A stretch of 64,000 bases of DNA from a virus, in IMG/VR virus record IMGVR_UViG_3300028569_002417, positions 1-64,000 of that record, one strand, 5' to 3'. A model generated the notes under the pieces. The model worked only from the letters and a program-made list of their open reading frames with translations, was not told the origin of the DNA and did not search any database. Positions 1 through 64,000 of the stretch are shown here, one piece after another. Each line of letters begins with the position of its first letter. The stretch's first letter is position 1. A program made the translations under genes and the position numbers.

Positions 1-102
1 GTTGCACCAGCACCAGAAGTTGCACCAGCACCAGAAGTTGCACCAGCACCAGAAGTTGCACCAGCACCAGAAGTTGCACCAGCACCAGAAGTTGCACCAG
101 CA
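1..102 (+). repeat. 18-bp tandem repeat, about 5.7 copies
   Basis: The 18-base unit GTTGCACCAGCACCAGAA is repeated without a mismatch from base 1 to 90, with a partial sixth copy before the stop codon. The copies are identical at DNA level, which points to recent slippage or expansion. The array continues beyond the left edge by an unknown amount. Confidence 0.95.
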
Positions 103-105
103 TAG
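1..105 (+). CDS. C-terminal end of a Val-Ala-Pro-Ala-Pro-Glu repeat protein (partial)
   Basis: Open at the left edge. The frame reads V-A-P-A-P-E five times, then V-A-P-A and a TAG stop at 103-105. Such Pro/Ala/Glu tails are usually extended, flexible linkers or surface stalks. Nothing can be said about the rest of the protein. The protein at 23231 has a similar Ala/Pro/Lys tail, so low-complexity tails recur in this genome. Confidence 0.6.
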   Translation, partial: VAPAPEVAPAPEVAPAPEVAPAPEVAPAPEVAPA

Positions 106-139
106 AGTTGAATTTAATTAATCGTAACTATAACAAGTT

Positions 140-772
140 ATGTTTTACTTTATTCTTCCTGATTGTTGTATAGCATTTAATGCCAAGGTTGCGTCAACAG
201 CCTTGGCATTTTCTATTGTTCATAAGTATTATCCTGAAAGATTAGTAGATACTTTAGAGAGGCACAGAAAGAACACAGAGGGATTATCTGCTGAATTCAT
301 AAAAACATTGCCTGAATCTATTCAAAAATCCATATACAATGATAAATGTGATTCTGTGGCATTTTGGCAGAGTGTATGTTTAACAAAACCAAATCCTAAT
401 CCTCCGATTCTTTTATTGGTAAGAGAGCCTGTTGACAGGTTTATATCTGCTGTTGCTCATTTGCAAATTGATCCAGAGGTAACGATAAGTGCTTTGGAAT
501 CAAATGGGAAGATGGTTTTTCAAAAACTGTCGAGAAACGCCAGAAATGATACTCATTTGTTGCCGCAGCATATTTATAATGGTCCTGATACAAAGTTATA
601 CAAGTTTCCTGATGATTTAGAGAAACTTTGTCGTGATGCGAATCTTGATTGGCCATTGCCTAGAGTAAATGAAGGCAAATATACTAAGCCTGTTTTGACG
701 GAAGATCAAATTAGAAGAATAGAGGCATATTATTCTGAAGACATGAAAATTTGGAATTCAATGAACGGTTAG
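140..772 (+). CDS. Sulfotransferase family protein
   Basis: 210 aa. The N-terminal F-N-A-K-V-A-S-T-A-L-A matches the 5'-phosphosulfate loop of PAPS-dependent carbohydrate sulfotransferases. A second block, L-L-L-V-R-E-P-V-D-R-F-I-S-A near residue 95-108, matches the 3'-phosphate-binding R-x-P-x-x-R motif. It would transfer sulfate from PAPS to a sugar hydroxyl, probably on a surface glycan. No good Shine-Dalgarno sequence precedes the ATG. A second, only distantly similar sulfotransferase lies at 12361. The family call is firm; the acceptor is unknown. Confidence 0.75.
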   Translation: MFYFILPDCCIAFNAKVASTALAFSIVHKYYPERLVDTLERHRKNTEGLSAEFIKTLPESIQKSIYNDKCDSVAFWQSVCLTKPNPNPPILLLVREPVDRFISAVAHLQIDPEVTISALESNGKMVFQKLSRNARNDTHLLPQHIYNGPDTKLYKFPDDLEKLCRDANLDWPLPRVNEGKYTKPVLTEDQIRRIEAYYSEDMKIWNSMNG

Positions 773-795
773 TTATTCCAAGAAGAAAAAAGAAA

Positions 796-1179
796 TTAAT
801 AATCTTTTGGCATATGAATATATTTTCTGATTTCATAATCTATCTCAGGTTTATCGTGTCGTTGTAAAAAATATACATTATTTTTTATTTCAAAATCACA
901 AATTTTATTTATGCTTTCCACATCGCTCAAAATCCATTCCCAGCTTGATTCGGCACGATGTTGGCCACAAACAGCCATGTAGATGGTATTAATCATTTTT
1001 CCAGACCTATTGAGGTTATAGCTACGATTATTGCCTGCGTTAAATTGCAGGACGAAATTGATCCATTCTAAGGATGCTTCTTTCAAAATTCCAATAAATA
1101 AATCATTATTTAGCAAAGATTTGTCTTCGATTACTTTCTTTATGAGTTTCGAGAAAATTTTTGGCGTTTCGAGTTGCAT
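796..1179 (-). CDS. Hypothetical protein
   Basis: 127 aa, not recognised. It is mostly helical in appearance, with an N-terminal Lys-rich stretch and a Tyr/His-rich C-terminus. An AGAGG sequence about 9 nt upstream supports the ATG at 1179. It is convergent with the sulfotransferase gene, with 23 nt between the stops. There are no membrane segments, Cys motifs or catalytic motifs that I can name. Confidence 0.55.
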   Translation of the reverse strand: MQLETPKIFSKLIKKVIEDKSLLNNDLFIGILKEASLEWINFVLQFNAGNNRSYNLNRSGKMINTIYMAVCGQHRAESSWEWILSDVESINKICDFEIKNNVYFLQRHDKPEIDYEIRKYIHMPKDY

Positions 1180-1307
1180 TTGAATAGCCTCTTCTATTGA
1201 GCTAGACTTGCCTTGAGATGGTTATTGCACTCTTGTTTAGTGAGAAAATAAAGGCCAGTTACTTAAGAAAGAAAGTTGGAAATAATTAAAATTATTTTGT
1301 TTATATT

Positions 1308-1316
1308 GATAAATAG
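1308..1316 (+). promoter_or_regulatory. Candidate T4-type late promoter
   Basis: GATAAATAG lies 11 nt upstream of the ATG at 1328, resembling the T4 late -10 element TATAAATA. A TTGAGG ribosome-binding site follows it. This is a weaker match than the [CA]TAAATAATT examples elsewhere in the window. Confidence 0.35.
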
Positions 1317-1327
1317 CTTGAGGTTTT

Positions 1328-1813
1328 ATGAATAATTATTTTTATGAATCGAGTTATCTGCATTATTTAGCTGGTGTTATCAATGAGGATCAGTATCATG
1401 AGATATTGGGGTTTAATCTTCTTTCTCGTCCTGATTCAGACAAGGGTACTTTAGGTTTATATGATATTAATTTTGATAACAATCTGATGCATATTGATCC
1501 TGTTCGTTCAAGGGATGGTCTTAGTCCAGAGCAAAGTCGTCTTGCTAGCAAGAGTCGTATAAAGACTACTTTGGAGCTTACAGACGATCAGTTGGATGAT
1601 TTTGTTGATTCATTTGGTGATGACATTGCGAAGCATAAGTTGAAGGTTTATAAAAAATATAGTGTTAAATTTAACCATACGATTAGAGATGCCAAGTTAA
1701 AGATTATTGGGGACAAGTTGCACATTGATGCTTTGAACATTCACAGTGATTGTTTTGATTTTGCTTGTTTTATTGAGCTTTCTCCAGATCAGGTTTTTCA
1801 GATTAGAAGATAG
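1328..1813 (+). CDS. Protein with N-terminal LAGVINE tag; may continue through the TAG
   Basis: 161 aa. Residues about 13-21 read Y-L-A-G-V-I-N-E-D, a tag also seen in the proteins starting at 10819 (L-A-G-V-L-N-E-S) and 53664 (L-A-G-V-I-N-Q-D). The I-N-E/D step fits the (L/I)xE consensus of the T4 prohead protease. The rest is charged and not recognised. The stop is TAG at 1811-1813, and the reading frame continues open in the same phase for 137 more codons (next entry). A TTGAGG site supports the start. Confidence 0.6.
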   Translation: MNNYFYESSYLHYLAGVINEDQYHEILGFNLLSRPDSDKGTLGLYDINFDNNLMHIDPVRSRDGLSPEQSRLASKSRIKTTLELTDDQLDDFVDSFGDDIAKHKLKVYKKYSVKFNHTIRDAKLKIIGDKLHIDALNIHSDCFDFACFIELSPDQVFQIRR

Positions 1814-2227
1814 TTGTCATTATGTGGATATCATGCTGTTGGCACTGAATATCAAGGGACAAGTTTTCCGATGCCTTGGGGTGCAGCGTACATTACTGAA
1901 GAAATAAGGGATTTGAATTTAATGACTAAAACATCTATTTGTGAAAAATGCAAGATTTGGATTTACGATAGAGATTATGATACTGGATGGCAACTTAGGA
2001 TAAGGCTTGGTAATAAACCTCATCATGCATTTAGGCAAATTCAAAATCAAGTGCCAGATTTAGGAAAATACAATACTGGATATTCACAAACATATGTTTA
2101 TGATACAAAAGTTATTGCACATCATCTAAAAGGTGGAAGTCAAATAGAGGGATCTTATACGGAAGAACAAGTGAAAGAAATAAGAGGAAAGTATACAGAA
2201 TGGATTTGGAGTCAGTTGTATGATTAG
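1814..2227 (+). CDS. In-frame continuation after TAG, or separate gene with TTG start
   Basis: 137 codons directly after the TAG of the previous gene and in the same frame. The first codon is TTG and the first ATG comes only at 1871, so this is either a TTG-initiated gene, the downstream half of a gene broken by a nonsense mutation, or a readthrough product. The sequence has a C-E-K-C pair and many Tyr/Trp residues and looks like real protein. TAG serves as the ordinary stop of several nearby genes, so general amber recoding is unlikely. Function unknown. Confidence 0.45.
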   Translation: MSLCGYHAVGTEYQGTSFPMPWGAAYITEEIRDLNLMTKTSICEKCKIWIYDRDYDTGWQLRIRLGNKPHHAFRQIQNQVPDLGKYNTGYSQTYVYDTKVIAHHLKGGSQIEGSYTEEQVKEIRGKYTEWIWSQLYD

Positions 2228-2406
2228 TAAATCACTTCTGGTTCTTCTTCTTTAATATTCCAACATTTAGAAGAATCAGGAAAACTAACTGGATATCCCA
2301 TTTTCCATTCTAAACTGATTCCAAGTTCATGTCTACCAAAGGCATAATGTGTCATATTTTTGTTCCAGCATTTTTCTTGGCTGATATGATAAATGTTTCT
2401 TGTCAT
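2224..2406 (-). CDS. Small Trp/Cys protein, possible outlier of the CWS microprotein family
   Basis: 60 aa. Its ATG overlaps the TGA of the metallopeptidase gene upstream (ATGA), so translation is probably coupled. It has two K-C-W-N motifs (residues about 12 and 48) and I-S-L-E-W-K. The last resembles S-L-H-W-K in the microproteins at 3236 and 3426. No known function. Membership of the family is an inference from short motifs. Confidence 0.5.
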   Translation of the reverse strand: MTRNIYHISQEKCWNKNMTHYAFGRHELGISLEWKMGYPVSFPDSSKCWNIKEEEPEVIY

Positions 2407-2420
2407 GCTGTTTGTTCGCT
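2391..2420. repeat. 28-bp duplication, copy 1 (partner at 3226-3253)
   Basis: The sequence around 2393-2420 (minus: AGCGAACAAACA, CAT, AACAAGAAACAT-like) recurs at 3226-3253 with about two differences. It covers the C-terminal S-E-Q-T codons and stop of the metallopeptidase in one copy and of the microprotein at 3236 in the other. It marks a past duplication or gene insertion at this junction. Confidence 0.7.
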
Positions 2421-3176
2421 TTTTAATTCTTGCAAAAGATTAAAAAGTCTTTGTTGGAATTTACGCCAAAGTGTTGGTTTAGTTTTCCAATGCATCAAAG
2501 CCTCATAATCATTTCTGTTGATTATGCTACTGGTTATATCGTAATTTCCAGTTCTAAGAAATTCTTCTAATACTGATATTATTCTAGATTTATATTGTTC
2601 GTCTGTGTCATAAAATCTAAATTTAATATCAGACAAGATGCCCATTCCATAAGCATCAAATTCTTCTGGTGATTTATAATAAGAAGACACATTTCCCTGT
2701 GAAAAAAATTGTTTTCTTTCTGATGCTTTTTTTGCCCTATTTTCAGGATTTATTATTTGTGGATTAAGTTTTGGGTCGATTGCATGTATTGTTTCGTGAG
2801 ATAGTGCATTAACTATTGGTGGTATTTTTCTTCCGTTAGTATTAATGAAAAAGTTTCTGTTTTCTCTGAATATAATCAGAGATCTAATATTCATAACAAT
2901 TTCATCTGTCTTTGGATTATAATGTGCCATCCAATTATCGCCCAAGTCTTGAAGATAAACTGGAACTGATCTTCTTCCATCTTTTCTTTTAATTTCTCCG
3001 ACAAGAACTTTTTTTATAAAAGTTCTTGTATACAAATCATATAAATCTTCTTCAGAAGACTTTGAAATGACTATTTTCAATATTTTATCAGCGACTAAAT
3101 AAACATCTTCTTGTTGATCTTTATCAAGCTGCATGAACTTGCTTTCATTTATCATCCATTTTTTGAAATTTAACAT
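2403..3176 (-). CDS. Putative zinc metallopeptidase with capsid-targeting-like N-terminus
   Basis: 257 aa. The mid-protein motif L-S-H-E-T-I-H-A-I-D is an HExxH zinc-binding site followed by the D of a possible third ligand region, typical of gluzincin/metzincin-type peptidases. The N-terminus M-L-N-F-K-K-W-M-I-N-E-S matches the pattern F-x-x-W-hydrophobic-x-x-E of T4 internal-protein targeting peptides, with predicted cleavage after I-N-E. The start sits directly on a late-promoter-like CTAAATAATTT with no Shine-Dalgarno sequence. A role as a packaged, injected protease is inference. Two other tagged metallopeptidases occur at 6912 and 52343. Confidence 0.65.
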   Translation of the reverse strand: MLNFKKWMINESKFMQLDKDQQEDVYLVADKILKIVISKSSEEDLYDLYTRTFIKKVLVGEIKRKDGRRSVPVYLQDLGDNWMAHYNPKTDEIVMNIRSLIIFRENRNFFINTNGRKIPPIVNALSHETIHAIDPKLNPQIINPENRAKKASERKQFFSQGNVSSYYKSPEEFDAYGMGILSDIKFRFYDTDEQYKSRIISVLEEFLRTGNYDITSSIINRNDYEALMHWKTKPTLWRKFQQRLFNLLQELKSEQTA

Positions 3177-3187
3177 AAATTATTTAG
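3177..3187 (-). promoter_or_regulatory. T4-type late promoter motif abutting the start codon
   Basis: On the minus strand CTAAATAATTT is immediately followed by the ATG at 3176. In T4, transcription starts roughly 6-7 nt after TATAAATA, which would place the RNA 5' end at or next to this ATG. No AGGAG-like sequence is present between the motif and the ATG. Confidence 0.5.
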
Positions 3188-3235
3188 TTTGTTTATTCGT
3201 TTATTTTCCAATGATAGGAAAATGTATGTTTCTTG

Positions 3236-3442
3236 TTATGTTGTTTGTTCGCTTCTTTTCCAGTGAAGTGAAAATGAATGTCTCTTGGTCCAATGAAGGG
3301 CGCAAGATCTAAACATAGACCAAGAGCAAAACCAACTCATTGACCATGATTTGGATTTTCTATTTTGTCTTATAATAATAGACGTTGACCTATCGCCAGA
3401 CCAGCAATGATTCTCTGATACATTTTCAGTGTGTCTGTGCAT
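3236..3442 (-). CDS. CWS microprotein B
   Basis: 68 aa. Contains H-C-W-S-G-D-R-S (residues about 12-19), nearly the same as W-C-W-S-G-D-I-S in the microprotein at 8890. S-W-S-M-S-W and S-L-H-W-K follow. The start lies inside the end of the preceding gene (3426-3680), a 17-nt overlap. Rich in Ser, Trp, His and Arg; no signal peptide. Family function unknown. The C-terminal S-E-Q-T-T is shared with the metallopeptidase next door through a short duplication. Confidence 0.6.
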   Translation of the reverse strand: MHRHTENVSENHCWSGDRSTSIIIRQNRKSKSWSMSWFCSWSMFRSCALHWTKRHSFSLHWKRSEQTT

Positions 3443-3680
3443 TTTCTTTCCTATCTAAACAACTGCTTTTTGAACTATCTTTCCAGTGAAGAGATATTTT
3501 TACATCATGTATAATTTTCAAATTCCAGTTAGCAGATCTGTTTATATCAAATATATTTGATTCAGAATAATGTAAAACACCATGATCAGATCGACATAAT
3601 GTGTCGAAACTAAACTTAGAAAAAGAAATAAATCCCGTGAAAGGGAAGCATGACGATAAATTATTTCTTTTGAATATCAT
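3426..3680 (-). CDS. CWS microprotein A (MIFK type)
   Basis: 84 aa. Begins M-I-F-K at an ATGA overlap with the stop of the 3677 gene. It is less Trp-rich than its neighbours but carries I-S-L-H-W-K-D near residue 62, matching S-L-H-W-K in the next gene and I-S-L-E-W-K at 2224. It is translationally coupled on both sides. Function unknown; grouped with the array by position, start motif and the SLHWK motif. Confidence 0.5.
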   Translation of the reverse strand: MIFKRNNLSSCFPFTGFISFSKFSFDTLCRSDHGVLHYSESNIFDINRSANWNLKIIHDVKISLHWKDSSKSSCLDRKENAQTH

Positions 3681-3913
3681 GACTTAAAGCTTCTCTGCCA
3701 GACTTTTGAATCGGGATTTTGCTGGTAGGTCCATTCGCACCCTGTTGCTTCGAGCATTACTACATGAGCAATGCTTTCCAATTCTGTCTGATACTGATTG
3801 GCATCATCATATCTTAAGGTGTCTTCGGCTTTTTCAAGAGCCTCATGTCGATCATTTGCAATCACATCAATCGTGTGTGTTTGCGTTGACGTAATCTTAA
3901 CAGTGTACTTCAT
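3677..3913 (-). CDS. Small DpnD/PcfM-like protein
   Basis: 78 aa from the ATG at 3913, preceded by GGAG with good spacing; an upstream TTG in frame is a poorer start. The N-terminal half (M-K-Y-T-V-K-I-T, then I-D-V-I-A-N-D, E-A-L-E-K-A-E-D) follows the beta-strand/helix pattern of small DpnD/PcfM-like proteins found on plasmids and phages. Their role is unknown. Its stop overlaps the next ATG (ATGA), so it is embedded in the microprotein operon. The family call is tentative. Confidence 0.55.
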   Translation of the reverse strand: MKYTVKITSTQTHTIDVIANDRHEALEKAEDTLRYDDANQYQTELESIAHVVMLEATGCEWTYQQNPDSKVWQRSFKS

Positions 3914-3924
3914 CTTACTACTCC

Positions 3925-4062
3925 TCAAAAAATCATATCATTCCAAGGATAAGAACCAATTATTCTAAACGATCTGAAATATCCACTATCACATCTGCCA
4001 AAACAACAGATGTATCCTTTGTTCAATCTGCTCAAAGGGAGAGAATTTATTTTGAATATCAT
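3925..4062 (-). CDS. CWS microprotein D (MIFK type, 45 aa)
   Basis: 45 aa, starting M-I-F-K at an ATGA overlap with the TGA of microprotein C. Contains Y-I-C-C-F-G-R-C and a single Trp. It lacks the SWSW repeats, so it may be a divergent or decayed member. Its 3' end overlaps the ribosome-binding site (GAGGAG) of the 3913 gene. It is supported only by the overlap architecture and shared start. Confidence 0.4.
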   Translation of the reverse strand: MIFKINSLPLSRLNKGYICCFGRCDSGYFRSFRIIGSYPWNDMIF

Positions 4063-4250
4063 ATTTCGCCACCAAATTTAGACCAAGAATCATCATTGGT
4101 CCAAGACCAAGATTCTGTTCTGGAATTATACCAAGACCAAGACCTAGACTTAGCCCACATGCTCGACCATTGATCATATGGCCTAGACCAAGACCTAGAC
4201 ATAAAACACCAAGATCTACTAGACCTTTCCCAAAATATTTTCAAGATCAT
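4059..4250 (-). CDS. CWS microprotein C
   Basis: 63 aa: M-I-L-K start, S-R-S-W and S-R-S-W-S-W repeats, and a C-terminal G-G-E-I stop. Residues about 27-48 are almost identical to part of the protein at 6280 (shared R-S-W-S-W-Y-N-S-R-T-E-S-W-S-W), backed by a 60-bp DNA duplication with 3 mismatches. The stop overlaps the ATG of microprotein D. A GGTGA upstream of the ATG is the likely ribosome-binding site. No known homologous domain that I recognise. Confidence 0.6.
   Translation of the reverse strand: MILKIFWERSSRSWCFMSRSWSRPYDQWSSMWAKSRSWSWYNSRTESWSWTNDDSWSKFGGEI
4117..4176. repeat. 60-bp duplication, copy 1 (partner 6314-6373)
   Basis: These 60 bases match 6314-6373 with 3 mismatches and encode the shared R-S-W-S-W-Y-N-S-R-T-E region of the microproteins at 4059 and 6280, on the same strand and in the same frame. 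It is a recent duplication or gene-conversion tract. Confidence 0.85.
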
Positions 4251-4271
4251 AGATCACCATTAAACTCAGAC

Positions 4272-4445
4272 TTAGAACTTATGCCAAGACCTAGACCAAG
4301 ACCTAGACACAAACATGGACACAGACATAGTGCTAGAATTAGCCCACAGTCTTGACCAAATTGACCAAGACACAGACCAAAACCAAGGTCTAGACCAACA
4401 TCTAGAATAATTATCAACATAAAAAAATCTTTGCGATCTTATCAT
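4272..4445 (-). CDS. CWS microprotein E
   Basis: 57 aa. Start M-I-R-S overlaps the stop of microprotein F (ATGA). Has S-R-C-W-S near residue 14, followed by six further Trp residues in Ser/Arg context. It ends H-K-F 21 nt before microprotein C. The E-F-N-G-D-L-stop typical of family C-termini is present in another frame there, so an indel has probably replaced its original tail. Confidence 0.5.
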   Translation of the reverse strand: MIRSQRFFYVDNYSRCWSRPWFWSVSWSIWSRLWANSSTMSVSMFVSRSWSRSWHKF

Positions 4446-4594
4446 ATTTCACCATTATGATAAACAAGTGAATACCTAAACTCAGAACCAGACCAAGACT
4501 TACACCAAGACACAGACCAAAACTCATACCCAGACCAACATCTAGACACAGACCAAGGGTCAGAATGCTTGCACCCAAATGCTTTTAATGTCAT
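4442..4594 (-). CDS. CWS microprotein F
   Basis: 50 aa: start M-T-L-K, V-S-R-C-W-S-G near residue 16-22, then S-V-S-W-C-K-S-W-S, and C-terminal H-N-G-E-I with its TGA overlapping the next ATG. The start overlaps the stop of microprotein G. The A-A-T-G-G-T-G-A bases coding N-G-E also provide the GGTGA that probably serves as ribosome-binding site for the next gene. Too short for routine ORF calling. Confidence 0.55.
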   Translation of the reverse strand: MTLKAFGCKHSDPWSVSRCWSGYEFWSVSWCKSWSGSEFRYSLVYHNGEI

Positions 4595-4773
4595 AATTCA
4601 CCATTAAACAAAAAAGACCTATCTGAAGACAAGGACAAGGACAAAGACCAAGACCAAGACCAAGTCACAGACAAAAACCAAGACCTAGCACCAGACTCAG
4701 ACCAAGAATTAGATCTAGACTTAGATTTAGACCAACATTTAACAATTGAAGAACTATTGGTTTTGATGATCAT
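4591..4773 (-). CDS. CWS microprotein G
   Basis: 60 aa: M-I-I-K start, V-K-C-W-S-K near residue 11-16, a S-W-S-W-S-L-S-L-S-L-S tract and C-terminal L-F-N-G-E-L. Both ends overlap neighbours by ATGA. The SW tract is encoded by repeated TCT-TGG hexamers, so repeat slippage probably changes its length over time. Confidence 0.55.
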   Translation of the reverse strand: MIIKTNSSSIVKCWSKSKSRSNSWSESGARSWFLSVTWSWSWSLSLSLSSDRSFLFNGEL

Positions 4774-4892
4774 GTATTATCATACCAATGTTTAGGTCGA
4801 AAACAAGCCATGTTCCAAGACCAAGATCTTGTCCAACGCTGAAGCACAGACCAGCATCTAGATGACCTGTTACGATTGTTTTTGAAGATCAT
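4770..4892 (-). CDS. CWS microprotein H (40 aa)
   Basis: 40 aa, the shortest member: M-I-F-K start, S-S-R-C-W-S near residue 10-15 and T-R-S-W-S-W near 22-27. Its TGA overlaps the ATG of microprotein G and its ATG overlaps the TGA of microprotein I. It lacks the NGE tail. Confidence 0.5.
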   Translation of the reverse strand: MIFKNNRNRSSRCWSVLQRWTRSWSWNMACFRPKHWYDNT

Positions 4893-5101
4893 ATTTCACC
4901 ATTAAACAAAGAATTATTAAACCAAGACCAAGACTCATATAAAGACCTAGACCAATTCTCAGAATCAGCCATAGACCGATTCCCACACCTAGAGTAATAA
5001 ACAGACCAAGACCAAGAGTTAGAGCAATAAACAGACCAAGACCAAGAAATAGATCTAGAGTTATGCTTAATGCGATTGTGACCAACTGTTTTGAAAATCA
5101 T
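4889..5101 (-). CDS. CWS microprotein I
   Basis: 70 aa: M-I-F-K start; repeats S-I-S-W-S-W-S-V-Y and S-W-S-W-S-V-Y-Y-S-R-C; ends S-L-F-N-G-E-I. It shows an internal duplication of the SWSWSVY unit. Coupled by ATGA to microprotein J upstream and H downstream. Confidence 0.55.
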   Translation of the reverse strand: MIFKTVGHNRIKHNSRSISWSWSVYCSNSWSWSVYYSRCGNRSMADSENWSRSLYESWSWFNNSLFNGEI

Positions 5102-5262
5102 AAATCACCATTAAACAAAGTCATGCAATCTTCTGAGGATTTAACTATGCTCTGTGACCAACATAGAGATTCTCCCCAAGACCACGAATTGTTCCACCAG
5201 ACTGGAGATCCCCACAGATTGTGTGCAAAAGTTCTACAACAACATTCGCCAGTCCTGAACAT
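5098..5262 (-). CDS. CWS microprotein J, first of the array
   Basis: 54 aa starting M-F-R-T-G-E-C-C-C-R. Contains V-W-W-N-N-S-W-S-W-G and S-L-C-W-S-Q, ending T-L-F-N-G-D-L. An AGAGGA upstream of the ATG is a proper Shine-Dalgarno site and the gene follows 20 nt after the acetyltransferase-like gene. This suggests J is the entry point for ribosomes into the coupled array. Confidence 0.55.
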   Translation of the reverse strand: MFRTGECCCRTFAHNLWGSPVWWNNSWSWGESLCWSQSIVKSSEDCMTLFNGDL

Positions 5263-5282
5263 AGATCGAATCCTCTATGCAA

Positions 5283-5726
5283 CTACCGTAGAAACTTAAC
5301 CCATCTTTGCTTGGGTTCTGTTGGCTGATCCGTTCTATTAATGACCCCGTCATTTCTTTTCCATTGACCACCATTTGTTACTGCTTCCATAATCCAACCA
5401 CTTGCTTTGAGACTGGTGCCCGGTTCGCTTTGTAATATGTAGGTTTGTATTTTGGTGTAACCCATTTCTTTAGCAATCCGAGCGCAGGCACCATACAGTT
5501 TTGAACAAGCGTTAGGTGTGCCATCAGTGCATAGTCTTGCCACTTCAAGAGTTAAACCATCATCTGAAGCACGAGCAACTGGTCTGCCACAAATAGCAAT
5601 CCCCACATAGATATCATCTTTAGTTAAACCTATGCTAAACTTATGTCCAACGCTAGTTTTATGATGTCGATGCCATTGTAAAACAATTTCATTTGCTTTT
5701 TTTAAGACGATAGGAACAATCTTCAT
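5283..5726 (-). CDS. GNAT-like acetyltransferase-related protein (XF1762 type)
   Basis: 147 aa. Features of the small phage/plasmid XF1762-like family: an N-terminal helix with H-R-H-H, strand V-G-I-A-I-C-G-R-P-V-A-R, L-E-V-A-R-L-C-T-D-G, and N-A-C-S-K-L-Y-G-A, which resembles a GNAT acetyl-CoA-binding fold. Substrate unknown. It immediately precedes the CWS microprotein array in one transcription unit. The family call comes from recalled similarity. Confidence 0.65.
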   Translation of the reverse strand: MKIVPIVLKKANEIVLQWHRHHKTSVGHKFSIGLTKDDIYVGIAICGRPVARASDDGLTLEVARLCTDGTPNACSKLYGACARIAKEMGYTKIQTYILQSEPGTSLKASGWIMEAVTNGGQWKRNDGVINRTDQPTEPKQRWVKFLR

Positions 5727-5747
5727 TGCAATCCAATCTCTGCTATT

Positions 5748-5834
5748 TTACAGTATAATTAGGTCATTCCCTGCGTAAACTGTATTGATATAGTCCTTGC
5801 GAGTCTTTTTCTCAAAGACTATTTGTGTGTTCAT
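5748..5834 (-). CDS. Very small ORF (28 aa)
   Basis: 28 codons with an ATG at 5834 directly after the TGA of the 5837 gene; the GGTGA overlapping that stop gives a ribosome-binding site. The peptide is charged, with F-E-K-K-T-R-K-D-Y and hydrophobic L-I-I-L at the end. It could be a leader peptide or chance; only its placement in the operon supports it. Confidence 0.3.
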   Translation of the reverse strand: MNTQIVFEKKTRKDYINTVYAGNDLIIL

Positions 5835-5836
5835 CG

Positions 5837-6223
5837 TCACCACCAGCTACTATAAAAAACATAAAGACCATCACCTATTGCTCTTTTAGACTGATAGATG
5901 AAATCAATATCATTTTCAATCGATTTACTATCAGGAGGATTATCGCCAAAGAAAAAACCTTCTGTGTTAGGAAGATTACCTCCTCTGATATCTTTTTCTA
6001 AATCTTCCAAATCTTCTAGCGTAAGCACAACATAATCACAATTGAACTCTCCTGTCCCACCTTTTTTATAATAAAGTTTTTTCATCCATCCATGAAGATC
6101 ATGATGCTTTCTCCAGTAAAATAATTGATTTTTATCGAGTCCTTCCACAAAGACTGGATTTGTGTCTTTCAGTTCAACAACATCTTCTTTTTTTACTGAA
6201 TAAACAAACATGTCAAGTCCCAT
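5837..6223 (-). CDS. Conserved phage protein, MGLDM family
   Basis: 128 aa. M-G-L-D-M at the N-terminus, F-Y-W-R-K-H near residue 35, D-Y-V-V-L-T-L-E-D-L, and G-F-F-F-G plus Y-Q-S near the C-terminus are hallmarks of a widespread small phage/bacterial family. That family is sometimes misnamed phosphoglycerate kinase; its function is unknown. AGGAG lies 7-8 nt before the ATG. It is part of the minus-strand small-gene operon. Confidence 0.65.
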   Translation of the reverse strand: MGLDMFVYSVKKEDVVELKDTNPVFVEGLDKNQLFYWRKHHDLHGWMKKLYYKKGGTGEFNCDYVVLTLEDLEDLEKDIRGGNLPNTEGFFFGDNPPDSKSIENDIDFIYQSKRAIGDGLYVFYSSWW

Positions 6224-6279
6224 AAGACACTCCTATATGCCTGACCAAAACATAGACCAACTCCAAGGCATGGACCTAT

Positions 6280-6492
6280 TTAATCGTTTTCATTGTTCCA
6301 AGACCAAGACTCAGTTCTAGAATTATACCAAGACCAAGACCTAGACATAGCCCACATGTTCGACCATTGATCAACACGAATCCACCATGTGGAACGAACA
6401 TGCCTGTATCCATCAATAGTGCGCCAATTAAACATCATATCAAATCTAGACCATTCTCTAGATTTATTATGCGTATTTGCTCTAAGAATCAT
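6280..6492 (-). CDS. CWS microprotein K (MILR type; alternative start at 6549)
   Basis: 70 aa from M-I-L-R-A-N-T-H, the same start as the microproteins at 8708 (M-I-L-R-A-N-S) and 8890 (M-I-L-R-E-N-S). An in-frame upstream ATG at 6549 would add 19 hydrophobic-leaning residues. It then has W-S-R-F-D, F-N-W-R-T, S-T-W-W-I-R and a C-terminal R-S-W-S-W-Y-N-S-R-T-E-S-W-S-W shared with microprotein C. It therefore links the two subfamilies (MIFK/SWSW and MILR/CWS). Function unknown. Confidence 0.6.
   Translation of the reverse strand: MILRANTHNKSREWSRFDMMFNWRTIDGYRHVRSTWWIRVDQWSNMWAMSRSWSWYNSRTESWSWNNEND
6314..6373. repeat. 60-bp duplication, copy 2 (partner 4117-4176)
   Basis: 57 of 60 bases match 4117-4176. 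It lies inside microprotein K. Confidence 0.85.
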
Positions 6493-6582
6493 AATGATTC
6501 CAACTGGTAAATCACTCAAAGCGAAAAATGTCACAGCCCTGAATTTCATCGAAATCAGAACTATGACATTACATTAAACCAA

Positions 6583-6594
6583 GAAATTATTTAG
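6583..6594 (-). promoter_or_regulatory. T4-type late promoter motif
   Basis: CTAAATAATTTC on the minus strand overlaps the end of the 6587-6820 gene and lies 34 nt upstream of the ATG at 6549. It would drive microprotein K and the genes below it. Confidence 0.4.
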
Positions 6595-6820
6595 ACCTTA
6601 TCTTCTTTTTCTGCTGATTCTGAGGATATCTGGATTGCTGAACGCTTTGCGATGAGTACTTAGGCGATTGCGGTCTTTGTTGAATATATCTGCTGCCAAC
6701 AGATTGCTGATTGCTTCTTGAACTAGCCGACCGGCTAGATGTGGAAGATGGTCATGTTGGGCAATTAGGACTTGACTGTGTCATAACCAAAATACTTGCT
6801 AAAAAACTTAAATTCAACAT
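6587..6820 (-). pseudogene. Secreted Ser/Gln-rich protein interrupted by in-frame TGA
   Basis: ATG at 6820 with AAGGAG 7-8 nt upstream. The first 22 codons give a signal-peptide-like sequence ending N-C-P-T, then TGA at 6752-6754. The same frame then stays open for 54 codons rich in Ser, Gln and Arg, with S-R-S-basic tails, to TAA at 6587. Reading TGA as Trp gives one continuous protein. TGA is the normal stop of many neighbours, so this is most simply a nonsense mutation or a readthrough site. The downstream composition argues that it was coding until recently. Confidence 0.5.
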
Positions 6821-6911
6821 TGTAAACTCCTTATCATGGTGACCCGACATTATCATAATCGGGGGAAAATAAACTTGCAACTAGATTCCAGCCATTTACC
6901 AAAGAAAATAA

Positions 6912-7871
6912 TTAAGCTTGTGCTGTTCTTTGACCGCCAGCATCATTTCTAACAACGGTATTGATATGGTCAGCCATAAATCTGATAAAATTATGTAATT
7001 TAGATTTATCATTATTATTATAATAATGTAAATAAACTTGCCTCAAGTCTTGTACATCCACACTATAATTTTCTGGATTCATTATCAAATCCTTGAGAGC
7101 CTCACCAAAATTTTCTTTCGTCAATATCTCACCTGTTTTCTTGTACCAATTGCGCTTTAGTTCACCCAAACGAACACCAATTTCGGCACTATCAGTGAGA
7201 TATTTTAAGCCGGGATCGTCATTAGAAAGACTCGACTGAAACAACATGTTTTGAGTTGAATGAGATAATTCGTGACGCAAAGTTCTCAAATTTGAACGAT
7301 TATTTACAACACAAAACTTTTGACCACCGGGTATTGAAGTGCAAAAACCTGTACTACCCGGTTCGGCACCGGGATACTTATTTGGGTCCATAAAAACAAC
7401 TGGAATAGGTTTGTCTAATTCACTAGTTCTCATGTCGGCAGCAGAAGGGATTCTGGGCGCTTCAAAGTCACCAATTTTATCAGGAGAATCATAAGCCTTG
7501 GCTGACATGTCACGCACTTTTTCGTAATCTTTTCCATATTCAGGAGAAATAGCTTCACTTGGTCTTATCATCTGAACATCATTGAAATTGATGTCCAATC
7601 CAGTTTTATTTTTGATGTGATCAATAACAGATTGAATAACTGGACTTGTTGCAGACCTGACAATTGCTGGTTTCGGTGCCAAATCTACATCCATACGCTT
7701 AGGAGACGCACTACCCAATGCCAAAGCCGCACCAATACCTCCAATAATTCTTCTGACCCTGCCACTCATATCCTTGAAGAATTCGTCGTATTGAACCTCT
7801 GTCAGCATTTGAGAGAAAAGTTCAGGATCACGATTCTCAAGAAATTTAACGAATGTAAGATTAGTTTGCAT
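6912..7871 (-). CDS. Putative zinc metallopeptidase with capsid-targeting-like N-terminus
   Basis: 319 aa. L-R-H-E-L-S-H-S-T near residue 200 is an HExxH zinc site. N-terminus M-Q-T-N-L-T-F-V-K-F-L-E-N-R fits the F-x-x-F-L-E targeting pattern, and a second short hydrophobic Gly/Ala segment (residues about 39-52) follows. C-F-C-type cysteines (G-F-C-T, K-F-C-V) flank the presumed active-site region. The start abuts a TAAATATTTTC motif without a ribosome-binding site. It may act on host or phage proteins after injection; that is inference. Confidence 0.65.
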   Translation of the reverse strand: MQTNLTFVKFLENRDPELFSQMLTEVQYDEFFKDMSGRVRRIIGGIGAALALGSASPKRMDVDLAPKPAIVRSATSPVIQSVIDHIKNKTGLDINFNDVQMIRPSEAISPEYGKDYEKVRDMSAKAYDSPDKIGDFEAPRIPSAADMRTSELDKPIPVVFMDPNKYPGAEPGSTGFCTSIPGGQKFCVVNNRSNLRTLRHELSHSTQNMLFQSSLSNDDPGLKYLTDSAEIGVRLGELKRNWYKKTGEILTKENFGEALKDLIMNPENYSVDVQDLRQVYLHYYNNNDKSKLHNFIRFMADHINTVVRNDAGGQRTAQA

Positions 7872-7882
7872 GAAAATATTTA
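7872..7882 (-). promoter_or_regulatory. Late promoter-like motif abutting start codon
   Basis: TAAATATTTTC followed directly by the ATG at 7871, with no Shine-Dalgarno sequence. It is a weaker match to TATAAATA than the TAAATAATT examples. Confidence 0.4.
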
Positions 7883-7886
7883 CATG

Positions 7887-8402
7887 TCAAGCAGCATAAA
7901 TTTCCAGAAATTTGTTTATATCTGCAAGAAGATTAATATTTTGCTCTACTTTTTCTTTTTCCCAATTCCACCATTCTATTTTCAGTAATTGATCTATTAC
8001 ATTTTTTTCAAATCTGTATCTAATTATTTTTGCAGGATTTCCTGCAACTATAGAAAAAGGCGGCACATCTTTAGTTATAACTGCCCTAGCACCAACTATA
8101 GAACCATGACCTATAGTCACGCCTCCAAATATCATTGCTTCAGTTCCAATCAAACAATCAGAACCAATTATGATTGGACCCCTGTCCTTTCCTATTGGAT
8201 AATTGGAATTAGGATAATGTGATCTAAATCTGAAAGTGCTTACAGTAGGATGATGCATACAAGCATGATCTATCGGTCCACCACACAAGAATGTCACTCT
8301 CCTAGCTATTCCTGAATAATTTCCAACAGTTATCTGGTAATTAGGGAAATGCATAATACAGTCTGGCGCAATACTCGAAAGAGTACCAAGAGTTATTCCC
8401 AT
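7887..8402 (-). CDS. Hexapeptide-repeat acetyltransferase (CatB/vat-like)
   Basis: 171 aa left-handed beta-helix enzyme. I-G-S-D-C-L-I-G, V-T-I-G-H-G-S-I-V-G-A-R-A-V-I-T-K-D-V and I-V-A-G-N-P-A-K near residues 85-140 are typical of xenobiotic/sugar O-acetyltransferases using acetyl-CoA. The N-terminal hexads (T-L-G-T-L-S, I-T-V-G-N-Y-S-G-I) complete the domain and H-H-P near residue 50 fits the usual catalytic loop. Its ATG overlaps the end of the 8393 gene by 10 nt. Probable role: O-acetylation of a surface sugar. The family call is firm. Confidence 0.8.
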   Translation of the reverse strand: MGITLGTLSSIAPDCIMHFPNYQITVGNYSGIARRVTFLCGGPIDHACMHHPTVSTFRFRSHYPNSNYPIGKDRGPIIIGSDCLIGTEAMIFGGVTIGHGSIVGARAVITKDVPPFSIVAGNPAKIIRYRFEKNVIDQLLKIEWWNWEKEKVEQNINLLADINKFLEIYAA

Positions 8403-8614
8403 GACTCACTCTCAAAAGAGAATTCTTCAAAAGGAAATATTTTTTCTTCAATGAAACAATGACAAAAAACTGAATTCATGTCAAATGTTCCACACAAAAT
8501 AATTCTTTGTGACCAACCTCTAGAATAACAAAAATCATTCCAATTTGAATGATATAAATCTTTCTTAAAAAGAAAGATTGACCAAAAATTATTTGCAGAA
8601 CCAATGGTTTTCAT
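8393..8614 (-). CDS. Small Trp/Cys/Phe protein, possible CWS family member
   Basis: 73 aa from the ATG at 8614, which has AGGCGGG upstream; an earlier in-frame ATG at 8638 lacks one. Contains N-N-F-W-S, H-S-N-W-N-D-F-C-Y-S-R-G-W-S and V-F-C-H-C-F, resembling the Trp/Cys spacing of the two MILR microproteins just upstream. It overlaps the acetyltransferase start. Family membership is tentative. Confidence 0.5.
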   Translation of the reverse strand: MKTIGSANNFWSIFLFKKDLYHSNWNDFCYSRGWSQRIILCGTFDMNSVFCHCFIEEKIFPFEEFSFESESWE

Positions 8615-8707
8615 GTGTATCCCGCCTAACAACTGCAAAATAAAATTCTGCCCCTATTATATCATAAAAAAAACGAAAATCAACAGTTTTATAATATGAT
8701 TGGGGCT

Positions 8708-8872
8708 TCATTGATCGAAAGACCAACAAGCAGAAAAAATGTAACCACGATGGTGTTCAGATATAATGGTAAATCCAGAGAAAGAACAATCGTCATTCCA
8801 TGACCTAGAAACTGGTTTGGTCAAAGACCAACAACAATTATTGTTGTAGTCAGAATTTGCCCTGAGAATCAT
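8708..8872 (-). CDS. CWS microprotein L (MILR type)
   Basis: 54 aa. Aligns end to end with the next gene upstream: M-I-L-R-A-N-S, C-C-W-S (residues 13-16), V-S-R-S-W-N-D-D-C-S-F-S-G-F-T-I (21-36), and A-C-W-S-F near the end. GGAG lies 8-9 nt before the ATG. Four Cys and four Trp in 54 residues, no signal peptide. Not found by simple ORF-length cut-offs. Function unknown. Confidence 0.65.
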   Translation of the reverse strand: MILRANSDYNNNCCWSLTKPVSRSWNDDCSFSGFTIISEHHRGYIFSACWSFDQ

Positions 8873-8889
8873 TTATAAACTCCATATGA

Positions 8890-9051
8890 TCATTCGTTGT
8901 AAGACCAACACGAACAACAAATGTGACCATTCTGAACAGAGAAAATTGTAAATCCAGAGTAAGAGCAATAATTGTTCCATGATCTGGAAACCGATATATC
9001 TCCAGACCAACACCAGTTGGTGTGATTGTAAGAATTTTCTCTAAGAATCAT
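8890..9051 (-). CDS. CWS microprotein M (MILR type)
   Basis: 53 aa: M-I-L-R-E-N-S, W-C-W-S-G-D-I-S (13-20), V-S-R-S-W-N-N-Y-C-S-Y-S-G-F-T-I, and I-C-C-S-C-W-S-Y. About half of its residues are identical to microprotein L, and CWSGD is shared with microprotein B at 3236. The paired, conserved spacing of C-W-S, S-R-S-W-N and C-W-S is strong evidence for a real coding family rather than a chance ORF. Confidence 0.65.
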   Translation of the reverse strand: MILRENSYNHTNWCWSGDISVSRSWNNYCSYSGFTIFSVQNGHICCSCWSYNE

Positions 9052-9067
9052 TAATATTACTCAATTT

Positions 9068-9583
9068 TCAATATTTGGATCGCACCAAGTCAATCTCTGG
9101 GCGAAAATCTCTTCCACCGTAATCCTCTGGTCTTTTTCCCAATTTCTCTATACTCCAATAAACCTGATCGATCTTTTTATCATACCAAGTATCTTCTCTT
9201 CTAAGATTTCTCAAGAATAACCCTTGATCAGGTCTATTACCAGTGTGACGATTAACTGCACTCAATTTATTTGGATGTATTTTTTCCACAAGCAAATTAT
9301 ATAATGTTATAATACTGAATTGAAAATCTAACATCTTTCTTGCATCACGATTTGCATAAAAAAATAAAGACTGCACAATTTTATCACGCTGCATAGCCTC
9401 CCAATCCCAAGGCAAACTAGCAAAAGACTTTACATAATTTTTTGAAAATCCCTCTCCTTCATCACTCTCATTCAGCCATTCTGCAAAAGAAAATTTATTT
9501 TCTTTAACGCAATTTGGAACTGTTCTACCACCTTTCTTTTTCATTCCTATTTGCTTATAGCCTTTCCAACAAGCCTCATTCAT
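9068..9583 (-). CDS. Protein with N-terminal CWKGYK module and FAEWLNE cleavage-like site
   Basis: 171 aa. Residues 1-27 (M-N-E-A-C-W-K-G-Y-K-Q, then G-M-K-K-K-G, V-P-N-C-V-K-E) recur almost unchanged in the protein at 23602. It is a basic, two-Cys module seen in many T4-like phage proteins. It is followed by F-S-F-A-E-W-L-N-E-S, a targeting-like motif with predicted cleavage after L-N-E. The remaining 130 residues are unrecognised, Trp/Tyr-rich and charged. Likely a head-internal protein (inference). It leads the operon containing microproteins M and L. Confidence 0.6.
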   Translation of the reverse strand: MNEACWKGYKQIGMKKKGGRTVPNCVKENKFSFAEWLNESDEGEGFSKNYVKSFASLPWDWEAMQRDKIVQSLFFYANRDARKMLDFQFSIITLYNLLVEKIHPNKLSAVNRHTGNRPDQGLFLRNLRREDTWYDKKIDQVYWSIEKLGKRPEDYGGRDFRPEIDLVRSKY

Positions 9584-9634
9584 GATTTTTACTCACTGAC
9601 ATAAAATACTGGAATTTGTTCCTCTTATCAAAAA

Positions 9635-10819
9635 TCACGGTGCCCATTTAGAATACCTCTCGTCTTTGTGTATCTGCCAATTAGTATTAGGACTAGTCTC
9701 ATGTGTGAATTTATATGGCAATGAAAAACCAAATATTTTTTCCATAGCAGAAGAATAAGAAGAACCATCAATAGCGTCAGAAAATAATTTCTTCCTCTGT
9801 TCTTGAGGTAAATTTTTAGCCCAATTATAATAATCTTCCTGAAAATCCAAATACTTCGACTTATATTTTTGATGATCATTAGCATCATCCACAATCTTAT
9901 GAATATTATTTCTTATAAGTTCTATCTTTTCTAAAACATTTTTATAATTTTCTCTCGTACTCTTATAACGCTTAAAAAATGCATCATTTTCCACAGATTT
10001 CTTCCACTCATCAAAATTCATAGTTGCTACTACATCACTTGTTGTAACAGAATCATATGACCTATAACCCCTTTCATCTGAACTCAAATATTCACCACCA
10101 GTATCGTGAACAGTCTTTTCAATCTGCTCAATAACTATATCGTCAATGGCTTCATATCCAGAAAAAGGATCATATAAATTAGGAATCTTCTTCACAAAAC
10201 TTGTTCTGTATTCTTTGGGGGATATCTTAAATTCATAAGAAATATACTTAGAAGGATTCTCTGGAGCCTTTTCGTCTGGAGGAACCATCACCTCGCCCGG
10301 ATACTTAGGAATCTCAATTTCACCAGACCTAATTTTAGCAATAGTATCTTCAAAAGATACAGAACTTTTCATTTTAGTTACAGCACTTTTAACATAATAA
10401 TTGATGTCTAGTCCTGACCTCCCTGTCTCTACCTTCTCCTCTTTACCTTTATAACGCAAAAATACAGCATTCTTGTCTACCCTATACTCAAAATCATGAG
10501 GAATCAAATTGTGCAAATCCCTGCAACCAGCGCAAACACCGGGATCAACTATTATAGCACCACTATTCTCATCGGTAGGCTTAGTGTCAAACTTGAAAAT
10601 ACATTCCTGATCATGCATTAAACAACATTGACCTTCCTTGCCTCTCTCAGGTAATGCTATTTTATAAATACGGGCAATTTTACCAATTATACCTCTCCTG
10701 CCTTCACTCCAACTAACCTTCACCTTCTGACCCCGCTGCAAATCATGCTCCAATAATTTTTCATATGCACTCTCATTCAAAACACCAGCTAACTTCAAAA
10801 TTTCATATTTTTCTTTCAT
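9635..10819 (-). CDS. LAGVLNE-tagged protein of unknown function
   Basis: 394 aa from the ATG at 10819, which has TGGAG 8 nt upstream; an alternative ATG lies at 10831. The N-terminal I-L-K-L-A-G-V-L-N-E-S-A-Y matches the tags at 1328 and 53664. Residues about 60-110 have C-C-L-M-H-D-Q-E-C and V-C-A-G-C-R-D-L-H, which could bind a metal. The long C-terminal region is helical and charged. A late-expressed virion or internal protein is plausible but unproven. Confidence 0.6.
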   Translation of the reverse strand: MKEKYEILKLAGVLNESAYEKLLEHDLQRGQKVKVSWSEGRRGIIGKIARIYKIALPERGKEGQCCLMHDQECIFKFDTKPTDENSGAIIVDPGVCAGCRDLHNLIPHDFEYRVDKNAVFLRYKGKEEKVETGRSGLDINYYVKSAVTKMKSSVSFEDTIAKIRSGEIEIPKYPGEVMVPPDEKAPENPSKYISYEFKISPKEYRTSFVKKIPNLYDPFSGYEAIDDIVIEQIEKTVHDTGGEYLSSDERGYRSYDSVTTSDVVATMNFDEWKKSVENDAFFKRYKSTRENYKNVLEKIELIRNNIHKIVDDANDHQKYKSKYLDFQEDYYNWAKNLPQEQRKKLFSDAIDGSSYSSAMEKIFGFSLPYKFTHETSPNTNWQIHKDERYSKWAP

Positions 10820-10854
10820 GATATACTCCATAAAACTATAATCCTATATATCCC

Positions 10855-11187
10855 TTATTCAAACTTTGTAACATATCCGCATCCAAGCTTTTCATATAAA
10901 TTCCGACACCATTTAATTACTTCTTCAGGCAGCAAATCTTTACTCATAGTAACTATGAAATGCTGATCATCAGAATCCCTAAAGTATCCATCGAAACTAT
11001 ATCCATCAGAAATGATTCTTTCTGGTGTGCTGTATTTACTGGTTCTCCAGAATTTAATAATAACAGAAAACTTTCTACCAATACTATCTTTTTCTGAATA
11101 ACTCCAACATTTATCGTGTTTGTTATTCAAATGATCATATGTTTTCTCAGCTTTGAATCCAGCAGAGATAATGTCTTGCTCTGTCAT
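10855..11187 (-). CDS. Hypothetical protein
   Basis: 110 aa, compact alpha/beta appearance. K-C-W-S-Y-S near residue 26 and W-C-R-N-L near 93. Its ATG overlaps the TGA of the 11184 gene (ATGA), so the two are coupled. Not recognised. Confidence 0.5.
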   Translation of the reverse strand: MTEQDIISAGFKAEKTYDHLNNKHDKCWSYSEKDSIGRKFSVIIKFWRTSKYSTPERIISDGYSFDGYFRDSDDQHFIVTMSKDLLPEEVIKWCRNLYEKLGCGYVTKFE

Positions 11188-11423
11188 GATGGCACCAACA
11201 CCTTGTTAAAAAAAACTTCATCAACCTTATTGGTAAATATTTCATGGGACCATTGATCATTAGCAGAAAAACATTGTGATCTGATTACCCAAGATCTTCT
11301 GAAAAATCTGCTTGAATCATGATACGATGTAAATGCACAGCTACTTGCATGTCTGTTTACTTGAGCAACAGCTTCTGTCGTCCAGATAGAATGTTTCGGT
11401 GTATTCGCACTAAAATTGATCAT
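11184..11423 (-). CDS. Small Ser/Trp/Arg-rich protein, possible CWS relative
   Basis: 79 aa from the ATG at 11423. The longer reading frame up to 11555 is antisense to the next gene and improbable. Has S-I-W-T-T, F-R-R-S-W-V-I-R-S-Q-C-F-S and D-Q-W-S-H, reminiscent of R-S-W and D-Q-W-S in microproteins C and K. Stop overlaps the next ATG. The relationship is a guess from composition and short motifs. Confidence 0.45.
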   Translation of the reverse strand: MINFSANTPKHSIWTTEAVAQVNRHASSCAFTSYHDSSRFFRRSWVIRSQCFSANDQWSHEIFTNKVDEVFFNKVLVPS

Positions 11424-11482
11424 GTCATGATGGTACTTCAGTTTTAGTTGATTGTAAAGTAAAATTTCATGGTTGTTGTTGA

Positions 11483-11493
11483 CTAAATAATTT
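11483..11493 (+). promoter_or_regulatory. T4-type late promoter motif abutting start codon
   Basis: CTAAATAATTT immediately precedes the ATG at 11494; there is no Shine-Dalgarno sequence. Confidence 0.5.
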
Positions 11494-12291
11494 ATGAATG
11501 AATTCAAGTTTTGGCTCAATCTACAAGAAGGTCTGGCTCTCAAAGGTGGGTTCAAAGGAAGCTGGTTCCAAAGATTAGTAGCAGCGATGTATGTCTTATC
11601 GCCTGAATCAGAGCCAGAAGCAGTTCAACTTTACATGGGTCCAGATGGTTTGACTGCGGCGATTAGTCATCAGTTCAATCAATTACAGAGCAAGTACACA
11701 CATGTTTTGAGTAGATCTGATCCTTTCAAAAGCAGTAAAGAATTGGCTCGTCATATTGATGATCAGAAGAAAGTTGGTATTCGTCGTCCTTCTGTTCCTT
11801 CTTATGATGCTGATTTGGGTCCGAATATTAAACTGGGTGAGAAGGGTCATCCTGTTTGGACTAAAGATCAAGACCAGCGTTTTGGTTGGGTTCACGACCT
11901 TATGACTCACTATGCTGGTAAGTTGCCTTTTGATGCTCGTGGAGAGGCGAGAGCATATTTGAAACATTTGAAAACATTATCTCCTCATTTAGCGCCAATA
12001 TTATTCACAGAAATTATAGCTCAAACATCATACTATTACATTTACGGAGACTTTCCCAAACAAAAAACTGTCATACTTAAAGACTTTGATTACTTTGATG
12101 TTGGAAAACTTGCACCTCAATCTAAACTAAACAATTTTTTTGCATTCAAAAACAAGGAACTTGTTCCTAAAAAAGAACTCAGTTTAGATGAACTGGAATC
12201 AGTTCACCCTCTACTTCCAAATATACTTAGAAATCAGGAATCTAGATGGCAAAATATCGATAGACCAAAACACAATTTAGCTGGAACTTGA
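11494..12291 (+). CDS. Capsid-targeting-tagged protein of unknown function
   Basis: 265 aa. N-terminus M-N-E-F-K-F-W-L-N-L-Q-E-G fits F-x-x-W-L with cleavage after L-Q-E. The body shows W-V-H-D-L-M-T-H-Y near residue 131, then F-D-A-R-G-E-A-R-A-Y, which looks like an ordered enzyme-like domain, but I recognise no family. It starts directly on a late-promoter motif. Divergent from the minus-strand operon at 11423. Confidence 0.6.
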   Translation: MNEFKFWLNLQEGLALKGGFKGSWFQRLVAAMYVLSPESEPEAVQLYMGPDGLTAAISHQFNQLQSKYTHVLSRSDPFKSSKELARHIDDQKKVGIRRPSVPSYDADLGPNIKLGEKGHPVWTKDQDQRFGWVHDLMTHYAGKLPFDARGEARAYLKHLKTLSPHLAPILFTEIIAQTSYYYIYGDFPKQKTVILKDFDYFDVGKLAPQSKLNNFFAFKNKELVPKKELSLDELESVHPLLPNILRNQESRWQNIDRPKHNLAGT

Positions 12292-12301
12292 CTGTTGTTT
12301 C

Positions 12302-12313
12302 TATAAATAATTT
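12302..12313 (+). promoter_or_regulatory. Exact T4 late promoter motif without an obvious gene
   Basis: TATAAATAATTT, identical to the element at 14301, but the plus strand downstream has only a 20-codon ORF (ATG 12332) before the convergent sulfotransferase gene. It could make an antisense or small RNA, or be a relic of a lost gene. Confidence 0.35.
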
Positions 12314-12360
12314 GAATAATTTTTTAAGATTATGCACCTTATATTTGGTAAAATAGAAGC

Positions 12361-13065
12361 TCATAATTTAATTATTTTTTTATTTGGCAAATAGGATTTA
12401 TCAAAAATTAAGTTAGCTAGATAGTAAATTTCATCATCAAATAATTTCATAAATTTTGGATTATCAATAAAATATTTATATCTTTGCATAACATTCATTT
12501 GTTGAGCTTTGCCGTCAAATTTTCTATTATCAAAACTACTTCCATATCCATAATCTAAAACTTGATTTATAGATACATCTGAATATTCTACTCCCATAAT
12601 TTCAGCCATTTTCTGTCTATAATTTTTATCTAAAAACCAATAGTCGAAGCAAAATATATTTTCTTTTTTTTCTATAAACATTTTAGCGTATGATTTCCAA
12701 TAAGACAAAGTTTTTAGTGAATTATTTTCATTATCAATTGTTTCTATTGACATTGAACTTTTTATTCTACTTGCCATCATATTAAAAGGATTCCTAAAAA
12801 CATAGAATGGCTCACACTGAACTCCTTCAACAAAATTTTCAAATTTTTTATTTGAAAAATTATATTCTTCAATATTACAAAAAAAGGCATCACAATTTTG
12901 CATATTTTCTATAATATGTTCTGAAATATTTATATTTTTAACATCCCAGTTTTGACTTGCTATATTGTTAACTAATTTTGTAGATCCTTTTACATTTGAT
13001 TGAAACCAATTCATAATTGCATGATGTCCAGATCTTCTCAAGCTATAAAAACATATTTTTCTCAT
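12361..13065 (-). CDS. Sulfotransferase family protein
   Basis: 234 aa. R-R-S-G-H-H-A-I-M-N-W near residue 9-19 is the PAPS phosphosulfate loop and F-Y-V-F-R-N-P-F-N-M near residue 90 the 3'-phosphate region. It is last in a three-gene minus-strand set (WbqC-like, GT9-like, sulfotransferase) with 1-4 nt overlaps or gaps. Likely sulfates a surface glycan. Confidence 0.7.
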   Translation of the reverse strand: MRKICFYSLRRSGHHAIMNWFQSNVKGSTKLVNNIASQNWDVKNINISEHIIENMQNCDAFFCNIEEYNFSNKKFENFVEGVQCEPFYVFRNPFNMMASRIKSSMSIETIDNENNSLKTLSYWKSYAKMFIEKKENIFCFDYWFLDKNYRQKMAEIMGVEYSDVSINQVLDYGYGSSFDNRKFDGKAQQMNVMQRYKYFIDNPKFMKLFDDEIYYLANLIFDKSYLPNKKIIKL

Positions 13066-13066
13066 A

Positions 13067-13690
13067 TTATTTCATCTTAATTTTATAGGCATTAATTTTA
13101 TTTATCATTTTGTCTAAACAACTGAAAAATTCAATTTGTGGTGTATCAGGGTAAAATCTATCTACTTTATATTCTTCTTTGTGTATTACAAAACAGGTAG
13201 TGTTAGTCATCATTGCTAGATGTGTAACCCCACTGTCGATACCGACATAAATATGACTGGCACATATTTTTTCAAATTTATCTATGATGCTAAGACCGGA
13301 CTTTTCCCCCAAATCAATGGCATCAGGAAATTTTAATTCAAACTTTTTCTTATCATTAATTTTTAATTCTTTATTTTCACGATTTGAGCGAGCGTCGAAT
13401 TGATATGAAATTAAATTTTTTTTATTTATAATAATATGAGGCTTAATATATGGCTCTTTGATCCACGATACGTTAGAATTATTCCAACTTGGGAAAACAA
13501 TATTTGAATTTTTATTATTGTTGCTTAGTTTTATAGGTAGTTTTAATATTGTTAGCAAATCACTAACAGTTTTTTCAACTGAATTTCCACAACATGGACA
13601 ATAATCACTCGTAAAAATTTCATCAAATTTTAATCTTTGAATTATATTTATCAGATCGCCCAAGTGTTTGTGGTGTGTGGTTATTTTCAT
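13067..13690 (-). CDS. Glycosyltransferase family 9-like protein (short)
   Basis: 207 aa. The C-terminal half has Y-V-G-I-D-S-G-V-T-H-L-A-M, the nucleotide-sugar-binding signature of the ADP-heptose:LPS heptosyltransferase (GT9) fold. The protein is shorter than the usual 320-350 aa, with a Cys-rich C-P-C-C-G near residue 33. ATG overlaps the TGA of the WbqC-like gene. Confidence 0.65.
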   Translation of the reverse strand: MKITTHHKHLGDLINIIQRLKFDEIFTSDYCPCCGNSVEKTVSDLLTILKLPIKLSNNNKNSNIVFPSWNNSNVSWIKEPYIKPHIIINKKNLISYQFDARSNRENKELKINDKKKFELKFPDAIDLGEKSGLSIIDKFEKICASHIYVGIDSGVTHLAMMTNTTCFVIHKEEYKVDRFYPDTPQIEFFSCLDKMINKINAYKIKMK

Positions 13691-14292
13691 TTTAGAATTT
13701 GGTCAATGATTGATATTTTTGGACATTCATCAGTATTCAAAAATTCAATTTTAATCCCATTTTTTTCAAATTTTTTTTCATCATATATATGTATTCCTCC
13801 GGGCAAATTGAAATATTTATCTGCCTTAGATTTTTTACATAAATCAATAATTCTTTCTTCTCCTGAAAAATTTGATTTATATTGAGAAGAAAATGATATT
13901 TCGCAATTTAATTTAATTTTATTTTTAATCCACATAATTGATTTTGTCAAGACATCAACTAAATTTTTGTTATTATCTAATGTGATATAAAAATCATTAA
14001 ATTCTTTTACTTTGGATGTATTTCCATATATTGTAGAGAATGTTTTAACGTGTTTATGAGTCCAGCCGTTAATCACAGTCATTTGGTTTATTTTTGTATT
14101 TATTGGATTTTTATTAACAGGTATTGTTAATATTATTTTTTCGTCATGTTTGTTTTTAATGAAATTTCTATTGATCCATCCTCTTCTTGTGAATTGAACA
14201 TCGTCTAAAATAATAAAATTGTCAATTTCTGACATTAACTTGAAATAACCTAAATAAGGGAAAAAATAAGGTTGCATTATTGCGATCTTCAT
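13687..14292 (-). CDS. WbqC-like family protein
   Basis: 201 aa. M-Q-P-Y-F-F-P-Y-L-G-Y-F at residues 6-17, D-D-V-Q-F-T-R-R-G-W-I-N-R-N near 31-44 and N-L-P-G-G-I near 167 are WbqC family hallmarks. WbqC proteins occur in O-antigen and exopolysaccharide loci and are thought to modify sugars, possibly as N-acyltransferases. AGGACC precedes the ATG. First gene of its transcription unit. Confidence 0.8.
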   Translation of the reverse strand: MKIAIMQPYFFPYLGYFKLMSEIDNFIILDDVQFTRRGWINRNFIKNKHDEKIILTIPVNKNPINTKINQMTVINGWTHKHVKTFSTIYGNTSKVKEFNDFYITLDNNKNLVDVLTKSIMWIKNKIKLNCEISFSSQYKSNFSGEERIIDLCKKSKADKYFNLPGGIHIYDEKKFEKNGIKIEFLNTDECPKISIIDQILK

Positions 14293-14300
14293 AAGGGTCC

Positions 14301-14312
14301 TATAAATAATTT
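14301..14312 (+). promoter_or_regulatory. Exact T4 late promoter motif abutting start codon
   Basis: TATAAATAATTT is directly followed by the ATG at 14313. The T4 consensus TATAAATA is perfectly matched. Confidence 0.55.
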
Positions 14313-15098
14313 ATGTTGAAAATATCCAGAAAAGTTTTACACCCTAAAATAGATTTTTTTATACAAAAAATAATTTCTAGAAATAATATAAATTTTTGCA
14401 AATTAAATTTTGGATTTTGGAATACATTGTATCAAGTAGAAAAAAACAAAATACTTCCCAATTTTAATTCAATTATTGAACCAGATGGTTGGTTGAATCT
14501 TTATGGACATGAATTTCTTGATGAAATTAAAAAAATAATCAATCTATTGCCTCAAGAAAATATCACTTTTGCTGCCAGTGATGCTTCGGCTCCGCAAGTC
14601 ACACATTATGAAGCAGCGATTGTAAATCTCAATGACTTTATATTCAGTCATTTCCCTAATGACTTCCCAATTATAAAGGGATGGATTATGAAAGATTATG
14701 CACAAAAAAACGAACTAGAATATTTAGTCGAAATAATTGCTAAAAATCATGATGTTTTAGTAGTTGGTCTAGAACACACAAATCAATTAAGTTCAAAATT
14801 CAATTTTAGAAAATTTGAGCATTTAGAAATATCTTTTGAAGCAGGTAAGCAAAGACATGAAATTAAAGAAAAAATTAAAACAATGATTAAAAAAATGAAT
14901 GATCCTTGTGTGATATATCAAGCTGGAGAAAGTCTTTCGTTATGGTTTACTTATGAATTGCTAAAGGAAAATTGCAAACATAATAGTTTTGATTTTGGAC
15001 GTTGTTTGGACAAATGGTGCAAGGTTGATAAATTTTATGAGATTCTACCAGACATAAAAGATCAACCGTGGCAAAAATTTATATTATTGAAGTCTTAA
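14313..15098 (+). CDS. Possible GT-D-fold glycosyltransferase
   Basis: 261 aa. A-A-S-D-A-S-A-P near residue 88-95, and near residue 208 Y-Q-A-G-E-S-L-S-L-W-F with F-D-F-G-R-C-L-D-K-W, resemble the GT-D (DUF1792) fold, in which a late I-D-x-G segment closes the sugar-nucleotide site. This is pattern-level similarity only. Convergent overlap of 15 nt with the next gene. Confidence 0.45.
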   Translation: MLKISRKVLHPKIDFFIQKIISRNNINFCKLNFGFWNTLYQVEKNKILPNFNSIIEPDGWLNLYGHEFLDEIKKIINLLPQENITFAASDASAPQVTHYEAAIVNLNDFIFSHFPNDFPIIKGWIMKDYAQKNELEYLVEIIAKNHDVLVVGLEHTNQLSSKFNFRKFEHLEISFEAGKQRHEIKEKIKTMIKKMNDPCVIYQAGESLSLWFTYELLKENCKHNSFDFGRCLDKWCKVDKFYEILPDIKDQPWQKFILLKS

Positions 15099-15845
15099 GT
15101 TTTTTGCAATAAAAAACTGATAAAATTCCTGTAAGCAAAGTTTTTTCCATTTTATGTCATATCCTGTATAATGGACCGTTTGCTGAAATACAACATCTTC
15201 TTTTTCCAAAGATAATCTTGGAACATTAATTTTTGGATTTTTATTTATTTGCATATTTTTCAATTTATAAAATAAACTACAACAATGTTCATCGGTAGCT
15301 GTTTTGTCATAAAAATATTTTTCATGAATATTAAACAATTCATTTGTTACATCCATAGATGGATTAGGTATCCAAACCATTCCTGCATTATGAATGTAAT
15401 TTATTTCTATAGGAAGTGGACATTTAGTATTACTTTGTATGTCTCCGCCGCTAAAAGATTGGAAGAAATAAAATGGTTGATCCCATTGCAATTCTTCTTC
15501 CATAAAGGGATTAATTATAATAATGTCTGCATCCAGATACATACATGGCTCTGACAAAAGACCGTACATGTATAATTTTCCAAGATGATTTGATTCAAAA
15601 TTAAATTTATGATATATTATATTATCATGATCTTCATGTTTTTCATTTGTTATAACATGTAGTTTAGATTTAGGATATAAAATTTTTATTTGTTTGGCAA
15701 GCTGATGAAGAAGTAAAATTTGTATTTCTTGATATTCAAGCAAATTTCTTGTTTTTATATTTGGAAGCCAAGAAGGAGGAGGTTCCATTTCATTTTTTGT
15801 CCATCTCATGGTTATAAAATGATTTATTTCGATTTTTTTGATCAT
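15084..15845 (-). CDS. GT-A-fold glycosyltransferase (DxD)
   Basis: 253 aa. C-M-Y-L-D-A-D-I-I-I-I-N-P near residue 98-110 is the DxD metal/sugar-nucleotide motif of GT8-like enzymes. H-N-A-G-M-V-W-I-P near 150 is the typical acceptor-side strand and Q-T-V-H-Y-T-G near 225 a C-terminal metal-ligand His region. It probably adds a hexose to a surface or virion glycan. Confidence 0.7.
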   Translation of the reverse strand: MIKKIEINHFITMRWTKNEMEPPPSWLPNIKTRNLLEYQEIQILLLHQLAKQIKILYPKSKLHVITNEKHEDHDNIIYHKFNFESNHLGKLYMYGLLSEPCMYLDADIIIINPFMEEELQWDQPFYFFQSFSGGDIQSNTKCPLPIEINYIHNAGMVWIPNPSMDVTNELFNIHEKYFYDKTATDEHCCSLFYKLKNMQINKNPKINVPRLSLEKEDVVFQQTVHYTGYDIKWKKLCLQEFYQFFIAKNLRLQ

Positions 15846-15912
15846 TTTTACTCAATTTTTAATATTGTCAATAGATCATAGTTCAATTTTTTGTTGCATT
15901 AAAGAGGTCCAA

Positions 15913-16320
15913 ATGAAATGTACAATATGTAGCAATAGTTTTGGAAAATCTTTTGAAATAGCGAATATGGTTGGATGGCCCATAAAAGTAGCTGCCGATG
16001 GAAACATCGAATTAAAAAAATACAATCTAATACATTTCATTTGTGCCAATTATGGAGATGAAGAACTTCAGCCCGAAATGGAAAAATTACTTATTTCAAT
16101 TAAAATAAATAAAAAACCATATGTCTTGCTTGAGATAGGTAATTCATTTGGAGAAGGAAAGCAATTTTTTGGGTGTTTGTCTGTTGCTAAAAAAATATTG
16201 TCTACAAAAAAATGGAATTGTCTAGCCTCATATTCACTAGATGCATTTCCTGATTATAAGCAAGATTATCTTAATTATTGGATTGCGACCATTAAAAAAT
16301 TGGGGAAAAAATATGAATAA
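15913..16320 (+). CDS. Flavodoxin-fold protein
   Basis: 135 aa from the ATG at 15913 (AGAGG upstream). The N-terminal C-S-N-S-F-G-K-S-F-E-I-A resembles the FMN phosphate-binding loop, and L-I-H-F-I-C-A-N-Y-G-D-E-E-L and E-I-G-N-S-F-G-E-G follow the order of flavin-contact loops in flavodoxins. Length fits a flavodoxin. The stop overlaps the start of the PhyH-like gene, suggesting shared function; it could donate electrons, though PhyH enzymes normally need only 2-oxoglutarate. Confidence 0.5.
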   Translation: MKCTICSNSFGKSFEIANMVGWPIKVAADGNIELKKYNLIHFICANYGDEELQPEMEKLLISIKINKKPYVLLEIGNSFGEGKQFFGCLSVAKKILSTKKWNCLASYSLDAFPDYKQDYLNYWIATIKKLGKKYE

Positions 16321-17089
16321 AGAATATTTGAAAAATGGCTATTTTGTTTACAAAAATAAAATAAATCGTATTTTTCTTGAAAAAATAAAATATAAAATAA
16401 ACAAATTATTTAGTAGTGACAAGAATAAAGAAAATGATCAATTCGATCAGAACGTAATCGAATTGTTTGAAAATGATTTTCAAAAATTTATTGGATGCGC
16501 CCATGCTTCACAAAATTTATTTGAATTATATAAACTTTCTGTCAGCAATGATATACATGAAATATTAAAAGACTGTGGAATTAAAAATCCAAATATAAAT
16601 ACAAAACCACTACTTTTTTTTAGTTGCAAGTCAACTGCGAAGAAAGATAAAAATTGGAAATTAAAGGCACATCAAGATTGGCCAAGCACGATGGGAAGCT
16701 TAAATGGCGTAAGCATTTGGATACCATTTCAAGATACGTCAAAAGATTTAGGATGTTTAGAGCTTATACCAAAGTCGCACCTGCAAGGATATATTAAACA
16801 CACATTAGAAGATATACCAGTATTGGAATGCAATGAAGATGAATTTGTGCCAATAGAAATGAATGTTGGTGATGTTTTAGTTTTCAGTTGGTTTACAATA
16901 CACAAATCTGGAACCAACACTCACTCTGATAAAATTAGACTTTCTACGCATTTTAGATATAATGACTTAAGTGAACCAACATACGCACAAAGAAATTATT
17001 TTAGAAATAGAATAGATGAAACAAATTTTTGTGTTGATACTGATTTTCCTTCTTTGCAGCAAATTATGGAAACATTCAATGAACGATGA
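16313..17089 (+). CDS. Phytanoyl-CoA dioxygenase (PhyH)-like oxygenase
   Basis: 258 aa from the ATG overlapping the flavodoxin-like stop. A-H-Q-D-W near residue 120 gives the HxD iron ligands. The distal His is in T-I-H-K-S-G-T-N near residue 195-202, with the 2-oxoglutarate Arg in D-K-I-R-L-S-T-H. PhyH proteins in phage and polysaccharide loci hydroxylate sugars or lipids. Four nt overlap the next gene (ATGAACGATGA region). Confidence 0.75.
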   Translation: MNKEYLKNGYFVYKNKINRIFLEKIKYKINKLFSSDKNKENDQFDQNVIELFENDFQKFIGCAHASQNLFELYKLSVSNDIHEILKDCGIKNPNINTKPLLFFSCKSTAKKDKNWKLKAHQDWPSTMGSLNGVSIWIPFQDTSKDLGCLELIPKSHLQGYIKHTLEDIPVLECNEDEFVPIEMNVGDVLVFSWFTIHKSGTNTHSDKIRLSTHFRYNDLSEPTYAQRNYFRNRIDETNFCVDTDFPSLQQIMETFNER

Positions 17090-17918
17090 TGTATTGATTT
17101 ACGAATTGCAGAAATTATGTAAATTTCAATATAAAAATAAAGATGGCATTTGTACTTCTATTTCTTTTTTTGATCCTGACAATATATTTGAATCTACACT
17201 TAGACATAACTCTGATAGAAATAAAATTTTTAATATTTTAACAAAATTTCACAAATTAGAAGAATTGTCTCTAAGAAAGGCAAGAATCAATTTTTTCCCA
17301 CAAATTGAATCTCCAAATTTGAAATTTTTAGATTTAAGCTGTAATAATTTACACGAATGTGAATTTCTTAAATATTATCCTGAATTACAACACATTAATA
17401 TAGGATCTAACTTTATCAAGAATATTCCTGTGTTATCGGACAATGTAACAACATTAAAATTACATAAAAATATAATTACAGAACATCCATACATACCACC
17501 TAAAATACGATTCTTAAATCTTTTTTACAACAGATTTGAAAATTGCCCACAGTTAAAAAATTTTTCTGAATTGGAGATGTTCTGTTTTGGTGTTTCACCC
17601 ATTCAAAATATGCCAGATTTTCCAGATAAAATTAAATATATTATAATGCCATGCAATCAAATTTATTTTTTAGAGAACATTCAAAACTACAAAAACTTAG
17701 AGGTACTTCAAGTTTCCAAAAATAATATTAAACACTTACCAAAAGAAATAGGAGTGTCTAAAATAAAAGAATTATATTTATATAGAAATACAATTGAAAT
17801 TTTGCCAGATTCATTTTTTTTATTAAATTTGAAAAAATTAAATTTACAAGATAATCCAATTTGCAACAAAGAAATAATTAAAAAACATTTTAGTGAAATT
17901 GAATTTTTTCAAATATGA
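17079..17918 (+). CDS. Leucine-rich repeat protein
   Basis: 279 aa from the ATG at 17079. About nine LRR units spaced 20-24 residues, for example L-K-F-L-D-L-S-C-N-N-L, L-E-V-L-Q-V-S-K-N-N-I and L-K-K-L-N-L-Q-D-N-P-I. The two ends overlap neighbours by a few nt, placing it between the PhyH-like oxygenase and a GT. No signal peptide, so it is probably a cytoplasmic protein-binding scaffold. Confidence 0.8.
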   Translation: MNDDVLIYELQKLCKFQYKNKDGICTSISFFDPDNIFESTLRHNSDRNKIFNILTKFHKLEELSLRKARINFFPQIESPNLKFLDLSCNNLHECEFLKYYPELQHINIGSNFIKNIPVLSDNVTTLKLHKNIITEHPYIPPKIRFLNLFYNRFENCPQLKNFSELEMFCFGVSPIQNMPDFPDKIKYIIMPCNQIYFLENIQNYKNLEVLQVSKNNIKHLPKEIGVSKIKELYLYRNTIEILPDSFFLLNLKKLNLQDNPICNKEIIKKHFSEIEFFQI

Positions 17919-18673
17919 AAAAAATTTGCATATCTGCCGTCGAAAAAAGTTTTTTCAACTATGGCTTTAATATGTTTTCATCTTTCAAACACTTTCATCC
18001 AAATATTAAATGTATTTGTTGTGATTTTGGTTTAGAAAATTATCAAAAAAGATTTTTGAAAAAATTAGATGTTGAGGTGATAAAAGTTGATTATAAATTA
18101 AAAAATTTAAGATGCTCTGACATGATAATTTATGAATTTATTAAAAATAAAAATTGGGATAAAATCCTTTGGATTGATGCGGATACCATTTTGCTTTCTA
18201 GCATAGATGAAGTTTTTCAAAACACAGAAGAATTTGTAGCTGTGCCGGGGAGAAACAAAAATGGACTTATCCATTATACTAAAGATTTTTTAGGTTATGA
18301 AGAAAGCGATAACTTCTTATATTATTCTACTGGATTTTGGGTAACTAGCTCTAAAAAACTTCTATATGATTTTTCAGAATATTTGAAAAAGAATCCTAAT
18401 ACTACATTTGATTGTGTGCCAGTAACAAAAATTGTTAACCAGCATTATACTCACAAACACTTAGACGGGAACATTTACAATTTTGGTAGAGATTTAATTC
18501 CTATGGCTCAATTAAAAAACAATGAAATTTTTTATAAAATGAATGATGAAATTATTTACCCAAAACTTGTTCATTTTAGTTCTTGTGATGATGGTAAAAG
18601 ACTTGAATCTGACATAATTAAAATATTTTTTGAAAGGAATATCCAAGTAAAATGGCAAATAAAAATGTTGTAA
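17915..18673 (+). CDS. GT-A-fold glycosyltransferase (DxD)
   Basis: 252 aa. I-L-W-I-D-A-D-T-I-L-L near residue 84-94 is the DxD motif. Y-Y-S-T-G-F-W-V near 144 and K-L-V-H-F-S-S-C near 210 fit the GT8-like architecture. ATG overlaps the LRR stop (ATGA) and the 3' end overlaps the next gene by 22 nt. Confidence 0.7.
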   Translation: MKKICISAVEKSFFNYGFNMFSSFKHFHPNIKCICCDFGLENYQKRFLKKLDVEVIKVDYKLKNLRCSDMIIYEFIKNKNWDKILWIDADTILLSSIDEVFQNTEEFVAVPGRNKNGLIHYTKDFLGYEESDNFLYYSTGFWVTSSKKLLYDFSEYLKKNPNTTFDCVPVTKIVNQHYTHKHLDGNIYNFGRDLIPMAQLKNNEIFYKMNDEIIYPKLVHFSSCDDGKRLESDIIKIFFERNIQVKWQIKML

Positions 18674-19293
18674 TATTTGGTTGTAATGATACGGCAGCAT
18701 TGGCAAAGTTTTATCTTTTACATGATACAAATTACAAGCCAGTAGCTTTTACAGTAGATGCCAGCTATTTGAAAAACGATTCATATGAAGATTTACCAGT
18801 TGTTAGTTTTGAAAACATAGAGAAAAATTATCCGCCACAGTATTTTGATTTATTCGCACCCATTCATAGCAATCAACTAAGAGAAAATAAATTCCAAGAA
18901 GGAATTAAAAAGGGATATAATTTCATATCATATGTTAGCTCAAAAGCCACATGTTGGGGCAAAATTGGAATAAATTGTTTTGTTTTAGAAGACAATACCA
19001 TTCAGCCTTTTGTCGAAATAGAAGATAATTGTATACTATGGAGCGGAAATCATATCGGACACCATTCGACAATTAAACATTCGACTTTTGTTTCATCACA
19101 TGTTGTAGTTTCAGGACATTGCACAGTAAAAAGTTATTGCTGGCTAGGAGTTAATGCTACCATCAGAGATCACATTACAATCGAAGAAGGATGTTTGATA
19201 GGCATGGCATCTGTTGTAACTAAAAATACAAGTTCCTATAAAATATATTTCGGTAATCCAGCCAAGGAACAAGGAATATGTGGAAAAAATTAG
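18652..19293 (+). CDS. NeuD-like hexapeptide acyltransferase
   Basis: 213 aa. N-terminal Rossmann-like V-V-I-F-G-C-N-D-T-A-A (residues 5-15), then a left-handed beta-helix from about residue 100 with H-I-G-H-H-S-T-I, V-V-V-S-G-H-C and C-L-I-G-M-A-S-V-V, ending F-G-N-P-A-K. This two-domain plan is typical of sugar N/O-acyltransferases such as NeuD/PglD. Confidence 0.8.
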   Translation: MANKNVVIFGCNDTAALAKFYLLHDTNYKPVAFTVDASYLKNDSYEDLPVVSFENIEKNYPPQYFDLFAPIHSNQLRENKFQEGIKKGYNFISYVSSKATCWGKIGINCFVLEDNTIQPFVEIEDNCILWSGNHIGHHSTIKHSTFVSSHVVVSGHCTVKSYCWLGVNATIRDHITIEEGCLIGMASVVTKNTSSYKIYFGNPAKEQGICGKN

Positions 19294-20153
19294 GTAAAAT
19301 TTATTCGATTCAGAATGATAATAAATTCATGCACAGTCATGCAAGCTATCCCACAATTGATGTCTTAGACGATAAAATTCGCATATATTTTTCATCGAGA
19401 GATAATCAAAATGTATCCAGAATATTTTATTTTGATTATAAAAACAAAAAAGTTTTTTCAAACAATAGCATTGTTGTTAATTCTGGGATCAAAGGAGAAT
19501 ATGATTGTGATGGAATAGCTCCCAGATGTATTGTAAACAATAATTCAAAAAAAATTATGTATACAATCGGATGGAATCAATGCAAAAGCTTTCCATACAG
19601 CTTATCTATTGGAATTTGCGAAAATAAAAATAATATATGGCAAAAAATAGGACAAGTTCTAGGAAGAAATAGATATGATAAAATATTTTGCACATCACCT
19701 CATGTTATTTATGAAAATAGAAAATATAAAATGTGGTATTGCTCCTGCAATGAATGGTCAAATAATGATCCTAATTATTTTATAAAATATACAGAATCAA
19801 AAAATGGCTATGATTGGGACATAAGCGATACCATCTGTATTTCTAAAAAAAATAAATCTTATGGATGGCCATATGTAATAAAAAAAAATAATTATTATAC
19901 AATGTATTATTGCTCTAGACATAATAATGAATTTAGAAAAAATCCCAGTAAATCATATAAAATTATGTGCGCTTATTCCCAAGATGGAATTAAATGGGAT
20001 TCAAAAAATCAACAAATCCTAAAGCCTTCAATAAAAAGCGACGACTGGGACAGCGAAATGGTATGTTACCCTGCTGTTCATGAAAATCTCATGTTTTATA
20101 ATGGAAATGGTTTTGGAAAAACAGGAATAGGAATTGCGACTAATTCTTCTTGA
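19278..20153 (+). CDS. Five-bladed beta-propeller glycosidase-like protein
   Basis: 291 aa. Repeated strands with Y-K-M-W-Y-C-S-C, Y-T-E-S-K-N-G-Y-D-W, Y-Y-T-M-Y-Y-C-S-R and A-Y-S-Q-D-G-I-K-W-D are the signatures of GH32/43/130-like propellers. Such proteins in glycan clusters act on or bind sugars. No signal peptide. It overlaps the acyltransferase by 16 nt and the convergent methyltransferase by 14 nt. Confidence 0.6.
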   Translation: MWKKLGKIYSIQNDNKFMHSHASYPTIDVLDDKIRIYFSSRDNQNVSRIFYFDYKNKKVFSNNSIVVNSGIKGEYDCDGIAPRCIVNNNSKKIMYTIGWNQCKSFPYSLSIGICENKNNIWQKIGQVLGRNRYDKIFCTSPHVIYENRKYKMWYCSCNEWSNNDPNYFIKYTESKNGYDWDISDTICISKKNKSYGWPYVIKKNNYYTMYYCSRHNNEFRKNPSKSYKIMCAYSQDGIKWDSKNQQILKPSIKSDDWDSEMVCYPAVHENLMFYNGNGFGKTGIGIATNSS

Positions 20154-20808
20154 TCACACATAATCCACAATAAAAATGCAAGCTTTCAATATGATTTCTA
20201 AAATCTAAGGATTTATTGTTTTTTAATATGTGTTTTTTCATACCAGCCGCCCTAACAGACTTGTTGGCTTTGTTGGTTTTTGTAACATTCCCATAAATGT
20301 TGACATTGTCAATTGTATTTTTCAAATAATTTATCGCATGTATTCCACATGCGCCTTTGTGATTCGAGTCATAACAATCAAGTAAGTCTTCCATACAATA
20401 AAAACCATTTGAATTAAGATGTGGAAAAAGAAACTCAAAACTTTTTACCAAATGATCCCATATGTGACTACCGTCATCAATTATGATATCGAAATTATAA
20501 TTTGATATTAATTCAAATAAAATACTATCATCTGATTGATCTCCAATTTTAACTTTTATTCTTTCTTCTTCATAATTTTTGCATTTCACATCAATATCAA
20601 GTCCTACTATATTAGAATTATAAAAATAATCCTTCCACATTCTTAATGACTTGCCATCCAATACTCCTATTTCCAAAATTGTCATTTTTTTTGATCTTAT
20701 TGATTTGAAATGATCTTCATAGTAACGACAATAATCGTGTCTATTAGAACTCTTATCGGTTCCATGTTTCAAAGCCAATTCTTCAAGATCAAATTCTATC
20801 TTAAGCAT
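20140..20808 (-). CDS. Class I SAM-dependent methyltransferase
   Basis: 222 aa. H-G-T-D-K near residue 14, I-L-E-I-G-V-L-D-G-K-S-L-R-M-W near 44 (SAM loop), G-L-D-I-D near 72 and I-I-I-D-D-G-S-H near 110. This layout fits macrocin-O-methyltransferase/cephalosporin-hydroxylase-like enzymes of sugar tailoring. Overlaps the aminotransferase-like gene by 13 nt. Confidence 0.7.
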   Translation of the reverse strand: MLKIEFDLEELALKHGTDKSSNRHDYCRYYEDHFKSIRSKKMTILEIGVLDGKSLRMWKDYFYNSNIVGLDIDVKCKNYEEERIKVKIGDQSDDSILFELISNYNFDIIIDDGSHIWDHLVKSFEFLFPHLNSNGFYCMEDLLDCYDSNHKGACGIHAINYLKNTIDNVNIYGNVTKTNKANKSVRAAGMKKHILKNNKSLDFRNHIESLHFYCGLCVIKKN

Positions 20809-21383
20809 AAAAACTTCCTTGATAAATCTGGATATTCATATTTTCTAACATTGTGATCTTTAATGCAATCTGCCAATACCATTCCTCTACTGGCCTGTTC
20901 TGGGGTCATGTACATGTTCCAACCCACAACATGAAAATATTCTTGTTCCAACAAAGGCTTTTCCTCTCTCCCCTCATACCTTGCAAGCTTAAACCACTTT
21001 ACAGCTTCTTCGTCATCCGTAAATATCATTCCGCCTTTTCCTATATTAATTATTTTATTTGCACTGAAAGATATACAATCAAATGTTCCAGATTTATACA
21101 TTTTTTTTATTAAACGACAAGCACTATCGTATATTGGATATGGTTTTAATTGATATGTACCTTCCCATTCAATATCTTCAAATAATACTTTCCCACCTGC
21201 ATGTATAACCGAACAAGGAACAGATATGTACGTTTTACAAGGTAAAACTACTTTTTCAACATTCAAATATTTACAGCATAAAAACAAAGCGTTTGTGCAA
21301 CTGTCAACTGCAACCGCATATGGACTGCCGACAAAATTTGCCATATATTCTTCAAATTGACAAATGACACTGTATGAATTCAT
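20796..21383 (-). CDS. DegT/DnrJ/EryC1-type aminotransferase-like protein (short)
   Basis: 195 aa, about half the usual 370. A-V-A-V-D-S-C-T-N-A-L (residues 23-33) is the PLP phosphate loop. F-S-A-N-K-I-I-N-I-G-K-G-G near 106-118 is the catalytic-Lys segment. The C-terminal small domain is largely missing. Either a minimal sugar aminotransferase or a truncated, decaying copy. Confidence 0.65.
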   Translation of the reverse strand: MNSYSVICQFEEYMANFVGSPYAVAVDSCTNALFLCCKYLNVEKVVLPCKTYISVPCSVIHAGGKVLFEDIEWEGTYQLKPYPIYDSACRLIKKMYKSGTFDCISFSANKIINIGKGGMIFTDDEEAVKWFKLARYEGREEKPLLEQEYFHVVGWNMYMTPEQASRGMVLADCIKDHNVRKYEYPDLSRKFLCLR

Positions 21384-21473
21384 AATTTTATAATAAAGTA
21401 TTTTTTTATTTTATGTTTTTTTGAAAATGCCACAATAAAATAAATTTCAATAAACATGTGATCCCTTGGCTTA

Positions 21474-22199
21474 TTATTCAAACATTTTCCACCATATTCT
21501 TTCAAACATGAATCCATGAGATTCATGCTTACTAGCAATACTGTGGCAATTGAAATAAAAATTTAGTGAGTGTTTCATTATTGCTTCTTTTTTAACTGCA
21601 AATATTCCACAGTAAAAAAAATTAAAAAAATCATTTTTACCAAAATCAGGATCTGGAAGACTAATCAAATTGCAAAAATGATTGATGACATCTTCACCAT
21701 GAGGAAGATTATGTAAATTACGATAATTATCACAAGTATGATTGATCCCATCATCCCAATGCCTAACTGGGGAAAGTGTATACCTACTAGCCTTTTCAAT
21801 AAAATAAGGAGTCAATGATGATTCCAAAACTTTTGGAGGAGGCAAATATTCATTCCACCTAATACTCAAAGGATATACAGATTCTTCCATACCACCATTT
21901 GCAATACCATAAACAAGATGAGAAAAATTTGGAGAATGATCCAAAGGATTACCTTGTGTGAAAATCACTATGTCAGAAAGCTTATCATACTCTTTTACAA
22001 TGTGACGCAAATAAGTTTCAGTCTCTCTTCCAGTATTATGACATTTATCCACAACTGTAATAATTGGATTGTCCAAAATTTTACGGTCTACTATGTCTGG
22101 CCCTTTATTGTAAATAATTACATTAATGTTCTTAGGCATAAAATCAAGCCATGCCAAACCTTCATTATATCTCGCTATAACCATAGTGATGTTTTGCAT
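21474..22199 (-). CDS. DUF3431-like glycosyltransferase-related protein
   Basis: 241 aa. V-I-A-R-Y-N-E near residue 7-13, V-I-I-Y-N-K-G near 27, N-T-G-R-E-T-E-T-Y-L near 55-64 and D-I-V-I-F-T-Q-G near 76 match the DUF3431 pattern common in capsule and LPS loci. H-S-L-N-F-Y-F near the C-terminus also fits. Biochemistry of the family is not established. Ends the glycan cluster. Confidence 0.7.
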   Translation of the reverse strand: MQNITMVIARYNEGLAWLDFMPKNINVIIYNKGPDIVDRKILDNPIITVVDKCHNTGRETETYLRHIVKEYDKLSDIVIFTQGNPLDHSPNFSHLVYGIANGGMEESVYPLSIRWNEYLPPPKVLESSLTPYFIEKASRYTLSPVRHWDDGINHTCDNYRNLHNLPHGEDVINHFCNLISLPDPDFGKNDFFNFFYCGIFAVKKEAIMKHSLNFYFNCHSIASKHESHGFMFERIWWKMFE

Positions 22200-22249
22200 A
22201 AATTAAATAAGTAAGAGCATACAAACAAAGAAAAAAATATCAAAAAATT

Positions 22250-23116
22250 CTATGATTTTCTTTTCTTGATCTCTTTAATTAGGTTTTCAATTAAATTAAT
22301 TGATTTATCAATCAAATCACTTTTACGCACATCGATATTGTTTTGGCTATATTTCTCTTTATATCCAAAAACATTTCCCTCTATGCAGTTTTCTGGTACA
22401 AAAATGCCACTGTAACGGCATTGATTGACAATTGGCATAATGGACTCTTTAGGACTGATGTAGTCTTGTGGCTTAGAATCTGCCATTGCTAATGGCATCC
22501 TTCGCCCAACATAGTCATCTGCACCATCATCTCCATGAATAAAAAATGCTCCTACTTTTCCTTCATAGTGGTTTTTCAAAAGATCACGATATTTTCCACT
22601 TTGTTCTGCTGCTATGGTCAGCTTTGGATTCTTAATGTCCTTTCCATAAATTTCTTTGGCATCTTCACGAGATAATGTCAAGTTAACACAAACAAGTCTG
22701 TCAAATAAAGCTTTGACTTGACTGCTTGGTCCATACCAATGAACTGGAGTAAAAACGACGAATCCGTCTGCCTCTTCCATTTTTTTATAGATATCTGCTT
22801 CATGCATGAGATCATTTGTTCCATCGCCTTTATCATAACAATCACAAGGATAATGGCAATGGAATCCATTGCTTGTTCCAATACATCCCTTACATGGACG
22901 GACTTGAGGATCAGTATCCATGACTTTTAGGTCAACAACTGTAAACTTGACATCTTTTGTTATTTCTTTTATTGCTTTTTTCATCAAGAAGCTTGTTTTG
23001 CTATCTCCTCCAGAACAAGAATTTTTTGTTCTTGGACTTCCTTGAAAAACAACAATTTTTATTTTATTGCTGTTGTTTTGAGTTGCTTCGGCAAGATATT
23101 CAATAAAACTGATCAT
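22250..23116 (-). CDS. NAD(P)H:FMN reductase/flavodoxin-fold protein with T4-like targeting peptide
   Basis: 288 aa from the ATG at 23116. N-terminus M-I-S-F-I-E-Y-L-A-E-A-T closely matches the T4 internal-protein leader pattern, with cleavage after L-A-E. Then I-V-V-F-Q-G-S-P-R-T-K-N-S (the FMN phosphate loop), C-K-G-C-I and C-H-Y-P-C-D-C-Y (Cys cluster, as in iron-sulfur flavoproteins), and F-T-P-V-H-W-Y-G-P-S near 130. A redox enzyme packaged in the head would be unusual. The longer upstream frame is antisense to the next gene. Confidence 0.75.
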   Translation of the reverse strand: MISFIEYLAEATQNNSNKIKIVVFQGSPRTKNSCSGGDSKTSFLMKKAIKEITKDVKFTVVDLKVMDTDPQVRPCKGCIGTSNGFHCHYPCDCYDKGDGTNDLMHEADIYKKMEEADGFVVFTPVHWYGPSSQVKALFDRLVCVNLTLSREDAKEIYGKDIKNPKLTIAAEQSGKYRDLLKNHYEGKVGAFFIHGDDGADDYVGRRMPLAMADSKPQDYISPKESIMPIVNQCRYSGIFVPENCIEGNVFGYKEKYSQNNIDVRKSDLIDKSINLIENLIKEIKKRKS

Positions 23117-23120
23117 ATAA

Positions 23121-23132
23121 ATTATATATTTA
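23121..23132 (-). promoter_or_regulatory. Late promoter-like motif upstream of tagged flavoprotein
   Basis: TAAATATATAAT on the minus strand, 4 nt before the ATG at 23116; no Shine-Dalgarno sequence. The same TAAATATATAA occurs upstream of the LAGLIDADG gene. Confidence 0.4.
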
Positions 23133-23164
23133 CAAGTTGGAATAAAATTTGGTCCTTTAAGAAC

Positions 23165-23193
23165 TTGACTTGGCAAATGGTCTTCTGTACTAT
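23165..23193 (+). promoter_or_regulatory. Strong sigma70-type promoter
   Basis: TTGACT (23165-23170), a 17-nt spacer and TACTAT (23188-23193). Predicted transcription start about 23200, leaving a 30-nt leader with AGAGGG before the ATG at 23231. A small inverted repeat GCAC-N5-GTGC lies just downstream of the -10 element. This implies recognition by unmodified host RNA polymerase. Confidence 0.65.
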
Positions 23194-23230
23194 TTTGTGT
23201 ACGCACTGTTTGTGCGCTAGAGGGTTTATC

Positions 23231-23548
23231 ATGAAGAAGACTTTGTTTTTGGCAGTAGCTGCTCTTGGTTTCTTTAGCGTTGATGCTGATGCAGGAGTTA
23301 TTTTCAAGAAGAAGAGCAAAAGCTGCACTTCTTGCAACAGTAGTAAAGCTGCTGTTGTTGCAGCCCCAGCTAAGGTACAAGCTCCAGTTGCTCCTCAAAA
23401 GAAGGTGCAGGCTCCATCTCCCGTAAAATCACAAGCTCCAACTGCTTCTCAAAAGAAGGTGGAAGCTCCATCGCCTGTAAAGGCTCAGAATGCCGCTCCC
23501 GCAAAAGTTACAATTGAAAAGAAGAAGGTTGCTGCTCCTCAGCAGTAA
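23231..23548 (+). CDS. Secreted Ala/Pro/Lys-rich protein
   Basis: 105 aa from the ATG at 23231. M-K-K-T-L-F-L-A-V-A-A-L-G-F-F-S-V-D-A-D-A-G is a clear signal peptide with A-D-A cleavage. C-T-S-C-N-S-S-K follows, then three degenerate repeats (Q-K-K-V-Q-A-P-S-P-V-K, Q-K-K-V-E-A-P-S-P-V-K). It resembles small secreted Cys/Pro proteins I associate with Planctomycetota (recollection). Has its own sigma70-like promoter and terminator, so it may be expressed early to alter the host surface (inference). Confidence 0.7.
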   Translation: MKKTLFLAVAALGFFSVDADAGVIFKKKSKSCTSCNSSKAAVVAAPAKVQAPVAPQKKVQAPSPVKSQAPTASQKKVEAPSPVKAQNAAPAKVTIEKKKVAAPQQ

Positions 23549-23566
23549 TTAATTTAAGTTAAAAAG

Positions 23567-23603
23567 AAAATGCCCTGATATTTATTTTTCAGGGCATTTT
23601 TTT
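23567..23603. terminator. Bidirectional rho-independent terminator
   Basis: 12-bp stem AAAATGCCCTGA / TCAGGGCATTTT (23567-23578 and 23589-23600) with a 10-nt loop and T-runs on both strands, between the convergent genes at 23231 and 23602. Confidence 0.85.
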
Positions 23604-24000
23604 AGCATTTACATTTCCAGACTCTTAGTGCTGCTCTTTGTTTGCTGTTTGGGTCATTCCTGCTTTTTGCTGTACCAGCTTTACACATCCTTGCACAGAA
23701 TGATTTTCTTCTTGCTTGTGTCTTCTTAGACATTTTTTTTACGCCACCGCTACGTTCAGCTTCTCTTTTTGTTTCAATGCCAGCATGAATTCCAAGTTTT
23801 TTGGCATAAGATGGCTTCAAACCACCTTCTGGATGATTCTTTTTTGAGTTATATCCCTTAAATGGTTTTTCTTTAGATTCTCTGATATCAACCCATTCTG
23901 CAAAAGAAAGGCGAGATTCTTTAACACAATTTGGCACTGTTCTACTACCTTTCTTTTTCATACCGACTTGCTTATAACCTTTCCAACAAGATTCGTTCAT
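23602..24000 (-). CDS. CWKGYK-module protein with DUF6321-like basic C-terminus
   Basis: 132 aa. The N-terminal 27 residues nearly equal those of the protein at 9068 (M-N-E-S-C-W-K-G-Y-K-Q-V-G-M). Then L-S-F-A-E-W-V-D-I-R-E-S, with predicted cleavage after I-R-E. The C-terminal domain has H-P-E-G-G-L-K-P, R-R-K-S-F-C-A-R-M and R-A-A-L-R-V-W-K-C, matching the small basic phage DUF6321-type domain, probably nucleic-acid binding. AGGAG 6 nt before ATG. Confidence 0.7.
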   Translation of the reverse strand: MNESCWKGYKQVGMKKKGSRTVPNCVKESRLSFAEWVDIRESKEKPFKGYNSKKNHPEGGLKPSYAKKLGIHAGIETKREAERSGGVKKMSKKTQARRKSFCARMCKAGTAKSRNDPNSKQRAALRVWKCKC

Positions 24001-24032
24001 GATTTCTCCTTTGGGTTTTTAATTTATTTATG

Positions 24033-24043
24033 CTAAATAATTC
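24033..24043 (+). promoter_or_regulatory. T4-type late promoter motif abutting start codon
   Basis: CTAAATAATTC directly before the ATG at 24044, with no ribosome-binding site. Confidence 0.5.
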
Positions 24044-24322
24044 ATGAATTTCAAAGAATGGTTTTATGAAATTGAAGAAATGTATTCAAGTAAGGGCAAA
24101 GGACATCCTTTCAAGCCCGGACCAAGAGACAATCCCCCCAAAAAGCCTCATCCAAGCCCTAAAGATCCAACACCAAGGTCTTTGGCAGGCCAAACTAAAT
24201 TATGCGGCCAAGGAGGAGGAGCAGGACCTTGTGATGGAGGAGGAGGTGGAGGTGGTGGAGCAGCACCAGCAGGAGGAGGAGGTGCGGCACCAGCGGCAGC
24301 ACCAGCAGCACCTCCATCTTGA
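24044..24322 (+). CDS. Tagged Gly/Pro/Ala-rich protein
   Basis: 92 aa. M-N-F-K-E-W-F-Y-E-I-E-E fits the targeting pattern with cleavage after I-E-E. A Pro/Lys-rich stretch follows, then L-C-G-Q-G-G-G-A-G-P-C, and the C-terminal 30 residues are almost only Gly, Ala and Pro. Disordered cargo or internal filler protein is likely. The other frame (24066-24401) is a shadow. Confidence 0.6.
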   Translation: MNFKEWFYEIEEMYSSKGKGHPFKPGPRDNPPKKPHPSPKDPTPRSLAGQTKLCGQGGGAGPCDGGGGGGGGAAPAGGGGAAPAAAPAAPPS

Positions 24323-24324
24323 TA

Positions 24325-24897
24325 TTACTCATAGAATTGAAGCATACAGCTTGGAATTTTTGGTGCAACATATTTCAAGAATTCAAATGCACCTTTATTA
24401 GAGAAAACTATTTCATGTCGATCTCTTGCTGTATGAACTTCACAGTCGCAATCAAGTGAATTAAAATAATCGGCTATTGTTTGTGATCCTTCAAGTCCAA
24501 ACTTATGTGTTCTGAGATAAGCTTTTCTTTTGCTTTTTTTACCTGCATCAAGAAACCATGTCATCCAAGCTTCATCTGAAAGTATGTCCAACATTTCTTT
24601 TGTGATGATTTTTTTGCCTTCTTGATAAAATATTCTGTATACGTCATTAAAAACAGGATAGGCAACGCTGTAACAGCGATATGTGTTTTTGTCTTGCTTT
24701 ACAGTTTGTGTGTCAATTTTGAAAAAATCAGATAAAACTTCAATCTTGTAGTCTAACCAAAGCTTATTATTGTCTCTCATCGCCAGATAACAATTTTTCC
24801 CTCTGTCTGGCCTTACAATCGATGAACCACCAAGAATGGTTCCATATAATGTTTGTTTTTGGCTCTCCTTTAGAGTTGGCCCACATTGATAAGTCAT
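24325..24897 (-). CDS. LAGLIDADG homing endonuclease-like protein
   Basis: 190 aa from the ATG at 24897 (TTGAGG upstream). L-Y-G-T-I-L-G-G-S-S-I near residue 17 and A-W-M-T-W-F-L-D-A-G-K near 110 are the two degenerate LAGLIDADG helices. R-C-Y-S-V-A-Y-P and W-L-D-Y-K-I-E-V-L fit the family. The second motif keeps the catalytic-position D; the first has a Gly instead. Free-standing, no intron seen. Confidence 0.75.
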   Translation of the reverse strand: MTYQCGPTLKESQKQTLYGTILGGSSIVRPDRGKNCYLAMRDNNKLWLDYKIEVLSDFFKIDTQTVKQDKNTYRCYSVAYPVFNDVYRIFYQEGKKIITKEMLDILSDEAWMTWFLDAGKKSKRKAYLRTHKFGLEGSQTIADYFNSLDCDCEVHTARDRHEIVFSNKGAFEFLKYVAPKIPSCMLQFYE

Positions 24898-24910
24898 AAT
24901 AAACCTCAAA

Positions 24911-24921
24911 TTATATATTTA
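24911..24921 (-). promoter_or_regulatory. Late promoter-like motif
   Basis: TAAATATATAA upstream of the LAGLIDADG gene, followed by TTGAGG and the ATG. Confidence 0.35.
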
Positions 24922-25030
24922 CAATAATTTACTTTTCGCAATATTATTCCCAAAAATGAGTTATGATTCACAATCAATTTAATGTTAGATTAATATATAC
25001 ATATGTTCGTTTTTATAAGGAGAAATATAA

Positions 25031-25594
25031 ATGGCAGCTACAACTTCACAAGGAACCGGACCCGGTTCAGTTTCTAACATTAAGCCTTTAATTAAGAATG
25101 GCGATGTAAAAACATTAAACATTGAGCCAAACGCTGTTACCGCAGCTAGTCTTGATAACAATGCGTTATCAAAAGCTCCAGTCGTTCTTAACACAGCAGA
25201 ACAAACAATTGACTCTAGCTATGCTAACAAGCCTTTGGTTTTCACCAGAGCAGCTGGTGTTGTTGTCACTCTTCCAGCAGCAACTGGTACTGGTGATATC
25301 TATAAGTTTTTTGTAAACACCACTGTAACTAGCAATAGTTACAAAGTTCAGGTTGCAAATGCAACTGATGTCATTTGCGGTCTTGCATTTGGCGATGACG
25401 GCGATGGTGAACCAGCTAATGCTTGGGCATCAGGCGCTAGTTCTGACACCATCACAATGGATGGTAGCACACAGGGTGGTCTTAAAGGTGACAGCATTGA
25501 AATTATCGACGTAGCGACTGGTCTTTTCTCATGCAAAGTATTCATTACTCAGACTGGCACTGAAGCTACTCCTTTCAGCGCAGCAGTTTCTTAA
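25031..25594 (+). CDS. Putative virion decoration protein
   Basis: 187 aa. A-A-T-T-S-Q-G-T-G-P-G-S near the N-terminus is nearly repeated in the next gene. The body is beta-rich, with alternating Thr/Val/Ala and D-G-D-G-D/G-D-S-I-E-I-I-D, typical of capsid decoration or fibre-type proteins. AAGGAG lies 8 nt before the ATG. A weak sigma70-like pair (TTCACA, 18 nt, TAATAT) lies upstream. Structural role inferred. Confidence 0.55.
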   Translation: MAATTSQGTGPGSVSNIKPLIKNGDVKTLNIEPNAVTAASLDNNALSKAPVVLNTAEQTIDSSYANKPLVFTRAAGVVVTLPAATGTGDIYKFFVNTTVTSNSYKVQVANATDVICGLAFGDDGDGEPANAWASGASSDTITMDGSTQGGLKGDSIEIIDVATGLFSCKVFITQTGTEATPFSAAVS

Positions 25595-25645
25595 CTATAA
25601 TTCCTTGGTGTTTGTTATCAAGGCATTTTTATTTTGGAGTTATTG

Positions 25646-25978
25646 ATGGGTGCTACAACCACTCAAGGTACAGGGCCGGGATCGGCTACTGAAAAAGCTA
25701 AAAAAATGGAACACCATAGTCTTGGGGTCAACAAACTTGTTGGCCCCAAGATCGTTTTTTGTAGTCAAGTATTGTTAGAAGGGAAGACAGGATTGGTTTA
25801 TATTCCATCTCAGTGCGGACAAGTTTCTGACTATTGTATCTTTTTGACGAATAACAGTTCAAGCCAAGCATTTATTTCTAGTCCTCTTACATCAATTCCA
25901 AATTCAGAAGAATGGAGATTCGGTGTCACTGCTGGAAGCAATGACATCGTTAATTTTATGGTTGTTAAAATAGGTTAG
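25646..25978 (+). CDS. Small structural-type protein sharing N-terminus with previous gene
   Basis: 110 aa from the ATG at 25646 (GGAG 7 nt upstream). M-G-A-T-T-T-Q-G-T-G-P-G-S-A matches the start of the 25031 protein; the rest is a small beta-rich domain. A tandem pair with a common N-terminal peptide and different bodies suggests a shared docking site on the virion. Confidence 0.55.
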   Translation: MGATTTQGTGPGSATEKAKKMEHHSLGVNKLVGPKIVFCSQVLLEGKTGLVYIPSQCGQVSDYCIFLTNNSSSQAFISSPLTSIPNSEEWRFGVTAGSNDIVNFMVVKIG

Positions 25979-26538
25979 TCTTCGTCTTTTGGCTTAAAAA
26001 ACTTAATGTTTTTATCTGCCCATTCGATTGCCATATGTGATCCTCTGCTTAGCAATCCTACTAATTGAGTTGGATTACCACTTCCTTCTATGGCGATATT
26101 GTCTCTTTCTGCATTTTCGATCCAGACAAGAGCGAATACAAGACCTGTTCTTTGTTTTAGTTCAGATGCCATTTGACGAATTGTTAGAAGAGAAAGATCT
26201 GGAAGTCCTGATTCTTTTTGTTTAGCTTTGCGAAGGTCGCCGTTATTTTCAAGAATATTGATAAGTTTCTTTCTGATCATTTTGATTGTTTCTAATTTTT
26301 TAGGTGCATCAATAACGATTTGATAAGAAAAATCTTTTGGATCGTTTTGGTTTGCCAAAACGAGTAAGTTGCAAGGATAGTAATCCTTGATTTCAGTGAT
26401 TATTGTTGAGATAGCGTTCAGTGTATTTTCATTTTCGAGTTTGAAATGAATCCATGATTGGTCATGGCTTGTATCTATAATTTTAATTCCCTCGAATTTA
26501 TTGAGGGTGTTAACAAGTTTGTCGAATTCCTTTTCCAT
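25975..26538 (-). CDS. Hypothetical protein
   Basis: 187 aa, alpha/beta with no motif that I recognise. I-E-G-S-G-N-P-T-Q-L near residue 150 may be a loop. ATG overlaps the end of the next upstream gene by 1 nt. Coupled to the SWIM-type protein. Confidence 0.45.
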   Translation of the reverse strand: MEKEFDKLVNTLNKFEGIKIIDTSHDQSWIHFKLENENTLNAISTIITEIKDYYPCNLLVLANQNDPKDFSYQIVIDAPKKLETIKMIRKKLINILENNGDLRKAKQKESGLPDLSLLTIRQMASELKQRTGLVFALVWIENAERDNIAIEGSGNPTQLVGLLSRGSHMAIEWADKNIKFFKPKDED

Positions 26539-27071
26539 TACTCCTCCAAAATACCATTATGGTAAAGAGAACGCACAAGTTTCATTAGATGTTTGCACAT
26601 TCCGGGCATTTCCAATGGATTAGAAGAACCCGGATTTATCTTTGCTTCATATTTCCTTCTTACTCTACCGTATAAAGATCTGTCTCTATGGTCTTCAAAG
26701 TTAAAGCGCCATTTGAAGTCGTTGCACCCGCAGCGAAGGACAACCTCTTTTCTAAGGTTTAGTTTTTCAAAGAAACATTTTCGGCCATTACTTGCGACGA
26801 TCTCTGCCCAATTCTGGTTTTTGGAATTGTGATAAATCACATTCTTGAACAAGATCATGGGCTTATATTCCGTGCCTTTCATTTCATTCTTCGCCAATCC
26901 TTTGACGAATAAAGTTTTCACACCTTGATATGGGACATACGACAAGTTTGCAATTGTGATCTCGTCAATTGCGTGCTGCCTTTTTGTAGTCCTTGGGAAT
27001 GCATCTATTGTACTTAAATACAATCCTTCAAGGTTTGACTCTTTCAGATCGAGCCATTGATGGAACTTCAT
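26538..27071 (-). CDS. Tagged protein with SWIM-like zinc-finger motif
   Basis: 177 aa. M-K-F-H-Q-W-L-D-L-K-E-S fits the targeting pattern with cleavage after L-K-E. L-R-C-G-C-N-D-F-K-W-R-F near 112 and M-C-K-H-L near 158 give a C-x-C...C-x-H zinc site like that in a known family of phage proteins. Starts on a TAAATATAGTT motif with no ribosome-binding site. Confidence 0.6.
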   Translation of the reverse strand: MKFHQWLDLKESNLEGLYLSTIDAFPRTTKRQHAIDEITIANLSYVPYQGVKTLFVKGLAKNEMKGTEYKPMILFKNVIYHNSKNQNWAEIVASNGRKCFFEKLNLRKEVVLRCGCNDFKWRFNFEDHRDRSLYGRVRRKYEAKINPGSSNPLEMPGMCKHLMKLVRSLYHNGILEE

Positions 27072-27082
27072 AACTATATTTA
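27072..27082 (-). promoter_or_regulatory. Late promoter-like motif abutting start codon
   Basis: TAAATATAGTT followed by the ATG at 27071. Confidence 0.4.
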
Positions 27083-27160
27083 CACATTCAAAAATAAATT
27101 CAAAGCAATATAACTCTTATTAATTTGCAGTTCATGTATTGTGGTGAAATTCGGAGAAAT

Positions 27161-27463
27161 ATGACTGACTCGAATGCATCAGAAATTTTCAATCCTGAAG
27201 AAATAGGGATGAAAAAGTTTGAAGTCCGAACTCGTCCAGCCAAGGGTGGAGGATTAGAAAACGCCATTTTTATTGGCGGTGAACTGCTTGATTGGCAAGT
27301 TAATTTGAACAGTTTAATGGAGGCATCCAAAATGGGGCCACATTATATGAGAGAAGTTCAAAAAGACATAGAACGTCATTTTATAGAGTCAGTTTCCGAT
27401 TTCATTGGAAGAAAAGTGACGGCTGAAGATATTAAAATCGCCACCAAAACAGGCTGGATTTAA
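27161..27463 (+). CDS. Hypothetical phage protein
   Basis: 100 aa from the ATG at 27161 (GGAG 6 nt upstream). F-E-V-R-T-R-P-A-K-G-G-G-L-E-N-A-I near residue 20-36, then a helical C-terminal half. Looks conserved and compact; not recognised. Followed by a strong terminator. Confidence 0.55.
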   Translation: MTDSNASEIFNPEEIGMKKFEVRTRPAKGGGLENAIFIGGELLDWQVNLNSLMEASKMGPHYMREVQKDIERHFIESVSDFIGRKVTAEDIKIATKTGWI

Positions 27464-27524
27464 TTTCTCCGTGTCATAACCCTGATGGGAGGTGATATCA
27501 GTTTATTGACAATGCGAGAAATGG

Positions 27525-27566
27525 GAAAGGGCTGATTGGTTCGTGCCAATCAGCCCTTTCTTTTTA
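27525..27566 (+). terminator. Strong rho-independent terminator
   Basis: 15-bp perfect stem (27525-27539 with 27546-27560, GAAAGGGCTGATTGG and its complement), 6-nt loop, then TTTTT. It ends the 27161 gene. Confidence 0.9.
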
Positions 27567-29030
27567 GTTCAACCAAGTTTTTTTCTTGCCAGCCCTAACA
27601 TGTCCCAATATCGACTCCAAGAAAATATTGTTATTCCTCTCTTCTCTACTCTCCTTACGCACTCTACTGGCGACACTTCCATCAGATTTTCCCATAAAAT
27701 TTTCAGTATCAGGGGCACTACTACTAGGAGCGGCAGGAGGAGCAGGAGCAGCAGCAGGAGCAGCAGCAGGAGCAGCAGCAGGAGCGGCACCACCTTGAGC
27801 AGCACCACCTTGAGCAGCAGCAGCTTGAGCAGCAGCAGCTTGTCTTCTTTCTTTTCTTTGTTGTCTATCTTGTTGATCATAGCCTTTTGACAAGGTGTTG
27901 AATTGTTTTTGGAAACCATTTACGAAACGTATAAAATTTGCATCAGGTAGAATTCCTAAACCTTGCATATTTTTGATAAGTTGTTTTATTTTTTGTTGCA
28001 CAGCTTGAAAATGAGGCAAATCTCTTTGCTGGTCTTTGAGTCGCTGCATATTTTCTCCAGCATTTCCTTGAGGACCACCCCATTGTCCTGTTGACATCCA
28101 TGCTCCTGCATTTGTCATTTTTCGACCAAGCCAATCAGCGGCTCCACTGAAAATATTTTCATTATTAATCAAACAATATTCAATGTAAAGATCAAGAACA
28201 CGATCTAGATCAATTCCTTGAAAAGCTAATTCCTCAAGAGAAGATTTAACTTCAGAATAAATTCTAGATCTTTCCCTAATCCCTAAATCATAAGAAATGT
28301 AAGGATTGAAGCCTTCTTTATTCATGTATCGTGATTGGGTTGTGTCCCTTCTTCTTGCAGCTATATTAGCTTGCAAACCGGTATCTATTACTTGTGGCTT
28401 TGCTGCTTGTACTGCTGCCGCTGCTTGTTCTTTACTCCATTGGTTTATTCGACCAATCATATCGTCTTGTGCTGGTTGCTGCGCTTGCTGTTGTGCTGGT
28501 TGTGTTTTATTTATCTCATCATCCAAGTTGAGATCTTGTTGCTGTTGATTTTGCTGCTGTCTTTGACCATAAACTTGGTTGCTTCTTCTTGCCGGAGTAG
28601 CATTAGAGATATTTCTTAATCCTTGCAATCCACGCATTAAATTTGTGGCAAGATCTTTACCCAATATAGCATTTATATTTGTTGAAACATTTGCTCTTTT
28701 ATACAAATTGTTAATTGCTGCTTCCAAATCCATAACAGAACGATTCAAAAGGTCTTTTTTATCTTGTCTTCCTTGTCTTTTAAGTCCCCTCAGCGATGTT
28801 GGTTGACTTCTTGGTGGTGCCATTGATTGTTGAAGTGAATTTACTTTTGATTGAAAATAATTTCCTAAAAACTCGTCTAATCTTCCGCTGACATAGTAAT
28901 TTGCACCTTTTGCATCAAACCATTCTACAAACTCGTTAAGATCGATACCAACTTCGACCATAGCCTGTAAAGCCTCACGAAGAGCCATGACGTTTTTGTG
29001 TTCGGTAAGTTTTTCTGTAAATGACTTCAT
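27564..29030 (-). CDS. Large tagged Gln/Ala-rich protein
   Basis: 488 aa. M-K-S-F-T-E-K-L-T-E-H fits the targeting pattern with cleavage after L-T-E. An N-terminal segment (G-I-D-L-N-E-F-V-E-W-F, then G-R-L-D-E-F-L-G-N-Y-F) is echoed around residue 255 (G-I-D-L-D-R-V-L-D-L-Y, then G-A-A-D-W-L-G), so the protein has two copies of one helical domain. A poly-Gln linker and a C-terminal (A-A-P)n tract follow. Co-transcribed with the trypsin-like protease. Likely an abundant internal or structural protein (inference). Confidence 0.6.
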   Translation of the reverse strand: MKSFTEKLTEHKNVMALREALQAMVEVGIDLNEFVEWFDAKGANYYVSGRLDEFLGNYFQSKVNSLQQSMAPPRSQPTSLRGLKRQGRQDKKDLLNRSVMDLEAAINNLYKRANVSTNINAILGKDLATNLMRGLQGLRNISNATPARRSNQVYGQRQQQNQQQQDLNLDDEINKTQPAQQQAQQPAQDDMIGRINQWSKEQAAAAVQAAKPQVIDTGLQANIAARRRDTTQSRYMNKEGFNPYISYDLGIRERSRIYSEVKSSLEELAFQGIDLDRVLDLYIEYCLINNENIFSGAADWLGRKMTNAGAWMSTGQWGGPQGNAGENMQRLKDQQRDLPHFQAVQQKIKQLIKNMQGLGILPDANFIRFVNGFQKQFNTLSKGYDQQDRQQRKERRQAAAAQAAAAQGGAAQGGAAPAAAPAAAPAAAPAPPAAPSSSAPDTENFMGKSDGSVASRVRKESREERNNNIFLESILGHVRAGKKKTWLN

Positions 29031-29038
29031 ATGAATCC

Positions 29039-29824
29039 TTAATTTGGCAATTTATATTTGTAATTCTGCAATTCCATTTTCACGAATGGAAGAACAGGCA
29101 AAGGCCTCTTTTCGTTATATATTGGCTCTAAAGCATTATCTAACTCATCATTCCATTTTTTTAGCATTTTTATGTCAGTAAAATAAGATTGATGGTTCAT
29201 TAGCTGATCTTTATGCTTTCTAATGGCCCTACATACGCCTATAGCCTTAAAATCATTAGTTTGGCATAAAGGCCCACCACTGTCTCCGATCATCGAATAG
29301 GCGTTAGTTCTGATTAAATCTTTGAATATTTCAGGTTTACTTGTCTTGGTCTGAGTTATTTGTCCATAATCAATCCTTGCATCATCCATCATTCCAAATC
29401 CTACATGAAAAATATTGCTTCCCATCATTGTTTTGTGATTGAAATCTAATTCCATAACAGGCATTTTTTCATCTGATTCAAAAACTCCAATTGCCAAATC
29501 CATATTTTCTTCTAGAGCATAAATGAACATAGGCATTGTTTTTTCTGATTCAACTTCAGAAATATTCTTGTATTTGAATTGTTTCACCAAGAAAGGACCA
29601 TTTCCTTCAACTGTGTGTTGGGCAGTTATAAGTGCGTTTCTATATTTCTTACCATGTTTTGTAGAACGAACCACAAATCCAGTTCCTCCACTTTGATTTA
29701 TTGTGTCAATAATCATGACTGTGGGATAAAGACATGATTCAAAAATCTTAAGATTTGGTTTTTCTTGAGAATAAGAAAAAAGAAGAAATAGGAAAAGACA
29801 TAGAAGAGAAATTAATTTTTTCAT
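29039..29824 (-). CDS. Secreted trypsin-like serine protease (S1)
   Basis: 261 aa. Signal peptide M-K-K-L-I-S-L-L-C-L-F-L-F-L-L-F-S-Y-S. Catalytic His in L-I-T-A-Q-H-T near residue 65, Asp in N-M-D-L-A-I-G near 109, and Ser in G-D-S-G-G-P-L near 186: a complete triad. The signal peptide implies action in the host envelope or outside. TGAGGG precedes the ATG, with a late-type motif upstream. Such secreted S1 proteases are uncommon in phages. Confidence 0.8.
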   Translation of the reverse strand: MKKLISLLCLFLFLLFSYSQEKPNLKIFESCLYPTVMIIDTINQSGGTGFVVRSTKHGKKYRNALITAQHTVEGNGPFLVKQFKYKNISEVESEKTMPMFIYALEENMDLAIGVFESDEKMPVMELDFNHKTMMGSNIFHVGFGMMDDARIDYGQITQTKTSKPEIFKDLIRTNAYSMIGDSGGPLCQTNDFKAIGVCRAIRKHKDQLMNHQSYFTDIKMLKKWNDELDNALEPIYNEKRPLPVLPFVKMELQNYKYKLPN

Positions 29825-29834
29825 GCGCCCTCAC

Positions 29835-29845
29835 TTTTTATTTAG
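29835..29845 (-). promoter_or_regulatory. T4-type late promoter motif
   Basis: CTAAATAAAAA on the minus strand, 10 nt upstream of the ATG at 29824, with TGAGGG between. Confidence 0.45.
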
Positions 29846-29853
29846 TAGGGGAA

Positions 29854-29888
29854 TAAAAAAATCGCCCAGAATGATCTGAGCGACTTTT
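29854..29888 (-). terminator. Rho-independent terminator
   Basis: Stem TCGCTCAGA / TCTGGGCGA on the minus strand (one mismatch) with a 4-nt loop and an 8-nt T-run. Ends the 29908 gene. Confidence 0.75.
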
Positions 29889-29907
29889 TGAAAGATTTTA
29901 TTGATTA

Positions 29908-30141
29908 TCAGCCATTAATCCAAGTACCACCAGAGCCGTTGCTGTAGTCATCAATTGCCTGAGGAACATCGGTGAAAACTTCGCCATCGACAAGTTGAAG
30001 AACTTTATGATTACCAGCATCAACAGTTTCAATATAACCAGTACGCTGGAGTGAAACGCCGTTGAGGATTGATGTGTCGAGTGAACCTTCGGTTCCAAGG
30101 TTGATTAATGTCGGAGTGAGAGCAAGAGTGTATGTTGCCAT
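29908..30141 (-). CDS. Small hypothetical, probably structural protein
   Basis: 77 aa, beta-rich: L-A-L-T-P-T-L-I-N-L-G-T-E-G-S, then D-A-G-N-H-K-V, ending G-T-W-I-N-G. AAAGGG precedes the ATG. It has its own terminator. Not recognised. Confidence 0.5.
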   Translation of the reverse strand: MATYTLALTPTLINLGTEGSLDTSILNGVSLQRTGYIETVDAGNHKVLQLVDGEVFTDVPQAIDDYSNGSGGTWING

Positions 30142-30201
30142 ATTTATCCCTTTATAAAAGAGGTTTACGAATTATATATGCTGCAAAGGGCAAATTATTC
30201 A

Positions 30202-30534
30202 TCAAGTTAAAGGTTGTAAAGTAAAATTCAACCTGATTTTGCCGGAAATCGCAAAAATGTCTACGCAAACATTTCTGCTTGATCCATCAAACGAAACAAT
30301 CGTCCAATTAGGATTGGTCAGCAGCATTCTCCTTGGGAGTAATAATTCGTAATACACCCAAGTTCCATTATTTATGTTGTACTTTATAATATTTTCAGAA
30401 ACATTAGAAAGGATTATAACTTCACCTGTTTCTACGACGATAGCTTTGCTTTTGTCGGCTTGGCTATTGAGCATTGCCAAAAGAGTTTCTTTAGGCAATG
30501 TTTGTAAATTTGTACATGGTTGTGAAATAATCAT
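30202..30534 (-). CDS. Hypothetical protein
   Basis: 110 aa from the ATG at 30534; an upstream ATG at 30570 overlaps the divergent gene. Beta-rich C-terminal half with S-F-D-G-S-S-R-N-V-C-V-D. Possibly a small virion protein. Confidence 0.45.
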   Translation of the reverse strand: MIISQPCTNLQTLPKETLLAMLNSQADKSKAIVVETGEVIILSNVSENIIKYNINNGTWVYYELLLPRRMLLTNPNWTIVSFDGSSRNVCVDIFAISGKIRLNFTLQPLT

Positions 30535-30562
30535 AGTTTTTTCTCTATTACCAAAGGTATTT

Positions 30563-30772
30563 ATGAGCAACGATCAACAAAAAGAAGATTGTTATTTTTA
30601 CACAGACATTTCCTTGTCCAAAGATGAACAGGAAATCAGTGCTTTATGCATAGAGTGTTATAAAAAAAATCAGATAAATGGTTGGTTTTGGGAAGGCTCA
30701 AGATTAGGTTATGGTCCTTATGATTTTATTTGCAAAAAATGCGGCCATGAAATTCATAAAAAAAGAGGTTGA
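30563..30772 (+). CDS. Small zinc-ribbon protein
   Basis: 69 aa from the ATG at 30563 (AAAGG upstream). A-L-C-I-E-C-Y and I-C-K-K-C-G-H-E-I form two CxxC knuckles. Precedes and nearly touches the methylase gene, so the two may function together. Confidence 0.6.
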   Translation: MSNDQQKEDCYFYTDISLSKDEQEISALCIECYKKNQINGWFWEGSRLGYGPYDFICKKCGHEIHKKRG

Positions 30773-30774
30773 AA

Positions 30775-31530
30775 ATGAAAATAACCCGTCCAGTAATTAA
30801 GATTACGAATGATAAGTGGTCGCTGAAAGACTGGATTATTTCAAATTTTCCAGAAGGTTATGAGGAAATGACATATGTCGAACCTTACGGAGGAACTGTT
30901 GATTTACTTTTCACAAAGAAAAAATCAAAGTTTGAAATAATAAACGATCAAAACCTTGAAATAATCAATATTTACAGGGCAATAAGAGACGAATCAGCAG
31001 AATTAATTAAAAGAATCAATTCTCTCAAATGCACACCAGAATCATTCGATAAAGTAATTAAAAAACAACAATTTGAAGATTACCTCGATCAAGCCACAAG
31101 TGACTTAATCCTAAGAAAATTGAGCAAAGGTGGTCTTAAACAAAAATTCCAAAAACCAAGTAATCTTGAAAGTTGGAAAAGCAGTGTCAAAAGCCTAACA
31201 GAATATTCCACAAGAATAAAAGATGTTTACATTACGAACAAACAAGCTTTGGACATTATCCATGCTTTCAACACAAAAGATTCTTTGATATATTGTGATC
31301 CTCCTTATCTTCATGAGAATAAAGTTTCAAAATCAGTTTACAGTAGTGAAATGACACCAGAATGTCACATAAAATTGTATCATGTGTTACAAGATTTCAA
31401 AGGTAAAGTCATATTGAGCGGTTGCACTTCACCTTTGTATAATCGTCTTTATAAAAATTGGAATATTGAAAAAAAGAGAATAGATAAAGACAAGAGTAAA
31501 CAGACCGAAATCATTTGGAAAAATTTTTAG
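30775..31530 (+). CDS. Dam-type (D12 class) N6-adenine DNA methyltransferase
   Basis: 251 aa. Y-V-E-P-Y-G-G-T near residue 38 is the SAM-binding motif I variant of D12 enzymes and L-I-Y-C-D-P-P-Y near 170 is the catalytic DPPY motif. N-D-Q-N-L-E-I-I-N-I-Y matches the D12 family. It would methylate adenine, possibly to protect phage DNA. ATG preferred over the upstream TTG because of AGAGG spacing. Confidence 0.85.
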   Translation: MKITRPVIKITNDKWSLKDWIISNFPEGYEEMTYVEPYGGTVDLLFTKKKSKFEIINDQNLEIINIYRAIRDESAELIKRINSLKCTPESFDKVIKKQQFEDYLDQATSDLILRKLSKGGLKQKFQKPSNLESWKSSVKSLTEYSTRIKDVYITNKQALDIIHAFNTKDSLIYCDPPYLHENKVSKSVYSSEMTPECHIKLYHVLQDFKGKVILSGCTSPLYNRLYKNWNIEKKRIDKDKSKQTEIIWKNF

Positions 31531-31540
31531 GTATAAAAAA

Positions 31541-31774
31541 ATGAAATGTGAAATGCCTGATTGTCAGAACGAAAGCTTAAAAAAAGTTTCCAAAAGTGGA
31601 ATTTTTTATGGAGTTTGCTTAGATGACCACACGATTATGGTGTGTAATGACCATACTATCAATGAAATTAATGAGCTTATCAATAACTCATGTAATGAAA
31701 AATCTTTAGATCAACAAATGTGTAATCCATTTGCTGATTCTTTATTGTTAAAGAAATCAAGGAATTTTGTCTAA
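31541..31774 (+). CDS. Small Cys/His zinc-finger-like protein
   Basis: 77 aa. C-E-M-P-D-C near the N-terminus, V-C-L-D-D-H and V-C-N-D-H suggest a treble-clef-like metal site. 10 nt after the methylase. No further call. Confidence 0.55.
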   Translation: MKCEMPDCQNESLKKVSKSGIFYGVCLDDHTIMVCNDHTINEINELINNSCNEKSLDQQMCNPFADSLLLKKSRNFV

Positions 31775-31781
31775 ATAATTT
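31771..31781 (+). promoter_or_regulatory. T4-type late promoter motif abutting start codon
   Basis: CTAAATAATTT directly before the ATG at 31782; overlaps the stop of the previous gene. Confidence 0.5.
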
Positions 31782-31973
31782 ATGAAACTTAGCTTCAAAG
31801 AATTCATGTCAAAAGATCAGCCAAAAAGCACGACAGATTTGCGTAATGACGGAATGACTATTGATTTTGAAGGCGAAGATTCAAAAAACAAACCACCAAT
31901 AAAATCGAAAAAAATATCAGGACTAAATCCTGATAAGATGTACGGAAAAAGGAAGAAAAATGAGCTTCCGTAA
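31782..31973 (+). CDS. Small tagged basic protein
   Basis: 63 aa. M-K-L-S-F-K-E-F-M-S-K-D fits the F-x-x-F-hydrophobic targeting pattern but lacks a clear (L/I)xE. Lys-rich C-terminal half. No Shine-Dalgarno sequence; starts on a late motif. Overlaps the next gene by 14 nt. Confidence 0.5.
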   Translation: MKLSFKEFMSKDQPKSTTDLRNDGMTIDFEGEDSKNKPPIKSKKISGLNPDKMYGKRKKNELP

Positions 31974-32286
31974 ACTTTGGGAAAACATGAATTCGGATAA
32001 GGGCAATAGGCAACCACAAGAGGTTGATGAGTCTGCACTTACCGCAATAAAAAGTGGAATTGGAGTAAATGAAACCTTTTGGAGTGATTTCATTCAGGTT
32101 CTCAATAACTCTGAAGGTCTTTCTGTATTGCTTGATGTGCCTATAGATGAAATAAGCACTTGGCGCAAAAAAATAGAAAATGCGATTGATGCAATTGAAG
32201 CTAGAGATGGCGAACTCAGTATAAAGAAAAATAAAAAAATTATGAAAACCAATCTTCCAGACGATGAAGATTTTGATGGTGCTTGA
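31960..32286 (+). CDS. Small tagged protein
   Basis: 108 aa. M-S-F-R-K-L-W-E-N-M resembles the tag. The body is helical, ending D-D-E-D-F-D-G-A. It lies between two tagged genes in the same frame-packed unit. Confidence 0.5.
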   Translation: MSFRKLWENMNSDKGNRQPQEVDESALTAIKSGIGVNETFWSDFIQVLNNSEGLSVLLDVPIDEISTWRKKIENAIDAIEARDGELSIKKNKKIMKTNLPDDEDFDGA

Positions 32287-32296
32287 AAGGCAAAAT

Positions 32297-32716
32297 ATGA
32301 TAAGTTTTCTTGATTACCTACAACTGCGTGAAGATGATGAAATGCAAGATGCTAGTCATCCTAGCAATGATGCAAATCAAATGCAGGCCGTTAATCCTCC
32401 TAGCGATATGCCAATGGATAAGGCATCTGGATCAGGAGATAAACCAGTTGTTCCGGGTGATGGTCACAGTGAAAAACGCTTAGAAGAACTTAAAAACAAA
32501 TTAAATCACTTTCTCAATGAAAAACTTTTACCTGCAATTAAACATGGAAAAGTAAGCAAAGAAGATGCAATGAAATTAGTTCAGACTGAAATTTCAGCAT
32601 TTTCTAACTTAATTGGTATGGACGCTGCGAGTGGTAATGAAACTAGCAAAAACGCCATGGCGACTAACTCTGAACCTTTATCGCCTGTTCCTAACCAACC
32701 TACAGCAAATGGGTAA
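32297..32716 (+). CDS. Tagged acidic, disordered protein
   Basis: 139 aa from the ATG at 32297 (AAAGG upstream). M-I-S-F-L-D-Y-L-Q-L-R-E-D matches the T4 leader with cleavage after L-R-E. The body has one helical segment (L-K-N-K-L-N-H-F-L-N-E-K) amid Pro/Ser/Asn-rich linkers. Size and leader resemble a prohead core or internal protein. Confidence 0.6.
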   Translation: MISFLDYLQLREDDEMQDASHPSNDANQMQAVNPPSDMPMDKASGSGDKPVVPGDGHSEKRLEELKNKLNHFLNEKLLPAIKHGKVSKEDAMKLVQTEISAFSNLIGMDAASGNETSKNAMATNSEPLSPVPNQPTANG

Positions 32717-32718
32717 TT

Positions 32719-33840
32719 ATGAGAAGAGAAAGAATCGTATCAAGCGATCAAACAAGAAAAAAAATACAAGAAGCACTCAAGAGAAAAAATAACTTGGCTC
32801 TTCCGGGTGGAGTTGCTCCACCTGAAAAAATTCATGAATTAAGGAAAAACATAAATGTTGCAAACAAAAACAAAGATATGTTAAAACATGAACAAAAAAA
32901 AGTAACACATAGAATAGAAAGACCTCGTAATAATCCTATCAGGAGGCCAACAACTCAATATCTTACAAAAATAGAATCAGAAGTTACAAGATTATCTTTG
33001 CCAGAAAAAGGCAGTTTCAATGCTGGCTTGGTTGATTTAGGGGACAAATATCTTCTTGTTTATCGTCCCGATGAAATTGAACTAATAGCCTGTTTTTTAA
33101 CATATGACTATGTTGTTGTTCCAAATTCATTCTATAAATTCAAACTTCTTTATGTTTCTGACCCAAGATTAATTATAACTCCAGATAAAAAAGTATTGAT
33201 GTCTTATTCAAGATATACTTTCAACAATAATAATGAAAATATTGAAGGAAATATAATCATGGATTTGAATAAATCCAATAATGATATATTTCAAGGAGAA
33301 ACAATATCAATTAGTCCTAAGTCTATAGGAAGACAGAAAAATTGGATGCCTTTTATTCATGAGGAAAAATTATATTTTATAGCGCATGTTTGCCCTCATG
33401 TCATATATGAGGTTGATTGGAATGGCGAAAAAGAATCAGCTATTGTTCATATGGTCAATTGGAGACACAATTGGTTTTTGAATGAAGAACTTCGTGGCAA
33501 TACAAATGCAATAATGTTGGAAGACGGTAATTATCTTTGCACATTTCACACTGCTATGAGGAAAGGATCATGTAGTTTTTATGACAATGGAGCTTATATT
33601 TTTGAAGGAAAACCTCCTTTCAAACCTTTAGAATGCGGCCACAGAACTTATTTAAGAGCAGAGGCTGCTAAAGAGAAACATTTTAGAAAATCAGGAATAA
33701 TTATTTGCACATTTCCAATAAGCATGACTACAAAAGATAATAAATTGATAATAAGTTATGGCGATAATGATTCATGTGTAAAAATTATGGAAACGACAAT
33801 CGATGAAATGAAAAAAACCATGTCTAAAATTGGATGTTAA
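32719..33840 (+). CDS. GH130-like beta-propeller protein
   Basis: 373 aa. After a basic N-terminal 90 residues there is a propeller: F-N-A-G-L-V-D-L, L-L-V-Y-R-P-D, D-P-R-L-I, K-N-W-M-P-F-I-H, R-G-N-T-N-A-I, C-T-F-H-T-A. These fit mannosyl-phosphorylase/mannosidase GH130-like proteins. The catalytic assignment is uncertain. It is followed directly by a GT2-like glycosyltransferase. Confidence 0.55.
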   Translation: MRRERIVSSDQTRKKIQEALKRKNNLALPGGVAPPEKIHELRKNINVANKNKDMLKHEQKKVTHRIERPRNNPIRRPTTQYLTKIESEVTRLSLPEKGSFNAGLVDLGDKYLLVYRPDEIELIACFLTYDYVVVPNSFYKFKLLYVSDPRLIITPDKKVLMSYSRYTFNNNNENIEGNIIMDLNKSNNDIFQGETISISPKSIGRQKNWMPFIHEEKLYFIAHVCPHVIYEVDWNGEKESAIVHMVNWRHNWFLNEELRGNTNAIMLEDGNYLCTFHTAMRKGSCSFYDNGAYIFEGKPPFKPLECGHRTYLRAEAAKEKHFRKSGIIICTFPISMTTKDNKLIISYGDNDSCVKIMETTIDEMKKTMSKIGC

Positions 33841-34905
33841 ATGCTTATGCACTATGTTCACAAAATATCACTGATGATTCACACAGCATCTTATGATGAT
33901 TTTTTAGAAAGTCAAGGAATTCCTAGTTATTTCACTGCTCTTCTAAAGAATTTAAGTCAACAAACCATCAAAGAGTTTGAACTTGTTTATGTTGATACTT
34001 TTTATGAGGACAACAAAGAAAAATTTGATAGTTTACTTCCCGGTCTGAAGTTTATTGTCAAACATGTTCCTGTTCATAAAGATCACAGATACTGGTATGA
34101 CAAAGGATACACATATATTTCAGCAGCAAAGAACACAGGCATATTACATGCTGATGGTGAAATTTGTGTTACTTGCGATGATGCAGAATTTTTCCCAAGT
34201 GATTTTCTAGAGACATATTTGAAACATTACAGAAGAGGATGTTTCATGTTTGGAATGCATCATCGCATGAAAAACATTAAAACAGAAAATGGAATACCAG
34301 TTTTTCCAATTACCGGCGAATTTTATATCAATGATCATAGATTCAGCGCAATCCAAGCGCAAATTCATAAACATAAAAATGGTAGTTGGGGATTCGCAGG
34401 AACAAGTTTTAATCTCCAAGACGCTTTAACTTTGAATGGATTCAATGAAAGAATGGATGGATGCAAAAGTCTTGAAGATTGTGATTTTGGTAATCGCCTG
34501 CAATTATTAGGAAGAGAGTTCGTTCAAGACAAAAATGGAATTTTTTACATCGTTGACCATCCAAGTTACAGCGAAATGAAGCCAACTAATTGGGAAATTG
34601 GTTCTGATGGTCAAAAAGAAAATATTCAAATTAAACAGAATAAGAAAAAAATTGATAATCTTATTGCAGTTGAAAATTTTGGAGTATTTAAGTGTTCTAC
34701 TGAACTCAATGAAATTAGGGCTAATTCTGAACCTATTACAAATAAGCATTTGGAAATTATCAAGAGAGAAACTTTACGCTACAGGAATTTTGATCCTTTG
34801 GCTCCAGACAATGCAGAAAAATTTGAAATTTGGAAAAATGTTCCGACATTTGATCTGACACAACAAAGAAAAGAACTTAGAAGTTCTTCTGAATGGAGAT
34901 GGTGA
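33841..34905 (+). CDS. GT2-like glycosyltransferase
   Basis: 354 aa. F-E-L-V-Y-V-D near residue 46-52, A-A-K-N-T-G-I-L-H-A-D-G-E near 98, and C-V-T-C-D-D-A-E-F-F near 111 (the DxD-type motif) give a GT-A fold. G-F-A-G-T-S-F and L-E-D-C-D-F-G near 220 match the GT2 acceptor region. The C-terminal 90 residues are unassigned. Confidence 0.7.
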   Translation: MLMHYVHKISLMIHTASYDDFLESQGIPSYFTALLKNLSQQTIKEFELVYVDTFYEDNKEKFDSLLPGLKFIVKHVPVHKDHRYWYDKGYTYISAAKNTGILHADGEICVTCDDAEFFPSDFLETYLKHYRRGCFMFGMHHRMKNIKTENGIPVFPITGEFYINDHRFSAIQAQIHKHKNGSWGFAGTSFNLQDALTLNGFNERMDGCKSLEDCDFGNRLQLLGREFVQDKNGIFYIVDHPSYSEMKPTNWEIGSDGQKENIQIKQNKKKIDNLIAVENFGVFKCSTELNEIRANSEPITNKHLEIIKRETLRYRNFDPLAPDNAEKFEIWKNVPTFDLTQQRKELRSSSEWRW

Positions 34906-35528
34906 TGGATATCAATAGTTTTTTAGAAACACATCTTCCTACTATTGAGGGATGGTGTGAAAAAGACAAAGCTCTTAAGTTGTATGACATCATAAGAGAA
35001 GTCAAACCTGATTTATGTGTAGAAATCGGTGTTTTTGGTGGGTCATCATTGATTCCTCAAGCTTTGGCTCTTAAACATAACAACAAAGGAACAATTGCTG
35101 GAATTGATCCATGGAGCAATAATTCTGCGATTGAAGAAATGGAAAACTTTGCCAATAAAAATTGGTGGGGACAAGTTGATCTTCAAGGTGTGTATGATAG
35201 ATTTTTGAATAAACTGAATATTTATGAAGTTGAGCAATTTTGCAAAATTATAAGAAAAAAATCTAATCAAGCTGTTTCTAGATTTGATGATTCAAGTATT
35301 GATGTTTTGCACATTGATGGAAACCATTGTGAAAAGCTTGCTTATGAAGATTCAGTAATGTATTATCCAAAAGTAAAGATTGGTGGTTATATTTTCTTTG
35401 ATGATATTGGATGGACAGAAAATTCAAAAACCATATCGACAGAAAAGGGTTTGAATTTTTTAATGCAATATTGTGAAAAGATCTGTTTGGTGGGAAAAGA
35501 TTGCATGGTTTTGAAAAAGGTAAAATAA
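34905..35528 (+). CDS. Class I SAM methyltransferase (Methyltransf_24 type)
   Basis: 207 aa from the ATG at 34905, chosen among three clustered ATGs because GGAG is 6 nt upstream; it overlaps the previous TGA (TGATG). L-C-V-E-I-G-V-F-G-G-S-S near residue 34-45, I-A-G-I-D-P-W near 62, and V-L-H-I-D-G-N-H near 132 match sugar-type O-methyltransferases. Confidence 0.7.
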   Translation: MDINSFLETHLPTIEGWCEKDKALKLYDIIREVKPDLCVEIGVFGGSSLIPQALALKHNNKGTIAGIDPWSNNSAIEEMENFANKNWWGQVDLQGVYDRFLNKLNIYEVEQFCKIIRKKSNQAVSRFDDSSIDVLHIDGNHCEKLAYEDSVMYYPKVKIGGYIFFDDIGWTENSKTISTEKGLNFLMQYCEKICLVGKDCMVLKKVK

Positions 35529-35569
35529 TATCTTGCTTGAAAAGAGTAAATAGGTGACAGGAGGCAATC

Positions 35570-36004
35570 GTGAAAAAGAATCTTACATCAATTGAAATTC
35601 AAGATGATTTGACTAAATTGAACACATTCCTTGAAGATACTAAGCAAAAGTGGGATGTAGAAAATCCACAGCCGAAATCATGGTTTGACAAGAATAAAGT
35701 TTATTTGGTTAAAACAACAAAATTTCTTATTTCCTGTACTGATCAATTAATTAATTTAGTTCAGACTTTTGCAGCTGCTGGCCCAAATAAAAAGATTGCT
35801 GTTTTAGCTATTTCAACACAAATATTTGATTACATAGTTGCCAAAGCTTTTCCTATTTGGATTTCTCCATTTGTGCCAATGATCAAACAAATAGTTATTA
35901 CTATTATCATTAGCAATCTTATTGAATTCATTGTTGCTAAATACAAAGAAGGGTCATGGAATATGGAGAAAAAAAATGAGCCAATTGAACCAACAACAAC
36001 CTGA
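35570..36004 (+). CDS. Small membrane protein, holin-like (GTG start)
   Basis: 144 aa with a GTG start supported by AGGAGG 6 nt upstream. Residues about 70-90 and 100-123 form hydrophobic segments, with Lys/Glu-rich ends, as in many holins; the first third is amphipathic. Its 3' end overlaps the subtilisin gene by 29 nt, implying joint expression. The holin role is inference. Confidence 0.45.
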   Translation: MKKNLTSIEIQDDLTKLNTFLEDTKQKWDVENPQPKSWFDKNKVYLVKTTKFLISCTDQLINLVQTFAAAGPNKKIAVLAISTQIFDYIVAKAFPIWISPFVPMIKQIVITIIISNLIEFIVAKYKEGSWNMEKKNEPIEPTTT

Positions 36005-36938
36005 TAAAATTAGTCTTTTACCTTTTATTCGTGAAGATATTGCAAGTGCTCAAGAGGTAAGGCAAAAATCTGGCTGGGAGATTACGGCTTTTAATTTGCC
36101 ACAAGCTTGGAAAACAAGTCAGGGAGAAGGAGTTGTTGTAGCTGTTCTCGACACTGGCTGCGATATCAATCACGATGATCTTCGTGATAATCTTTTGACT
36201 GGAAAAAATTTCCTTAATCCATCTAGTCCTCCGATTGATGGCAATGGTCATGGAACTCATATTGCAGGAACAATTTGTGCTCTTGACAATGAATTTGGAA
36301 TAGTTGGCGTTGCTCCAAAAGCAAAAGTTATGCCAGTAAAGGTTCTTGACGATCAGGGATCTGGCAATCTTCCAGTAGTGGCAGAAGGGATTCGTTGGTC
36401 AGTGGATCAAGGAGTTGACTTTATTGTCATGTCTTTAGGTTCACCAAATCCAACTCCCGTAATTTATGATGCTATTATGTACGCTGCAAGTAAAGGAGTG
36501 GTTACTTGGTGCGCTGCTGGAAATGCTGGTAAAACGAGACAAATTTTTTATCCTGCTGCTTATCCAGAATGCATTGGAATAGGCGCAATTGATGAAAGCA
36601 TGCATAGGGCTAATTTTAGTTGCACTGGTCCTGATTTAGACTTTATGGCTCCGGGAGTCAAGATACTTAGTACCGTTCCTACTAATTGGTATTCTGTTCT
36701 TTCCGGTACTTCTATGGCAACGCCTTTTGCTGCTGGAGTGGCTTGCCTTTTGCTTTCACACAAAAGAAAATATAACTTGTCTATAAACCTTAGGAACGCT
36801 CAAGATTATATGGACATGCTTAGAAACTATACTATTCCAACTAATGATCCTAAATTCGCTGGTCAAAGGTTTTTAGAAGGATTTGGAATTATCGATCCAC
36901 GCAAAGTTAATGAATGGTTATCTCAACAACATTCTTAA
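35976..36938 (+). CDS. Intracellular-subtilisin-like serine protease (S8)
   Basis: 320 aa. Complete triad: V-L-D-T-G-C-D near residue 57, G-H-G-T-H-I-A-G near 93, and S-G-T-S-M-A-T-P near 245, plus oxyanion A-A-G-N-A-G near 180. No signal peptide. N-terminal I-S-L-L-P-F-I-R resembles the L-I-P-Y inhibitory prosegment of Bacillus intracellular subtilisins. A cytoplasmic, self-inhibited protease activated late is the natural reading. It is convergent with the 36935 gene. Confidence 0.85.
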   Translation: MSQLNQQQPDKISLLPFIREDIASAQEVRQKSGWEITAFNLPQAWKTSQGEGVVVAVLDTGCDINHDDLRDNLLTGKNFLNPSSPPIDGNGHGTHIAGTICALDNEFGIVGVAPKAKVMPVKVLDDQGSGNLPVVAEGIRWSVDQGVDFIVMSLGSPNPTPVIYDAIMYAASKGVVTWCAAGNAGKTRQIFYPAAYPECIGIGAIDESMHRANFSCTGPDLDFMAPGVKILSTVPTNWYSVLSGTSMATPFAAGVACLLLSHKRKYNLSINLRNAQDYMDMLRNYTIPTNDPKFAGQRFLEGFGIIDPRKVNEWLSQQHS

Positions 36939-37519
36939 TCTTTTTCTGGAAGTTTAGCTGGAGGCAATTCATAGAAAATATAATCTTGCTCTTGGCTTAG
37001 GCTTCCATATCCTTTGCCTTTCTTTTCACCATTTTTACCATCTTTTCCATTTCCTTTTTCGCCACCTTCTCCAGATTTTTCTCCTCTAACACCTTTTCCT
37101 TGTGCCATTTGTTTCATAACTTTTGTAAGTTTTTCATGCATATCTTCAGAATATGGAAGTTTATAGACTCTAGGCTGATTGATATTTTTATTTTTTGAGA
37201 AAGGGAATATACTATCTTCTTTATTTGATTCTACATCTTCAGTTGCCCAAATAAGAATTGCGCCTTTTTGATTTACATCATTTTTTGATGGTTCTTTAAC
37301 AAGAGCCCAATGCATTAGAAACTTTTCTGGTAGAGCTTGATCAACAGGCCAGCCAGCAAGTCCGCTAAGTGCAGCCCACATTCCTATGCTGAAATAAAGA
37401 GTCAGCGCAACAACAATAGCTTTAGCCCACCAATATCCTCTTCCTAATATAATGAACCAAAGACTAATTGAAATAATAATAATGAATGTTAAAGGAATGC
37501 CGATAGAATTTATGTCCAT
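36935..37519 (-). CDS. Two-TM membrane protein with Gly/Lys-rich tail
   Basis: 194 aa from the ATG at 37519. Two hydrophobic segments at about residues 6-27 and 33-55, then a soluble domain and a charged Gly/Lys/Glu-rich linker. Last gene of the channel operon, 7 nt after the TolR-like gene; probably an accessory subunit. Not recognised. Confidence 0.5.
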   Translation of the reverse strand: MDINSIGIPLTFIIIISISLWFIILGRGYWWAKAIVVALTLYFSIGMWAALSGLAGWPVDQALPEKFLMHWALVKEPSKNDVNQKGAILIWATEDVESNKEDSIFPFSKNKNINQPRVYKLPYSEDMHEKLTKVMKQMAQGKGVRGEKSGEGGEKGNGKDGKNGEKKGKGYGSLSQEQDYIFYELPPAKLPEKD

Positions 37520-37526
37520 TTTATCC

Positions 37527-38159
37527 TCATGGTGCTGAAGGAACTTCAAAATTATGTCCATGCTTGCCAATCATTTTTCTCTGAATTGTATTTGATGATT
37601 CTATTTGACCATCTTTATTTAATTTGAATCTAATGATTGTTTTTTCTTCTCCTTGTGAATCCAAAGTGATTTGATTTATCATCAGAGTTTTCATTGAAGG
37701 ATTAATTTTATCTATCTGAACAGTTACAGGGCATGGTCTTTTATCATTCATTTTATAAGCATGTGCGTTGACGCAATATTCACCTGTGTGGAATCCACGA
37801 AAAGTAACGATCTCACGATTGTATGGATATTTAACAATTCCTTGTGGAGTTTCAACAGTATCATTTCTGAATCCAAGATCGTCACGATCAAGGTGCATCA
37901 ATCCTGATTCACGACTTCGGAAAAAGACTAAATTTCCGTTAGGATCTTCAATATACAAATCTATGTCATTATCCATGTCATCAGGCCAACTCATTGTTAC
38001 TATGAATTCAGCTTTGACTTCAACGCTTGATTTGCTGATGTCTTTATTTTGATTGATCATGGCGAAAGCTAGCACGAAAAGCGCAGCAAATGCCAAAAGC
38101 ATATTGAAAAGAAGGTCAAGGAATGATGTATTGCAACTATAAAGTTTTTTATTTCTCAT
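37527..38159 (-). CDS. TolR/ExbD/MotB-like protein with beta-sandwich periplasmic domain
   Basis: 210 aa. A short cytoplasmic N-terminus then T-S-F-L-D-L-L-F-N-M-L-L-A-F-A-A-L-F-V-L (residues 10-29). This resembles the D-x-x-x-x-L-L transmembrane helix of ExbD/TolR stators, with the conserved Asp at the membrane entry. Then N-D-I-D-L-Y-I-E-D-P-N-G-N near 65-77, a DUF2135/PPC-like beta-sandwich motif, instead of a peptidoglycan-binding domain. Overlaps the channel gene by 11 nt. Confidence 0.6.
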   Translation of the reverse strand: MRNKKLYSCNTSFLDLLFNMLLAFAALFVLAFAMINQNKDISKSSVEVKAEFIVTMSWPDDMDNDIDLYIEDPNGNLVFFRSRESGLMHLDRDDLGFRNDTVETPQGIVKYPYNREIVTFRGFHTGEYCVNAHAYKMNDKRPCPVTVQIDKINPSMKTLMINQITLDSQGEEKTIIRFKLNKDGQIESSNTIQRKMIGKHGHNFEVPSAP

Positions 38160-38673
38160 CCTGATTCCAATTTTTTATTTGAGGTTCGAGTTTATTGAGT
38201 TGTTGACTCATTATGAAAGCTTCCATTTTCAGCAATTGGCCGCACATCAGACCAACTAGTGTGGTGTAAAGTGCTGTGGCCATACTTTTGCCAAGTTCTG
38301 AAAGCAATCCTTGTATGGTTTGCTGATTAGAAACATCAAGTTTCTCGAATCCAGATAACATCATGACGAATCCAATAATGGTTCCAAGCATTCCTAGATT
38401 TAGGCACAACTCGCTTACGAACCAAATATTTTCTTCTTTTCTTGAAAAATGATCATATTTTTCCTGATCGATTGATTTGATTTTTTCAATACTAAAAATG
38501 TATTTTCCGCATTGAATGCTTGTGATGAAAAATATAATTAGAGTTGTTAGGCTCAAATAGCTAGCATCTTTTTCCCACAACAATTTTATAAAACCCAAAT
38601 AGGCGGCAAATATCGTTGCCACCACTACGAGGGTGAACATGAACCACCATTTAAGGAAAGCTTCAAATTTCAT
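38149..38673 (-). CDS. MotA/TolQ/ExbB-type proton channel protein
   Basis: 174 aa, three predicted TM helices. L-G-M-L-G-T-I-I-G-F-V-M-M-L near residue 93-106 and G-K-S-M-A-T-A-L-Y-T-T-L-V-G near 128-141 are the two conserved TolQ/ExbB/MotA channel helices. It is shorter than ExbB (about 240) and has only a small cytoplasmic loop. With the TolR-like partner it could make a 5:2 proton-driven motor. Very unusual in a phage. Confidence 0.7.
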   Translation of the reverse strand: MKFEAFLKWWFMFTLVVVATIFAAYLGFIKLLWEKDASYLSLTTLIIFFITSIQCGKYIFSIEKIKSIDQEKYDHFSRKEENIWFVSELCLNLGMLGTIIGFVMMLSGFEKLDVSNQQTIQGLLSELGKSMATALYTTLVGLMCGQLLKMEAFIMSQQLNKLEPQIKNWNQDEK

Positions 38674-39175
38674 CTGTCACCTTTTTAATTTTGAGTAATC
38701 TGATCTTTTCTTTCAGAAAAGCGGCTTTTTCATAATCTTCAACTACAACTGCTTCTTTGATTCTTTTCTCTAAATTGTTTATTTCATCTTCGACATTAAT
38801 TGATTTTTCTTCAGCGATGAAATTTTTAGGATTTTTGCCAATATGCTTTGTGCCAATCTGACACCTTTCGATCATGAATAAAACATATTTTCTAAAAGTT
38901 TCGTAGCATTGATCGCACCCGAATCTTGATTTTTCAAGAAGATCTTCATATGTAGCGCAACATTGATTGCATTTTTTAGAACTGCGGTGTTTAGCAGCAA
39001 CATTTTCTATAACATCCATTAGTATTTCTAATTTGGATTTAGCTTTTTTGTCAAATTCATAGTAAGCACATTTTTCGCAAACATTTTTTTGTACAGTTTC
39101 TGCGCCTTCCGTTTGCGAAATTGAAAAGGACTTGCTATTGGGGCAAGGAATGTTGGTTAGTGGGCAATTTTCCAT
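38663..39175 (-). CDS. McsA-like zinc-finger/UVR-motif protein
   Basis: 170 aa. Cys pairs C-P-L...C-P, C-E-K-C, C-N-Q-C-C and C-D-Q-C form zinc knuckles. The C-terminal 40 residues (L-E-K-R-I-K-E-A-V-V-V-E-D-Y-E-K-A-A-F-L) match the UVR motif shared by McsA, UvrB and UvrC. McsA activates the McsB arginine kinase in Firmicutes and related proteins act as stress adaptors. Role in this operon unknown. Confidence 0.65.
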   Translation of the reverse strand: MENCPLTNIPCPNSKSFSISQTEGAETVQKNVCEKCAYYEFDKKAKSKLEILMDVIENVAAKHRSSKKCNQCCATYEDLLEKSRFGCDQCYETFRKYVLFMIERCQIGTKHIGKNPKNFIAEEKSINVEDEINNLEKRIKEAVVVEDYEKAAFLKEKIRLLKIKKVTDEI

Positions 39176-39179
39176 TATG

Positions 39180-39704
39180 CTAATCCTTCTTTCCTTCTGC
39201 CAAGTGAAGTTCTTTCAACTTACGCCTGATCATCTTCTTTTCGTCTTCAGTTATTTCGCTCTTGAACTCCATTAACATTTTATCAGAAAAAGAAGCAAAT
39301 TGCGAAGTAAATTTTTTCCTAACTGACAAAAGTTCTTCTGCGTATTTCTTCACATCTTCTTTTTTAGCTATATTTGGATTTTCAGATGCATACTCTTTTT
39401 GATCAAATTTTTTCAGTTCCTCTTCCCAAGCCTTCTGCAATTTAACAGATTCTTGGCTCAATTGTTGAGCCAAGACAAACACGAATGTTGATTTGTGAAG
39501 AGGAGCAAAATCTTTGAATTTTTTTATTTCTCTTGTTTTTTTATTTGTTACTTCAATTTCATTCCAGTATTCTTCTGTGAAAACTTTAGAACTGAAATTC
39601 TTGTAAACATCAATTGCGTCCTTGTAATTTTGATGAGTAGCTCTTGCTTTATCAGGTTCTTGGAAACCAGAAAGAGCAAGCAAGACACAAAGAATGCTTA
39701 TCAT
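39180..39704 (-). CDS. Secreted helical protein
   Basis: 174 aa. N-terminal M-I-S-I-L-C-V-L-L-A-L-S-G signal-like segment, then almost wholly charged helices (coiled-coil-like). Four nt before the McsA-like gene. It might be a periplasmic partner of the channel, but nothing in it proves this. Confidence 0.5.
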   Translation of the reverse strand: MISILCVLLALSGFQEPDKARATHQNYKDAIDVYKNFSSKVFTEEYWNEIEVTNKKTREIKKFKDFAPLHKSTFVFVLAQQLSQESVKLQKAWEEELKKFDQKEYASENPNIAKKEDVKKYAEELLSVRKKFTSQFASFSDKMLMEFKSEITEDEKKMIRRKLKELHLAEGKKD

Positions 39705-39713
39705 TATAAACCT

Positions 39714-40538
39714 TTACATTAAAACAGCATTGCCTTTTATCTTCAAAGTAAATCCATCATTTTCAACAGCAGAAGTGTTGGCGGGGACAACTCTTTTAAC
39801 CCAAACTGGGATTATATCAAGTGATTTCAATTCTTCAATTGCATAGACGCTATCTGAAAATAAAACGCTTGTTGGCGCAATTGTTTCAAAGTCTATAGGA
39901 TCGGCTTCTCTGTTGATAGGACTACCATCAACGCTTTTTATAAAAGAAGCAACAGGTTCTGATCCAGTATAAGTTAAATTATTCGCATTTTCTGATAAGA
40001 TTTCATGATATCGATTTGCTGATCCACCAAGAAAATTAATTTCAAAGACTACAGATCCAAGGCTTAGACTTCCAGAAACAGTAACGTCTTCAAGACCACC
40101 TATTGCGTTTATAGCAGTTTGGAAATTAGAAGAAAATACTGATACATCTGAATCATAAGAAAATGTAAAGTTATGTGTTGATGTATCGGTATAAGTGAGT
40201 GTTAATGTTCCTCCAGTAATACTATCGGAATTACTTATATTGACATATTGTCTGTCATTTTGAGTTAAAAATCCAAGCTGTACATGAACAGTGCCGGGAG
40301 TTTCATATGAAATATAAATTGTTGCATTGTAAAGACTATCTGTTAGATTATCGTTCGTAATATAAATACATCTATAATCAGTCGATCCAGAACTAGACTG
40401 TGCTGCTGTAACATTATCAAATAGCAAATTATTTGTTACTTGATAAATTGATGGCGTTCCTCCCAATGATAAATTTTGATTGGAGTTTGAAGCTCCACCA
40501 GAGTATAAGTATTTTATGTCACTAATGGCGATGGTCAT
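39714..40538 (-). CDS. Putative virion structural protein
   Basis: 274 aa. M-T-I-A-I-S-D-I-K-Y-L-Y-S-G-G-A near the N-terminus, followed by N-N-L-L-F-D-N-V and Y-R-C-I-Y-I-T-N, resembles a widespread beta-rich phage structural family. Thr/Ser/Asn-rich throughout. GAGG precedes the ATG and a late promoter motif lies 37 nt upstream. Heads the channel operon. Confidence 0.6.
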   Translation of the reverse strand: MTIAISDIKYLYSGGASNSNQNLSLGGTPSIYQVTNNLLFDNVTAAQSSSGSTDYRCIYITNDNLTDSLYNATIYISYETPGTVHVQLGFLTQNDRQYVNISNSDSITGGTLTLTYTDTSTHNFTFSYDSDVSVFSSNFQTAINAIGGLEDVTVSGSLSLGSVVFEINFLGGSANRYHEILSENANNLTYTGSEPVASFIKSVDGSPINREADPIDFETIAPTSVLFSDSVYAIEELKSLDIIPVWVKRVVPANTSAVENDGFTLKIKGNAVLM

Positions 40539-40575
40539 TTAGATCCTCATTTTCATGGCAATTATACCAATGCCT

Positions 40576-40587
40576 GAAATTATTTAG
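40576..40587 (-). promoter_or_regulatory. T4-type late promoter motif
   Basis: CTAAATAATTTC on the minus strand, 37 nt upstream of the ATG at 40538 with a GAGG site in the leader. Would drive the six-gene operon to 36935. Confidence 0.5.
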
Positions 40588-40617
40588 GTACAATTGGTTA
40601 TATTTTCAACAGAGTGG

Positions 40618-40646
40618 TTGATTACATCTTCTTGAATACTTAAAAT
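40618..40646 (+). promoter_or_regulatory. Possible sigma70-type promoter
   Basis: TTGATT, 17 nt, TAAAAT, about 50 nt before the ATG at 40697. The 18-bp near-palindrome ATACTTAA-AA-TTAAGTAT overlaps the -10 side. Confidence 0.4.
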
Positions 40647-40664
40647 TAAGTATACTTTTGAAAT

Positions 40665-40681
40665 CCGTCCTCCGTTGACGG
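40665..40681. promoter_or_regulatory. CCGTC-N7-GACGG palindrome
   Basis: CCGTCCTCCGTTGACGG, between the putative promoter and the ATG at 40697. Identical arms and 7-nt centre recur twice at 49369 and 49401. A candidate operator or RNA hairpin. Confidence 0.5.
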
Positions 40682-40696
40682 GCGGAATGGTGATCA

Positions 40697-41524
40697 ATGC
40701 ATCGAAAAGAACGCAATAATCGTCGTTCAGAAGATGTTCTCCCTAAAGGGGCGAATAGAAAGAATATTGTTTGGCCTGATTTTCAAAAAAAGGGCAGATT
40801 CCTTCAGATTTACAACAAAGGTTTAGAGTTTTCCATTCTTTCTGACAAGTACGAACAGTGTCATCCTTTTGTTTGGTGTAAAGATTTTCTTCATGATGTT
40901 GTTCATTCTTCAATTAACAATAAACCTTTTGAAATTTATAGATTTAATTATAATCCAGAAATAAATCCAAGACCTTGTCTTAAGCAGGCAAGAATTTTAA
41001 TTGCTAATTCTCGTGATTCAAAAATTGAAAAAAAGATACCGGCTTGTCTTGATTTTATCAATCAGATTGAAGACAAGCTAAAGATTCCTCGAACCAAGGT
41101 TCGCAAGTGTATAAACCCTACTCCAGAATATGCCAAGAATGGTGTTTATATCTTTCAGGGTCATAAGCGTTGGTTATTTGCCCCTCCAATGCTTTCCCTT
41201 TACACTTTATTGATAAGAGTTGGATTCGCACATTTCAAAGGACAGGAATATGGAACTACAATCAAAGGATTGAAACAAGGTTTAATAAAACCATATCAAA
41301 CGAAAGACTGTCGTTGGATTTTGGAAGTTGAACCTGCTTTACACAAGATTATCAGATTCGGTGACAAAAAAATATTCTACAGGGATATGAAATTAAATTA
41401 TCCTGCCTCGATGGCTACGGACGTGATGCACAGCCGAATGGGAATAGTTGGCTTTGCAACTGACATGATTGCTAAGAATGCTGGTCAATCAACGATCATG
41501 CCTTATTGGCACATCTATAAGTAA
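40697..41524 (+). CDS. Conserved protein next to phage amidoligase
   Basis: 275 aa. GGTGA precedes the ATG. C-terminal region has L-N-Y-P-A-S-M-A-T-D-V-M-H-S-R and an H-x-W-x-F-A-P type strand (K-R-W-L-F-A-P-P-M), a globular enzyme-like protein. It ends 19 nt before the amidoligase gene, so a joint role is likely. Family not recognised. Confidence 0.5.
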   Translation: MHRKERNNRRSEDVLPKGANRKNIVWPDFQKKGRFLQIYNKGLEFSILSDKYEQCHPFVWCKDFLHDVVHSSINNKPFEIYRFNYNPEINPRPCLKQARILIANSRDSKIEKKIPACLDFINQIEDKLKIPRTKVRKCINPTPEYAKNGVYIFQGHKRWLFAPPMLSLYTLLIRVGFAHFKGQEYGTTIKGLKQGLIKPYQTKDCRWILEVEPALHKIIRFGDKKIFYRDMKLNYPASMATDVMHSRMGIVGFATDMIAKNAGQSTIMPYWHIYK

Positions 41525-41543
41525 CCTTTTTTGGAGGCTTGAT

Positions 41544-42461
41544 ATGGAATTTACATTTGGAACCGATCCTGAATTCATGATTTCTCGTTGGGAAGATTTG
41601 CAAAGTTCAATATCATTACTTCCCAAGAAAGAACAAGCATTAGTTCGTAATGGTAGTAGTTTTTACTACGACAATGTGCTTGCTGAAATTGCAGTAAAAC
41701 CCGGAAAGACAAAAGAAGAAGTTTGTAATAATATCAAACAAGCACTTCAAAACCTTGCGAAACTTGTTAAACCATCAAGATTTGTGATTCAGGCTTCAGC
41801 TAAATATCCTGCAAAACAATTAATTGACAAAGATGCAAAGATTGCAGGTTGCAATCCAGAATGGAATGCTTACACACTTCGCTGTGTTCTTCCTCCAGAA
41901 GAGATTATTTCTAAAACACCATTCAGAACAGCAGGTGGTCACATTCATGTTGGTTCTGAAGGTCTTGATGATCCAATTAAGGCTTTTGATGTGATCCGCA
42001 TGATGGATCTATTCATTGGTATTCCTTCTCTTTTCATGGACACTGATCCAACTAGTAAGGAAAGACGCAAGATCTATGGTCACGCTGGTAGCCATCGTGC
42101 TACAGATTATGGATTTGAGTATCGAAGTCTTGGCAATTTCTGGTTTGCCAGTCCTGATCATGTTTCGTTGATTTACGATCTAACCGAATTCGTTCTTCAA
42201 TTTGTTGCAGATGAAAACCATAAAAAGTTTTGGTCTGTTAATGAAAAACTGTTGCAAAGTAGTGATCCTAGTCGTGCTTACACATGTTCAGGATATGATG
42301 TGAAAGCAATATGCAAGGCAATTAACACTTGCGATAAAAAGCAAGCTGAAAAATTCATGCTTTTTATTCACAATTATCTGTCAGATGATCTTGCTAGTAG
42401 GATTGAAAAGCTTTCAAATAAAGATCTTCCAGATCCATATGAGTCTTGGGGCATCGTGTAA
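41544..42461 (+). CDS. Phage COOH-NH2 ligase (amidoligase, type 2)
   Basis: 305 aa from the ATG at 41544 (GGAGG upstream). M-E-F-T-F-G-T-D-P-E-F at the N-terminus, D-N-V-L-A-E-I-A near 50, G-G-H-I-H-V-G near 133 and F-E-Y-R-S-L-G near 192 are the ligand-binding blocks of the glutamine-synthetase-like phage amidoligases. These are proposed to form peptide-like amide bonds, possibly on virion proteins or the cell wall. The TAA shares its A with the esterase start (TAATG). Confidence 0.8.
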   Translation: MEFTFGTDPEFMISRWEDLQSSISLLPKKEQALVRNGSSFYYDNVLAEIAVKPGKTKEEVCNNIKQALQNLAKLVKPSRFVIQASAKYPAKQLIDKDAKIAGCNPEWNAYTLRCVLPPEEIISKTPFRTAGGHIHVGSEGLDDPIKAFDVIRMMDLFIGIPSLFMDTDPTSKERRKIYGHAGSHRATDYGFEYRSLGNFWFASPDHVSLIYDLTEFVLQFVADENHKKFWSVNEKLLQSSDPSRAYTCSGYDVKAICKAINTCDKKQAEKFMLFIHNYLSDDLASRIEKLSNKDLPDPYESWGIV

Positions 42462-43087
42462 TGATTGAAAATTGCATAATTAGCCACTCCCGAAATGGAA
42501 TTGACAAGCCAACACATGCAATTTTTTTATTGCATGGAAGGGGAGGAAGCGCCGAAAATATGCTTGGCGTTTTCAATCCACTTGTCGAATTAAATAAACT
42601 AATTATTTTTTCAATACAAGCTAAAAATGAGTGGTATCCAATTCCAAATGGAGCCAACGATCAAGACGAAGCTGTTTCTGGTCTTTTTGAAAATCTACCG
42701 CAAATTCGTGAATATATTCATAATGCCATAAAAGAAAATAACATACCAGTCCAAAACACTGTACTCATAGGATTTTCAGCAGGAGCAGTGGTTGCCATAG
42801 AACTAGCAATTCATTTTCAAGAATCATATGGATTGGTTGTCGCTCATAGCGGAGCTATACTTTGTCCAGAAAATGTTAAAAAATCGACAATATCAACATC
42901 ATTTATTGTTTTGCATAATCATGATGACGCATGCTTTAGTTGGGGAGAAAGATATATTCCAATGCACAATGCGTTTATTGAAAATGGATATGATGTTATT
43001 TTTGTTGAAAGAAGTTTTGGCAATCACATGATATTCAAAAATGATATTGACTATATCAGTCTGATTGTCTCTCAATATCTTTCCTGA
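42461..43087 (+). CDS. Alpha/beta-hydrolase (phospholipase/carboxylesterase type)
   Basis: 208 aa. A-I-F-L-L-H-G-R-G-G near residue 20-29 (oxyanion loop), G-F-S-A-G-A near 104 (nucleophile elbow with Ser), H-N-H-D-D-A near 155 (Asp) and G-N-H-M near 189 (His). A full triad typical of the YpfH/carboxylesterase branch. Cytoplasmic. Confidence 0.75.
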   Translation: MIENCIISHSRNGIDKPTHAIFLLHGRGGSAENMLGVFNPLVELNKLIIFSIQAKNEWYPIPNGANDQDEAVSGLFENLPQIREYIHNAIKENNIPVQNTVLIGFSAGAVVAIELAIHFQESYGLVVAHSGAILCPENVKKSTISTSFIVLHNHDDACFSWGERYIPMHNAFIENGYDVIFVERSFGNHMIFKNDIDYISLIVSQYLS

Positions 43088-43766
43088 TTTGACGACAGTC
43101 ATTTCTTATGTCTATTTTGCGACAATTCCTGCACATCCAAAGAAGACCATATTGCCTAAAAGCTCTGACCTCAAGTATGAGTCTTGTTTTGTGCATAGGA
43201 TATTTTTTAGAACATGTCTTGCAAATAGTTTTTGTGATTCCTTCACGATCTTTTGGTTTTGGAGGATGTGATTTTTGTTTTTTTGGTCTTAATCTTTTAT
43301 TTTGAAAATAAAACTTTTGAAGTTCTTCTGGCATTGGAGGAACTGGAAAACAGCTTCCTGTCAACCATTGATACTTACTTCCATCTTTATGTGTGCTTGG
43401 AGGAACAACTGATTGATGCAAATTTCCACGAAATTCAATTCCATGAAATACAAATCTAGTTAATTCTGGATCAGGATTTATAAAAAGATTATGTGTTGAT
43501 TTAGAGCTTCTAAAACTTGGTCTTTTGCATCCATCTATCATTCTTTCCAAAAGATCATTTGCTTCTTCAGAATCACCTTCTACATCAATAATTTTTCCAA
43601 GTAAAATACCCATGTTATAATCATTTGTTTGGAAGTATGGCCTCCATTTTTCAACACTCCAATCTTTATTCCAGCCTGCTTTCACAGGACATTTTTCTTT
43701 TTGATAAATTGCTATTGGTTTAAGTCCCAATTCAACATATTTATCGAAAAAATCAATTAAGTTCAT
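43056..43766 (-). CDS. Prim-Pol (bifunctional DNA primase/polymerase)-like protein
   Basis: 236 aa. Y-V-E-L-G-L-K-P-I-A-I near the N-terminus, N-M-G-I-L-L-G-K-I-I-D-V-E-G-D-S near 50-66 (acidic catalytic pair), K-S-T-H-N-L-F near 89 and V-V-P-P-S-T-H near 118 are Prim-Pol motifs. A C-terminal zinc finger (C-K-T-C, C-R-N-C) follows. No helicase is fused. Convergent overlap with the esterase by 32 nt. Confidence 0.65.
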   Translation of the reverse strand: MNLIDFFDKYVELGLKPIAIYQKEKCPVKAGWNKDWSVEKWRPYFQTNDYNMGILLGKIIDVEGDSEEANDLLERMIDGCKRPSFRSSKSTHNLFINPDPELTRFVFHGIEFRGNLHQSVVPPSTHKDGSKYQWLTGSCFPVPPMPEELQKFYFQNKRLRPKKQKSHPPKPKDREGITKTICKTCSKKYPMHKTRLILEVRAFRQYGLLWMCRNCRKIDIRNDCRQIRKDIERQSD

Positions 43767-43857
43767 TTGTATGACTCTTGTAAAGCGACTATTATCTCAC
43801 GATATGTAAGTCGTTCAATGTTTTTGCCGTGTTTTTGAGCCCAAGATATGAGCTTCA
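43765..43857 (-). CDS. Possible small ORF upstream of Prim-Pol
   Basis: About 30 codons ending A-L-Q-E-S-Y-K, with TGA overlapping the Prim-Pol ATG (ATGA). Only TTG codons are available as starts and no clear ribosome-binding site is seen. L-I-S-W-A-Q-K-H-G-K-N-I-E-R-L looks like a helix-turn-helix fragment. Low certainty. Confidence 0.25.
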
Positions 43858-43908
43858 ACAACAAGCTGTTAGACTTCTTTACTCTATTGTTTGAAAGGGG
43901 AAAAGACA

Positions 43909-44814
43909 ATGAAGACTGTAGCATTGGTCACCGGAGCAACAGGTTTTGTTGGATATCACTTATGCAAGTGGCTATACGAAAACGATTACCATGTTATAGC
44001 AAATGGCATCAATGGTGAAAATAAACCTTTATGCCATGATTTACATTTATCACCACTGAATCATTTGCCATTTGACAAGATGCCCAAGATTGATATCTGT
44101 TTCCATCAAGCTGCGAACAACGACACTACTGAAAGCAGCTATGAAAAAATGTATGAAACAAATGTCAGCCATTCATCTACACTATTTCGTAAACTTTTGC
44201 AAGAAAATAATTGTAAGAATTTCGTCTATGCTTCTAGCTGTTCAATCTATGGAGACAGGCCAATTCCTTTCAATGAAATTGAAACTGAGCCGAAGCCATT
44301 AAACCCATATGCAGTTTCAAAGTTGGAGTTTGAAAATTTCGCAAAGGATTTCGCAGCACTAAATGGAGTTAAAACAATTGGACTGCGATATACGAATGTT
44401 TATGGTCCTTTTGAATGTCATAAAGGCAAAAGGGCCAGCATGATAAGTCAGTTATTATCGAAAATTGAACAAGGAGAAAATCCTATTCTTTTCAAGAATG
44501 GCGAACAAATGCGTGATTGGATTTATGTTGCAGATGTAGTAAAAGCAAATGTTCTTGCGAGCAAGGCCAATGCACAAGGCATATACAATGTTGGATACAG
44601 TATACCATATTCATTTAATTCATTGGTCAGAATGATATGTGAAAAGTTAAACAAAAAAGTTGAAATTCAGTATGTTGATTGTCCATTCTTAGACAAATAT
44701 CAGTCTTGCACTTCCGTAGACATATCTAGATCCAGAATAGATTTAGGATTTATGCCTAGATGGTCAATAAGAGAAGTATTGCCAGAAATGATTCAACAAA
44801 AAAACCGCTCCTAG
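43909..44814 (+). CDS. NAD-dependent sugar epimerase/dehydratase
   Basis: 301 aa extended SDR. V-T-G-A-T-G-F-V-G near residue 5-13 (GxxGxxG), Y-A-S-S-C-S-I-Y near 108 and Y-A-V-S-K near 133 (catalytic YxxxK). R-D-W-I-Y-V-A-D-V near 205 is the usual UDP-sugar epimerase segment. Probably supplies sugars for the glycan genes. Confidence 0.85.
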   Translation: MKTVALVTGATGFVGYHLCKWLYENDYHVIANGINGENKPLCHDLHLSPLNHLPFDKMPKIDICFHQAANNDTTESSYEKMYETNVSHSSTLFRKLLQENNCKNFVYASSCSIYGDRPIPFNEIETEPKPLNPYAVSKLEFENFAKDFAALNGVKTIGLRYTNVYGPFECHKGKRASMISQLLSKIEQGENPILFKNGEQMRDWIYVADVVKANVLASKANAQGIYNVGYSIPYSFNSLVRMICEKLNKKVEIQYVDCPFLDKYQSCTSVDISRSRIDLGFMPRWSIREVLPEMIQQKNRS

Positions 44815-44829
44815 AGGAACGGTTTTTTG
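44797..44829 (+). terminator. Terminator overlapping the epimerase stop
   Basis: AAAAACCG-CTCC-TAGA-GGAA-CGGTTTTTT hairpin; the TAG stop codon lies in the loop. Confidence 0.75.
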
Positions 44830-44857
44830 AAAATTATTTTGATCTACGATAGTTAAC

Positions 44858-46105
44858 TTATTCTTTTCTTATTGCCTGATAAAGATTGTCTGTATCAACA
44901 GCTTTGAAGAGTGATTCGCATCCACTGCTAAATTTAGTTGATGGATCTCCTTCTCCAATCATGCCATTAACGCTCTTCCACCAATTTGTTTCTTCCTTGG
45001 TGACTTTTTCATTTTTACTATGATTTTTCTTGCCTGATTTTAAGTTGCGAAGTTTTTCAAAATCATGATGTGTGATCTTGCCATCTGACTTGCCTTTTGG
45101 GCCTGAAACATCCAACTTCTTTTGGCCACCCTTAAGCATTTTCTTCATCTTATTCATTTTGCCAGATCCTTCTTCATCTCCTCCTCCGCAACCCATCTTC
45201 TTTTTGTTATACATCATTTTCTTGCTATACATCATTTTCTTTTTGTTCTTCTTTTTGCCATAATGACGAGATTCTGTTTGCTCTTCGCCTTCATCGTCAT
45301 GGTCAAAACTTCTTTCGCCATCTTCGTCTTCGTCGCCATGGTGCATGTGCATTTTTTTATCTTCGTCTTCATCACCGTATTCGTCTTCGTCTTCATCACC
45401 ATCTTCGTCTTCGTCTTCATCACCATCTTCGTCTTCGTCTTCATCACCATCTTCGTCTTCGTCGCCATGGTGCATGTGCATTTCGCCATCTTCGTCTTCA
45501 TCACCGTATTCATCTTCGTCTTCGTCTTCGTCTTCGTCTTCATCGCCATGGTGAAGGCGCATTTCTCCATCTTCGTCTTCGTCTTCATCTTCATCGCCAT
45601 GGTGAAGGCGCATTTCTCCATCTTCATCGCCATCTTCATCTTCATCGCCACGGTGAAGGCGCATTTCGCCATCTTCGTCTTCGTCTTGATATTCTTGGCG
45701 AGGCATATCTTCATCTTCTTCCATTTCTGAGAAGATTTTTTGACCAGCCTTGATAATCTGTTCATTCTCACACATGCTACATTTTTGTTTGGCCATCTTG
45801 TGCATTATTTGACCACATTTGGAACAAACTGAAAGATCTTTTTTCTTCTTACCTTTTCTGCTCTTATGAGGCTTATGATCTTTTTCTTCAACATCGACAT
45901 CAACATCTGGCTCATCTTTTTTCTCTGCTGGTTCAACGAGATCAGAATCGCCTTTCATCTTCTTTTTCTTCTTTTTCTGCATAGCACCTGATTCGTCAAA
46001 ACCGAACTGTGACTGGATGCCAAGATTAGAATGCCTGCCCAAACCAAGATTGAAGCTTGGAAGAATAGATTCATTCATAATCTTCCAGTTTTTATAAGAT
46101 AGCAT
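44858..46105 (-). CDS. Tagged, extremely acidic repeat protein with zinc ribbon
   Basis: 415 aa. M-L-S-Y-K-N-W-K-I-M-N-E-S resembles the targeting leader, cleavage after M-N-E. Then K-K-K-K-K-M-K, a zinc ribbon (C-S-K-C-G near 93, C-S-M-C-E near 107), and about 150 residues of D-E-D-E-D repeats punctuated by M-R-L-H-H-G. A basic K/M/G-rich region follows. Acidic head-internal proteins or scaffold cores often look like this. The plus-strand frames here (Phe/Val-rich) are shadows. Confidence 0.65.
   Translation of the reverse strand: MLSYKNWKIMNESILPSFNLGLGRHSNLGIQSQFGFDESGAMQKKKKKKMKGDSDLVEPAEKKDEPDVDVDVEEKDHKPHKSRKGKKKKDLSVCSKCGQIMHKMAKQKCSMCENEQIIKAGQKIFSEMEEDEDMPRQEYQDEDEDGEMRLHRGDEDEDGDEDGEMRLHHGDEDEDEDEDGEMRLHHGDEDEDEDEDEDEYGDEDEDGEMHMHHGDEDEDGDEDEDEDGDEDEDEDGDEDEDEYGDEDEDKKMHMHHGDEDEDGERSFDHDDEGEEQTESRHYGKKKNKKKMMYSKKMMYNKKKMGCGGGDEEGSGKMNKMKKMLKGGQKKLDVSGPKGKSDGKITHHDFEKLRNLKSGKKNHSKNEKVTKEETNWWKSVNGMIGEGDPSTKFSSGCESLFKAVDTDNLYQAIRKE
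45316..45700. repeat. Trinucleotide-type Asp/Glu codon repeats
   Basis: Imperfect tandem repeats of TCTTCGTCTTCATCACCA-type units encode the D-E-D-E-D-G blocks. Units vary in number between G-E-M-H/R punctuation, consistent with slippage. Confidence 0.85.
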
Positions 46106-46183
46106 GTTGTTCCTTTTGAAAGATTAAACACAACTGATGAAACTATATATGTGGAACATTTGCTTTTTTAATTAGGATTAATC

Positions 46184-46978
46184 ATGGTAAAATTACTGAA
46201 TTTCACAGTAATTCTATGTGGCTTCCTAATCATTTTTTCATTATATCTGAAAAAAACAAATAAATTCCAAGATATTCCTTTAGAAGAACCAATAATCGAA
46301 CAAGAATATAGAAAAAAACTACCATTAGTCGATAAAATCAATGAAAAGAACAGAAAGATAGATTCGGTTGTTGTTCATTCAATGCCTGTAAAAGTGAAAA
46401 GCAATGGTTTTTCTTTTAGGTTAAGTGGTGATCTGGCTCATAAAAAAGATAAATTCTTCCGTTTTATAGTTACAAGTAAGATAACTGGAAGAGAAATGGA
46501 CCTTGGATCAAACCAAAATATTTTCTGGTTTTGGTCAAAGAGAGTGAATCCTCCTTCACTATATTTTGCTAAACATGAGGATCTTTATAAAACCAACTTA
46601 AAAACACCTCTGAATCCTGCTTGGATGATAGAATCATTGAATGTTGGCGCAATAGATCAAAGTAAAATTTATGCCTCAAAAGAAGACGATGTATACCTTT
46701 ATCTTTACGAGAAAAGAATAACAGCAAGTGGAGAAGATTGTGTTTTTATGACAGTTATCAACAAAAAATCCGAAGAAGTTCAGTCTAGAAAACTTATGGA
46801 TATGAATTCAAATGTTATTGTCAGCACAATATACAAAGATAATATTATTTTCATTGACTGGAAAGATGAAAACGCAAGCATGGAATGGGATGTAAAAGGC
46901 AAACAAATCAATGTTCATCTGCCTGATTCATTATGGAATTTACCAGAATATAAAAACAAAGTTAATATAGGCGAATAG
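46184..46978 (+). CDS. Membrane-anchored protein resembling planctomycete LolA/LolB-type protein
   Basis: 264 aa. One N-terminal TM or signal anchor (residues 5-22). D-L-G-S-N-Q-N-I-F-W-F-W near 106-117, then N-P-P-S-L-Y-F-A and P-A-W-M-I-E-S-L near 150. This combination recalls a family of hypothetical lipoprotein-sorting-like proteins I associate with Planctomycetota. The recollection has not been checked. It would be an acquired host gene. Confidence 0.5.
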   Translation: MVKLLNFTVILCGFLIIFSLYLKKTNKFQDIPLEEPIIEQEYRKKLPLVDKINEKNRKIDSVVVHSMPVKVKSNGFSFRLSGDLAHKKDKFFRFIVTSKITGREMDLGSNQNIFWFWSKRVNPPSLYFAKHEDLYKTNLKTPLNPAWMIESLNVGAIDQSKIYASKEDDVYLYLYEKRITASGEDCVFMTVINKKSEEVQSRKLMDMNSNVIVSTIYKDNIIFIDWKDENASMEWDVKGKQINVHLPDSLWNLPEYKNKVNIGE

Positions 46979-47212
46979 TTACTTTCCCAGTGATTTCTTG
47001 ATCGCATCTCTACGCAAAGCCTGAACTTTTCTTTTTTCGGCGTTAATTCCGCCAGCATTTATGGGAGCCTGAGGAGTAAGAGATTGATTCCTAACCTCAG
47101 TTGGATTTCTGGCTGATGCAATTCCACCAGTCACAGACCTAGCTGATATAACTGGTCTAATAACAGGATTTCTTCCTCTAGAAGTATTGCCTTTGCCGCA
47201 ACCACAAGCCAT
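46979..47212 (-). CDS. Small basic protein with CGCG N-terminus
   Basis: 77 aa. M-A-C-G-C-G-K-G at the N-terminus and a basic, Ser/Arg-rich body. GGAGG 6 nt before the ATG. The next gene upstream begins with a similar C-G-C-G-G. Confidence 0.55.
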   Translation of the reverse strand: MACGCGKGNTSRGRNPVIRPVISARSVTGGIASARNPTEVRNQSLTPQAPINAGGINAEKRKVQALRRDAIKKSLGK

Positions 47213-47230
47213 TTTTCCTCCATTTGTTGC

Positions 47231-47404
47231 TTACTGTTTTTCTTGTAAGCGAACTTTTGATATTTTTGACTTTCTCATATGAACAGCATTAATCAGTGCA
47301 GCCAATTCCGTTTGGCTCTTAGTTAAAGTCTGAGGCGGCTTTACAAGATCACTAGACATGCGATTCCCGCCACAACCGCAACCAGTGTTTTGTTGTGATT
47401 CCAT
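47231..47404 (-). CDS. Small protein with GCGCG motif (missed by length filters)
   Basis: 57 aa. M-E-S-Q-Q-N-T-G-C-G-C-G-G-N-R, then a helical basic C-terminus. Ends 19 nt before the next gene in the same orientation. The shared Cys-Gly motif with the 46979 protein, and C-K-S-G-C-G-N-G in the 57476 protein, suggests a small metal- or disulfide-linked motif used repeatedly. Confidence 0.5.
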   Translation of the reverse strand: MESQQNTGCGCGGNRMSSDLVKPPQTLTKSQTELAALINAVHMRKSKISKVRLQEKQ

Positions 47405-47417
47405 ACTCTATTTATGC

Positions 47418-55398: not shown

Positions 55399-55584
55399 AT
55401 GAAAAAGAAATATTTCAATAAAAATTGGCCAAACACTTGGTGTCATAGCAGATCGTTTTCTTTTGATTCTAATTTATCTTCTGTTACATTGGTTCGATAC
55501 TCAGGAAACTTTAAGTGGGATGATGTTAGGAGCAGTGATTGGAGCATGCTTCGATCTAGTTCAGAGTGCTGGAAGAGTCATTAA
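55399..55584 (+). CDS. CWS-like microprotein O (plus strand)
   Basis: 61 aa, two nt after microprotein N. N-T-W-C-H-S-R-S-F-S near 12-21, K-W-D-D-V-R-S-S-D-W-S and E-C-W-K-S-H at the end, echoing the W-C...S-R-S...C-W-S order of the MILR microproteins at 8708/8890. Its end overlaps the convergent GT gene by 29 nt. Confidence 0.45.
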   Translation: MKKKYFNKNWPNTWCHSRSFSFDSNLSSVTLVRYSGNFKWDDVRSSDWSMLRSSSECWKSH

Positions 55585-56311
55585 CTTCCCACCATAATTT
55601 GTTTATATCAGTATTCTCACGTTTTTTCCAAGGTTTTTCAAGAGTGTAATGGATGACACAAATTTCATTCCTTAGTTCTTTCCATTTAATTGGAGCTACA
55701 TCAAAAACTCTTCGTGTGAAATTATAGATTGGTTTTAGTCTATGCCATTTTTTGGAAAAATAATGGTTTAGAAGACCTTGATCAGATGGATCTTCTGGTG
55801 TTTCGACAGTATCTTTCATTACAAGAAGTTCTTCAAATTTTTTCTTATCAGGTCTGAGTATCATTACCCCAGAATTAAAATAATCACCTCTCCACCCTGC
55901 TCTAATTGGCTTTCCTGTTTTTGCATCTAAAATAGTTTGAAAACTTGATCCTGCTGCAAAATCTGCTTCTATTTCAAAAAGATGATCAATATTTTTAATT
56001 ACCAAAACGTCTGCATCAAAATAAATTATTTTATCAAAATCTTGATTCCACAGATGGATTTTATTGTAACAATTATTGGCAAAGTTTGGATTTTCTCTAT
56101 AAGGTTGTGGCTTACAGGTTTTTGATCCAAGATATTCTGTGTCAATTATTGTGCAGCCAACAGACTGAAGCTTTTTTTTATTTTCTTCAGTAATGTTAAT
56201 GCTGATTACATGAAATGGATATTGTGTGATTTTTTGCAATGACTTTGCAAGACAATATACTCCGGGAGTAAAGTCATCACTCGCAACAGTAAAATATGCA
56301 AATTTAGGCAT
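55556..56311 (-). CDS. Glycogenin-like GT8 glycosyltransferase
   Basis: 251 aa. I-I-Y-F-D-A-D-V-L-V near residue 93-102 (DxD), F-N-S-G-V-M-I-L near 145, and V-I-H-Y-T-L-E-K-P-W near 222 are GT8 glycogenin-type motifs. Expressed from a sigma70 promoter whose -10 box ends 5 nt before the ATG, so the mRNA would be leaderless. Confidence 0.8.
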   Translation of the reverse strand: MPKFAYFTVASDDFTPGVYCLAKSLQKITQYPFHVISINITEENKKKLQSVGCTIIDTEYLGSKTCKPQPYRENPNFANNCYNKIHLWNQDFDKIIYFDADVLVIKNIDHLFEIEADFAAGSSFQTILDAKTGKPIRAGWRGDYFNSGVMILRPDKKKFEELLVMKDTVETPEDPSDQGLLNHYFSKKWHRLKPIYNFTRRVFDVAPIKWKELRNEICVIHYTLEKPWKKRENTDINKLWWEVNDSSSTLN

Positions 56312-56345
56312 ACTACATTATAGTAAAATGCTATAATGTAGTCAA
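56312..56345 (-). promoter_or_regulatory. Near-consensus sigma70 promoter overlapping a perfect palindrome
   Basis: Minus strand: TTGACT (56340-56345), 17-nt spacer, TATAAT (56317-56322). A perfect 12-bp inverted repeat, ACTACATTATAG-N7-CTATAATGTAGT, spans 56312-56342 and includes the -10 box: a classic repressor operator layout. Confidence 0.7.
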
Positions 56346-56402
56346 TTCACCAAAAATATTACATCATTTTTATGGGCAATAAATCTTCGTAGCGGTTTAA
56401 TA
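56344..56402. repeat. 59-bp duplication, copy 1 (downstream of HNH gene)
   Basis: 58 of 59 bases match 57461-57519, the 3' end of the neighbouring structural gene. Here it is noncoding and lies beyond the end of the HNH gene. Confidence 0.9.
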
Positions 56403-56426
56403 CAATTCAAATTAATCGCTTTTGTT

Positions 56427-57422
56427 TTATTGATTAATTTCAACTCCTTTATTTTTTAACCATTTCAGAAATTCATTTTTATTGTAAGACTTATTTTTTT
56501 TGCTATTTTCCTTAGCACACAAAGGCTGTAAATTTTCTATACAGTTAATTAATTTAATATCTTTTATTCCATGTTCAATAAATGCAGCTATAGGGAAAAT
56601 ATGATCAACATGCCATTTCTTATTACATACTTTTGGCCAATTAGGATGAGACTCTATGTGTTGCTTAAATTGCTCACTAGTGTAACCTAACATTTCATAA
56701 GAATGATCAATCTTAGACTCTTTAGTATATTTCAATACAGCATATATCATGCTGTAACACTTTTTCTTAAAACTCAATTCTTCTTTATATTCTTCTCTGT
56801 CTTTTCTAAAACAAGAAGAATTTTCTCCTGTATTTTTCAAATAACCACATTCTTTACAATGTGTTTTTAGAAATTTCATTTGACTTAGAACACAATAAGA
56901 TATTTTGCCACATTTACATTTATATTTTATTTTTTGTTTCGGACTTGTATATGCTTCTTCTAAAAGCTCACATTGGTTATCTGCAAAAATTTTGCGAATT
57001 TCATCAATGCTTGTTTTAACGCCACGCTTACACTTTGAACACCTACAACCGTTACGAAAATGATCTATTCTTATTTTAGAAATATTTCCACACTCACACC
57101 TATAAAGCATGGGTGTTTGGCATCCTTTGTAACCTTCTAAAAGTTCGCATCCACCATCTTGAAAAATCTTTTTTGCTTGTTCGTCTGTCATTTTCATTCG
57201 ACCAACGAAACCTTTAGATTTTCCTACTTGTTCATATTGACAATCACTACATTTTCTTCCGTCTTTGACTGCCGATAAAGAAAGTTCTGTTACTTTTCCA
57301 CAAACGCATTTTGCTGGTAATGGCTTCCATGTTGCACCATATCCAGACAACCATTCATCTGCTAAGCAGACATAACCATGTTGCTCAAAAATCTTCTTAA
57401 CATCTTCAATTGTGTGGCTCAT
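56427..57422 (-). CDS. HNH homing endonuclease with triple zinc-ribbon modules
   Basis: 331 aa from the ATG at 57422 (AAGGAG upstream). Three repeated modules, each starting I-x-K-I-F and containing C-x-C-G-K plus C-S-D-C/C-S-K-C/C-K-E-C (zinc ribbons), then the C-terminal HNH motif W-H-V-D-H-I-F-P-I and L-Q-P-L-C-A-K-E-N-S-K-K. Flanked by a 59-bp direct repeat of the adjacent gene's end. Confidence 0.8.
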   Translation of the reverse strand: MSHTIEDVKKIFEQHGYVCLADEWLSGYGATWKPLPAKCVCGKVTELSLSAVKDGRKCSDCQYEQVGKSKGFVGRMKMTDEQAKKIFQDGGCELLEGYKGCQTPMLYRCECGNISKIRIDHFRNGCRCSKCKRGVKTSIDEIRKIFADNQCELLEEAYTSPKQKIKYKCKCGKISYCVLSQMKFLKTHCKECGYLKNTGENSSCFRKDREEYKEELSFKKKCYSMIYAVLKYTKESKIDHSYEMLGYTSEQFKQHIESHPNWPKVCNKKWHVDHIFPIAAFIEHGIKDIKLINCIENLQPLCAKENSKKNKSYNKNEFLKWLKNKGVEINQ

Positions 57423-57460
57423 AATCCTACTCCTTATCATATATAAGTAAAGTAGGAAAT

Positions 57461-57519
57461 AATTCACCAAAAATATTACATCATTTTTATGGGCAATAAA
57501 TCTCCGTAGCGGTTTAATA
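57461..57519. repeat. 59-bp duplication, copy 2 (end of structural gene)
   Basis: Codes the C-terminal residues (N-R-Y-G-D-L-L-P-I-K-M-M) and stop of the 57476 gene. One T/C difference from copy 1. Confidence 0.9.
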
Positions 57520-58366
57520 GAGAATCTTGCCAATCCTTTTTGTCTTGAATTCCTTCGGCGAGTATAGCTGCTCCATCTAGTTGTACTCCGCCACCGGGAC
57601 CGGGTGGATTTCCGATTCTTGAGCGTATTCTTCCAAGAATAATTTTAGCAAAAGCGAGAGCTCCTTCTTGCATTGCTTGGGTTACGATTTGGAAGTCTGG
57701 TTTTCTTTGGAGGTATCTAACAACGACTGGGTATGTTCGATAAGGTACTGGATAGAGTTTAATGTGTCTATAACCGCCGAGGTATTCCCATCCTCCTTGT
57801 TGTCCAGATATACGGTTGTACATATCTTCGTATTGTTTATAGAGAACCCAATCGCTCATTTTCCCCCATACTGGTTGTTGTGGGTTGATTCCCCCTGCGA
57901 TTGAGCCATAAGCTCCTGCTCCCATGTATTCGAGAGGTATTACTCCTCCGAGGTCTGATGCTGAGAATGCGTAGTTTGCAGTTTCTTTATATGAAATTTG
58001 GCGAACGAATCCGACATCGGGAGGAAGTTCGTAGACGCTTTGTCCGGGTGATGTATAAAATGAATAGTATTGGAAGTACTCTGCTGGGGCATAATCTTCA
58101 AATATTTGCAAAGAAAAATCTATACTATTTTCAAGTTGTTGGTCATCTAATTCAAGTGGTAGTACAGGTGCTCCGAGCATTGTTAGAACATAATCTTTGA
58201 TTTGTTCACGAACTTTTTCACGATTTTTGCGTGGTCCGATATTATAAATAGGGTCTGTTGGTCCTAGTCCTCCACAACTTCCTCCACCATTTCCGCAACC
58301 ACTTTTACATGACAATGAATTGTATTGATCTTGAGTTGGTCTTGGGATATAAATTGTGTTGCTCAT
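57476..58366 (-). CDS. Neck/connector-like virion protein
   Basis: 296 aa from the ATG at 58366. Cys/Gly-rich start (C-K-S-G-C-G-N-G-G-G-S-C-G-G). I-K-D-Y-V-L-T-M-L-G-A-P-V near 59-71, L-E-L-D-D-Q-Q-L-E near 75, and S-V-Y-E-L-P-P-D near 118 resemble neck or tail-connector proteins of large T4-like phages. Structural call moderate. Confidence 0.6.
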   Translation of the reverse strand: MSNTIYIPRPTQDQYNSLSCKSGCGNGGGSCGGLGPTDPIYNIGPRKNREKVREQIKDYVLTMLGAPVLPLELDDQQLENSIDFSLQIFEDYAPAEYFQYYSFYTSPGQSVYELPPDVGFVRQISYKETANYAFSASDLGGVIPLEYMGAGAYGSIAGGINPQQPVWGKMSDWVLYKQYEDMYNRISGQQGGWEYLGGYRHIKLYPVPYRTYPVVVRYLQRKPDFQIVTQAMQEGALAFAKIILGRIRSRIGNPPGPGGGVQLDGAAILAEGIQDKKDWQDSLLNRYGDLLPIKMM

Positions 58367-58448
58367 ATACTTGCTGCCTTGCTTGAAAAAATGAATGATT
58401 CTTTTGTTATATAGAATAAGTAGAACTGGAATTGTTAAAAGGATTGAT

Positions 58449-61289
58449 ATGTTGAAATCATTCAAAGAATATATTTTTAAGACAACTGTATTGGGTCAAC
58501 GTGGTGAATTTTTTGATTTTCGTTTAGATGAGATGGCCAAAGAACGCCAAGTTGTAAGAAAATCTGTGCAGTTCGACAAAGATGATATCGAATTTTTGAA
58601 ACAATTTAATTATAATCTTTGGGGTCAGGCTCTTCATCAGCGTTATGAAATGCTTTTTAATCAAATTGAAAAATTGCATAATATTAAGACAACGAGAGAA
58701 TTTCCCAATCTTGTAACTGCAATCAAAAATTTCTTGAAAGAAAGGTCAGAGGATACTGCAAGAAGAATAATGGAAATTCCTGAACCCTTTGGGATGACCG
58801 CAGACGAAATAGAAACGATTAATACTTCTTCACCTCCTCGTTTAACTCGTAGCTTGACTGATAGACAATTGAATGATTTAGCAGAAAAATATGCTAATGA
58901 TCATTTTCACTCGAAGAATGAAGATAATGCACAACTTGTTGATGATCCTAATTCAGTAGATTTTATTTTCAAAAATATTATTTATATACCAAGAGAAAAT
59001 GGTGAGCCTCCTCGAAAGCTTGGAGGTAAACAAAGCAATAGAGATCTTGTTGTTAGGGCTCATCCTTATTTAAGAAGACTTTATCATAAGCTTGAAAGAA
59101 CAAAAGGTGAAGCACATCTGCGTGGATCTGGACTTCAAGGAGAAGTTGGTAAATATGGTTTTGAATTAAGAGATCCTGTAAGAGGAACTCAAGGACAGCC
59201 CAATGTGGTAAGAGGAATGCAATTTCCAACAGAAGATCAAGTAGATCGTGCTGTAAAAAGGTATATGGAATTAAATGCTCATCGTATTTTAGGAGATTTT
59301 GAGACTGATCCTAGTATCCAGTGGATGGATACTGGTTATAAAGATTCATTTGAGAGGGACAGGAAAGTTAAAAAGTATAAAGAAATAGTCAAACAAGAAC
59401 ACAGGCTTATGCGTGGAGAAGCAACAGATATTAAAGAAGATGAAATAGAAAGAGAAGCGATAAAGAGACTTGTTGCTGACTTCAAAAATGGAAAAGTAGA
59501 AATAAAAAGTCCTCCATATCCACCTACTTATCCAAAAGGTATTGATGCGACTGTAGAAACAAGAAGAGTCAAGGGTGAGAACAGAGAAGATATTATTGGT
59601 CCTCCTCTTTTCCTTCCTTTCAAAAAAGAAGGTGGAAAATGGGTTCCTCTTGTCAAGAAATCTCATTTTTATAAGGAAATTGAACCCGGAGAAACACATA
59701 GTTCAGATTTAATTGTTGGTCATAAAAAAGATTTCATCAAAGTAGACAATGAAAATATAGATCCATCTGGTAAGAAAATATCTAAGGATGGAGGTTTATT
59801 CCTCAATCACAATACACCAAAAAAGATGATGCTTATCAAGGGGACCCCTGAATACGAAAGGGCTTTTGAAGTTATCATGTCAAATCAACCTATGGCAAGC
59901 TATAGTGTGAGAAATGGGGATGCCTCTGCTTCTATTGACAATAATGGTAGTATGCATTATTACATACTAAAAGGAGTTGTTAATTGCATCAACAATCTTA
60001 ATTGTGGTCACAAAACTGATCATGAGAAGTTTTTGATGGTTCAAAATGTTCCTCTTATTTATAATTTTGCATTAAAGTATATTGAAAGTAATTTTGACAA
60101 TGATTTATTTTTTGTGCCAGATAGCAATGAGTACAGACAGGGGAGAAAATTAAATGCAGCAATTGTAAAAATGGCACATACTGCAACAAACTTGCTTTCC
60201 CAGAAAAGTTGGACTGGTGGAGGTGGATCACGAAGAAGAAGGGCTCAAACTGATGATACAAGGCAGCAGAGAGAAGAGAAGCCTTTGTTCAGCACTAGAA
60301 TACAACATACTGGTGATTACAATTATTTTGCTTATAATCCAGAAAACATGTCAAACTATTTGAAAGACTTAGCCCAATTGGAATCGGAAGCTCAAGAAGC
60401 TGAAAATAAAGCTCAAGCTGCCAAAAATAAGAGAGATGATACCAACATCAGTAAAGAAGAGCTTGGCAACCTTATCATGAACATGTCTTACAGTTCAACT
60501 GCTGTTATTGAAAACCTTACAATGATGCTTGCTAGTTTTTATAGAAGTGCAAACAGACTAACCTCTAAAGTAGCGCAAGAAAATGCAGAATCACAAATTA
60601 AATCTTGGAAAGAAGAAGGTTATGATCTGAAAAGAATGATTAGTGCTTTCAAAGAACTTCCAGTAGTAAAGTCTGCGATAGAAAAAACAAAATTAGTTCC
60701 TCCAACAGGAGGTATTGCTAGAAGATCGAATGTAATGATTCAAAGACAAATAAATGATGCTATGGAAGAACTTCAAAACGGAAAATCAACAATGCCTGAA
60801 GCTGCAATTCGTGGTAAGTTTTTACCTCAGGGATCGGAAAAATTCAGTGCATATGTTATTGAAATTGGAAAAGATTTAGCAACTGATCCTCAATTTCAAG
60901 ATGATCCTGAAGGTTTGGAAGAAGTTTTGGTTGCTGTTCAGAATGCATTGACTAAAAATATAGAAGGAGTTTCTCCTACTTCTCCTATTGCTCCTACTGC
61001 TTCTGCAATTCCTACTGCTACTTCTGTTACTCCTCAATCAGAAATCAATAGAATAAGGAAGTTACCTTCTGATAAAGTCAATTATATGAAATTGATGAGA
61101 GCAGAAAGAACTCCTGAAAACTTGTTTAATATTGTATTCGATCCAAAATTTGTAAATGCATCGGAACCAGTTCTCAATGCTGTTAAGAGTCGAATAAATG
61201 TTATAAAGGATAAGTTTAGAAAAGAAGACTATGATATTATGATGGCTAAGATTGAAGAATTGATTAAAATAAAAAGGGAAGAGGATTGA
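58449..61289 (+). CDS. Large tagged protein of unknown function (946 aa)
   Basis: 946 aa from the ATG at 58449 (AAAGGATT upstream). M-L-K-S-F-K-E-Y-I-F-K resembles the targeting leader. The body is charged and helical, with a central G-D-A-S-A-S-I-D-N-N-G domain and a coiled-coil-like region (E-S-E-A-Q-E-A-E-N-K-A-Q-A) near 655-670, plus a Ser/Thr/Pro-rich linker near 865. Size and context (neck-like and structural genes) suggest a virion component. Not recognised. Confidence 0.6.
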   Translation: MLKSFKEYIFKTTVLGQRGEFFDFRLDEMAKERQVVRKSVQFDKDDIEFLKQFNYNLWGQALHQRYEMLFNQIEKLHNIKTTREFPNLVTAIKNFLKERSEDTARRIMEIPEPFGMTADEIETINTSSPPRLTRSLTDRQLNDLAEKYANDHFHSKNEDNAQLVDDPNSVDFIFKNIIYIPRENGEPPRKLGGKQSNRDLVVRAHPYLRRLYHKLERTKGEAHLRGSGLQGEVGKYGFELRDPVRGTQGQPNVVRGMQFPTEDQVDRAVKRYMELNAHRILGDFETDPSIQWMDTGYKDSFERDRKVKKYKEIVKQEHRLMRGEATDIKEDEIEREAIKRLVADFKNGKVEIKSPPYPPTYPKGIDATVETRRVKGENREDIIGPPLFLPFKKEGGKWVPLVKKSHFYKEIEPGETHSSDLIVGHKKDFIKVDNENIDPSGKKISKDGGLFLNHNTPKKMMLIKGTPEYERAFEVIMSNQPMASYSVRNGDASASIDNNGSMHYYILKGVVNCINNLNCGHKTDHEKFLMVQNVPLIYNFALKYIESNFDNDLFFVPDSNEYRQGRKLNAAIVKMAHTATNLLSQKSWTGGGGSRRRRAQTDDTRQQREEKPLFSTRIQHTGDYNYFAYNPENMSNYLKDLAQLESEAQEAENKAQAAKNKRDDTNISKEELGNLIMNMSYSSTAVIENLTMMLASFYRSANRLTSKVAQENAESQIKSWKEEGYDLKRMISAFKELPVVKSAIEKTKLVPPTGGIARRSNVMIQRQINDAMEELQNGKSTMPEAAIRGKFLPQGSEKFSAYVIEIGKDLATDPQFQDDPEGLEEVLVAVQNALTKNIEGVSPTSPIAPTASAIPTATSVTPQSEINRIRKLPSDKVNYMKLMRAERTPENLFNIVFDPKFVNASEPVLNAVKSRINVIKDKFRKEDYDIMMAKIEELIKIKREED

Positions 61290-61567
61290 TGGCAAATTGG
61301 ATGGACATGATGGTCAACCCAAAGATTCATCATGTTAAGAAAACGATGTTTGAGGTTTTGAAAGAGAGATACGCTCAGAACGAGAATATTATTGAGCGTA
61401 TAGGTGTTGCGATGGCGACAGAAGGTGATCTAAAGGCCTTTTTTAGTCTTGTGACAGACATATATGAATTAGCTTATATGAAGGCTGTTGCTGATCATCA
61501 TGAGCAGTTAAGTAAGCTTGGTTTGGCTGTGAATATAGTTGCTGATAAAAAATCAAGAGTCGAATGA
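61289..61567 (+). CDS. Small helical protein
   Basis: 92 aa from the ATG at 61289, overlapping the previous TGA. AGAGG upstream. Entirely helical in appearance. Unknown, probably a chaperone or accessory to the large protein. Confidence 0.55.
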   Translation: MANWMDMMVNPKIHHVKKTMFEVLKERYAQNENIIERIGVAMATEGDLKAFFSLVTDIYELAYMKAVADHHEQLSKLGLAVNIVADKKSRVE

Positions 61568-62161
61568 TGGTTGATAATCTGAAGTTATGCAGTAGAGAAT
61601 AAAGCCATCTGCTTTAGGTTCTTTGTTTTTTACTTTCCACCAGCGTTTGTCTTTTGTTTTTGGGTAAATTACAGATCCTATTGTTATTTCGTTGGTGTCT
61701 GTCCATAGTTCAAATTCCATATCACGATGATTTAATATTACTCCTTCAAATGAAGTTGGGCTTCCGTATTGAACTGTTTTTATGACATCTCCATATAGTT
61801 CATCGATTTTTGTTCTTACTGTTGCTGGAAGGCAGTGTACAAAAACCTTTTCAATTTCTGGTTTTTTTTCTTCTTCGATTCTTTTTAGATCTTGGTGTAC
61901 GACTATTTTTCTTTCAAATATTGGTGTGTTTTCTGTTTCTTCTGGTTTTTTTTCTTCTGGTTTAGTTTCTTTTAGTTCTGATATGAATTCATTGGTATCG
62001 TTTTCAACTGGGGTGATGATGTTATCATCTTCTTTTATTTCAGGTTTACATTTCATATTATGAAGTATAAATTTTTCATTATTCCATAATGATTGTTGTT
62101 TCATTACTGGGTTTGGTTTCTGGAGTGTGTAGAGAGATCCGTCCTTATTTTTGAGTGCCAT
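61553..62161 (-). CDS. Phage protein with MALKNKDG N-terminus
   Basis: 202 aa from the ATG at 62161. M-A-L-K-N-K-D-G-S-L-Y-T-L then P-N-P-V-M-K-Q-Q-S-L-W and H-N-M-K near 35. A Glu/Lys/Pro-rich linker near 60-95, then a C-terminal globular domain with R-W-W-K-V. I recall similar N-termini in conserved proteins of large T4-like phages. Function unknown. Confidence 0.55.
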   Translation of the reverse strand: MALKNKDGSLYTLQKPNPVMKQQSLWNNEKFILHNMKCKPEIKEDDNIITPVENDTNEFISELKETKPEEKKPEETENTPIFERKIVVHQDLKRIEEEKKPEIEKVFVHCLPATVRTKIDELYGDVIKTVQYGSPTSFEGVILNHRDMEFELWTDTNEITIGSVIYPKTKDKRWWKVKNKEPKADGFILYCITSDYQPSFDS

Positions 62162-62224
62162 AAAATATAGTAGTGCAAAAAAAATTAGATTGTCATATAT
62201 AAAATGACGCAAGAAGAGGTATTT

Positions 62225-62647
62225 ATGGCATTGGTAGTTCCTAACGAGAGCGACATTTTGATGTTGCAATATATCGTTAATCAGTTGGCACAGGATGGTT
62301 CTGCTGGCTCCGCAGGGGGCGAAAGAATCTTGCGTTTATATACTAACAACTATGTACCTTCAAAAACGACTTCAATAGGTGATTTGACTGAGACAACTGC
62401 TTCTGGCTACTCTGTTATTACTTTGTATGGTGCCAACTGGACTGTGGCCACATCTACTGCTGGGACTAACTCAGCGGCATATAGTGAGCAAAGTTTCTAT
62501 TTTTCGGCAGCAGTTACTGTTTACGGTTATTATGTTACTGATTTGACATCTAATTTATTGTGGGTGGAAAGATTTTCCACGGCTCCGTTCACCTTACCAT
62601 CCGGTGGTGGCGAGATCGCAATTACCCCACGACTTACTCTTGATTAA
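62225..62647 (+). CDS. Small beta-rich structural protein
   Basis: 140 aa from the ATG at 62225 (AAGAGG upstream). N-E-S-D-I-L-M-L-Q-Y-I near residue 7-17, then Thr/Ser/Ala-rich strands and a T-L-P-S-G-G-G-E-I-A-I-T-P ending: typical of phage adaptor or decoration proteins. Followed by a terminator. Confidence 0.55.
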   Translation: MALVVPNESDILMLQYIVNQLAQDGSAGSAGGERILRLYTNNYVPSKTTSIGDLTETTASGYSVITLYGANWTVATSTAGTNSAAYSEQSFYFSAAVTVYGYYVTDLTSNLLWVERFSTAPFTLPSGGGEIAITPRLTLD

Positions 62648-62665
62648 AAAATATATAATTTAATT

Positions 62666-62707
62666 TCAAAAACCCTGATCTCTTGGGATTGGGGTTTTTG
62701 TTTTTTT
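62666..62707 (+). terminator. Rho-independent terminator
   Basis: CAAAAACCC / GGGTTTTTG stem with a 16-nt loop and a T-run. Confidence 0.7.
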
Positions 62708-62740
62708 TATAAAATATCATTAAAAATTTGAGCTAACAAG

Positions 62741-62750
62741 TAAATAAAAC
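62741..62750 (+). promoter_or_regulatory. Late promoter-like motif
   Basis: TAAATAAAAC, 15 nt before the ATG at 62766, with AGGGG between. Confidence 0.4.
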
Positions 62751-62765
62751 AAAGGGGCAGAAATT

Positions 62766-64000: not shown

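Follow-up and report, generated by a model that had tools for sequence, protein, structure and literature searches.

An array of overlapping genes for tryptophan- and serine-rich phage microproteins with signs of duplication, in-frame head/tail exchange and loss

Phages are already known to carry clusters of small genes, and the 26-gene cluster of Bacillus phage SPO1, dense in mostly small genes of which many have no known function, is a host-takeover module (PMC6873191) whose members have been described as early products, several of them toxic to the host. Pairs of co-directed genes that are joined by 4-nt ATGA stop/start overlaps and translated by termination-reinitiation have likewise been reported (PMC6728339, PMC10666635), and short overlaps are needed for translational coupling in bacteria and archaea (PMC10666635). 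Phage proteins of fewer than 100 aa have also been catalogued, mostly with unknown function (PMC11323111). The locus described here resembles all three: most of its genes are small, densely packed and in many cases of no known function, co-directed neighbours overlap by 4 nt, and its products are of the size and obscurity of the catalogued small proteins. It is set apart from the SPO1 module, as that module has been described, in that it consists of a single family whose members have anchors in common, overlap stop to start and exchange heads and tails. Unlike the ATGA pairs, it repeats the overlap along a whole array of paralogs, with the coding sequence of the tail doubling as the next ribosome-binding site; unlike the catalogued small proteins, its members match no PHROG, Pfam or NCBIfam family. 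As far as we could establish, it is this paralogous, coupled and head/tail-shuffled array that is new.

The window analyzed is a stretch of 64,000 nucleotides that forms the first 64 kb of a virus record of 225,527 b (record G000). The microprotein genes and the genes embedded among them or adjoining them are as follows, with omega values from Nei-Gojobori scoring.

8890 to 9051, minus strand: beta (MILRENSY..., 53 aa), omega 0.08-0.50, six related loci
8708 to 8872, minus strand: beta2 (MILRANSD..., 54 aa), family HMM E 2.7e-15
6280 to 6492, minus strand: gamma (MILRANTH..., 70 aa), second half an in-frame copy of iota
5837 to 6223, minus strand: DUF5845-like neighbour of 128 aa, a syntenic marker (PF19163 E 0.0013, below the cut-off)
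5283 to 5726, minus strand: Mom-like DNA-modification protein, a cargo gene adjoining the array (phrog_1384 E 7e-38)
5098 to 5262, minus strand: alpha (MFRTGECCC..., 54 aa), opening the dense array, NGDL end with ATGA overlap
4889 to 5101, minus strand: MIFKTVG... microprotein (70 aa), family HMM E 1.4e-6, itself a member within the model
4770 to 4892, minus strand: theta (MIFKNNRNRSSRCWS..., 40 aa), omega 0.10 against L005
4591 to 4773, minus strand: MIIKTNSSSIVKCWS... microprotein (60 aa), an ORF with a shrunken counterpart in L005
4442 to 4594, minus strand: MTLKAFGCKH... microprotein (50 aa), family HMM E 7.8e-6
4272 to 4445, minus strand: MIRSQRFF... microprotein (57 aa), weak family HMM score (E 0.07)
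4059 to 4250, minus strand: iota (MILKIFWERSSRSWC..., 63 aa), omega 0.19 against L005, 84 nt at 93% in common with gamma
3925 to 4062, minus strand: kappa (MIFKINSL..., 45 aa), ortholog in L132, omega 0.44
3677 to 3913, minus strand: DpnD/PcfM-like gene (PF14207 E 0.021, 15.2 bits against a gathering threshold of 25)
3426 to 3680, minus strand: eta (MIFKRNNLSSCF..., 84 aa), omega 0.21-0.28 against relatives
3236 to 3442, minus strand: delta (68 aa, CWS at residues 13-15), omega 0.24-0.44, tandem duplicate in L285
2224 to 2406, minus strand: zeta (MTRNIYHISQEKCWNK..., 60 aa), omega 0.09-0.11, family HMM E 3.4e-10

The original prediction had placed ten minus-strand microprotein ORFs of 40-84 aa and one DpnD-like gene between 5262 and 3236, and all of them are found there. 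The array itself extends further than had been thought, since zeta, gamma, beta2 and beta are four additional members outside this range. A search of the whole 225 kb with the family profile returned members at 2224-9051 only and thus delimits one locus. Seven junctions, including that between the DpnD-like gene and the ORF starting at 3680, are the exact 4-nt ATGA overlaps that had been noticed; of the others, two are gaps, of 21 nt (4272/4250) and of 11 nt (5' of the DpnD-like ATG), and one is an overlap of 17 nt (3442/3426). Taking successive junctions with a stop/start overlap of either 4 nt or 1 nt adds to these seven the one between zeta, the most conserved member, and the 257-aa gene upstream of it, also an ATGA overlap. 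The ends NGEI, NGEL, NGDL and GGEI encode GGTGA or GGCGA ahead of the next ATG, in agreement with the proposal that the tails supply ribosome-binding sites. Such an architecture is not expected by chance: the longest chain of linked ORFs of 40-85 aa contains six such ORFs compared to at most three in 1000 dinucleotide shuffles, and 13 ORFs of this sort were observed where the same number of shuffles gave a mean of 2.9 and a maximum of 8.

Aligned members share the head M-I-x-[KR]-x-N-S-x-S-x-x-x-C-W-S, followed by S-x-S-W, a variable middle and the tail S-x-x-W-x-x-x-[IL]. The recurrent anchors are C13-W14, the S-x-S-W near residue 24 and a Trp at position -5 from the C-terminus. Enrichment was seen for W14 (p 2e-14) and W(-5) (p 1e-12), with p values that are optimistic, since motif matches guided part of the choice of sequences and some of these are related to each other. 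Compared to ordinary genes of this phage, the members are rich in Trp (9.2% versus 1.3%), Ser (19.1% versus 6.5%), Arg (7.5% versus 4.4%) and Cys (4.2% versus 1.5%); they contain 7.5% Asn, are depleted in Ala, Val, Glu and Asp, and carry a net charge of +4.5 per 100 aa. No transmembrane stretch was detected in any member, no 19-residue window exceeding 1.2 on the Kyte-Doolittle scale, and with no hydrophobic stretch present, a transmembrane or lytic peptide is ruled out. The members are small proteins (about 40-84 aa), soluble, mildly basic and rich in Trp, Ser, Arg and Cys. AlphaFold models of two of them were uninformative (pLDDT 50 and 43).

To score coding potential, we aligned the orthologous members of the window, L005, L128 and L132 as proteins and applied Nei-Gojobori scoring in all frames. 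In this comparison, which the original prediction had proposed, the frames are kept in the three related phages and substitutions are concentrated at third codon positions. Across six phage-pair comparisons of 414-520 codons, the proposed frame contains zero stops and has an omega of 0.26-0.34, while the other two sense frames of the same phage pairs have omega values of 0.67-1.53 and 20-80 stops. Antisense frame 1 has an omega of 0.34-0.40 but 24-32 stops, and a low omega is no surprise in it, as its third codon positions are also the third positions of frame 0. The lowest values for single members are 0.07-0.11 (alpha, theta and zeta; 0.07 for alpha between the window and L128); with few counts per gene and synonymous distances that are in part large, it is the pooled figures that bear the weight. 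Moreover, in four phages, Shine-Dalgarno pairing to the 16S tail is stronger at the predicted starts than at random ATGs (p 3e-4 to 5e-7). On the strength of these two tests, the array microproteins are genuine protein genes. A Gly/Leu-rich protein read in the +1 frame is ruled out as the true product by its omega of 1.05-1.53 and its stops. In composition, the members resemble what other phage genes encode in their +2 frame (S 11.6%, W 3.0%, C 5.4%); an origin through out-of-frame reading of ordinary genes was nevertheless rejected, as alternative-frame translations had matches only where the ORF came from that very DNA or from its ortholog.

Relatives were sought via the Mom-like neighbour, beta, zeta and DNA patterns, and the family was found on 13 IMG/VR contigs, the record of the window included. 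The closest is L005, which is syntenic with the window; less close are L285, L132 together with L131, and L128 with a group of near-identical contigs, and divergent carriers are L080/L282/L283 (record G005) and L181/L281 (record G006). Patterns drawn from window members led to the divergent arrays, and in the first scan of this kind every in-frame read-through match was a Trp/Ser-rich member. This outcome lends partly independent support to homology; a later, looser DNA pattern also drew in chance frames. Alpha has orthologs in L005, L128 and L132.

The family was not found among the annotated phages of INPHARED, and the window region has no DNA-level match in any of them. Scans of 257 Gb of bacterial and archaeal genomes gave no credible match, with zero and then nine chance-looking hits, the latter being short frames that mostly overlap ordinary genes. 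When 46 members were compared to Pfam, NCBIfam and PHROGs, the best E values (0.013, 0.022 and 0.022) were at chance level; five microproteins (zeta, beta, MIFKTVG, delta and eta) matched no PADLOC defence-system profile, and a PDB profile search with the family gave no match. The view that this family had not been described thus stands for these resources. No account of such an array was found in open-access papers; a description elsewhere is possible. The neck (head-tail adaptor) protein has its nearest relative, with 44% identity, in a 595-kb uncultured phage; the huge phage LR756511, which carries a neck protein of 44% identity, has no microprotein array.

The content of the array varies among relatives. 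Between the DUF5845-like gene and delta, the window has ten members, L005 eight and a remnant, L128 five and L132 eight. Of the 179 local DNA matches that link different members, 173 align in frame; the repeated TCTTGG hexamer contributes to this figure, and clear head/tail exchanges remain despite it. In the window, the second half of gamma copies 84 nt of iota at 93%. Theta of L128 carries its own head joined to the tail of epsilon (54 nt, 94%); it starts with GTG and keeps its overlaps. Two adjacent genes of L005 have an identical 54-nt head and then diverge, and positions 3018-3062 of L005 hold a 14-codon relic of the MIIKTN member (4591-4773) with the ATGA overlaps kept at both ends. In record G005, a DUF5131 gene is split (L283 10300-14000; 76411-79766 of the record), with profile positions 1-26 and 127-243 lying about 3 kb apart and microproteins between them; its parts are fused in frame to a microprotein-like tail on one side and a head on the other. 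This arrangement would be explained by insertion of the array into the DUF5131 gene. Taken together, these comparisons of related sequences show that members of the array are duplicated, lost and recombined in frame at their heads and tails.

Several neighbours of the array deserve mention. The DpnD/PcfM-like gene, embedded in the array, is conserved, with orthologs in L005, L128, L132 and L285, and is not a member of the microprotein family. Its label is weaker than originally given: the PF14207 resemblance, confined to this gene and to its N-terminus, lies below the threshold. The Mom-like gene is present in L005 and missing at the corresponding place in L128 and L132; its product is about 90% identical to copies in L006-L008, whose neighbours show no evident resemblance to those of the window. 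This identity amid unlike neighbours, together with the absence from L128 and L132, suggests transfer of the gene. The DUF5845-like protein has a relative in Limnohabitans phage DC31. Soon after the array of G005, L282 (reverse strand, 9835-12687) has three consecutive similar C5 cytosine methyltransferase-like genes (SLCSGIEAASVAW...), as read by eye.

Also in the window, three proteins (2403-3176 and 6912-7871, minus strand; 52223-52993, plus strand) have the HExxH motif found in zinc peptidases, as HETIH, HELSH and HEATH, and no Pfam match. Their N-termini (e.g., MLNFKKWMINES, NFSNWLQIEE) presumably resemble T4-type capsid-targeting sequences, and on that ground the three proteins may be packaged in the virion. 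The minus-strand genes at 9068-9583 and 23602-24000 share an N-terminal module, MNE[AS]CWKGYKQ[IV]GMKKKG[GS]RTVPNCV, and have different remainders. Repeats occur at several places: a 415-aa protein (44858-46105) has a long DEDEDG/HHGDEDEDG tract, two long adjacent proteins with near-identical N-termini have GPQGxQG collagen-like repeats (L002; 140997-144509 of G000), and the window starts within a short tract (2-121) whose plus strand reads HQHQKLHQHQKL. The latter is followed by a 210-aa gene, beside whose ortholog in L005 APEV/PTPEPEVA repeats are encoded.

What best accounts for these data as a whole, in a reading that we favor while holding it tentatively, is a coupled, remodelled array of real microproteins that are probably host-takeover or counter-defence factors. 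The array genes would be transcribed together, and ribosomes would move along the array by termination-reinitiation at the ATGA, helped by the site inside the preceding tail; by this relay the members may be made in linked amounts. The recurrence of 4-nt overlaps in other lineages (many in L281 and L283, and also in L132) is consistent with such a relay, as is the retention of overlaps by the 14-codon relic of L005 and by the GTG-start theta of L128. Since each tail segment would hold both the ribosome-binding site and the overlap for the next gene, any head could be joined to any tail with the chain unbroken, and members could be lost, duplicated or recombined without silencing downstream genes. 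The microproteins most likely act on the host cell, each perhaps binding a host factor, in takeover or counter-defence, through exposed Trp/Arg/Tyr residues, and the rapid turnover of members would track changing host targets. Pointers in this direction are the restriction of the family to phages, the lack of a transmembrane segment, the Mom-like neighbour of anti-restriction type and the cytosine methyltransferase-like neighbours in G005 (by sequence reading), although accessory neighbours such as Mom are circumstantial evidence on function. A bolder proposal, possible but in our view doubtful, is that of a cassette system, in which heads and tails recombine in frame to yield chimeric host-interaction proteins with the polycistron intact, and in which the array could move into ordinary genes too, as the split DUF5131 gene of G005 would illustrate.

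Other functions can be envisaged. With a low-complexity composition, the members may act non-specifically and in bulk instead of binding specific partners; they would then be loosely constrained condensate or scaffold proteins, with aromatic/Arg residues as stickers and Ser/Asn/Gly as spacers, that organize, for instance, phage or host nucleic acid. The abundance of Trp, Ser, Arg and Asn (9, 19, 7.5 and 7.5%), the depletion of Ala, Val, Glu and Asp, the net positive charge, the persistence of this composition despite high sequence turnover, and AlphaFold confidence low enough to be compatible with disorder all fit this reading, but the recurrent Trp/Cys positions and the omega of 0.07-0.11 in zeta, theta and alpha indicate specific sequence constraint, and we regard it as unlikely. 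Slightly less probable still is that the members are subunits of one heteromeric complex whose stoichiometry is set by coupled translation: head and tail anchors are common to all members, but a fixed complex could hardly tolerate copy numbers that range from 5 to 10 among relatives and the free exchange of members. A conserved N-terminus, a variable Ser/Cys/Trp-rich middle and tandem copies recall RiPP-like precursors in which the head is a leader and the middle a core; this we consider highly improbable, given that the C-terminal end is conserved as well, that the 225-kb record G000 contains no radical SAM protein (PF04055) and that no lanthipeptide or YcaO enzyme was noticed on reading the neighbours. 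Hardly credible, finally, is a non-coding satellite of TCTTGG hexamers with incidental long open frames, for although TCTTGG/TCTAGG repeats are dense in the window and TCT accounts for 68% of the Ser codons in members versus 32% in other genes, both the codon-position and the Shine-Dalgarno tests contradict it and G006 has members that lack such hexamer tracts.

Small phage genes have mostly been handled singly, as unknowns, whereas here a whole family can be traced across phages. The ways in which it changes can be seen as well: genes are duplicated, heads and tails are swapped in frame, an internal deletion leaves the coupling intact, and an array is placed within another gene. The array thereby offers a test bed for the invention of small proteins by phages, and its members are well-delimited candidates for screens of host targets or of counter-defence.
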